From positions 1-34,396 of the IMG/VR virus record IMGVR_UViG_3300037827_000122: 34,396 nt of DNA. One strand, 5' to 3'. Below, piece after piece: positions 1 through 34,396 of this stretch; the stretch's first letter is position 1, and the number at the start of each line of letters is the position of its first letter. The position numbers and the translations under genes were made by a program. Below the pieces are notes generated by a model. The model worked only from the letters and a program-made list of their open reading frames with translations. It had not been told where the DNA came from and ran no database searches. The DNA is from a virus.

Positions 1-1
1 C

Positions 2-712
2 CTCGAAGGTGCCTCCCAGACGATCGCCGCGCAGATGTTCTACGGCAATGGGATCACCAATTCGGCGTCCTATACCGGTCTGTCGAACTACTACAACACG
101 CTGGAAACGGCGACGGCAGCCAACGCCGCCAACGTGTTCGACTGCGGCGGACGGGCGTCGAATAACGCCTCCATCTGGGGCATCGGCTGGTCGCCACGTT
201 CCATCTACGGCGTGTTCCCACGTGGCATGCACGCAGGCGTCGAACTCACGCCGCTCGATGAAATGAAGCTGGCCTACGACAGCCTCGGCAATCCGTATCG
301 GGCGAAGATCACCTGGTTCCGTCAGATGGCCGGCCTCTGCATCGAAGACTGGCGCTGGGGCTTCCGGCTCTGCAATCTCGATGTGACCAATGCCGCGGCG
401 GGCGGTCTCGCCGGTCCGAATGCTGCCGACATCTTCGCAATTCTCTCAAAGGCCGTATTGCGGTTGCCGAAGATGGCACGCGGCGACAGCGGGATCACCG
501 AAACCGACGCGCGTAACGAACGCGGGATGACGGTGCGGCCGGCTTTGTATGCGAACAGAACGATCCGGGGTTTCATGGATATACAAGCCATCAGAGATAG
601 AAACGTTTTGCTCGGACCGAAAGATTACGCTGGCGAACCCGTGACCTCGTTCAGGTCAATCCCAATCAGAATTATGGACCAGTTGACCTCAACAGAAGCC
701 CAGGTAACCTGA
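2..712 (+). CDS. Major capsid protein, BPP-1-like (5' end cut off by window)
   Basis: The reading frame is open from base 2, so the gene starts before the window; 236 C-terminal residues are visible. The segments AAQMFYGN, NNASIWGIGW, a run reading YGVFPRGMHAGVEL, and a Trp-Gly-rich stretch (CIEDWRWGFRLCNLDV) are the familiar pattern of HK97-fold coat proteins of BPP-1-like and related podoviruses, in which a GxNxSIW segment is followed by a YPKG-like turn and a conserved hydrophobic strand. It assembles into the icosahedral shell. The next gene is the matching cement protein, which supports the call. A 57-base gap follows, holding only the ribosome binding site of the next gene. The family and role are confident; the exact relationship to Bbp17 of BPP-1 is inferred from pattern and gene order. 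Confidence 0.85.
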   Translation, partial: LEGASQTIAAQMFYGNGITNSASYTGLSNYYNTLETATAANAANVFDCGGRASNNASIWGIGWSPRSIYGVFPRGMHAGVELTPLDEMKLAYDSLGNPYRAKITWFRQMAGLCIEDWRWGFRLCNLDVTNAAAGGLAGPNAADIFAILSKAVLRLPKMARGDSGITETDARNERGMTVRPALYANRTIRGFMDIQAIRDRNVLLGPKDYAGEPVTSFRSIPIRIMDQLTSTEAQVT

Positions 713-769
713 TCGGCTTTAAGTAAAAGTTAAATCTGACAAGCCGGCAAACCGAAAAGGACCCGAGCC

Positions 770-1297
770 ATGTTGCTCGACACCCAGCTTATCTTCGACA
801 GCAACTCGTCTCTGATTGCCTCGGCGGTCAGTGTGCCATCGGAGAACGTGATTGACCTCGCCGGTGTCGGTGTTGGCCAGGCGCCTCCGAACTACTTCGG
901 CGTCCAGGATTTGGTATTCGGCGAGGATATCGGCATCGGCGACGGCGCGAGTCCTCCTGTCCTGACCGTCATCGTTGGCACGACGTTCACCACCGCAAAC
1001 GCCGGGACGCTCACCGTCGCGCTGCAATACTCGATCGACAGCGGCGCGCCTGGCTACACGCCATCGGCATGGGTGACGGCGTTGCAGACGGGTGCCATCG
1101 CGGTCGCCAATCTGACCGCAGGCCAGCAGATCGCCGAGATGACGATGCCACCGCGCGCGCCGGGCCAGGGTATGCCGCGGTTCATTCGGCTTCTCTACAT
1201 CGTTGCCAATGCGTTCACCGCCGGCACAATCGCGTTCGCCGGCATCAACACCGGCCGCAACGATGACACCAAGGCGATCTATCCGGCCGCGTATTAA
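770..1297 (+). CDS. Bbp16-like capsid cement protein
   Basis: 175 residues with an ATG start preceded by AAAGGA at 8-base spacing. The opening (MLLDTQLIFDSNSSL, then a Ser/Ala stretch, then VIDL) and the central block LTVALQYSIDSG followed by a Trp and a C-terminal FIRLLYIVAN are the typical layout of the Bbp16 family. In Bordetella phage BPP-1 that protein is the cement protein bound outside the HK97-fold shell. It lies directly downstream of the coat gene, as in BPP-1. No cysteine and no signal peptide are present, which contrasts with the small exported proteins further on. The function is assigned by family and neighbourhood. Confidence 0.75.
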   Translation: MLLDTQLIFDSNSSLIASAVSVPSENVIDLAGVGVGQAPPNYFGVQDLVFGEDIGIGDGASPPVLTVIVGTTFTTANAGTLTVALQYSIDSGAPGYTPSAWVTALQTGAIAVANLTAGQQIAEMTMPPRAPGQGMPRFIRLLYIVANAFTAGTIAFAGINTGRNDDTKAIYPAAY

Positions 1298-1311
1298 AGG
1301 GAGCACGAAAC

Positions 1312-2187
1312 TTGGCACGCAGACCGCAGACTGCCGGCTCGGAGCAGGACGACGATGCGTTCATTCCGAGCGATACCGATCTCGGCATCGGCGAGGATGC
1401 TGCGCCGGCCGCTCCTGCGCAGGACGATCGTTTCGCTGCGGCGATTGCCGATCCGGCAGTGGCAGCGGCCATCGAGCAGATCGTGCAGCAGCGTGTGGCC
1501 GAACTCGCGAAGCAACAAACCGGTGCTGCCGCGGCACCCGGCATCGACATCCTCGCGGCGATGAAAGTGCTGGCCGAGCAGATGGCGAGTGCCATCAACC
1601 GCTCGACCGCAGCGACGATGGAACAGATGCCGGGGCACGTGAAGCCGATCCCGGTCGAGGAGGTCGAGGCGCGCGCTGCGGCATGGACCGAGATGACGGC
1701 GCTGCTGCGCGACACCAACACGCGCTATATCCGCTGCATGGAACAGGGCCGCGTCGATGAGGCCGAGGCGATCGAGCCGCGCTATCTGCTGCGCGAGGAC
1801 TTCTTTGGTCCGGGCGATGCGGGTTCCGAGATGTATCTCGCCGGCAGCACGATCCGTTGGTTCGGTCCGCCCGGAACCTACATGGAGCCGAAGAGCGCCA
1901 CCGCCGTGAAGATCAGCGATGCGATGTGGCGCTACATCGGCGGCCATGAGGGACCGACCGCCGAGGACATCGGCTCGTATGTGTCGCAGATGCGCCGGCC
2001 TTCGATGCCGGGTGCCAACATTCCCGAGATGCCTGATCTGGTCGGCCCGATGCGGGGGCAGCGGCTTGGCGCGTCCCTCGTGGCCAATGTCGGCGTGGTC
2101 GAGGTCGGCCCCAACAGGATCATGGGCACGCTGATCGAAGAGATCAAAGGCGGCTTCGGCCGGCCCGCTTACGTGGTGGAGCGTTGA
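1312..2187 (+). CDS. Unrecognised virion-associated protein, 291 aa
   Basis: I do not recognise this family with certainty. The TTG start (MARRPQTAG) follows AAAGGGAG by eight bases, and the frame runs to the stop at 2185-2187. The first 60 residues are rich in Asp, Glu, Ala and Gln and look disordered; residues 40-130 look helical (LAAMKVLAEQMASAIN); the C-terminal 130 residues look globular, with FFGPGDAGSEMYLAGS and a Gly/Pro-rich WFGPPGTYMEP segment. Its place between the cement protein and small head genes suggests a minor head component or assembly factor. There is no signal peptide. The next gene starts almost at its stop codon. Confidence 0.6.
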   Translation: MARRPQTAGSEQDDDAFIPSDTDLGIGEDAAPAAPAQDDRFAAAIADPAVAAAIEQIVQQRVAELAKQQTGAAAAPGIDILAAMKVLAEQMASAINRSTAATMEQMPGHVKPIPVEEVEARAAAWTEMTALLRDTNTRYIRCMEQGRVDEAEAIEPRYLLREDFFGPGDAGSEMYLAGSTIRWFGPPGTYMEPKSATAVKISDAMWRYIGGHEGPTAEDIGSYVSQMRRPSMPGANIPEMPDLVGPMRGQRLGASLVANVGVVEVGPNRIMGTLIEEIKGGFGRPAYVVER

Positions 2188-2189
2188 AC

Positions 2190-2708
2190 ATGAAACGACT
2201 TCTTGCTGTCGGCATCGCGGCATTCTGCATCGCTGCGGCGTATGCGCAGGGCGTTCCGACGCTGTGGCTGGCAACGCCCAACGGCCAGGAGGCGGTCAAC
2301 GTCACCGCCTACAGTCCTGGGGCGCAGATCGCCAGCGTCGCCGTTGGCGCGATACGAGACGCCCGTGGCTACTCGAAGCAGGTGCCGCTGACAGGAGCCA
2401 CGATCACGTTCGGCGGGGCGATCGGGTGCAGCCCCGTGTCTGCGACGGCCGGGGCGTGCACGTCGGTTCTGCAACTGACGCCGGCCGGCACTTTGGCCAC
2501 GCTGACGATCAAGACGCCGCTGTATCCGGTCGATGGCGAGGTGATGCAGATATTCTCCACGCAGATCATTACAGCACTGACGATGACGGCCTCGCAAAGC
2601 CAGACGATCAACGGCGGCCTGACCGCGCTCGCGGCCAATACCGGATATGCGTGGCTCTATTCGGCCGGCTCGTCCGCGACCAACGGCACCTGGGATCGGA
2701 TACAGTAA
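2190..2708 (+). CDS. Small exported protein with Sec signal peptide (paralogue 1)
   Basis: The ATG at 2190 is chosen because it opens a textbook signal peptide: Lys/Arg after the Met, a hydrophobic core LLAVGIAAFCIAA, and a cleavage site AYA before Gln-Gly. An in-frame TTG at 2184 overlaps the previous stop and would add two residues. The mature part is about 150 residues of predicted beta structure, rich in Thr, Ala and Gly, with exactly two cysteines (IGCSP and GACTS) that could form a disulfide. It resembles the next gene: both contain PAGTLAT followed by a Thr-rich strand, a Gln-Thr-Ile/Val-x-Gly-x-Leu/Pro-Thr motif, and end with a Thr-Trp. I infer a duplicated decoration or fibre-accessory protein; the function is unknown. 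Confidence 0.65.
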   Translation: MKRLLAVGIAAFCIAAAYAQGVPTLWLATPNGQEAVNVTAYSPGAQIASVAVGAIRDARGYSKQVPLTGATITFGGAIGCSPVSATAGACTSVLQLTPAGTLATLTIKTPLYPVDGEVMQIFSTQIITALTMTASQSQTINGGLTALAANTGYAWLYSAGSSATNGTWDRIQ

Positions 2709-2736
2709 GCACCGCCAACCAAGGAAAGATGTTGCA

Positions 2737-3210
2737 ATGAAGAAACTCTTACTCGCTGCGGTTGCTGCGCTCTCGCTGGTCGCCGGAGTCGCACTCGCCC
2801 AGCTTAACAGCGCAACGATCGTCTCATCGGTCGGCGCCACCGATCTGTTCCCCGATACGATAGGCGGGGCTCCGCAGCCGTCAACGCAGTTCGCTCCCGC
2901 CGGCCTCATCAGCAATACCGCTTCGGTCGCCTATTCGGTGCCGCTGACGGCGTTCACGATCACGCAGGGCGCTGGCATCACGTGGACGATCATCAATCCG
3001 GCCGGCACGCTGGCGACCGGGACGTTCACGTTCAACGCGACGCCGACCAACGGATCGCGGGCCTGTCTGGTATCGTCACAGACCCAGACGGCGATCACCT
3101 TTACCGGCAATACCGGGCAGACCGTGACCGGGGCGCCGACGGCTCTGGTGGCCGGAACGCCGGTCTGTTTCACCTACGTCGCGTCCGTCTCGACCTGGTT
3201 CAAGGCGTAA
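2737..3210 (+). CDS. Small exported protein with Sec signal peptide (paralogue 2)
   Basis: 157 residues. The ATG at 2737 follows AAGGAAAG at an eight-base spacing and opens a clear signal peptide (Met-Lys-Lys, hydrophobic core, cleavage site ALA before Gln-Leu). Longer in-frame starts upstream would bury the signal peptide and are rejected. The mature part is Thr/Ala/Gly-rich, probably all beta, with two cysteines (RACLV and PVCFT). It shares PAGTLAT, a TGQTV-type turn and a terminal STWF block with the preceding gene, so the pair looks like a tandem duplication that has diverged. Its position among head genes suggests a virion or fibre accessory; an exported product here is unusual for a phage. 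Confidence 0.65.
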   Translation: MKKLLLAAVAALSLVAGVALAQLNSATIVSSVGATDLFPDTIGGAPQPSTQFAPAGLISNTASVAYSVPLTAFTITQGAGITWTIINPAGTLATGTFTFNATPTNGSRACLVSSQTQTAITFTGNTGQTVTGAPTALVAGTPVCFTYVASVSTWFKA

Positions 3211-3212
3211 CA

Positions 3213-3389
3213 ATGCCACCAGTTTCTGAGAGCCAGCGACGCTGGGCCTTCGCCAACAAAGACAAGGGCGGCAAAGAAGGCGCTGCGGCCAAGGAGTTTG
3301 CTAACGCTGACCCAGGCGGCAAGTTGCCGGCCAAGGTCGCAGACGGCAAGCCGATGTCCAAAGCCGACGAGCGCTACGGCAAGAAGTGA
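3213..3389 (+). CDS. Small basic head-region protein, 58 aa
   Basis: The ATG at 3213 lies two bases after the previous stop. The protein is short and basic, beginning MPPVSESQRRWAFAN and ending KADERYGKK. The opening is like that of many small phage proteins of the type M-P-x-x-S-x-x-Q-R/Q-R/W-x-A, often encoded beside capsid genes (similar in style to DUF3008-like proteins), but no function is known to me. It shares the closing motif RYGK with the next two coding sequences (RRYGKGH at 3834 and KRYGKTD near 3865), a hint that these small genes have exchanged or duplicated ends. Start and frame are well supported by tight packing. Confidence 0.6.
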   Translation: MPPVSESQRRWAFANKDKGGKEGAAAKEFANADPGGKLPAKVADGKPMSKADERYGKK

Positions 3390-3496
3390 GAGCAGTGGTG
3401 GGATTCCAACCCACGGCGCCTTTGGATTACCCCTCGCTGGCAGGGCCATCGGCGTTTCGCTCAGCGTCACCGTTCAAGCACTCCGGCACACCGCTC
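3390..3496 (-). ncRNA. tRNA-like RNA candidate, 107 nt, no clear anticodon arm
   Basis: Read on the minus strand, 3496-3489 and 3397-3390 form an 8-bp acceptor-like stem (one G-U). A perfect 5-bp T-stem (3414-3410 with 3402-3398) abuts it directly and closes a 7-nt loop TTGGAAT. U8 and G9 equivalents (3488-3487) precede a 3-bp D-stem (3486-3484 with 3472-3470) with a serine-tRNA-like loop GAGTGCTTGAA. The normally universal G19 is C (3478) and C56 is G (3407), so the elbow pair is swapped but still complementary. The 55 nt between the D and T arms hold a branched hairpin (3454-3451 with 3420-3417, 3450-3448 with 3427-3425, 3445-3442 with 3434-3431) and no normal anticodon arm. No CCA is encoded. 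It begins one base after a stop codon and fills the only gap in the head genes. It could be a structured ncRNA or a decayed type II tRNA. Confidence 0.45.
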
Positions 3497-3552
3497 AAAA
3501 GCAGATTATGATGCCATCCCTGACACTTCAAGACGCGGCGCGGAGGCCGACC

Positions 3553-3834
3553 ATGGCGCGTGCTCACAAGTGGAAGAAGCCACACACCGAGTTCACTCCA
3601 GGCGGGAGCGTGACAGCCGATAGCCGACGTGCATCCGAAAAGGCCGGTCACACGATGGCGGGAGGTAGTTTCCCGATCAACAATACGGCCGATCTCGCCC
3701 GCGCAAAGCATGATGTCGGTCGCGCACACAATCCGGCCGCAGCGCGATCCTGGATCAACAAGCGCGCGAAGGAACTCGGCGCATCACCGCTCGGCGGCAG
3801 CAAAGCGGACCGCCGCTACGGAAAAGGACACTGA
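3553..3834 (+). CDS. Small DUF6582-like phage protein, 93 aa
   Basis: The ATG at 3553 is preceded by GGAGG at 7-base spacing, so it is preferred over upstream in-frame starts that would run through the RNA candidate. The core reads FPINNTADLARAKHDVGRA followed by a run of small and basic residues with ARSWINKRAKELG. That is the F-P-I-x-x-x-x-D-L-x-x-A-x-x-x-x-G-R-A pattern seen in small phage proteins and in domains attached to prohead proteases (DUF6582-like). A direct biochemical role is unknown; I infer a head-assembly link from location. It ends in RRYGKGH, similar to its neighbours. Confidence 0.6.
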   Translation: MARAHKWKKPHTEFTPGGSVTADSRRASEKAGHTMAGGSFPINNTADLARAKHDVGRAHNPAAARSWINKRAKELGASPLGGSKADRRYGKGH

Positions 3835-3837
3835 GAC

Positions 3838-4167
3838 ATGGCAGAGGCAAACGCCGCCGCAGAGAAGCGCTACGGCAAGACGGACGGCGGCAAGCGTCCC
3901 GAGGAAAAGAAGCCAGAGCCCGAGAAGAAGCCTGAAGGCGAAGGTGAGGGCGAAGCCGAAGGCCACGGGTCGGAGCGTGCCGAGATGCACGACCGTCATC
4001 GCAAGGAGCGGCGCGAGGCGCACGGTCACCACCGCACGGCGATGGACGACATGCACAAGCGGCACGAGCAGGAAATCGCCGCGATGAACCAGAAACAGAT
4101 GGGCGGTGATGCGGCTGCCGCTGGTGGCGCCGCTGCCCCTGAGGGACCGGACGGCGCAGGAGACTGA
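3838..4167 (+). CDS. Highly charged His/Glu-rich protein, 109 aa
   Basis: The ATG lies four bases after the previous stop and the frame is preceded by AAGGA. The protein begins with an RYGK-containing segment shared with the adjacent small genes, then a Glu/Lys/Pro-rich stretch (residues 20-45), then a predicted helix full of His, Arg and Glu (ERAEMHDRHRKERREAHG and onwards) with several HxxH spacings, and an Ala/Gly-rich tail. The helix could be a coiled coil, and the histidines could bind metal, but nothing proves either. It could act as a small scaffold or head filler. No family is recognised. Confidence 0.5.
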   Translation: MAEANAAAEKRYGKTDGGKRPEEKKPEPEKKPEGEGEGEAEGHGSERAEMHDRHRKERREAHGHHRTAMDDMHKRHEQEIAAMNQKQMGGDAAAAGGAAAPEGPDGAGD

Positions 4168-4169
4168 CG

Positions 4170-4679
4170 ATGGCCGGAATGCGCCGCTTCGCTTCGATGG
4201 CTCACAGCGACGATGAGCTGTTCGACATGGCGAAAGCTCGCGCCGGCATCAGTAACGATGACGTGCCAGAGTATCCGCCAGGAATGCGGTTCACCATTCA
4301 CGAAGCCGATTTCGAGGCTTTGGGTATTGGTGACGTGCAGCCTGGCGCCAATGTCAGGTTTGCGGCATTCGCGCGGGCCACCAGCGTCAATCGGCGCACA
4401 GATGGGTGTCGGATCGAGGCGCAGATTGAGATGTTGTCACTGGACGAAGGCGAGTTCGTGGATCTGGAAGAAGAAATGCGCCCGTCGATCTGTCTCAACG
4501 AGCATGACCATGAGCGCCTGGATCTGGACGAAGACGCACAGCGCGGCGACATGCTCCATCTGATAGGAACCGCTCGGGTCGAATCAACCGACGACAACCG
4601 TTACATGGGGCGGTCTGTGTCGCTTCAGATCATTGAGGCCGACGTCGAAGACGAAGATCAGGAGGGCGAGGATGGCTGA
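4170..4679 (+). CDS. Capsid staple-like protein, 169 aa
   Basis: ATG at 4170 with GGAG at 7-base spacing. The segment YPPGMRFTIHEADFEALGIGD, followed by a beta-rich half containing VRFAAFARATSV and a second strand block ending SVSLQIIEADVED, follows the layout of phage capsid staple proteins: a Y-P-x-G-x-x-I/F-x-L/I block, a short helix, then two beta strands that describe a gamma-type scaffold for clamping capsomers. The insert of about 60 acidic residues (EGEFVDLEEEMRP and following) makes it longer than usual. It follows the capsid and cement genes, as expected for a decoration protein. The acidic tail (VEDEDQEGEDG) is striking. The call rests on pattern, not alignment. Confidence 0.5.
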   Translation: MAGMRRFASMAHSDDELFDMAKARAGISNDDVPEYPPGMRFTIHEADFEALGIGDVQPGANVRFAAFARATSVNRRTDGCRIEAQIEMLSLDEGEFVDLEEEMRPSICLNEHDHERLDLDEDAQRGDMLHLIGTARVESTDDNRYMGRSVSLQIIEADVEDEDQEGEDG

Positions 4680-4848
4680 TGGTGTCATGGTTCCGTGCGC
4701 GGTCCGCACCGATGATGAATACGGACAATTTACGCACATCGAGCGCATCAACGGTTGGGAGAACCCAGCCGCCATCCCCGGAATCTTCTACGGCAGTCCC
4801 GTCAATCGCCCAGGCGAAGACGAAACCTTCACGGAGCAACAGTCGTGA
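4672..4848 (+). CDS. Small hypothetical protein, 58 aa
   Basis: The ATG at 4672 overlaps the previous gene by eight bases and has GGAGGGCGAGG immediately upstream, inside the acidic tail codons of that gene, so translation is probably coupled. The product begins MADGVMVPCAVRTDDEYG and contains a short aromatic block (GWENPAAIPGIFYG). It has no membrane segment or signal peptide. I recognise no family. It ends in an overlap with the next GTG start, so it belongs to the same tightly packed head operon. Confidence 0.5.
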   Translation: MADGVMVPCAVRTDDEYGQFTHIERINGWENPAAIPGIFYGSPVNRPGEDETFTEQQS

Positions 4849-5300
4849 GCGAGACCACCTTCCATCCTGGTCGGCAGCCGCCGGCTCAGTTGCCACTTCC
4901 CCCGCCCTATTCACCCCCTTTGGGAGTATCCGTCGTGCCCACTGCCAATGATGCGTTACGGGTCCAGGCCTTCAATTCAGCGGTCGCGCTCGGCGGCTCG
5001 GGCGATGCCATCATCGCCAATTCGCAGTTGTTCCTGGCCTTCCTGTCGGGCCAGATGGACGCGCCAGGAGCGGCGGTTCCGAAACCGGCACCGGCGCACA
5101 GCGACGAAAACGAAGTTCATCCCAGTAAGGCCGTGGCAGCGGCGACGCCAACTCCGGCGCCCACTCCGCTTGCAGTCACGCCTCGCCCTGAGCCCACGCC
5201 GATTGCTCCACCGCGTCCGGCACCTGTGCCGACACCGGCACCAGTTCCAGCGCCTACGACAGCCGGACCAGGCGGCCCTACGCTGCACCCCGCCGGCTGA
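4845..5300 (+). CDS. Proline-rich hypothetical protein, 151 aa
   Basis: The GTG at 4845 overlaps the previous stop by four bases and has GGAG nine bases upstream; it is chosen over a start further upstream because of this coupling. Residues 1-30 are Pro-rich, residues 35-70 look like a small helical domain (NDALRVQAFNSAVALGGSG and then AIIANSQLFLAFLSG), and the last 70 residues are an Ala/Pro/Thr linker of PAP and PTP repeats that is surely disordered. It could tether a head or fibre component. No catalytic motif or signal peptide is present and the family is unknown to me. Confidence 0.5.
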   Translation: MSETTFHPGRQPPAQLPLPPPYSPPLGVSVVPTANDALRVQAFNSAVALGGSGDAIIANSQLFLAFLSGQMDAPGAAVPKPAPAHSDENEVHPSKAVAAATPTPAPTPLAVTPRPEPTPIAPPRPAPVPTPAPVPAPTTAGPGGPTLHPAG

Positions 5301-5305
5301 CGCGG

Positions 5306-7042
5306 GTGCGCCTTGTCGCGGCGCTCCTCGCCGCCTTACTTCCGGCACTCGCATGGGGCCAGGGTTCGGTCTTACAGGCCGGCCCTGGCTTTCCGAATCA
5401 TGCGCCCATGTATTCGCCAGGCAGCGGCCTTTCCACCGCCATCCAGGACAGCGGTCCGGCCGGCGGCGGTCTGGCGGGGCTCGGTCTGTCGGAAATCCTT
5501 CAGGTCAATCCGTCGCCGCTTCCAGGCACCGGAACCGGGCCGCTCGGGACGCACGACTGCGCCTACAGTGCGCCGATCGCCAATGGGAGCGGGTATTACT
5601 ATTTCTGCCTGGACGCCTTTTCCCAGGGCGGCGGCCTCATGGTGTATGGCGCCGGTGGTGGCGCGCCTCAGGAGCCGTTCAACTTTGATATCAACGGGAC
5701 CAACTACACGTTCCCGTTCTCGGTGGGCGGCATCGTCGGCCCCTCGACCAGCACCATCGGTCACAGCGTCTGTTGGAACAATACCGTCGGCTCGCTCGTG
5801 CTGGACTGCGGTCCGCCCCTGCTCGGACCGTCGACCACCGTCGTCAACGATACCGCGTGCTGGAACAACACGACCGGCACCTTGCTCAAGGATTGCGGAA
5901 CGTCAGGGCTGTTTCTGCCGCTCACCGGCGGCACGCTGACGCCAACCGCTGGCACCTATAACCCTGGGTTCATCGTCAATCAGACCGGCCCGTCCAGCGC
6001 ACCTGTCACCGGCCCGCAGAACTACAACGCGATAAACGCCACCCATACGACCGCGATCGGCGGTCCGGCTGGAACAACGCAGGCCGCTGCCCTCAGGGTC
6101 AACATGGAAACCGGCGGCGTCAATCTTGCCGGTGGTCCGATCATCGGCACCTACTCCGTGATCACGGATGGTATCAGCGGGACCGTGAACGGCCTGGACA
6201 AGATCGGCGAGGTCGGCAGTTGCGACGTCTCGATCTTCGATGTGAACTCCGGCTGCTACGGCGGCAACTCCGTCGCCGTGCTCGAAAGCACGGGCACGAT
6301 CGGTAGGCTGGTCGGATACGAAAGCGACATCCTCGGGAAAGCCGGAGGGACAGCGAGTTATCGATATGCCTACTCCGCCGTCAATGCCGGAGCGATCCAG
6401 GCGACAACCGGCATTGACGCTGCGTATGTAGCCGGAAACATCGGAGGAACCTCCGGCGCCTTCGAGAATCTGATGGTGCTCACCAATAGCCTCGGCTATG
6501 CACCCCTCGCAACGAACGGCAATCTCTTTGTGTCGGACACAGCCTTTACCGTGGCGAACGTGTTCGATATGGGCAACGCAAACGTCACTGACAAAATCCT
6601 GAACTTTCCGAATGTGCAACTGACCGGCTCCGGCAATCTCACGGTCGCCAATGCCACGCTGACCGGGGTGTCCACCGAGAACGGCCTGTTTGCCTGCATC
6701 AGCACGGGGAACATCATCGCATCCGAGGCGACCACCTGCGTGCCGTCATCGAAGCGATACAAGGATGACCACGGGCTGATCCCCATGAGGGAAGCACTCG
6801 ACTTCATCGCCAACATCAACCCATCGATCTTCACAGGGAAAGCCGGTCAGACCAAGGTCGGTCCCGGCGAGCACGAAGGCATCTACGCCGAGGACGTCTG
6901 TCGCCTGAGTGCGCGTGCCTGCGTTCTCAATGACCAGGGCCAGCCTGAGAGTTATGACGATCGCGCGGTTCTGGCGCTCCTGCTTCGATCGCAACAGGCC
7001 ACGCTGTTCGACCGCATCAGGTGGGAACTGGGCCTGCTGTGA
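5306..7042 (+). CDS. Tail fibre with N-terminal signal peptide and C-terminal S74 autoprotease/chaperone
   Basis: 578 residues from a GTG start five bases after the previous stop. Residues 1-19 form a signal peptide (Met-Arg, core LVAALLAALLPAL, cleavage AWG before Gln). Residues 145-202 are two tandem 29-residue units, each with CWNNT and LxxDCG. The middle is Thr/Gly-rich beta structure. Residues 478-578 match the peptidase S74 intramolecular chaperone: SSKRYKDD carries the Ser481/Lys486 dyad that in this family cuts the chaperone off after trimerisation; the usual S-D-x-R-x-K has Ser at the second position here. The end helix LLLRSQQATLFDRIRWELG is typical. The mature protein has 12 cysteines. 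S74 fibres normally fold in the cytoplasm, so the signal peptide is odd. Role: host recognition. Confidence 0.8.
   Translation: MRLVAALLAALLPALAWGQGSVLQAGPGFPNHAPMYSPGSGLSTAIQDSGPAGGGLAGLGLSEILQVNPSPLPGTGTGPLGTHDCAYSAPIANGSGYYYFCLDAFSQGGGLMVYGAGGGAPQEPFNFDINGTNYTFPFSVGGIVGPSTSTIGHSVCWNNTVGSLVLDCGPPLLGPSTTVVNDTACWNNTTGTLLKDCGTSGLFLPLTGGTLTPTAGTYNPGFIVNQTGPSSAPVTGPQNYNAINATHTTAIGGPAGTTQAAALRVNMETGGVNLAGGPIIGTYSVITDGISGTVNGLDKIGEVGSCDVSIFDVNSGCYGGNSVAVLESTGTIGRLVGYESDILGKAGGTASYRYAYSAVNAGAIQATTGIDAAYVAGNIGGTSGAFENLMVLTNSLGYAPLATNGNLFVSDTAFTVANVFDMGNANVTDKILNFPNVQLTGSGNLTVANATLTGVSTENGLFACISTGNIIASEATTCVPSSKRYKDDHGLIPMREALDFIANINPSIFTGKAGQTKVGPGEHEGIYAEDVCRLSARACVLNDQGQPESYDDRAVLALLLRSQQATLFDRIRWELGLL
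5738..5911 (+). repeat. Two tandem 87-bp coding repeats in the S74 fibre
   Basis: Units at 5738-5824 and 5825-5911 encode 29 residues each. Shared positions are GPST at the start, CWNNT in the middle and DCG near the end, with an equal distance between the two cysteines of each unit (13 residues apart). The DNA has diverged at many third positions, so the duplication is old or selected at protein level. Each unit probably forms a small beta repeat of the fibre shaft that could be closed by its own disulfide. Confidence 0.7.
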
Positions 7043-7617
7043 GCGGTTCGTCGGCGACACCTACGAGCATCGTCAACCAGGCCGTCGCTTTATTCGGCAA
7101 TGACATCCCGCCGGTCACCGGGACCTACCCAACCTTTGATGGCTCGGTCGCAGGTGTCAATGCCGCCAAACTCTATGCCCCATGCGTGGCGACCGTCGCC
7201 CGTCAGTTCGGTTGGGACTTCTCGCGCAACTGGGTGGAGCTCGCGACCACCGGCAATACGCCGCCGCTCGGATGGGCCTACGAATACGAGTATCCGTCCG
7301 GCGCCGCGGAATTGCGCCAACTCGTGCCGCCGGCGATCAGCGATCCGAACAATCCCCTCCCGGTGGACTGGTCTGTCGGCAACGTGATGGTATCGGACCA
7401 GCCGACCAAGGTCATCTGGGCCAATCAGGCAGGTGCGCTGGCGGTCATCACCAATCTGCCGCCGCCCTCCACATGGGATCCGCTGTTTCAGGAGACCGTC
7501 GTCCGGCTGCTGGCCTCCGAGATGGCGACGGCGATTGCCGGCAAGGCGGACACAAGCCGCGACCTTCTGGAGCAGTCTGGCGGCTTTGCCGGAGTCGGCA
7601 TCACGCGGCCTGACTGA
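7039..7617 (+). CDS. Head-tail adaptor, tail tubular A-like (copy 1)
   Basis: 192 residues. The GTG at 7039 overlaps the previous stop (GTGA) and is preferred to an in-frame GTG at 7021 that lies in the likely AGGTGGGA ribosome site. The protein has the layout of podovirus adaptors (T7 gp11 / P22 gp4-like): a start helix [12 protein letters not shown], a helical segment with [19 protein letters not shown], a [15 protein letters not shown] strand where bases of the portal ring are contacted, and a C-terminal helix [18 protein letters not shown]. Two further copies lie at 10722 and 11365. It would sit below the portal and open the DNA channel to the tail. Confidence 0.75.
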
Positions 7618-7619
7618 CG

Positions 7620-9125
7620 ATGGCAATCACAGGTAAGGAACTCGTCGAGGTCATCACCTTCGGCGTGTCATCGCCAGGATCAGCAATCGCAGCGGGCGGC
7701 ACCGAACTTATTCCGCTTTCGACGATTGCCACCCTGGGAGGAGGTGGAGGGTTTCCTTCCCTTCTCGCGAAAAACGTTACGGCCAATGCCCCATTGGGCG
7801 TTCTGCCAGCCGGAGGATTTATTGGGCCGTTCCTGCTCCTGGAGGAAACCGCCGGCTCCCCAGCCACGATTTCGATCGGCACGACGCTCGGTGCAAGCGA
7901 CGTGCTGTCGGCTCAGCCACCGGTTCCCGCGAATGGTAGCCTTACCGTCGACATCACCAGTTTCACCAAAGGTTGGAGTTCGTCGTCAGCGCCACAAACG
8001 CTTTATCTGACCACCTCGGGCGGTGGCTCGTCGATTACCGCGCAACTCCTCTACTGGATCATCGGAACACAAGGAGGCGTTCCTGCCGGCGCAACCGGTC
8101 CCACTGGCCCTGTTGGCCCCACCGGCTCGACAGGGCCAACGGGCGCAACCGGACCAACCGGTGCTGGCCCCACTGGCGCAACCGGTCCAATCGGCCCTAC
8201 CGGGCCTGTCGGTCCTACAGGGGCCACGGGGGCGGTTGGCCCCACTGGCGCAACCGGAGCAACTGGGCCAACCGGAGTCGGCACCACAGGCGCGACAGGT
8301 CCCACAGGCGCGACGGGCGCCACCGGGCCATCTGGTGGCCCTGCCGGACCGACCGGCGCCACAGGTCCAACAGGAAACACAGGCCCGACAGGACCGACAG
8401 GACCGGCTGGCGCGACCGGACCCACCGGCGCGACCGGAGTGGGCGCGACCGGCCCTACAGGGGCGACCGGACCAACAGGCCCCGCAGGAGGCACACCGGC
8501 CACCTACGGAGCGAGCGTCGCGGCAGGTGCCGGGTCGGCAATCACCGTCAACGTCCCGTTCAACGTCACCGACCTCAATCTGCCGCCAGGGACGTATCTG
8601 ATCTACGGCAACGTCGGGGCGCATCCCGGCGACAGCACGACCGTTGTCCAGGGCCTGAATGCCTGGATATCGACCACCTCAGCTTCTCTTCCAACGCTCC
8701 CGAATGCCGGGGCGGATCAGGCGCCAGGCATCTTCAGTCCTCCGGCTGGCGTTGGGCCGCTAATCTCGGCCGGCGTGATGACACTCACACTGGCCAGCAC
8801 CACCCTGGTCTATCTGTCCGGTGTCTGTGGCTACAGTGGCACGCAGCCGTCGAACTACGGCTTCATCGGCGCCATCCAACTGGCAGGCACCGGGGCGACC
8901 GGACCGACCGGCGCCACAGGTGCTACCGGCCTTACCGGACCGACCGGCGCCACAGGTGCTACCGGGGCGACCGGCGCGACCGGACCTACCGGACCGACAG
9001 GCTCAACCACATTCACGGAAACCGTCTTTGCCGCCACCAGCTTCTCGGCACTTCCGACATCTGATCCAGGCGGAGGGTTGCCATGGCTGAACAACGGCTT
9101 CCTGATGATCGGAACACCGGCATGA
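7620..9125 (+). CDS. Collagen-like tail fibre protein, 501 aa
   Basis: ATG at 7620, two bases after the previous stop. Residues 1-150 are a globular beta-rich head (it begins [15 protein letters not shown]). Residues 157-290 and 423-461 are Gly-X-Y repeats dominated by GATGPTG units with a few one-residue slips. Between them residues 295-420 form a beta-sandwich-like domain ([20 protein letters not shown]) like the trimeric distal domains of collagen-type fibres. The last 40 residues end with a Phe/Leu-rich block. Gly-X-Y runs in phages trimerise fibres. Unlike other fibres here it has no signal peptide, and only one cysteine (in the beta-sandwich). It lies between adaptor genes, so it is probably a tail or neck appendage. 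Confidence 0.75.
8088..8490 (+). repeat. Gly-X-Y collagen-like coding repeat 1
   Basis: About 134 codons in which nearly every third is Gly, mostly in GATGPTG or GPTGATG units. Codon choice varies between ggc, ggt, gga and ggg, so the repetition is mainly at protein level. Slips of register occur near residues 181, 220 and 239. The high GC gives long mirror frames on the minus strand (Pro-Val-Gly repeats) that are not genes. Confidence 0.85.
8886..9002 (+). repeat. Gly-X-Y collagen-like coding repeat 2
   Basis: Thirty-nine codons of uninterrupted Gly-X-Y, mainly GATGATG units, after the beta-sandwich of the same fibre. Here the DNA itself is more repetitive than in repeat 1 (accggcgccacaggtgctac occurs twice), which suggests recent unit duplication and a possible site of length variation between related phages. 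Confidence 0.8.
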
Positions 9126-9559
9126 CGGCTCGCTTCCTTGGCAACCATGGACTGGCGATCGCGTTATTGATCGGTTTCTTCGGTGGCATCGCACTTGGCG
9201 CGACAGGCACCGGTCTGGGAACGATCGGCTACTATCGGGCGACCGTGCAGAACAAAACGGGCGCTTACACGCTCGTGGCCACAAACGCAGCCGCATCGTC
9301 CGATTGCGGCACCGAGATCGTCGTCACGGTCAGTTCTACAGCAGCGGTCACATTGCCCAACAGCGGCGTCATCGGATGTCAGGTCACCATCGTTCAGGGC
9401 GGAACGGCCAAAGTGACGTTGACGGCTGCATCGGGTGGCACACTGACATCGCCGCACTCATTCACCGGCACCTATGCACAGGGCTCCGCCATCACGGCGC
9501 AGGTAATCGCGAATGCCGGATCGGCGGCGCAGTGGTTGTTTGGCGGTGACGGCTCATGA
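9083..9559 (+). CDS. Membrane-anchored small beta protein, 158 aa
   Basis: The ATG at 9083 has GGAGGG at six-base spacing and overlaps the fibre gene by 43 bases; an alternative ATG at 9122 overlaps the stop by four bases but has a poorer ribosome site. A hydrophobic helix ([17 protein letters not shown], residues 24-40) follows a short hydrophilic start, giving either a signal anchor or a late signal peptide. The rest is a small Thr/Val-rich beta domain ([16 protein letters not shown], then [19 protein letters not shown]) with exactly two cysteines. It resembles the beta domains often used to decorate phage fibres. The topology would put that domain outside the cytoplasm. Specific role unknown. 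Confidence 0.6.
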
Positions 9560-10722
9560 ACAAACTCGTCCTTTTGTCGTCGGCTGCATTCTTCCCCTGG
9601 GTCTGGACCGTGGCGCACGCGCAGATGGGTCTGCCGGCCGGGCGGGCGCAGGTGTTCGTGCCAGCCGGCAGCAGTTCTTCGTGCCCCGACAACGACGGCT
9701 CATCGGGGTCATCAGGCGGAACGGCAAACTACCCATCGCTGCTTTCCGGTTACGCCGCCGCGATCAACGGCACGCTCGGACTTGGCTGCAAGGTCGCTGG
9801 CGTGGATTATTACGTTGGCGTTCCGCAGGGACTGACGCTGCTCGATCCGACGACGGCCTCGCTTCCGTCCGGGTGCACCTACGACGGATCGCAATATGTG
9901 ACGTGCTCAGGAGCTAACATAACGATCTCGGGTTATGATTTTTCATTGCATACGCCAACGCTGTTGGTCGGCACCGTCTCAGGGACGCTTACCGTAACCA
10001 ACAACAAATTCGCATTCGGCGCGAACTGCACCGATCCCGTTGTCAATGTCACCGGAAATCTGACGCTGACACACAATACGATCGATGGCACGGCGGGGTA
10101 TGGTTGCGACCTAAGCCAGGGTTTTGGCTCGTTCGTTAACGAGAACATCCCGATCGGCGGGTCTTTCACTGCGGAATACAACTATTTTGAACATATCCCG
10201 CAGGACGGCTTCGATATGAACTCCCCCGCTTCGGGCACCGAAACGACGGTCATAAAATATAACCTCGGTCATATCGAGGGAGAGACGGGTCATCCCGATT
10301 TTATTCAATACTGCGGCGGCGGCGGCGGAACAATCGAACCGACGATCGAGCACAATACGTGGTATGGCACGGCGGCGACCAGCAATGGCGGTGTCCAGCC
10401 GATCCACGTCGAGTCCCAGACATGCACCGGCGTGGGGCATATCACAGATGCGGCGGTTCGTTTCAACACGGTTTTGGCAACCGGCACGTGCAACGGAGGG
10501 ACCAACTTTCCGACGGGATGTAGTGCCAATTTTGGAATTGCCTGCAAACAGGACGACACTTCCACCAATACGATCTTCGAAGCAGACGGCAACTATGTCG
10601 ACTGGAGCGGCGCCATCGCCGCGCTCACGAACGGCTACGGGTGTCCGTCCACGACGTGGGGATCGCCTTACTCAAACTACGATATGACGGCAGGCATCCC
10701 ACTGTCGACGAACCCGCCCTGA
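9556..10722 (+). CDS. Secreted beta-helix tailspike-like protein with 12 cysteines
   Basis: 388 residues; ATGA overlap with the previous gene. Residues 1-22 are a signal peptide (Met-Asn-Lys, hydrophobic core, cleavage AHA before Gln-Met). From residue 110 onward there are regular short strand units with Asn and Gly turns (NITISGYDFSL, GTLTVTNNKF, NLTLTHNTIDG, FTAEYNYFEHI, IKYNLGHIEGE), the pattern of a right-handed parallel beta-helix as in pectate lyases and tailspikes. After the signal peptide there are 12 cysteines. A His/Asp-rich patch (EGETGHPDFIQYCGG) could be active-site or metal-linked. Codons around 9900-10300 are visibly AT-richer than the flanks, suggesting acquisition. Likely role: recognition or cleavage of surface glycans. 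Confidence 0.7.
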   Translation: MNKLVLLSSAAFFPWVWTVAHAQMGLPAGRAQVFVPAGSSSSCPDNDGSSGSSGGTANYPSLLSGYAAAINGTLGLGCKVAGVDYYVGVPQGLTLLDPTTASLPSGCTYDGSQYVTCSGANITISGYDFSLHTPTLLVGTVSGTLTVTNNKFAFGANCTDPVVNVTGNLTLTHNTIDGTAGYGCDLSQGFGSFVNENIPIGGSFTAEYNYFEHIPQDGFDMNSPASGTETTVIKYNLGHIEGETGHPDFIQYCGGGGGTIEPTIEHNTWYGTAATSNGGVQPIHVESQTCTGVGHITDAAVRFNTVLATGTCNGGTNFPTGCSANFGIACKQDDTSTNTIFEADGNYVDWSGAIAALTNGYGCPSTTWGSPYSNYDMTAGIPLSTNPP

Positions 10723-11360
10723 TGGTCGCCAGCCTTCAAAACCCCGCTGATATCGTCAATGCGGCCCTCGCACGCATCGGCCGCCCCGAGAGCGTCGGCA
10801 ATCTTTACGATGGCAGCGAGTTCGCTCAACAGGCGCTGGCGACATATGGCCAGACCCGCGATGCGCTGTTACGTGAGGCCGACTGGGGGTTTCCCCGTCG
10901 CGATGTCGCCCTGACGGTAGTCAAGATCGCACCACCTGGAGGATACATCCCCGGCTTCAGCGTCTGGAATCCCGCAGCAAATCCGCCGCGGCCATACTTG
11001 TTCGAGTATCAGTATCCGGCCGATTGCGTGATGGTGCGTTCGATCCGGCCGCCGGACTTCTTCCAGCCGAACTTCGCGCCGCTGCCACAGAACTTCGAGA
11101 TCGCCAACGACGCGGTGCCGGCGACCGGCCAGACGACATCTCCAGGTCGCGTGATCCTGTGCTATCTTCAGGGCGCCATCGCAACCTACTGCGGACAGGT
11201 GACCGACATGACGCAATGGGACATCGGATTTGTCGAGGCGCTCATCAACGAGATGGCGCGCGCCTTCAATGCGATGAAACCGAAACAGCAACAGCAGGGG
11301 CAGGAGTCGCCGTTCCTCGGCGCCGTCGAGCCCGTGCACACCGTCATGCGCCAGGGGTGA
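10722..11360 (+). CDS. Head-tail adaptor, tail tubular A-like (copy 2)
   Basis: 212 residues. The ATG at 10722 overlaps the previous stop (TGATG), so the upstream in-frame start inside the spike gene is rejected. Motifs follow the adaptor family: DIVNAALARIGRPESVGN, a helix with TRDALLREADWGFPRRDVAL, the strand PYLFEYQYPADCVMVRSI, and a C-terminal helix after WDIGFVEALINEMARAF. It is clearly related to copies 1 and 3. The C-terminal tail is Gln-rich (KPKQQQQGQ). It probably forms or contributes to the dodecameric ring under the portal; whether the three copies make one mixed ring or stacked rings cannot be told. Confidence 0.75.
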   Translation: MVASLQNPADIVNAALARIGRPESVGNLYDGSEFAQQALATYGQTRDALLREADWGFPRRDVALTVVKIAPPGGYIPGFSVWNPAANPPRPYLFEYQYPADCVMVRSIRPPDFFQPNFAPLPQNFEIANDAVPATGQTTSPGRVILCYLQGAIATYCGQVTDMTQWDIGFVEALINEMARAFNAMKPKQQQQGQESPFLGAVEPVHTVMRQG

Positions 11361-11364
11361 TTTT

Positions 11365-12267
11365 TTGCAAGTTGAGGACATTTGCAACCGGGCCTTGGAT
11401 GCCATAGGCGCATCTGATCAGACCATCGGTGACATCCAACAAGGCACGACTGCTGCGAGAGTCCTGCTGCGCCACTACGTTCCCTGTCTGGAACAGTTGC
11501 TGCGTGGGGCGAGGTGGAATTTCGCCCGCGCTCAGAATCCCATGCAACTCCTTGGCGCTGTCCCAGGCTTCCAACCCGGCGTTCCATCCGGTGTCGGTCC
11601 GCAGGTTGGAACTCAGGTCATACCGCCATGGCGCTTCGAGTATGCGTGGCCGATTGATTGCGTGGCAGCAAGGTTCGTTCCGTGGAACAACTCGACGCCG
11701 CAGGGATCGACACCGGCCAACAACACATCGATCCCGCCAGTCCCGCCGACGACGTTCACAGAGCCGTTTCAATCACCGTGGCGTTTGATGCCAGCGCGCA
11801 TGCTGGTGGCAAGCGACACCAACTATCCGTTGCCGATTGCATACAACACCCCGGCCACGCAATGGTGGAATACCCGCGGTGCTGCTCCCGACATGCGAAC
11901 CGTGGTTCTGACCGACGTCCCATGCGCGGAACTGGTCTATACCAAGTTCGTTCCGTATCCGAACCTCTGGGACGCTCTGTTTCAGGAGGCGATGACCGCG
12001 CTCCTTGCAACCTATCTCGCGCTGCCATGCAACCCCGACAAGAAAGAGGGTCGCGCGCTACGGGGAGAACAGATTGCCATTGCGAAAGCGGCGATCGGTA
12101 TTGCGCGCATGAGCGATGGAAACGAGGGCTGGCCATCGGTCGAGCGCCAGGCTGAGTGGATTTCAGCGCGTCATTCGGGGGCTGGCTATGGCGGTCTGGA
12201 CATCGGGCCGGGCGTTTACGGATATGGATATTCGAGCGTTCTTTTCGGTGACGGATCGAGTTACTAG
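11365..12267 (+). CDS. Head-tail adaptor, tail tubular A-like (copy 3, longest)
   Basis: 300 residues from a TTG at 11365, with AGGGG about eight bases upstream. It carries the same series as copies 1 and 2: DICNRALDAIGASDQTIGD, LLRGARWNFARAQNPMQLLG, the strand PPWRFEYAWPIDCVAARFV, and WDALFQEAMTALLATYLALP. Compared with them it has an insertion around residues 120-165 (Pro/Thr-rich NNTSIPPVPPTTF) and a 60-residue C-terminal extension rich in Tyr and Gly that includes a re-used Trp-rich segment. It is followed two bases later by the tail tube protein, the usual partner of the adaptor, so this is the best candidate for the canonical copy. Confidence 0.75.
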   Translation: MQVEDICNRALDAIGASDQTIGDIQQGTTAARVLLRHYVPCLEQLLRGARWNFARAQNPMQLLGAVPGFQPGVPSGVGPQVGTQVIPPWRFEYAWPIDCVAARFVPWNNSTPQGSTPANNTSIPPVPPTTFTEPFQSPWRLMPARMLVASDTNYPLPIAYNTPATQWWNTRGAAPDMRTVVLTDVPCAELVYTKFVPYPNLWDALFQEAMTALLATYLALPCNPDKKEGRALRGEQIAIAKAAIGIARMSDGNEGWPSVERQAEWISARHSGAGYGGLDIGPGVYGYGYSSVLFGDGSSY

Positions 12268-12269
12268 GT

Positions 12270-15200
12270 GTGGCCGTCCCGTTCGGTGATTTCAGTTTTT
12301 CAAAAGGCGAGATAGCGCCAGGGCTTTTCGGTCGCGTCGACCAGGCTGCTTTTCATTCCGCTGCGACCACTTTCAGAAACGCCTTCGTAAATTTCAAGGG
12401 TGGCGCCTACTCCCGCGCCGGGACCGCCTTCGTTGGCTTCTCGGCACAGACCGGCCGCGCCTATCCGCCGCGCCTGGTGGATTTTCAGTTCAGCATTTTA
12501 CAGGGCCTCTGCCTTGAGTTCGGTAACAATTACATGCGCGTCGTCTCGAACGGCGCTTTCGTTACCGAGGCCGCGCTGCCGATCACCGGCGTCACCCAGG
12601 CCAATCCCGCCGTCATAACCTTCGCCGCATCCGGCGGCTCATCGGCCACACCCCTCAATACGGGGGTGACCGTCAGCTACGCGCCGGGCAATTCGATTGC
12701 GCTGGCGGGCGGCACATACCTCACACCGGCTGTCCTGCTGGTCAGCAACACGCTGCTTCTTGACGTGTCGGTGGGCGCTCCGGGATCAGGCTATGCGCCG
12801 GGCAACACCATCGTCCCGGCCGGCGGCACGCAGAGCACGCCCGCGCAACTGACCGTCTCCACCACGAAGGTCGTCTCGGCGACCGTTGCTGCTGGCGGCT
12901 CCGGGGGCACCAACGGCACGCAGACGGTTACCGGGACCACCGGGACCGGCACACTCTTCCAGGCCGTTGTGAATGTCGCAGGCGGTGCCATCACCTCGGT
13001 CGTCTCGGTCACGGTGCCAGGGTCCTACACGGTCAATCCTGCCAGCCTGACGAACGCGCCGGTCTCAGGTGCCGGACTGACCGGCGCACAACTGGCGATC
13101 GCGATGGGCGTCAACGCTGTCACCATCACAGGCGCAGGCGTATTTACCGCCAACCCGGCGTCTTATGCGTTCACGCAGGGATCGACGTCGGGCGGTGGCA
13201 CAGGCGCGACGTTCGTCTCTGCGCTCATGGCGCCGAACGCGGTGACCTTCGCCACGTCGGGCAGCTATTCGATGCTGCCGGCAAACCCGGTCTCGCAGGC
13301 TTCGACCTCGGGCGTCGGGCGGGGTGTCCAGTTCACCGTCACCTGGGGCGCCAGCACACCGTTCGCCAATAACAACTGGATTGAGATCGGTGGCGTTGAC
13401 GGCATGACGCAACTCAACGGCAACACCTACATTCTCGGGGGCGTGACCGGCACGACAGCCGAATTGCTCGATGTGTTCGGCAACCCGGTCAATTCGACGA
13501 CGTTCGGCACCTATCTGTCTGGCGGCACGGCAGCGCGCATCTTCAACCTGGTGACACCTTGGGCGGAGCAGGACCTGCCGTGGCTGAAGTGGACGCAATC
13601 GGCCGATGTGATGTCGCTCTGCTGCGTCAATCAGCAGACAGAGACCGAATACCCACCCTACGATCTGGGTCGTGTCTCGGACAGCGAATGGGTGCTGACG
13701 CAAACGACGTTCGGCGCGCAGATCGGCGCTCCGTCAAACGCGAGCGCGGAGCCGACGAATTTCCCCAATCCATCGACGTCGCCGCCGATCTATCCGGCCG
13801 CCTATGCCTATGTCGTTACCGCGGTGAATGCGCTCGGCGAGGAGTCGGTTGCGTCCCCAATCGCCAATTTCACCAACGGCGTTGACATCGGGGCGACGGC
13901 CGGATCGAACATCGTCACCTGGCAACCCGTCACCGGCGCGGTCTACTACAACGTCTATCGAGCGCCCACGAGTTACAACACCGATCCGGGAAATCCGAAC
14001 TTTGCGGAACCGGTCCCGGCGGGTGCTCAGTTCAGCTTCGTGGGTTTCTCCTACGGCACGCAGTTTGTGGACAGCAACATCACGCCTGACGGTGCGCAGG
14101 TGCCTCCGCTGCACACCGATCCGTTCGCCCGAGGCGTGATCCTGTCGATCACCGTCACGATCCCTGGTTCCGGTCTCACGACCGTCACGCCGACGATAAC
14201 CACGGCGTCCGGTTTCGGCGAGGCGCTGGAGCCGGTGATCGTCAGCGGTGGCCTGTCGGCTGTGATCGTGCAGGACGGCGGCGAACTCTTCGATCCGGGC
14301 GACACGATCAGTTTCGGCGGTCCTGGCGCCTACGCGACCGGAGACATTGCGTTCTCGATCAATCCGAGCAATGGCGACACGATCACGCTGGATGGCAACT
14401 CATGGGAGTTCGTTACATCCTCGCCGGGTGCCAACCAGACTCAGATCCAGGGCTCGCTCGCGGCGACGCTGAAACAACTCGTCAGTGATCTGTCGGTTTC
14501 TCCGCTCGCCTCAGTGGCGCTGTTCAATTTCACGGCGACGGAGCTTGTCGTCACCTACGGCGCACCGGGAGCGGGCGGTAACCTCTATACCCTGGCGGCG
14601 AGCGCAGCCACACCAAGCGGCCCGGCACTGACCGGCGGAGGCGTCAGCAACAACCCGCAGGGCTTCATGACCATCGGCCCGGAGTCCGGGACCTATCCAG
14701 GCGTCGTGTCTTACTATCAGCAGCGCCGTGTCTATGCCGGAAGCCTCAACAATCCGGACACCTACTGGATGTCGCAGCCGGGTCTGTTCCAGAACTTCGA
14801 TGCCCGGATACCGACGATCGCCACAGACGCGATCACCGGCTCGCCGTGGAGTTTGCAGGTCAACGGCATCCAATGGTTCCTGACCATGCCGGGCGGCTTA
14901 CTGACGTTCACCGGCAACCAGATGTGGCAACTGACCGGCGCTGGCGGTTCCGGGCTTACGCCGGTGGCGATCACGCCGACCGACCAACAGGCGCAGCCCC
15001 AGGCGTTCAACGGGATCAGTGGCCTGCTGCCGCCAATCCAGGTCGGCTACGATGTGCTGTTTGCGGATGCTGTCGGCAGTTACGTCTACGACGTGACGTA
15101 TCAGTATTGGCTCAACATCTACACCGGCAACGACATCACCGTTTTTTCATCACACCTGTTCGACGGCTTCTCGCTGAAGGAATGGGCATGGTCGCGCCAG

Positions 15201-16604
15201 CCTTACAAGTTGGTCTGGGGCGTGCGCAACGATGGCGCGCTGCTGAGCCTCACGTTCGACAAAGAGCAGGAGGTCATCGGTTGGACACGCCACGACACGC
15301 AGGGACTGTTCCAGAGCACGTGCTCAGTCATCGAGCCGCCGGTCAACGCGCCATACTTCGCGGTCGAGCGCTACCTGACCGAAGGCGCCGCCTATACGAT
15401 CGAGCGCATGGACAACCGATCATGGGCGGCGAGAGAGAATTGCTGGTGCGTCGATTGTGGCCTGGCGCTCCCGCACAATTATCCGGGCGCCACGCTGAAT
15501 ATCAGTTCGGCAACCGGCCTTGGCGCGATCGACGGTGCCATAAACATCGTCACCGGCCAGAATTATTCACCCGCCACGACGGGGGTCGTCATCGACGACA
15601 ACGGAGAAGGACCGGGCAGCGGGGCGGTCGCGGTGGTGGATATCGTCGACGGCGCGTTCGTTGGTGTCACGTTCTCGTCAAATGGCTCCGGCTATGTCAG
15701 GCCGGCGTTGGTGTTCAATGATCCCAGCGGCCAGGGCTCCGGCGCCTCGGCGACGCTGATCCTGAACAACGCGGCTGTGCTGACATCGAGTGTGCCGGTG
15801 TTCGGAAGCGGCAATGTGGGTGACGTGGTTCGCTCCGGCGGTGGCGTGATGACGATCGTCGAGTTCATCGACGCATCGAACCTCACCGCCAACATCACTT
15901 CGCCAATCGTCAAAATCATCCCCAACAGCGGCGGCATTCCCTTACCCCAACCGGCCGGCTCATGGTCAATGGATACGCCGGTCTCGACCATCTCCGGCCT
16001 CGGTCATCTCGCGGGCCTTGGGGTCACAGGTCTCGCGGACGGTGCGGTCATCCCAGGGCGCCAGGTGACTTCGGTGGGCTCGATATCCTTGGATGCACCA
16101 GCCACACAGGTCATCGTCGGGCTTGCCTTCACGGCACAGCTTCAGTCGCCCTATCTGGCCGAGGCCGCCGTGCAGGGCCAACGCAAGCGCATCGCCGAGG
16201 TCACCGCACGACTGGAAGCCTCGGGACCGTGCATGATCGGGTCCAATCAACCGGACGCCTCCACGCTGTCGCCGGCGCCGCTCGTGGCGATGTGGAGCAA
16301 TCTGCAACTGGCGGACCCGAGCCAGACGTCGCCACCGCTGGTTCAGCCACCCTATGGCGGGACGGTGCCCCCGCTCTATACCGGCGATATTCGCATTCCG
16401 ATCGGAGGGGGTTATGCCAAACCGGGACAGGCGGCGATCCAGCAGAGCCTGCCGCTGCCCCTCCAGGTGCTCGCCTTGATACCCGAGACGGAGTTGGGGG
16501 ACCAACCGCAGGGCGGCAAGCCAGCAGCGAAGCAGCCAGAGGAACAGCGCCGCGGCTTTGCCTTCCAGCCGGCCGGCCCAACACAACCGCCCTATGTCCG
16601 CTGA
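12270..16604 (+). CDS. Very large tail tubular B-like (nozzle/stabilisation) protein, 1444 aa
   Basis: GTG start at 12270. The opening FSFSKGEIAPGLFGRVDQ, then AFVNFKGGAYSRAGTAFVGF, is the standard start of this family, as is YYQQRRVYAGSLNNPDTYW with GLFQNFD near residue 815, followed by the propeller strands QWFLTMPGGLLTFTG, VLFADAVGSYVYDV and KEWAWSRQPYKLVWGV. The family forms the tail nozzle of short-tailed phages. It is nearly twice the length of T7 gp12. The extra mass consists of Gly/Thr-rich beta repeats with GSGYAPGNTI-type turns (residues 130-370), a fibronectin III-like segment (residues 490-590: YAYVVTAVNALGEESVASP), another beta repeat near 640-690, and a C-terminal region with a similar GSGYV turn. 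These inserts could be receptor or fibre docking sites. Confidence 0.8.
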   Translation: MAVPFGDFSFSKGEIAPGLFGRVDQAAFHSAATTFRNAFVNFKGGAYSRAGTAFVGFSAQTGRAYPPRLVDFQFSILQGLCLEFGNNYMRVVSNGAFVTEAALPITGVTQANPAVITFAASGGSSATPLNTGVTVSYAPGNSIALAGGTYLTPAVLLVSNTLLLDVSVGAPGSGYAPGNTIVPAGGTQSTPAQLTVSTTKVVSATVAAGGSGGTNGTQTVTGTTGTGTLFQAVVNVAGGAITSVVSVTVPGSYTVNPASLTNAPVSGAGLTGAQLAIAMGVNAVTITGAGVFTANPASYAFTQGSTSGGGTGATFVSALMAPNAVTFATSGSYSMLPANPVSQASTSGVGRGVQFTVTWGASTPFANNNWIEIGGVDGMTQLNGNTYILGGVTGTTAELLDVFGNPVNSTTFGTYLSGGTAARIFNLVTPWAEQDLPWLKWTQSADVMSLCCVNQQTETEYPPYDLGRVSDSEWVLTQTTFGAQIGAPSNASAEPTNFPNPSTSPPIYPAAYAYVVTAVNALGEESVASPIANFTNGVDIGATAGSNIVTWQPVTGAVYYNVYRAPTSYNTDPGNPNFAEPVPAGAQFSFVGFSYGTQFVDSNITPDGAQVPPLHTDPFARGVILSITVTIPGSGLTTVTPTITTASGFGEALEPVIVSGGLSAVIVQDGGELFDPGDTISFGGPGAYATGDIAFSINPSNGDTITLDGNSWEFVTSSPGANQTQIQGSLAATLKQLVSDLSVSPLASVALFNFTATELVVTYGAPGAGGNLYTLAASAATPSGPALTGGGVSNNPQGFMTIGPESGTYPGVVSYYQQRRVYAGSLNNPDTYWMSQPGLFQNFDARIPTIATDAITGSPWSLQVNGIQWFLTMPGGLLTFTGNQMWQLTGAGGSGLTPVAITPTDQQAQPQAFNGISGLLPPIQVGYDVLFADAVGSYVYDVTYQYWLNIYTGNDITVFSSHLFDGFSLKEWAWSRQPYKLVWGVRNDGALLSLTFDKEQEVIGWTRHDTQGLFQSTCSVIEPPVNAPYFAVERYLTEGAAYTIERMDNRSWAARENCWCVDCGLALPHNYPGATLNISSATGLGAIDGAINIVTGQNYSPATTGVVIDDNGEGPGSGAVAVVDIVDGAFVGVTFSSNGSGYVRPALVFNDPSGQGSGASATLILNNAAVLTSSVPVFGSGNVGDVVRSGGGVMTIVEFIDASNLTANITSPIVKIIPNSGGIPLPQPAGSWSMDTPVSTISGLGHLAGLGVTGLADGAVIPGRQVTSVGSISLDAPATQVIVGLAFTAQLQSPYLAEAAVQGQRKRIAEVTARLEASGPCMIGSNQPDASTLSPAPLVAMWSNLQLADPSQTSPPLVQPPYGGTVPPLYTGDIRIPIGGGYAKPGQAAIQQSLPLPLQVLALIPETELGDQPQGGKPAAKQPEEQRRGFAFQPAGPTQPPYVR

Positions 16605-17037
16605 ACTGATCGCCGCCCGGCTCGGCCATATCCTCTCGCTTGAGCGACGGGTGCGCGACGAAACAAAGATGCTGGAACGCTACATGGCGCCGGACTCGAC
16701 GCGGGCTGCGGCGCGCATGTTCCGCGACAGCCGCTACGTGAAGGCGTTGCGGATCGATGGGCGTGTCTACGCCGCCTATGGAATTATCGGCGCGTTGCTC
16801 ACGCCGCGTGCCATGCTGTGGCTCATGGTTGATCCGGCGATCTGCTGTCACCTGAAGACATTCCTGCGCGTGCTGCGGTCAGAGTTCGACCGGCTGAAGC
16901 GCGAGGAACCGGGCCTCTACAGTCTCGTGATCACCGACGACGCGATCGGTTGCCGGTTCGCCGAGCATTTCGGGTTTCGGCTTGGTGAACCGCTGCCGCT
17001 CGGTATCCGTATGGCCGAACTGAAAGAGGCTGCCTGA
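16594..17037 (+). CDS. T7 gp13-like GNAT-fold virion assembly protein
   Basis: 147 residues. The ATG at 16594 overlaps the previous gene by 11 bases. The layout is that of small phage GNAT-fold proteins next to ejection proteins (DUF2833, T7 gp13): a helix-rich start ending in RDSRYVKALRIDGRVYAAYG, a hydrophobic strand with ALLTPRAMLWLMVDP, a helix LKTFLRVLRSEFDRLKREEP, and the closing strand VITDDAIGCRFAEHFGFRLG, where the last part is the usual beta-bulge and helix of acetyltransferases. T7 gp13 is needed for incorporation of inner core proteins and its acetylation activity is unproven. The position directly before gp14- and gp15-like genes supports the call. Confidence 0.6.
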   Translation: MSAELIAARLGHILSLERRVRDETKMLERYMAPDSTRAAARMFRDSRYVKALRIDGRVYAAYGIIGALLTPRAMLWLMVDPAICCHLKTFLRVLRSEFDRLKREEPGLYSLVITDDAIGCRFAEHFGFRLGEPLPLGIRMAELKEAA

Positions 17038-17038
17038 G

Positions 17039-17602
17039 ATGCCCCAGGCCCTTCCCGCCATTGCCGTTGCCGGTGTCGCGCTCTCTGCTGCGACCACGGT
17101 CATGTCCGGCGTGTCGCAGGCGCACGCTGCATCCTACCAAGCCGCCGTCAATCGCAACAATGCGCAGACGGCGGCCGAGAATGCGCAGTATGCCCGTGAG
17201 GCCGGATCGGTTGAGACACAACTTGCCGGACGTCGGGCCGCAGAGCAGGAAGCCACCGTGCGCGCCGGCATGGCAGCGAATAATATCGATGTGAACACCG
17301 GCTCGGCCGAGGATGTGCAGGAAGGCGAGCGCGAGACCGGGTTGCTGAGCCAGGAGACGGTGCAGAACAACGCCGCACTTCAGGCCTACGGATACCAGAC
17401 TCAGGGCGCGGGCTTCACGTCGCAGGCTGGGTTGTTATCGAGCGAAGCCGGCACTACGGTTCCGGGCAGCCTCCTGGCCGCAGGAGGGTCGGCGGCTTCC
17501 AATGCCGCGCTGATCCCGAGCAAGTTTGGCGGCTTCTCGAACTACGAGCCTGCCAGCACGACCTACGGCGGCGTCACTGACCAACTGCCGCCGCAATACT
17601 GA
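17039..17602 (+). CDS. T7 gp14-like internal virion (ejection) protein
   Basis: 187 residues; ATG one base after the previous stop, with a GAAAGAGG ribosome site. A hydrophobic Ala/Val-rich segment at residues 6-25 (IAVAGVALSAATTVMSG) is followed by a long helix (YQAAVNRNNAQTAAENAQYA and beyond) typical of these proteins, then the motif MAANNIDVNTGSAEDV, which corresponds to the conserved G-V-D-x-x-S-G-S segment of podovirus ejection proteins, and a GYQTQ block. In T7 the protein is ejected first and forms a pore in the outer membrane. It contains no cysteine. Gene order (gp13-, 14-, 15-, 16-like) agrees with the assignment. Confidence 0.75.
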   Translation: MPQALPAIAVAGVALSAATTVMSGVSQAHAASYQAAVNRNNAQTAAENAQYAREAGSVETQLAGRRAAEQEATVRAGMAANNIDVNTGSAEDVQEGERETGLLSQETVQNNAALQAYGYQTQGAGFTSQAGLLSSEAGTTVPGSLLAAGGSAASNAALIPSKFGGFSNYEPASTTYGGVTDQLPPQY

Positions 17603-20103
17603 TGGCCCAGCCTCCATCCTCCAACGGCGTGCCGTTCGCATCGCCCTCACCGACACCGCCGCAGGACTATCAGCACATCGAGGCCACGCCATCCGAGTTC
17701 GGCGGGTTGATTGCGCAGGGCGGCGAGAAACTCGGCGAAGGCGCGATTACAGCCACCAAGTTCTACGCGCAGATCGCGGCGCAGCAGGCCGTCAATGGCT
17801 GGCAGGACCAGGCCAACCAGACCCTGGCAGACTTCAAGAAACTCCGCGGCCAGGATGCAATGGATGCCGAGCCCGACGTGCGGCAGAAGCTACAGGAATC
17901 GCAGGATGAAGCGGGATCGGGTCTCGCTCTGCCGGCCAGCCAGTTGGAGTTCAACCAGAACATCCGATTTTTGCGCAGTCGTTTCGAGGCCGAGGTCGGA
18001 AACCATTACGATCAGCAGGCGCAGGAATGGGGCATTGGCGTTAATCAGGCAACGTTCGGGACCGCAACGAACGAACTTCAGGATGCTACGCTGCGGGGAG
18101 ACCAGGCCGGCGTGATCGCAGCGCAGAAAAAGATTTCCGACGCGTTGATCAAGACAGAGCAACTGAAATACGGCCAGAGTTTGACTCCCGCGATGACGGC
18201 TGACGTTCTCAACAGAGCCACAGCGCACAGTGCCGTCACGCAAATTGAAGCGCTCATGCCGACGCAACCCGGCCGCGCGCAGCAGGTGCTCGATGCCAAC
18301 AGAGGCGCGCTGCCGGGCGGCGTCTACGATACACTCAGCACGAAGCTTAAGGAAAAGAATGAGGATATTGGCATCCAGCGTGGGCTGGATGACGCGTTCA
18401 CGGGAGGCGGAGGGGGGGCACCGGTTCGACAGATCGACGACGCTACCGCAGGGCGAGCAAAGCAGGTCTACGACGGCTTAATAAAGCGAGGTATGGACCC
18501 AAGCACAGCGATCGGCTTTGCTGCGAATGCCGTTGGAGAGAGTGGCGCCAATCCACAATCGAAGCCTGGAGACCAGGGAGCCTCCCATGGCGCGTTCATG
18601 TGGCGCGGCGACCGGTTGACGGCCTATCAGAAGCGCTATGGTCATTCGCCCGAGCAAGGCTCCCTCGATGAGCAGCTTGATTTTGTTACATCCGAACTTC
18701 ACGGGTCTGAAGCGACAGCCGGACAACTGATCGATCGGGCCGGTAACTCACCGGCCGAAAAGGCGGCGGCCATCTCGAAGTTGTATGAAAGACCTCAGGA
18801 CGTGGCTCTGAACGCCTCAGTCCGTGGTAATTACGCACAACAACTTGCGGTAAGGTTTGGCCTTGACGGCGGCGCAATACAGCCCGTTTCAACGGGATCG
18901 CCAACAGGAAACGCTGCCGGACCGTCCGCCGGACCTATGTTCCCAGGCCAGATCGCGCCACTCCATGCTGGCCCGGACACCTACACCAACTACGCACAAA
19001 TCTGGCAGCGCGTGCAGGAGAACGCGAAACAGATGTTTCCGGATGACGACAAGGCGCAACAGCGAATGATCGCGGAGGGCCAGAACCGCATCAACTTTCA
19101 GATCAGCCTTGAGAACCACGCCGAGGTTGCGGCGCAAAAGCAGCGCACCGATTACGATAACGCAAGCTACGGCGCAGTGGTCAAAGGCGTTTACAAAGAC
19201 CCGGTTAATTTCGACATAACACCATATATGACCGATCCTAATTTATCAGGCGAAGGCGCCGAGAAAATCCTACGGGTCAAGAACTATGCGATGGAGCAGG
19301 CGGGCCAGCCTGCGTTCGGTTATTCTCCGGCCTTCAATCAGGCCTATAAGGACATACTGTCGCCGGTCGGGACGCTGGGTCACATCAACAGCCAGGCTGA
19401 TATCGTTGCGCGGGGTGTTCCAAACGGCGGGGACCTCAATCTTAAAGACATGCAGAAGATTGGCGAGCTTTACGCCAAGGTTCACGTAGACCCCGATCAA
19501 TACAGCGACCATCTACGCGCGCAGGCTTTGTTGCAGGATGCAAAGAAATATCTCTCCTTTGAGAGCGACGACGGATACGTGAAACTGCGCGACCCGACCG
19601 GCGAGCATATCTACCTCGGCATGTTCACACAGGACTTCATGAAGGGGTTCGATCAGGTGATGTCGACCGGCGATCGGACACAGATCGACGACTACCTGAG
19701 CGACAAGACCGTGAAGGGGCTTCTGAAACAGATGCCGCGCACGCCAGCGCAAATGGAGAAAGACCGGCTGGCGGCGAGCGGGCAGTCCGTTCCTGGCGAA
19801 GTCGAACGGCCAGGGCAGCCGTTGCCTCCGGCACCGACGATCAACGACAGCACAAAGATCAATCCGGACGCCTGGAACGAAAGCATGAAGACGCTGCCGG
19901 TCAATCAGAGTGGCCAACCATTCACGCATGCGGCGTGGGCCGAGTATCTGACCCGGCTGCTTAAAAACCCGGACCCGAAGACCATCCAGTATTTTGATCA
20001 GCACTTTGGCGGCCAGGGGTTCAGCGGGGAAGAGATCGTTAAATCCCTGACGACGCCTTACAGGGAGCCCATAGTGCCGCCGCAGTATCCAGGCGTTCCC
20101 TGA
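17602..20103 (+). CDS. Ejection protein with phage tail lysozyme domain (gp15-like), 833 aa
   Basis: ATG overlaps the previous stop by one base. Residues 1-270 are mostly alpha-helical and Gln-rich. Residues about 290-395 match the phage tail lysozyme family (Phage_lysozyme2, PF18013): GMDPSTAIGFAANAVGESG with Glu near residue 313 as the likely catalytic residue, then a SHGAFMWRGDR block, LDEQLDFVTSEL, and a closing KLYERP. Residues 400-833 are again helical. The protein would cross the cell envelope during ejection and open peptidoglycan locally. In T7 this activity lies in gp16; here it is on the gp15-like protein. I find no cysteine in all 833 residues. No frameshift is visible. Confidence 0.8.
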   Translation: MAQPPSSNGVPFASPSPTPPQDYQHIEATPSEFGGLIAQGGEKLGEGAITATKFYAQIAAQQAVNGWQDQANQTLADFKKLRGQDAMDAEPDVRQKLQESQDEAGSGLALPASQLEFNQNIRFLRSRFEAEVGNHYDQQAQEWGIGVNQATFGTATNELQDATLRGDQAGVIAAQKKISDALIKTEQLKYGQSLTPAMTADVLNRATAHSAVTQIEALMPTQPGRAQQVLDANRGALPGGVYDTLSTKLKEKNEDIGIQRGLDDAFTGGGGGAPVRQIDDATAGRAKQVYDGLIKRGMDPSTAIGFAANAVGESGANPQSKPGDQGASHGAFMWRGDRLTAYQKRYGHSPEQGSLDEQLDFVTSELHGSEATAGQLIDRAGNSPAEKAAAISKLYERPQDVALNASVRGNYAQQLAVRFGLDGGAIQPVSTGSPTGNAAGPSAGPMFPGQIAPLHAGPDTYTNYAQIWQRVQENAKQMFPDDDKAQQRMIAEGQNRINFQISLENHAEVAAQKQRTDYDNASYGAVVKGVYKDPVNFDITPYMTDPNLSGEGAEKILRVKNYAMEQAGQPAFGYSPAFNQAYKDILSPVGTLGHINSQADIVARGVPNGGDLNLKDMQKIGELYAKVHVDPDQYSDHLRAQALLQDAKKYLSFESDDGYVKLRDPTGEHIYLGMFTQDFMKGFDQVMSTGDRTQIDDYLSDKTVKGLLKQMPRTPAQMEKDRLAASGQSVPGEVERPGQPLPPAPTINDSTKINPDAWNESMKTLPVNQSGQPFTHAAWAEYLTRLLKNPDPKTIQYFDQHFGGQGFSGEEIVKSLTTPYREPIVPPQYPGVP

Positions 20104-23100
20104 TGTCCGGTTCGCTGGCGCCTGATGCACTGGACGAGGCTGATCCGTTCGCTGGCATCGACCCGCACATGCAGGGGCCGGCGCCAGAGAGCACAGAGGA
20201 CCCATTCTCTGACGTGCCCGCGCTCGGCACCTCGACCTCAACCATCGGCGCGTTCGGCGCACACGCTGCCCGCGGCGTCGCTCCGGCAGTCGGCGGTATG
20301 GTCGCGGCCGGTGCTGGCGCAGAGGCAGGAGCCGAAATAGGCGCGGGCGTTGGTGCGCTTGGTGGTCCGCTCGGCGCTGGCGTAGGCGCCGCTGTTGGCG
20401 GCTTTGTCGGCGGGGTGGGTGGCTTCTTCGCCGGGTCCTACGCGACCGAGGGCGTTCAGGATTACGCCATCCACGAACTGCCGATGGAGATGCAGGAGCC
20501 GCTCGGCATTTCTGACCGGGCGCAGCGGGCGCAGGAGCAGGAGCATCCTTACGCGTCGTTCCTCGGCGGTCTCGTGCCCTACGCGCTCACGATGTATCCG
20601 GGCGCCCCGACACTTGCCGCTGGCAAACTACCGGAAGGCGCGACGACCTTCCAGCGGATCATGGCCAATCCGGCGACGAGTCGGGTATTTGGCGGCGCTG
20701 CCATGGGCGGCATGGAACTTGGCCAGGAGGAATGGAAGGGCGAGACGCCAAACTGGGCGCGGATCGGCATCTCGACCGGCTTCGGGCTGCTGTTCAACAA
20801 GCCAACGAGCTTCGGCGAGCACCTGACCAGCTTCGGCGAGCAGACAGCGCGGTCCGCCATGACGCCGGTGCGAGGCGCCATGGTCGGCGCTGCGATGCGG
20901 GCCAATGTAGGCGAGGTGCCGGAGCCGCCGCCACCAACCGCCGCGCCAACAGAGCCGGACCAGGCCTACCGCACCGTCACCCATTATCCGCTGCTGGATA
21001 TCCCGCCAGAGGGCATTCTGCGCCCCGACGAGCCGACCGTTGCCATGGCGGCAGATCTTGGCGTCGTCGGTCAGGGTGTGACGGAGAATACATTCCGCGG
21101 CGGCGAGGCCGTTAGCCCGAACGCCAGAGCCAACGCCACCAATGCAGCGGCAGATGAGCAATCCCTGCTGGGACCGCGACCGACGCCAGATGCCGATGAG
21201 GTTGCGCGTCGGCTCGATCCTGACGCCTTTACGGAACGGGATCGGCTGCTCGGCATTCAGGACACGTTGCGGGACTGGGTGAACGAACAGAGCGCGCCAG
21301 GAGAAGATACGTTTGCCGACCTCGATGCACGCCGGTATGCGGCCGAGGAAGCGCTGCGAAACGCCAACCCAAACAGTCCGGCGGCGCGCAATTTCCGTGC
21401 CACTCTGACCGATCTGGCCGCTGAGCGGGCCGAAATGATCCGCCGAAGCGCAGCCGCAGCGAGCGGCGAGGCCGTGAGCGGACCTGACATCCTTCTGGCA
21501 CGACAGCACCTCGGCGCGATCGATCGCCAGTTGCTTGATCTTGGTCCTCGCCTGGCAGCCGCCCGACGCCGCGCCGCCGATTTTGTCGGACAACCAGAGG
21601 AGCCCGTCGCAGAACCGGAGGCCGCCGAAGAACAACCTGCGGTCCCGGCCTATTCGCCGGGCGTGGCACAGACCATTCCAGCGCAGGAGGTCACGCCGTC
21701 AGCCACGGTGCCTCCCGAGGTCGGCCGATCCGTTGATGACCAGCGCGCCAACATCATTGCAGCCGAAACCGCCAGATTGACCGCGGCCGGAATGACGCAA
21801 CAGGAGGCCGAGACCAACGCGCAGGTCATTGCCGCCCATTACGTGACACGAGCCGCGCGGTTTGGCGGCAAGATCGGAACGGCCGAGTCCCTCTACACCG
21901 AACGGGCGCCAGAGGTGAGACGCGAAGCGGAGCCGGCAACCGCTCCTGAGCCAGAGCCTGCGCTTGCTCAACAGGCTCAGGGCAAGGTGCGCGTCGCACC
22001 GGGCAACGTGCGCTCAGTCGTCACTCTCATGCGCGACGCCAATGCCAGCACCTTCATGCACGAGACAGCGCATGATTGGCTGAAGCAGTTCATGGGGGAC
22101 GCAGCGCACCCGGAGGCGCCTGATGACCTGAAGGCGGACGCTACCACCCTGCGGAGCTGGCTTGGTCGTGATGAAGGCTGGACCGGGTTTCTGGCCAATG
22201 GTCGCCCTGACAAGCGTCCACAGGAAAAGTTCGCCCGAACATGGGAACAGTATCTCCGGGAGGGCGTCGCCCCATCGCAGAGTCTGGCCCGCGTCTTCGG
22301 CCGCTTCAAGGACTGGCTGTCGGCAATTTACGACGCCGCGAAGAAAGTGCCGGGATCGCAGATCAACGAAGCCGTGCGCGGCGTGTTTGATCGAATGCTC
22401 GAAGGCGAACCCAAACGCACAACCTATGCCGGCGACAAGGAACCGCCGCTCAGTCTCGCTGCTATTCACCGCACCGACGCCGCAGAGACAGAGCCACATC
22501 AGGCCGAGGCGGTCGGCGATCGGGTCATGTCGGAAATGGCTGGTCAGGCCGCCGCGCCGCCACCGGAGATTGCCAGTGAAATCGCCAAGGTCGAAGCCGA
22601 AACCGCAGTCCAGCCAAAGCCAGGAGGACCAGAACCAGCAGCCGGAGCCGCTGAACCTGGGGCAGAAGCTGGAGTTCGCCCAACAGAGCCAGGAGCGGTG
22701 GGACAAGTTGTCGGCCAGCCCGGACCTGTCGCCCCAGGCAGCGGCGTGGGCGAGAGAGCAGGCGGTGTCGGCGCAGTCCGCGGTGAGGCTGTATCAGAAG
22801 GCGCAGGCGTATCAGGCCGAGCAGGCGAGTCAGCAGGACAGCGACGTGGACCCGAATTTGCTGGCGCTACTGGGCCTGAGCAACTCGCTCCCACACCAAC
22901 AGACACCTTCACCGGGGGTGCCACCGACGTCGTCGACCTTGCCGGGAACATCCGCGTCGAGAACCTGACACCGGAGAACTTCCGGCAGGCGATATTCGAT
23001 TCTGCCGAACGCAACGACGAGTTCAACAGCGTCCGTCCTGGCCTGACCAAAGGCCAGATGCTGGATCTGGCGGAAGCCTATGGGCTTGATGCCTCCCAGG

Positions 23101-25442
23101 TCGACGAGGCGAAGCTGGCCCAGTTGTTTGGTGGCATGGACGGTCTCGCGCCGAAGGTTTTGGCGCTCCGACGTGCGGTGGTGCAGTCGTCGGAAGTCGT
23201 CTGGAAGGCGATGGACGCAGCGACTCAGGCGGGAGCCGGAGACGAAGAAGTGGCGGCGCTCGCCATCGCGGTATCCCGACATGATATGCTGCAGGGCGCG
23301 CTGGCCGGCGCGACGCACAACTGGGGCCAGACGGGCTCGGCCTTCCATTCATTGGTTGACGGGTGGGGGCGCGCCGAAGACCTCAACCAACTCCTGAAGA
23401 GCACAACAGGCCGCGACCTGTTCCAGTTGAAGATGCTTGCCAAGCTCGGCAAGAACATGGACACGCCGGGCAAGATATCTAAGTGGCTGCGCGATGCCCA
23501 GGAACGATCCTACGGCAGAATGATCCTCGAATACTGGATCAACGGTCTGATCTCCGGCATCGCCACGCATGTCACCTACGGGATCAGCAACGAACTGCTG
23601 GCGATCGAAAAAGCAGGTCCCGAAACAGCCGCAGCGTGGGCGATCGGCGCGGTGAGACAGGCGTTCGGTCGCGCCGGAAGCAGGGTCCAGATCGGCGAGG
23701 TGGGAGCGCAGTTCGGGGCATCCTTCAGGGAACTCCCGGCTGCCGTGCAGTCGGCGCTGGAAGCCTATCGGTCCGGTGCGACGACGTTGCTGCCCGGCGA
23801 GACCGCGCGCCCCTGGACAGCCTTCCAGGGCGAAACGTCGCCAACATTCAGCCGGAACATGACGAACGATCCGGTGGGCTGGAAAGAGGTGGTCGGCAAC
23901 GCCTACTCGCTCGTCGCCGGCATCCGCGACGGACTGCGTTCTGTCGGCGATCTGGTAAAGACGGGCGGCGATCCAACAGCGCCACTGTTCTCGCCGGTCT
24001 ATGGGCACGGCCAGATACCGAATTTTGCCATCCGGGGCACCACCGTTCTCCCCCTGGGTGATCTCGCGCGACTCCCCAGCCGGAACGTTGCCGCCATCCA
24101 CAGCGGTTTCCGGGCGATGAACTACTCGATGGAGATCAACGCCCTGGCCTACCGCCAGGCGGTCGAGGAAGGGTTGCAGGGATCGGCGCGCGACGCCCGG
24201 ATTGCATTCCTCAGGCAAAACCCGACGCAGGAAATGATGGACGGGGCAGTCGGTAAGTCCACCGAACTGACCTTGATGGGTCAGGGCAGTAAATGGGTCG
24301 AAGCGCTGAGCCAGTTCATCAACAAGCCGGTCAATGTGCCATTCCTTGGCGAGACGCCGATCCTGAAGTTCGTTGATCCGTTCGTCCATATCGCAGCGAA
24401 CATCATGAACCAGGCGTTCATTCAGCGCACGCCGATCGGGCTGATCTCAGGCGAGGTTCGCGCGGATCTGATGGGTCGCAATGGCAACATCGCGCAGGAT
24501 ACCTCCGCCGCCCGCATGCTGATGGGAAGCGCCTACGCTATGACGGCAGGCGCGCTGGCAGCGCAAGGTCTCATCAGCGGGTCGGGGCCGGTCGATCCCC
24601 ATCAGGCTGCGATGTGGCGGCTGGCGGGGAACCAGGCGCACAGCGTCCGGATCGGCGACGTGTGGTATGATGTGCACCGCATGGGCACGCTCGGGATGCT
24701 TCTGGGCGTATCGGCCGATCTTTACGAGACCGCGCATGCTCTGGGTCGCGAGGATGCTTCCGTTGTCGGAATGTCTCTCATGCACGCCTTCGGCCAGAAT
24801 ATCCTCGATGAAAGTTTCATGCGCGGGCCGAGCGATCTGATCAAGGCGCTGACCGAGTCTGACCGCTACGGCGCTTCCTATGTGCGCACGTTTCTCTCGT
24901 CATTCGTGCCCTACTCGGTGGGCCTCGCGCAGATGGCCAGAGCGTCGGACCCCTACACCCGGCAGGCGCGCACGATCATGGACACGATCCGGGCGCATGT
25001 TCCCGGTCTGTCAGAAAGCCTGTTACCGCGGCGAGATGTCTGGGGCCAGCCGATGCCGAACAATGATGCGCTCCTGGTGCCAGGTCTGACAGCAATTTAC
25101 GAGCGGCGCATGACCAACGATCCGGTCAACATGGCGATGCTCAATCTCGGGATCGCTCCGGCCCCGGTGGAGCGGATGATCCGCAACGTCAAATTGACCG
25201 ACCAGCAATACGACGACTTCGCAAGGGTCGCGGGCGTCACCACCAAGTCAAGGCTGGATGCCATCGTGCGCGGTCAGGACTTCGCAACATGGCCGCGCGC
25301 CACGCAGCACGACGTGATACAGGAAGTCATCAGGCAGTCCCGAGAGTCGGCACGCGGATGGATGATGATGAAGAACCCGGAGATACCGAGAGAAGCCGCA
25401 CAGATGCGTGGCGCCAGGCGCGAAGGGAAACCGATCGAATGA
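20103..25442 (+). CDS. Giant ejection protein (gp16-like) with zincin domain, 1779 aa
   Basis: ATG overlaps the previous stop. Residues 45-135 are a Gly/Ala-rich hydrophobic region (AAVGGFVGGVGGFFAGSYA) that can insert in membranes. Residues about 630-760 match the zincin-like metallopeptidase domain of phage polyvalent proteins: FMHETAHDWLKQF supplies H653-E654-x-x-H657, followed by EKFARTWEQYL (E708, E715), with a conserved tail GVFDRML. Residues 840-935 are an Ala/Gly/Pro-rich linker whose DNA is better coding in another frame (see 22576-22968). The rest (950-1779) is helical with amphipathic segments, ending near an MMMKNPEI motif. No cysteine occurs in 1,779 residues. The protein would form the inner-membrane part of the DNA-ejection conduit. 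Confidence 0.8.
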   Translation: MSGSLAPDALDEADPFAGIDPHMQGPAPESTEDPFSDVPALGTSTSTIGAFGAHAARGVAPAVGGMVAAGAGAEAGAEIGAGVGALGGPLGAGVGAAVGGFVGGVGGFFAGSYATEGVQDYAIHELPMEMQEPLGISDRAQRAQEQEHPYASFLGGLVPYALTMYPGAPTLAAGKLPEGATTFQRIMANPATSRVFGGAAMGGMELGQEEWKGETPNWARIGISTGFGLLFNKPTSFGEHLTSFGEQTARSAMTPVRGAMVGAAMRANVGEVPEPPPPTAAPTEPDQAYRTVTHYPLLDIPPEGILRPDEPTVAMAADLGVVGQGVTENTFRGGEAVSPNARANATNAAADEQSLLGPRPTPDADEVARRLDPDAFTERDRLLGIQDTLRDWVNEQSAPGEDTFADLDARRYAAEEALRNANPNSPAARNFRATLTDLAAERAEMIRRSAAAASGEAVSGPDILLARQHLGAIDRQLLDLGPRLAAARRRAADFVGQPEEPVAEPEAAEEQPAVPAYSPGVAQTIPAQEVTPSATVPPEVGRSVDDQRANIIAAETARLTAAGMTQQEAETNAQVIAAHYVTRAARFGGKIGTAESLYTERAPEVRREAEPATAPEPEPALAQQAQGKVRVAPGNVRSVVTLMRDANASTFMHETAHDWLKQFMGDAAHPEAPDDLKADATTLRSWLGRDEGWTGFLANGRPDKRPQEKFARTWEQYLREGVAPSQSLARVFGRFKDWLSAIYDAAKKVPGSQINEAVRGVFDRMLEGEPKRTTYAGDKEPPLSLAAIHRTDAAETEPHQAEAVGDRVMSEMAGQAAAPPPEIASEIAKVEAETAVQPKPGGPEPAAGAAEPGAEAGVRPTEPGAVGQVVGQPGPVAPGSGVGERAGGVGAVRGEAVSEGAGVSGRAGESAGQRRGPEFAGATGPEQLAPTPTDTFTGGATDVVDLAGNIRVENLTPENFRQAIFDSAERNDEFNSVRPGLTKGQMLDLAEAYGLDASQVDEAKLAQLFGGMDGLAPKVLALRRAVVQSSEVVWKAMDAATQAGAGDEEVAALAIAVSRHDMLQGALAGATHNWGQTGSAFHSLVDGWGRAEDLNQLLKSTTGRDLFQLKMLAKLGKNMDTPGKISKWLRDAQERSYGRMILEYWINGLISGIATHVTYGISNELLAIEKAGPETAAAWAIGAVRQAFGRAGSRVQIGEVGAQFGASFRELPAAVQSALEAYRSGATTLLPGETARPWTAFQGETSPTFSRNMTNDPVGWKEVVGNAYSLVAGIRDGLRSVGDLVKTGGDPTAPLFSPVYGHGQIPNFAIRGTTVLPLGDLARLPSRNVAAIHSGFRAMNYSMEINALAYRQAVEEGLQGSARDARIAFLRQNPTQEMMDGAVGKSTELTLMGQGSKWVEALSQFINKPVNVPFLGETPILKFVDPFVHIAANIMNQAFIQRTPIGLISGEVRADLMGRNGNIAQDTSAARMLMGSAYAMTAGALAAQGLISGSGPVDPHQAAMWRLAGNQAHSVRIGDVWYDVHRMGTLGMLLGVSADLYETAHALGREDASVVGMSLMHAFGQNILDESFMRGPSDLIKALTESDRYGASYVRTFLSSFVPYSVGLAQMARASDPYTRQARTIMDTIRAHVPGLSESLLPRRDVWGQPMPNNDALLVPGLTAIYERRMTNDPVNMAMLNLGIAPAPVERMIRNVKLTDQQYDDFARVAGVTTKSRLDAIVRGQDFATWPRATQHDVIQEVIRQSRESARGWMMMKNPEIPREAAQMRGARREGKPIE
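22576..22968 (+). CDS. Candidate overprinted gene (+1 frame) inside the gp16-like gene, 130 aa
   Basis: In the +1 frame relative to the host gene, a GTG at 22576 preceded by GGAG at seven-base spacing opens a frame to a stop at 22966-22968. Codons from about 22620 to 22880 have almost uniform G/C at third positions and encode a balanced helical protein (LNLGQKLEFAQQSQERWDKL, then AAAWAREQAVSAQSAVRLYQ, and DVDPNLLALLGLSNSLP). Over the same stretch the host frame gives Ala/Gly/Pro/Val low complexity. Two readings fit: a real nested gene, or two compensating frame changes so that this frame once was, or in the biological sequence is, the main one. The last 25 codons overlap a region where the host frame resumes normal coding character. 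Confidence 0.4.
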   Translation: MKSPRSKPKPQSSQSQEDQNQQPEPLNLGQKLEFAQQSQERWDKLSASPDLSPQAAAWAREQAVSAQSAVRLYQKAQAYQAEQASQQDSDVDPNLLALLGLSNSLPHQQTPSPGVPPTSSTLPGTSASRT

Positions 25443-26419
25443 TGACCAGGAAACGCCTCAGGTGGGCGCTGCTGATCCCGCTGCTGCTGGCGGTGTGCGG
25501 TGGTGCGCAGGCCCAGATCACGGCTGCGCAATCGATACCGGGCTTCTACGTGCAGCAAGGGACGGACGGGTGCACCGCCGTAACGGGATGCTTCATTCCG
25601 TATAGCGCGACCTATCCTCTACCCACTACTGGCGGCGGCGGTGGCTCCAACGCATCGGTAGGTGCCACGGGAAGCGCGGTTCCGGGGAGCGCCACGTATC
25701 TCGGCATTAGCATCGCTGGCACGCTGACTGGACTTACTGCCGGGCAGGCAACCATGGCGAACTCCGTGCCAGTGGTCATCGCTTCAAACCAGAGCAATCT
25801 TCCGAACAATATAGCGGCATGGGCTGGGACGACGCTCGGCCCACCGTCGAACTACGGCACGTCGCCCGGGGCCGTCGCGGTGCCGGGGGTCAACGCGTTT
25901 GTGACCAACACGCCGGCCGTCACCCAGAGCGGCATATGGACCGTGACAGGCGCTGGTGGCTCATTTCCAGTCACCGGATCGAGTAGCAACGCCAGTTCCG
26001 CCGTCGCCACATCATCGACAAATGTCCCAAACGTTTCCTTCAGCTATGGCTTCAACGGCACGACGTGGGATCAACTCCAGGTTGACACGGCAAAGAGTCT
26101 GAAAGTCAATCCAATCCCGCTCAACATTCCAGCCGCTGGCACAGTCTCCGCCATCGTCACTGGCGGCACGGCCGTTACGCTCATCACTGGCCCGGTCAAC
26201 GGCTGCTATGTCACCAACCCTCTGACCGCCAGCGACCAGAACATCGCAACCGCAGAGGTGGCACAGGTCAATCCGGTCACGACGGCGACGGCAGCGGGAC
26301 GTGGCACAAACTCAACGCTTCAGCCCGGACAGACCTTTACCTGTCCAGCCGGCATGACGACAAACCTGAGCGCCATCGCAGCGACAACGGCGCACGCATT
26401 CAACGTGGTGAAATGGTAA
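25439..26419 (+). CDS. Virion protein with signal peptide, 326 aa
   Basis: Two adjacent ATGs at 25439 and 25442 open the frame; the first overlaps the previous stop (ATGATGA). Residues 1-25 are a signal peptide (Arg/Lys-rich start, core WALLIPLLLAV, cleavage AQA before Gln-Ile). The segment GLTAGQATMANSVPVVIASNQS is a motif recurring in phage virion proteins of the type T-M-A-x-S-x-P-V-V-I-A-S-x-Q-S, usually near tail or receptor-binding genes. The rest is Thr/Ser/Gly-rich beta structure ending with a small terminal domain (VSAIVTGGTAVTLITG). The mature part has four cysteines. A link protein between tail and spikes is the most likely role; the family function is not known. Confidence 0.65.
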   Translation: MMTRKRLRWALLIPLLLAVCGGAQAQITAAQSIPGFYVQQGTDGCTAVTGCFIPYSATYPLPTTGGGGGSNASVGATGSAVPGSATYLGISIAGTLTGLTAGQATMANSVPVVIASNQSNLPNNIAAWAGTTLGPPSNYGTSPGAVAVPGVNAFVTNTPAVTQSGIWTVTGAGGSFPVTGSSSNASSAVATSSTNVPNVSFSYGFNGTTWDQLQVDTAKSLKVNPIPLNIPAAGTVSAIVTGGTAVTLITGPVNGCYVTNPLTASDQNIATAEVAQVNPVTTATAAGRGTNSTLQPGQTFTCPAGMTTNLSAIAATTAHAFNVVKW

Positions 26420-28500
26420 TGCGCAACATCCTCGCTTCCCTCACGGCGCTCATTCTGCTTTGCGGGAGCGTGTCGGCGCAGCAGACGTTACCGGGGCCCG
26501 GGCCTGTGCCGACTTCAGCAAGCACGTCCATTACGCCATTCGGCTCTGTCAATCCTGTTCAGCTTGGCAAAGGCTTTTCCAACTTTGCGGCCCAGATCAA
26601 CGCACGACCCCCGACAATCAATGACGATAGCACCCGTAATAACAGCGTTGGCGATATTTGGTGTGTGCCGGCGCTGAACAACTGCTGGCAGAATATCTCA
26701 AATGCGGCTGGCGCTGCGGCGTGGTTGACAATTTATCTCGCCAACAATAACACAATCGGCAACGTGCTTCCCTTGGATGCGTCAGGTGTCACGGCTCAGT
26801 TCGCCCTTGGCACCGCGCTGATGACGAAGAACGCCAACGTCATCGCGCTCAATAAGTCCATAGATGTATGGCGCAGCGTCGATCAGACGACGCTCACGGT
26901 CGGTTGGGCCAACGGGTATGTTGACGCACAAGCTGCAGACAACTTCTGCAATGGGTCATTATGGTGCGATGTCTCAAAGGCTTATGATCAGAGCTACGTG
27001 TTTTCAACCGGTGCGTTAAACTCCAACGATCACACTTCGTTTCCGGGGAATTATCTGGTTGCCGCAAGTGTTGCAACAGGTGGGACATGCACCCCAGGAA
27101 CCTACACGTTTACGTTGGCGGGCGGAACCGGGTCACCCCTGGGTCAATTTAGTGGGACGGTAACAGGGACGGCTCTGGCTGGTGCGCTGACCGTTTCTCC
27201 GACAGTGCCGGGCGCCTATCTCACGCCTCCCGCTAGCCCGACCTCGACAACGGGTGGCACGTGCACGGTGCAACCCACAATCACTGCCACATTCCAGCAC
27301 TCGGCGCCGCTTTGGACCACGAACACCGTCAACGGACATCGTGTCGTTGATTTCGGAACCGACTTCACATCTGGTAATCCGCAGACGTATCTGGCCAATG
27401 AGCAATGGCTAAACTCACCCGCCGGTGTCGCGATTAACCTGCGGACGGCTACGATTATTGCCGCACTACAAAACCGCACTGCGATCTATGGTAAGAATGT
27501 TATTTATTCCATAGGACCGCCTACCAACGACTCAACGCTTCAGTCGGTTTGTGCGACGGGCGCCGGAATCAGCGTCGGCAACACATGCAACACATCTGCC
27601 GTAGGATTGACCAATCCAGCCATTTGGCAGTTCCAGACTGGGGCGGCAGCTACAACCTACAATATTGGAAATGTTTCTGGATCAGTGACCGTCACGCAAC
27701 CTAACGCCGTTGTGAATGGAGGCTCAATAGGTCCAGGCCTGGTTGGTCGGGTTGGCGACTTTGACCTGCTCGGAATGATTGCGTGGAACAGCACACTATC
27801 TGCGGCGATTGCAGAGAACGTAAGAGCATCGTTCAACCTGCTGGCAGGAAACGCCCCCCAGGCATCGGACACGCGCATCATCTTTATAGGCGACAGTATT
27901 GCCTATGGTTTTACCAGTCCCTACAACAATGGCTGGCCGAAGTTCATGCAGATGAAGGGGCTGATGAACAGGCCGGTGCAGTTTCTGAATATGGGGTATC
28001 CTGGCGGTCAGTTTGTCGGAGGCACTCGGAATTTTACCACCAGTTTCTCAGCTGACTCAACCGCCGCTTATGCTGCCGGCATTCCGCATATATTCGTACC
28101 AATCGCCCTCGGCAGGAACGATCTGGCTAACGGCGCATCTGCCGCTACAACGTTTGCGAGCAATCAAACCTATAGCGGAGATTGGCAAGCGCTTGGCTCC
28201 AATGTTCAAACGGTCGCAGTTACATTGATTCCGGAAACGGATGTTAGTATCCCGGCGGTGGCGACCTATAACGCTTTGGTGCGTCTCTGTTGGCAGGTTC
28301 CAATTGCCGCCACGACAACAGCCTGTCCGACCGGCGGCCTTGGGGCGGTAGCACTCATCGACTTTGCCAACGATCCGATCTGGTCCAGCGGCAGCTTTAC
28401 CACCTATCTCGTGGCGAACGGTCCGCACCCGACAGACCCTGGAGCGGAGGACATGGCCATTACCGCTGCTACTCAAATGAATGCGTTGATCAATCAATGA
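26413..28500 (+). CDS. Secreted SGNH/GDSL esterase-like tail protein, 695 aa
   Basis: Starts at ATG 26413 or, six bases later, at the ATG overlapping the previous stop (TAATG). The signal peptide ends SVSA before Gln-Gln. Residues 60-110 hold the phage-typical SVGDIWCVPALNNCW turn. Residues about 120-420 look like a lectin-type beta-sandwich (GHRVVDFGTDFTSGNPQTYL). The C-terminal 210 residues carry SGNH hydrolase blocks: block I IFIGDSIAYG (Ser495), a Gly in block II (GYPGGQ), block III ALGRND (Asn569) and block V NGPHP (His672), where the usual Asp of D-x-x-H is Asn669. Such domains deacetylate host glycans. After the signal peptide there are ten cysteines, often in close pairs. The codons are AT-richer than in the ejection genes. 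Confidence 0.75.
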   Translation: MVMRNILASLTALILLCGSVSAQQTLPGPGPVPTSASTSITPFGSVNPVQLGKGFSNFAAQINARPPTINDDSTRNNSVGDIWCVPALNNCWQNISNAAGAAAWLTIYLANNNTIGNVLPLDASGVTAQFALGTALMTKNANVIALNKSIDVWRSVDQTTLTVGWANGYVDAQAADNFCNGSLWCDVSKAYDQSYVFSTGALNSNDHTSFPGNYLVAASVATGGTCTPGTYTFTLAGGTGSPLGQFSGTVTGTALAGALTVSPTVPGAYLTPPASPTSTTGGTCTVQPTITATFQHSAPLWTTNTVNGHRVVDFGTDFTSGNPQTYLANEQWLNSPAGVAINLRTATIIAALQNRTAIYGKNVIYSIGPPTNDSTLQSVCATGAGISVGNTCNTSAVGLTNPAIWQFQTGAAATTYNIGNVSGSVTVTQPNAVVNGGSIGPGLVGRVGDFDLLGMIAWNSTLSAAIAENVRASFNLLAGNAPQASDTRIIFIGDSIAYGFTSPYNNGWPKFMQMKGLMNRPVQFLNMGYPGGQFVGGTRNFTTSFSADSTAAYAAGIPHIFVPIALGRNDLANGASAATTFASNQTYSGDWQALGSNVQTVAVTLIPETDVSIPAVATYNALVRLCWQVPIAATTTACPTGGLGAVALIDFANDPIWSSGSFTTYLVANGPHPTDPGAEDMAITAATQMNALINQ

Positions 28501-30518
28501 TGAAATCTGTCCTTCTTTTTCTCTGCCTGTTGCTGCCATGGGCAGCCAATGCTCAAGGCGTCGCGCCCATTACCTCTGCGACATCGGTTGCTGGTGGGAG
28601 CACGACAGCACTTTCTTTCGGTGCCCGTTTTGGGCAGCGCCTGAATGTGCGCGATGGCTGCGGCTCCCCTGGGGCAGTTGGAAACGGCGTTGCAGATGAC
28701 AGCCCAGCATTTGCAGCCTGCATGAACCTTGCTGTCACGATGGCGACAGCCGGCACCCCGGTCGTGGTGTATGTGCCAGGCGGTAACTATCTGATCCAGA
28801 GCACACAACTGCCGCTCATGACCTATGGCGTCGGCATCGTTGGAGACGCGCCTCATAAGACCTATATCACGATAGGCTCCTCCTATGCCGGAACCTTGTT
28901 TGGTTGGTCTGATGCCTGGCAGCTGAACGCTTATAACGGCACCACGTTGGTGCCGTCGGCTGATAAAGCAGGGCCATTTGTCGAGAATGTGACGGTTATT
29001 GGCAATACAACTTCAGCATCCGAGCAAGATGCTTTTGTGTTTTATGGGCGTGATGATTTTGTAGAATTCCATAATGTTGCGGTCTACTTCCTGAATGGCC
29101 AGTGTATTCGGACCGGATATACGACGGGTGCGCAAACCCAGGCGTATGTGAGAGAGAGCCTGTTTGACAACTTCTGGTGCTGGGAGGGAGGCACAGCCTC
29201 GAAACCGGCGGTCGAAATTTCCACCACCTCACCCAGCGGCAGTGATGCGACCAATCAGGTAACCTTTGTGGACCTTAATATCTTCGCTTCTGCCGGCATC
29301 GGTCTTCAGATTCACACGCCAACTGCATTCTCCAACACAAGGCAGATCACGTTCATTCGTCCTCGCGTTGAGCACAGCGCTGCGGACAACATCCAGATAA
29401 GTGCGCTTGGGGACCTTGGTGGCACCAACGAAATCCATATGTTTGCGCTGGAGAGTACGACCCCAGGCGGCACGAATGCTGGCTTCTATGCCCTGAACAT
29501 CGGCGTTGAGCCGACCATCCAGGATTACGATGTGCAGGTCTTCGGAGGCACCATTGGCCCATGTTCTGCGACGCCATGCTACGGTGTTTATTTTAATACG
29601 GTGCGACAGGCCGAGATAAAACTACAAAACATTTCGACCACAGGCGCGAACATAACCTATGGCGTCGGAGCCGGGGCGAACATCACGCTGGACGGAGGCG
29701 GTTCCGAGCAGAGTTGGACCTATACGATAAACTCGGTTGCCAATAAGGTTGCGACACCGCTTTATAAATATGGCGATCCGACCGGTATATTTGGCGGCAC
29801 AACCCCGCCAGCAGTTGCTGGCGTCTATCATGATGGAAGCGCTGGGTTTGGGAACCCTCCCAGTGGGGGCGCCGTTGATTTACAATTCACTCGAAATGCA
29901 AATACGCAGATCGCTGGGTCAATCAATTCCTGTCTGATCGCAGGAACATTCAATACAATCACAGCGCCTGCGAATGACGCCTGCATAGCAGGCGGTGCTA
30001 CGAACATGCTTACTGGCGTGGCGGGTTTCATAGGAGGCGGTGCGTTTGCCATCGATCGAGGAAGATACTCTGTGCAGCCCTTCGCCTCCGGGAAACTGTC
30101 TGTGCAAGGTGACGCCGAGATTGTCAGGGCCATCTTCAGGTGCACGACGAATACCGGAACGGCCTGCCGCCTCACAGCAGATCAGGCAGCGGCAGGCGTG
30201 GCCAATTGCGATAATATTTTGGTGAACTTCGCTTATGGACTGGCTGTCCATTTGCACGCCCGCGACAACACGACGCCTGGAACGGATTACGATTGGCAGC
30301 TTCCCAACGGCTTCATGACACGAGAGACCCTGGCGAGCACAACCGAGGTTACTCTGGGCACGCCGAACGTTCTTACCAGGGGAACGACCACGGGCGCTAC
30401 GGTATCTCTTACAGCCGACACCACGAATGCGTGCATCAATCTGGCGTTTACGCCTCCGACCGGAAATACAGATACCTGGAACGTGGTGGCCAAGATTGAG
30501 ACGGTAGAAGTTCAATGA
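28497..30518 (+). CDS. Secreted pectate-lyase-fold tailspike, 673 aa
   Basis: ATG at 28497 overlaps the previous stop (a second ATG follows at 28500). Residues 1-19 are a signal peptide with core SVLLFLCLLLPWA and cleavage ANA before Gln-Gly. Residues 55-110 match the N-terminal part of the pectate_lyase_3 fold: GVADDSPAFAACMNLA and VVVYVPGGNYLIQSTQLP, where a D-D-x-x-A-F/I start and a Y-x-x-P-x-G-x-Y turn are diagnostic. Many short beta units follow (FVENVTVIGNTT, FVEFHNVAVYFLNGQ, QVTFVDLNIF, QITFIRPRVEH), forming a beta-helix to about residue 430; the C-terminal 200 residues are a separate beta domain. Twelve cysteines lie after the signal peptide. DNA at 29000-29100 is distinctly AT-rich. 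Role: glycan binding or cleavage. Confidence 0.8.
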   Translation: MMKSVLLFLCLLLPWAANAQGVAPITSATSVAGGSTTALSFGARFGQRLNVRDGCGSPGAVGNGVADDSPAFAACMNLAVTMATAGTPVVVYVPGGNYLIQSTQLPLMTYGVGIVGDAPHKTYITIGSSYAGTLFGWSDAWQLNAYNGTTLVPSADKAGPFVENVTVIGNTTSASEQDAFVFYGRDDFVEFHNVAVYFLNGQCIRTGYTTGAQTQAYVRESLFDNFWCWEGGTASKPAVEISTTSPSGSDATNQVTFVDLNIFASAGIGLQIHTPTAFSNTRQITFIRPRVEHSAADNIQISALGDLGGTNEIHMFALESTTPGGTNAGFYALNIGVEPTIQDYDVQVFGGTIGPCSATPCYGVYFNTVRQAEIKLQNISTTGANITYGVGAGANITLDGGGSEQSWTYTINSVANKVATPLYKYGDPTGIFGGTTPPAVAGVYHDGSAGFGNPPSGGAVDLQFTRNANTQIAGSINSCLIAGTFNTITAPANDACIAGGATNMLTGVAGFIGGGAFAIDRGRYSVQPFASGKLSVQGDAEIVRAIFRCTTNTGTACRLTADQAAAGVANCDNILVNFAYGLAVHLHARDNTTPGTDYDWQLPNGFMTRETLASTTEVTLGTPNVLTRGTTTGATVSLTADTTNACINLAFTPPTGNTDTWNVVAKIETVEVQ

Positions 30519-30578
30519 TCCACCCGACTGTTGGCTCGCTGTGACAGTTCGGCGGCTTGTGATACCGTAATCGCCGCG

Positions 30579-30599
30579 CGCCCCGGCGCTCTCCGGGCG
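30579..30599 (+). promoter_or_regulatory. GC hairpin upstream of the DUF3309-like gene
   Basis: CGCCCCGG (30579-30586) and CCGGGCG (30593-30599) can form seven pairs with one bulged C around a six-base loop. It lies in the 92-base gap after the spike gene and touches the GGGAG ribosome site of the next gene. No T-run follows, so it is a poor intrinsic terminator; it could partly mask that ribosome site. A weak promoter-like GTGACA at 30541-30546 with TACCGT 16 bases later precedes it, but I would not claim a promoter. Confidence 0.3.
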
Positions 30600-30610
30600 G
30601 GAGATTTGCT

Positions 30611-30775
30611 GTGGGTCTGATCCTGTTGATCGTCGTCATCTTGCTGATCTTCGGAGGCGGTGGCGGCTACTACGGCTACAACCGCTATGGCGGTGTCGGT
30701 CTCGGCGGCGTGCTCGGAACGGTCCTCGTCATCGTCCTGGTGCTGTGGCTGATCGGCGGCGTCGGATACCGGTGA
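30611..30775 (+). CDS. DUF3309-like small membrane peptide, 54 aa
   Basis: A GTG at 30611 with GGGAG just upstream opens a 54-codon frame ending in TGA three bases before the next gene. Two hydrophobic helices (LILLIVVILLIFGG at residues 3-16 and VLGTVLVIVLVLWLIGG at 34-50) flank a Gly/Tyr-rich hinge (GGGGYYGYNRYGG). This is the general layout of DUF3309 family peptides, which are frequent in alphaproteobacterial genomes and of unknown function. In a late phage module a two-helix peptide next to another membrane protein might aid lysis, or act in the membrane during release. Codon use is fully GC-biased and fits the neighbours. The family match is by pattern. Confidence 0.55.
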   Translation: MGLILLIVVILLIFGGGGGYYGYNRYGGVGLGGVLGTVLVIVLVLWLIGGVGYR

Positions 30776-30778
30776 ACG

Positions 30779-31099
30779 ATGATAACGGAAGGCTCCCTTC
30801 AAAGTTGGTTGCTCGTCCTGGCACCGTATTTCGCCATCCTGTTGCCGACGATCATTGGATATCTGAACAACCGGAAGCTCTCTCAGGTGCAGGCAACCGC
30901 AGATCGCGTTGAGGTGAATGGCAACGGACACACAAGCGCCTTGATCGAAATGGCGAGGTCTGTTGATCCCGCCATCGCTGCCGTCGCCAGAGCAGTGGTG
31001 GTCGAAGCTGCCAAGGACGATGCCGCAGCGGTTCTGAAGACAGCACAAGAGCGCGAACTGAGATCTTCCCAGCGGCCTGAGGGCGACGCCTCTGGGTAG
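30779..31099 (+). CDS. Single-span membrane protein, 106 aa
   Basis: ATG at 30779, three bases after the previous stop. One strongly hydrophobic segment (LLVLAPYFAILLPTIIGYL, residues 11-29) is followed by a short basic stop (NNRK) and a hydrophilic helical region of about 75 residues. This gives an N-out or N-in anchor with a cytoplasmic or periplasmic helix. Such one-span proteins in late modules include holins, antiholins and i-spanins; no family-defining motif is visible. The middle carries two histidine/asparagine-rich turns. A 57-base gap follows with no clear promoter or terminator. The function is open; association with lysis is inferred from position and topology. Confidence 0.55.
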   Translation: MITEGSLQSWLLVLAPYFAILLPTIIGYLNNRKLSQVQATADRVEVNGNGHTSALIEMARSVDPAIAAVARAVVVEAAKDDAAAVLKTAQERELRSSQRPEGDASG

Positions 31100-31156
31100 A
31101 TTCCGTCCCTCAACAGTCACTACCCCTCCCCGCGGCGATGTGCCATAAAGCCAGCC

Positions 31157-31825
31157 ATGAGCCGTAATGATCCCCTGTCGCTGTTCGAGCAGGCCTACGA
31201 CGGCGAGGTTGCTGTGGTCGAGACGGCGGAGGCCGCGGAAAGGGCCGCGATCGAGGCTCAGTTGACCGCGCTCCAGCAGAAGAAGGACGACGCGCTCGCG
31301 GATTGGTTACGGCGCGTCATCCGCCGGGCTTATGAGAAGCTGTGCGAACTCGACCACCACCACCATCCCCGCCAGATTGTGCTACTGCCGCAATACTTCA
31401 CCGACTTACACACAGGAGCCGTTATCCCCATGGCCGACATCCAACTTCCACTGAACAACGCCTACACGGCTGTCATCACTGAGTACAACCCGACCACGCA
31501 GGCGTTCGATCCGGTGTCCTCGACCGACGTGTTCACCGCGACCCCGAGCGACACCACGAACATGAGTGCCACCGTCGCACCGTTCGTGCCGCCCGCAGGC
31601 GCCACCGCTTCGCAGACCGCCCTGGCCGGCATCCCGGCAGTAACCGTGCAGTGGCTTCACACGGTCTCCCCGCTGCTCGTGGGCGTCGGCGTGACCATCA
31701 CTGACAGCGCCGGCAGTTCGCCGGTGACCCTTGAGTTCGACATGCTTGCGCCCAACACCGTGCCAGATCAGATCGGCGTTGACAGCGCAGACGCAGTGTT
31801 CACTCCAATTCCGACGCCGGTGTAA
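31157..31825 (+). CDS. Two-module virion-type protein, 222 aa, with a possible internal start
   Basis: ATG at 31157 has only a weak ribosome site. Residues 1-91 are a Glu/Ala-rich helical module (ERAAIEAQLTALQQKKDDAL) that ends with four histidines. Residues 92-222 look like a beta-sandwich, Ig-like phage domain (MADIQLPLNNAYTAVITEYN; SPLLVGVGVTITDSAGSSP). An ATG at 31430 in the same frame, preceded by AGGAG (31414-31418), may start the second module alone. The second module resembles small Ig-like decoration proteins. Either it is a fusion that kept an internal start, or two products are made. A terminator follows at 31849. Confidence 0.5.
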   Translation: MSRNDPLSLFEQAYDGEVAVVETAEAAERAAIEAQLTALQQKKDDALADWLRRVIRRAYEKLCELDHHHHPRQIVLLPQYFTDLHTGAVIPMADIQLPLNNAYTAVITEYNPTTQAFDPVSSTDVFTATPSDTTNMSATVAPFVPPAGATASQTALAGIPAVTVQWLHTVSPLLVGVGVTITDSAGSSPVTLEFDMLAPNTVPDQIGVDSADAVFTPIPTPV

Positions 31826-31848
31826 TCTCCTGCGACGGGTTGAGGCAG

Positions 31849-31871
31849 AAGCCGCTCTCCGGGGCGGCTTT
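31849..31871 (+). terminator. Rho-independent terminator-like hairpin
   Basis: AAGCCGC (31849-31855) and GCGGCTT (31864-31870) form a perfect seven-pair stem with an eight-base loop, followed by TCCTGTTT, a weak T-rich tail. It lies 24 bases after the stop at 31825 and before the small peptide gene at 31893. It probably separates the tail/virion operon from the regulator-lysis group, at least partially. The short T-run makes it imperfect. Confidence 0.5.
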
Positions 31872-31892
31872 CCTGTTTGAGGGGTGAGAGAG

Positions 31893-31958
31893 ATGGGCAC
31901 ACTCGCGCTGTTCGGGATCTGGCTGCTGATCTGTGGGGTTTGCCAGGTCTGTGAATAA
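31893..31958 (+). CDS. Tiny hydrophobic leader-type peptide, 21 aa
   Basis: An ATG at 31893 has an excellent ribosome site (AGGGG at 31880-31884, eight-base spacing). The peptide is mostly hydrophobic (LALFGIWLLICGVC) and ends eight bases beyond the GTG (31951) of the next gene, so translation of that gene could be coupled to it. It may be a coupling leader, a tiny membrane peptide, or merely a chance frame preceding a gene whose own ribosome site is otherwise missing. Codon use gives no discrimination at this length. Confidence 0.35.
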   Translation: MGTLALFGIWLLICGVCQVCE

Positions 31959-33414
31959 GCCAGCGTGTTACTGGCCCGACCTCAGACGCCTGCCCGATGG
32001 CTGGCGTGTCCGGACGATCCGCTGGGAATCTGGCAGCGTGCAGGTTCTCCTGCAGGAGTGGAACGGCGTCACCGTGTTCGGAACGGGCGCAACTCCGAAC
32101 GCTGCATTCGAGAAAGCAAGGGATGCGGCGTTCGAACGCGAGGCAAAGTTCAACGGTCTCGACGTTCGTAGACTTCGCCAGGAGAAAGGGATGACTCTGG
32201 CCGTCGCCGCGAAGCAGATCGGCATTCCCATCAGCCACCTGAGCCGGTTGGAACTCGAACAGATGATCCCGTCGGCCACGACATTGGCGAGATTGTCGAC
32301 GTGGGTAGCTGGTTTGACCGGTGGCGGGGAAGTGGCGCATGAACGGACAGCAATCCCAAAGGTCAGTAAACCAATGAAAAGAGCACTCTTCGCTGCGGCA
32401 GCCTGCTTCATGCTGATTCCTGGCGCGTGGGCGCAGATAACCGCTACGGCTCCCCCGATCCCAGGCGCCACCAATCGGCCCGTGATTGCCGGAGAGACGC
32501 TTTCCTGGTCCGGCCCGGTCGGGGGCGGCCCGAGCAATGGCGTCTATTCGCACCAGTCGCGCGTCCTGACGGTCAGCGGTCCGGTCACCACCAGTAGCGA
32601 CGGGCAAATCATCGAAGGGCTCGATATCCGCGGAACGGGTGGTCTGACCAACGGTGTGCTGACGATCAAGAACAACGGCGTCATCATCCGAGAAGATCGC
32701 ATCTTCGAAACGACCGCAGGCCAGCAAAACAAATACACCGTCTTCGTCGATGCCAGCGTCACCGTCGCGCCGATCATCGAGGACACGCTGATCGATGGCC
32801 ATGCGCTGAATGGCGGCGGCAACACCTCGTGCGTCTCCGGCGATGTCGGCAACAAGGCCGGCGGTCCGGGCGTCAGGCAGATCATCATGCGGCGCGACAC
32901 CTGCGAGCGGTCGGAACAGGCGCTCCGCTATGTGCTCGGCAGCGCGACGCCGATGCCGGGGGACACCTATGCGATCCGGTTCACCGAGAACTGGTGCCAC
33001 CTCATGGGCGGCCAGGATGCCGACTGGGTTGAAATCTACCCGGCCGGCACGACCAATGAAGTGAACAACATCCTGGTTCAATATAATCTGTTCGACGGAA
33101 CCAACAACAAGGCCGGCGGCTCTGACAGTGGCGTGAACCTGACGACGGCGAGCGGACTGCCGGCTGGCACGATCGGTCCGAATATCCTGATCGACCACAA
33201 TTGGTTCATCCATTGGAACACGGTGCACTTTATCGTGGCCAGTGGTTCTGGCGGCGGTTCGATCAGCTTCGGCTTTACGAACAACGGAATCCTCAAGGGG
33301 TTCCTGGACAACGCATCGCCGGCAGATGGTGTGAAGGCGAACGGTGGAAACTACATCATGAGCACGCCGACAAGCCTGACGGGCGCGCTGTATCACGGGA
33401 CCGGCAACCTATGA
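31951..33414 (+). CDS. XRE-type regulator fused in frame to a secreted beta-helix protein, 487 aa
   Basis: GTG at 31951 (an in-frame GTG at 31933 is the alternative). Residues 1-60 are a small beta/alpha segment; residues 71-125 are a Cro/CI-type helix-turn-helix (DVRRLRQEKGMTLAVAAKQI, then GIPISHLSRLELEQMIPSA and TLARLSTWV). Residue 142 is the Met of a perfect signal peptide (MKRALFAAAACFMLIPGAWA before Gln), followed by a 320-residue beta-helix protein with Asn/Gly turns (SDGQIIEGLDIRG, NGVLTIKNNGVIIREDRIF, IIEDTLIDG, NILVQYNLFDGTNN, NILIDHNWFIHW). No stop separates the modules. The second is probably translated separately from ATG 32374 (AAAGG 11 bases upstream). The spike part has three cysteines. 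Either two products share a frame or a stop was lost. Confidence 0.65.
   Translation: MNKPACYWPDLRRLPDGWRVRTIRWESGSVQVLLQEWNGVTVFGTGATPNAAFEKARDAAFEREAKFNGLDVRRLRQEKGMTLAVAAKQIGIPISHLSRLELEQMIPSATTLARLSTWVAGLTGGGEVAHERTAIPKVSKPMKRALFAAAACFMLIPGAWAQITATAPPIPGATNRPVIAGETLSWSGPVGGGPSNGVYSHQSRVLTVSGPVTTSSDGQIIEGLDIRGTGGLTNGVLTIKNNGVIIREDRIFETTAGQQNKYTVFVDASVTVAPIIEDTLIDGHALNGGGNTSCVSGDVGNKAGGPGVRQIIMRRDTCERSEQALRYVLGSATPMPGDTYAIRFTENWCHLMGGQDADWVEIYPAGTTNEVNNILVQYNLFDGTNNKAGGSDSGVNLTTASGLPAGTIGPNILIDHNWFIHWNTVHFIVASGSGGGSISFGFTNNGILKGFLDNASPADGVKANGGNYIMSTPTSLTGALYHGTGNL
32358..32376 (+). promoter_or_regulatory. Internal ribosome binding site and start of the spike module
   Basis: AAAGG at 32358-32362 precedes ATG 32374-32376 by 11 bases. 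This ATG would yield a 346-residue protein starting exactly at a Sec signal peptide. Because a signal peptide only works at an N-terminus, internal initiation here makes better sense than the full fusion. The spacing is slightly long. Confidence 0.5.
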
Positions 33415-33433
33415 CGCCGAGGATGCAAGTGAT

Positions 33434-33772
33434 ATGAGCGGCACGACCGCGCAACCGGATAAGGTCAGCGTAATCACGCCGCTTGTCGTATCTGTTGTCG
33501 CCGAGGCAATCTTTCTGGCTGCCATCGTTATTGCGTGGTGGACCAAGGATGCGAGCCTTGGGATATTGCTCGGCGCCGCCGCCACGAATGCCACGACCGT
33601 GGTTAATTACTGGCTTGGCAGTTCGTCCGGCAGCAAAGCCAAAGATGCCACCATAGCTCAGCAGGCATCCGTGACACCGCTGCCGGGGACAACCACAACC
33701 ACCACAACGCCGCCGCTGAGCAACACGCTGACAGCCTCAGCGGCAGCCAACACCATGGGAACAACGAAATGA
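33434..33772 (+). CDS. Putative holin (two-span membrane protein), 112 aa
   Basis: ATG at 33434, 19 bases after the previous stop. Residues 12-34 (VITPLVVSVVAEAIFLAAIVIAW without the final residues) form one membrane span; a short linker TKDASLG leads to a second, weaker span (ILLGAAATNATTVVNYWLG). The motif NYWLGSSSGSKAKD is common in phage class II-like holins and related membrane proteins (N/Y-W-x-G-S-S-x-G-S-x-x-K-x). The C-terminal 45 residues are Thr/Pro-rich and likely extramembrane. Its neighbours include a probable anti-defence gene and a lipoprotein, so a lysis cluster is plausible; the endolysin would lie beyond the window. The start of the next gene overlaps its stop. Confidence 0.55.
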   Translation: MSGTTAQPDKVSVITPLVVSVVAEAIFLAAIVIAWWTKDASLGILLGAAATNATTVVNYWLGSSSGSKAKDATIAQQASVTPLPGTTTTTTTPPLSNTLTASAAANTMGTTK

Positions 33773-34134
33773 GCAGGGAAATCACTGGCCACAAAGTCAA
33801 TCCCGCGAACGATCGACTAACTATTGAGGTAATTGACGAACCCGGTTCAGGAGGCGCGAACCACGAATACACAATCACCGGTATGGATCGCGGCAGTAGC
33901 ATCTGCCTCCTGACGTTCCAGAACGGACCGATCGCTGAGGTCGGCGTCAACGGTCTAACCCACGAAGCGCTGCTTGCCATCATCGTCGACCGGCTTCAGG
34001 CGTTCCAAAAAGGACCATTCGCCTGCCGCGAAAATGCTCTGGCCCTCACCAAGATCGAAGAGGCACAGCATTGGTTGCACCACCGCACCATGGCTCGAAT
34101 GCAACGAGGCGTTGAGGGGACACACACAATATGA
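33769..34134 (+). CDS. Acb2/Tad1-hairpin-like protein, possible anti-defence sponge, 121 aa
   Basis: ATGA overlap with the holin candidate. The N-terminal 50 residues are a small beta domain (DRLTIEVIDEPGSGGANHEY). The rest matches a widespread phage family: FQNGPIAEVGVNGLTHEALL, then DRLQAFQKGPFACRENALAL and KIEEAQHWLHHRT, ending RGVEGTH. I associate this helical hairpin with the Acb2/Tad1 domain family, whose founding members bind cyclic nucleotides and so block CBASS or Thoeris immunity. The link is from memory of family patterns and the N-terminal domain is an addition. It could alternatively be a virion-associated protein. Location after the holin fits either. Confidence 0.5.
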   Translation: MSREITGHKVNPANDRLTIEVIDEPGSGGANHEYTITGMDRGSSICLLTFQNGPIAEVGVNGLTHEALLAIIVDRLQAFQKGPFACRENALALTKIEEAQHWLHHRTMARMQRGVEGTHTI

Positions 34135-34396
34135 ACCGCCGAACCCTCCTGAGCACCACGGTGCTCGTCACGGCTGCCGGCGTCCTGACGGCGTGCGGCG
34201 TTCTCACAGCGTCGCAACTCTCGACCGATGCCGAAGCTGCGGCCAACGCCGTCTCAGCCATCGCTGTCACGCTGGAGGGCGTCGTGCCGGCGGCGGATAC
34301 CGCAATCCTGACCGAGATCGAAAGCCTCGCGACGACCGCCGGCCAGGACGCAACGGCGATCGGGAGCGTGATCAGTTCCATCACGAGTTCGTCGAG
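34131..34396 (+). CDS. Phage lipoprotein (3' end cut off by window)
   Basis: ATG at 34131 overlaps the previous stop (ATGA). The start is basic (MNRRT), followed by a hydrophobic core and the lipobox LTAC with Cys22, so the protein is predicted to be lipidated and anchored in the outer or inner membrane. The visible mature part (about 65 residues) is Ala/Ser/Thr-rich and helical (DAEAAANAVSAIAVTLEG). Small lipoproteins next to holin genes are often o-spanins, but this one lacks the Pro-rich signature and continues past the window, so I do not assign that role. Confidence 0.55.
   Translation, partial: MNRRTLLSTTVLVTAAGVLTACGVLTASQLSTDAEAAANAVSAIAVTLEGVVPAADTAILTEIESLATTAGQDATAIGSVISSITSSS

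Follow-up and report, generated by a model that had tools for sequence, protein, structure and literature searches.

The 34,396-nucleotide stretch of viral DNA analysed here (IMG/VR record IMGVR_UViG_3300037827_000122; referred to as the window) carries on its minus strand a 107-nt tRNA-Ser-like element, located by sequence and descriptor match at positions 3390–3496 with its 5′ end at 3496, which we interpret, with a probability of roughly 0.6, as a phage tRNA-Ser gene that occupies a variable intergenic slot, no longer has its decoding arm and probably does nothing. It has the look of an aberrant tRNA gene more than of a clearly novel class of RNA. We propose that it would have originated as a serine-tRNA gene of the kind that some phages carry with a compensated C19–G56 elbow, placed in a variable slot between two small head-region genes, and would then have lost its anticodon arm. 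A minus-strand transcript, if made, would comprise a tRNA-like acceptor/T/D half for which decoding is impossible, and the element is most likely idle cargo on its way to decay. At the sequence level, the tRNA-Ser body, the missing anticodon loop and the absence from relatives are all evident.

Read from 3496 to 3390, the minus strand has the order GAGCGGTG TG CCG GAGTGCTTGAA CGG, a 55-nt middle, then GTGGG TTGGAAT CCCAC CACTGCTC. The 5′ acceptor strand GAGCGGTG (3489–3496; G-1 plus positions 1–7, assigned from sequence and fold) and the 3′ acceptor strand CACTGCTC (3390–3397; positions 66–73, with CCA not encoded) form an 8-bp stem that includes one G-U, and this is preferably taken as the seven pairs of a canonical acceptor, AGCGGTG/CACTGCT, lengthened by an eighth, G(-1)–C73. 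The D-arm CCG-GAGTGCTTGAA-CGG (3470–3486) has C19 at 3478, and the T-arm GTGGG-TTGGAAT-CCCAC (3398–3414), with G56 at 3407, is perfect and abuts the acceptor. The core bases U8, G9, A14, G15, G18, C19, A21 and C48 are present together with a G15/C48 combination, as are U54, U55, G56 and A58 in the T-arm. What is expected of a type II serine tRNA is thus found in the 7-bp acceptor, which stands directly against a 5-bp T-arm that has U54, U55 and A58, and in the Ser-type 3-bp D-arm with U8, A14, G15 and G18, but not at G19–C56, where the element has the compensated variant C19–G56. The 8-bp stem, abutting T-arm and serine-like D-arm of the original prediction are therefore all in the sequence, as is the exchange of bases at 3478 and 3407, and its description of a tRNA-derived sequence with a compensated 19–56 change and no anticodon arm is borne out.

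The individual arms are also those of real phage tRNA-Ser genes. The D-loop is identical in the tRNA-Ser of locus L032 and near-identical in L038, L016 and L024, and the exact 17-nt T-arm with G56 was found in 29 viral-contig stretches, many of which are ordinary phage tRNA genes of various specificities. A descriptor composed of the acceptor, U8, D-stem, A14, G18, a Watson-Crick 19–56 pair and the T-arm matched the window once, at the element, and had no match in 300 dinucleotide-preserving shuffles. Chance resemblance, for which only the failure of standard tRNA finders to call the element speaks, is effectively refuted by these shuffles and by a T-arm shared with real phage tRNAs, and we consider it extremely improbable.

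The 55-nt middle (3415–3469, minus strand) takes the place of both the anticodon and variable arms and has no 7-nt anticodon loop. Nowhere in the element could we draw an anticodon stem of about 5 bp capped by a 7-nt loop that includes U33, and in this respect it departs from a tRNA. The whole RNA folds no better than shuffled sequences (z = -0.62) and nor does the middle on its own (z = -0.22), so that the branched 55-nt hairpin previously described there finds no support; in the minimum-energy fold of the element, a mini hairpin of 3 bp accompanies a long, imperfectly paired arm. At the standard threshold ARAGORN did not call the element, whether or not introns were allowed, lowering its thresholds gave hundreds of false calls across the window, and the Rfam tRNA model did not report it. 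An intron-containing tRNA was rejected, there being none at the standard threshold with introns of up to 200 nt. The longest antisense match of the middle within the phage is 10 nt, the same as for shuffles, and a consensus scan gave no minus-strand promoter or terminator. By eye, a TTGAAG...CATAAT pair lies just upstream of the RNA, with a 15-nt spacer, and we give it little weight.

It could be argued that the element is a decoding tRNA whose anticodon arm is atypical, and a 5-bp stem CGCTG/CAGCG closing a 22-nt loop can be drawn by eye; the type II tRNAs of L032 and L038 moreover have middles of similar length (50–53 nt). We regard this as very unlikely, since there is no 7-nt loop with U33, the CGCTG/CAGCG stem is missing from the minimum-energy fold, and both ARAGORN (introns up to 200 nt, standard threshold) and the Rfam tRNA model are silent.

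The 19–56 exchange is not peculiar to this element. Among 151 distinct ARAGORN-called tRNAs from the loci sampled, position 56 is G in 18, T in nine and A in one; many of the G56 tRNAs were found through G56 itself, whereas the T56 and A56 tRNAs and a handful of those with G56 were not. The matching Watson-Crick base (C, A or T) follows a D-loop G in all 28 of these non-C56 tRNAs, giving C-G, A-U and a single U-A pair beside the usual G19–C56, while the D-loops of C56 tRNAs contain GC in 34%, GA in 33%, GT in 63% and GG in 96% of cases; this was assessed by motif and not by alignment, and the single A56 case is therefore weak. In six tRNA-rich regions not chosen for G56 content, some of which were reached via T-arm matches, C56 is replaced in two of 139 tRNAs, each time with a matching partner. 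The compensated swap occurs in decoding phage tRNAs for Ser, Leu, Cys, Ala, Lys, Met, Arg, Gly, Gln and Thr and in those of the amber-suppressor type. The tRNA genes in which positions 19 and 56 change together (C19–G56, A19–U56 and apparently U19–A56) are those of L003–L031 and L110, scattered over many specificities, and in L005, L010, L026 and L028 an apparent group I intron end, recognised by eye, precedes the 3′ half of a G56 tRNA, with ARAGORN silent.

Judging from these gene sequences, positions 19 and 56 covary in phage tRNAs, albeit rarely, and the element is one such variant. Because decoding phage tRNAs carry the same compensated swap, it is no mark of a special elbow mimic, and the reading of the exchange as elbow mimicry is unsupported. 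A minority of phage tRNAs thus alter the near-invariant G19–C56 pair, with each change in the sample matchable by a compensating partner, and these provide natural covariation evidence for a tertiary pair whose constancy usually prevents such a test; some of these genes escape standard tRNA finders. Neither swapped 19–56 pairs nor anticodon-less phage tRNA-like sequences were found in the open-access literature searched, and they may still have been reported.

Several of the genes related to the element in their arms are complete. L032 (gene at 8726–8829) and L033, a viral contig and a Spirochaetaceae MAG, have near-identical type II tRNA-Ser genes with a CTA anticodon (amber suppressor), C19 and G56, and L038 (6862–6968; Rhodospirillales MAG) has a type II tRNA with a CCU anticodon, a long variable arm, C19–G56 and an encoded CCA; were this tRNA to be charged with serine, the arginine codon AGG would be translated as serine. 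All three were missed by ARAGORN, and Rfam gives 44 bits for L032 and 49 for L038 (cut-off 29), finding these two only with permissive filters on a short stretch.

The closest analogue is in L022 (IMGVR_UViG_3300050016_000228, 766–656, minus strand), which has a near-identical D-arm, exactly the same T-arm and no anticodon loop, and lies antisense in the gap that separates a head-closure gene from a head-tail-adaptor-like gene. It has no normal acceptor and sits inside a longer outer helix. At 646–780 it is enclosed by a near-perfect outer inverted repeat, GCCATCCGGACTCGG / CCGAATCCGGATAGC, and GGATAGC occurs three times around it, possibly reflecting a small insertion element. A third sequence, in the 127-kb contig L021 with its dozens of tRNAs, scores as a tRNA with an alignment that skips the anticodon arm; a second irregular tRNA-like sequence was seen just upstream of it (about 4719–4800, minus strand). 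The middles of the three have nothing visibly in common. The search patterns demanded intact D- and T-arms, and the intact bodies among the matches are in part so by construction. Four pattern scans able to find intact-arm copies gave no homologue with both arms beyond L022, and sequenced phages gave short, insignificant matches only, mostly to T-arms of ordinary tRNA genes. A conserved family was rejected after a relaxed pattern scan added nothing but chance matches.

The element lies in a 121-bp gap (3390–3510) between two small head-region genes, with all flanking genes on the plus strand. The stop codon of the upstream gene (3213–3389, plus strand; 58 aa) abuts it, and it ends 15 nt short of the start codon of the downstream gene (3511–3834, plus strand; 107 aa). 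It is antisense to late genes, as the original prediction had it. The upstream protein has a 74% identical counterpart in L002 and 28 relatives in viral contigs, and the N-terminus of the downstream protein is 70% identical in L060 and 30% in L002. In L002 the upstream gene is followed at once by the next gene with no gap, L060 has a 77-bp unrelated spacer in the place of the element, and in other phages with the upstream gene the junction is short or differently filled. An unrelated long GC-rich hairpin lies at the same junction in L083 (about 2172–2260). This slot seems open to short sequences that have structure. The L022 element is similarly absent from L062–L064 and from L061, in which the adjacent protein shows 97% identity. 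From these comparisons of gene order, such an element occupies a permissive slot variably, and does so in two phages unrelated to each other, that of the window and that of L022. We infer acquisition of the window element, as opposed to loss in every relative, and no present function. Homologues with covariation, the mark of a conserved structured phage RNA family, are not found among the relatives, which lack the element; the homologue search that had been suggested gave no conserved homologue at the site.

An improbable alternative is that the plus strand is the relevant one and that the inverted repeat forms an intercistronic mRNA hairpin insulating or tuning translation of the downstream gene. 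The element does occupy the gap and end shortly ahead of the start codon, and in L083 this junction is occupied by an unrelated hairpin, but the identity to tRNA-Ser arms is confined to the minus strand, plus-strand folding (z = -0.56) is no better than for shuffles, and there is no gap whatever in relatives such as L002.

The lost-arm tRNA-Ser gene is favoured by its complete, non-random body with D- and T-arms as in real genes, by the empty or otherwise filled site in relatives, by a middle that folds like random sequence, by the absence of the L022 analogue from a relative with a 97% identical neighbouring protein, by the lack of a promoter or terminator in the consensus scan, and by the four pattern scans that gave no homologue. 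Against it, every body stem and core tertiary position is intact, a state for which decay by itself would account only if recent; either the arm was lost recently or the RNA is still used by something. L022 and L021 also have no normal anticodon arm, though the patterns favoured intact D- and T-arms. A rival reading is a functional non-decoding tRNA mimic that would be transcribed, elbow-folded, processed and perhaps charged by SerRS, and that occupies tRNA-binding enzymes or nucleases. SerRS recognises the acceptor and long variable arm and not the anticodon, so charging of the element is conceivable; the acceptor, both arms and tertiary core are intact, the elbow is compensated, and L022 provides an independent antisense analogue in the same sort of place. 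We nonetheless consider a mimic rather unlikely, as the element is not conserved in relatives, its middle is unstructured, and L022, itself set within a longer helix, has no normal acceptor. More speculative still, and doubtful, is the idea that several phages (those of the window, L022 and L021) make and process anticodon-less serine-tRNA bodies, perhaps charged, as decoys for tRNA-directed enzymes, with the swapped elbow aiding escape from a host factor that reads G19–C56. A decayed tRNA had been ranked below a decoy, processing signal or regulator; with no conserved homologue at the site and nothing beyond the intact body in favour of those roles, we reverse that order, and an arm-less relic is now the likelier.

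The element was compared with several known systems. L022 is alike in the start of its D-loop, its T-arm, the lack of an anticodon loop, its antisense position in a head-gene gap and its absence from close relatives, but has an unrelated middle and a broken canonical acceptor within a longer outer helix, and belongs to an unrelated phage. The 8+5 bp acceptor/T stack recalls tRNA-Sec, although the element has a 3-bp Ser-type D-stem, no anticodon arm and no Rfam match; the Rfam tRNA-Sec model gave no match up to E = 10 in the window region, and L022 scores 17.7 bits against it, below the cut-off of 47. Allo-tRNAs have an 8/4 or 9/3 acceptor/T branch of 12 bp and an anticodon, and some irregular tRNA-like sequences have a G-1 base, with carriage by mobile elements suggested (PMC7609411). 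The element resembles both groups in its Ser-like body, and some irregular members share G-1, but it differs from allo-tRNAs in its 8/5 composition (7/5 plus G-1) and in having no anticodon. Assignment as an allo-tRNA was excluded by stem composition, 8/5 versus the required 8/4 or 9/3 (PMC7609411). Type II phage tRNA-Ser genes with C19–G56 (L016, L024 and L023, and the amber-suppressor type of L032/L033) have a normal anticodon arm, unlike the element, which alone has the extra G(-1)–C73 pair, and share with it a D-loop that is AGTGCTTNAA or nearly so, a G56 T-arm, a 3-bp Ser D-stem, U8 and A14.
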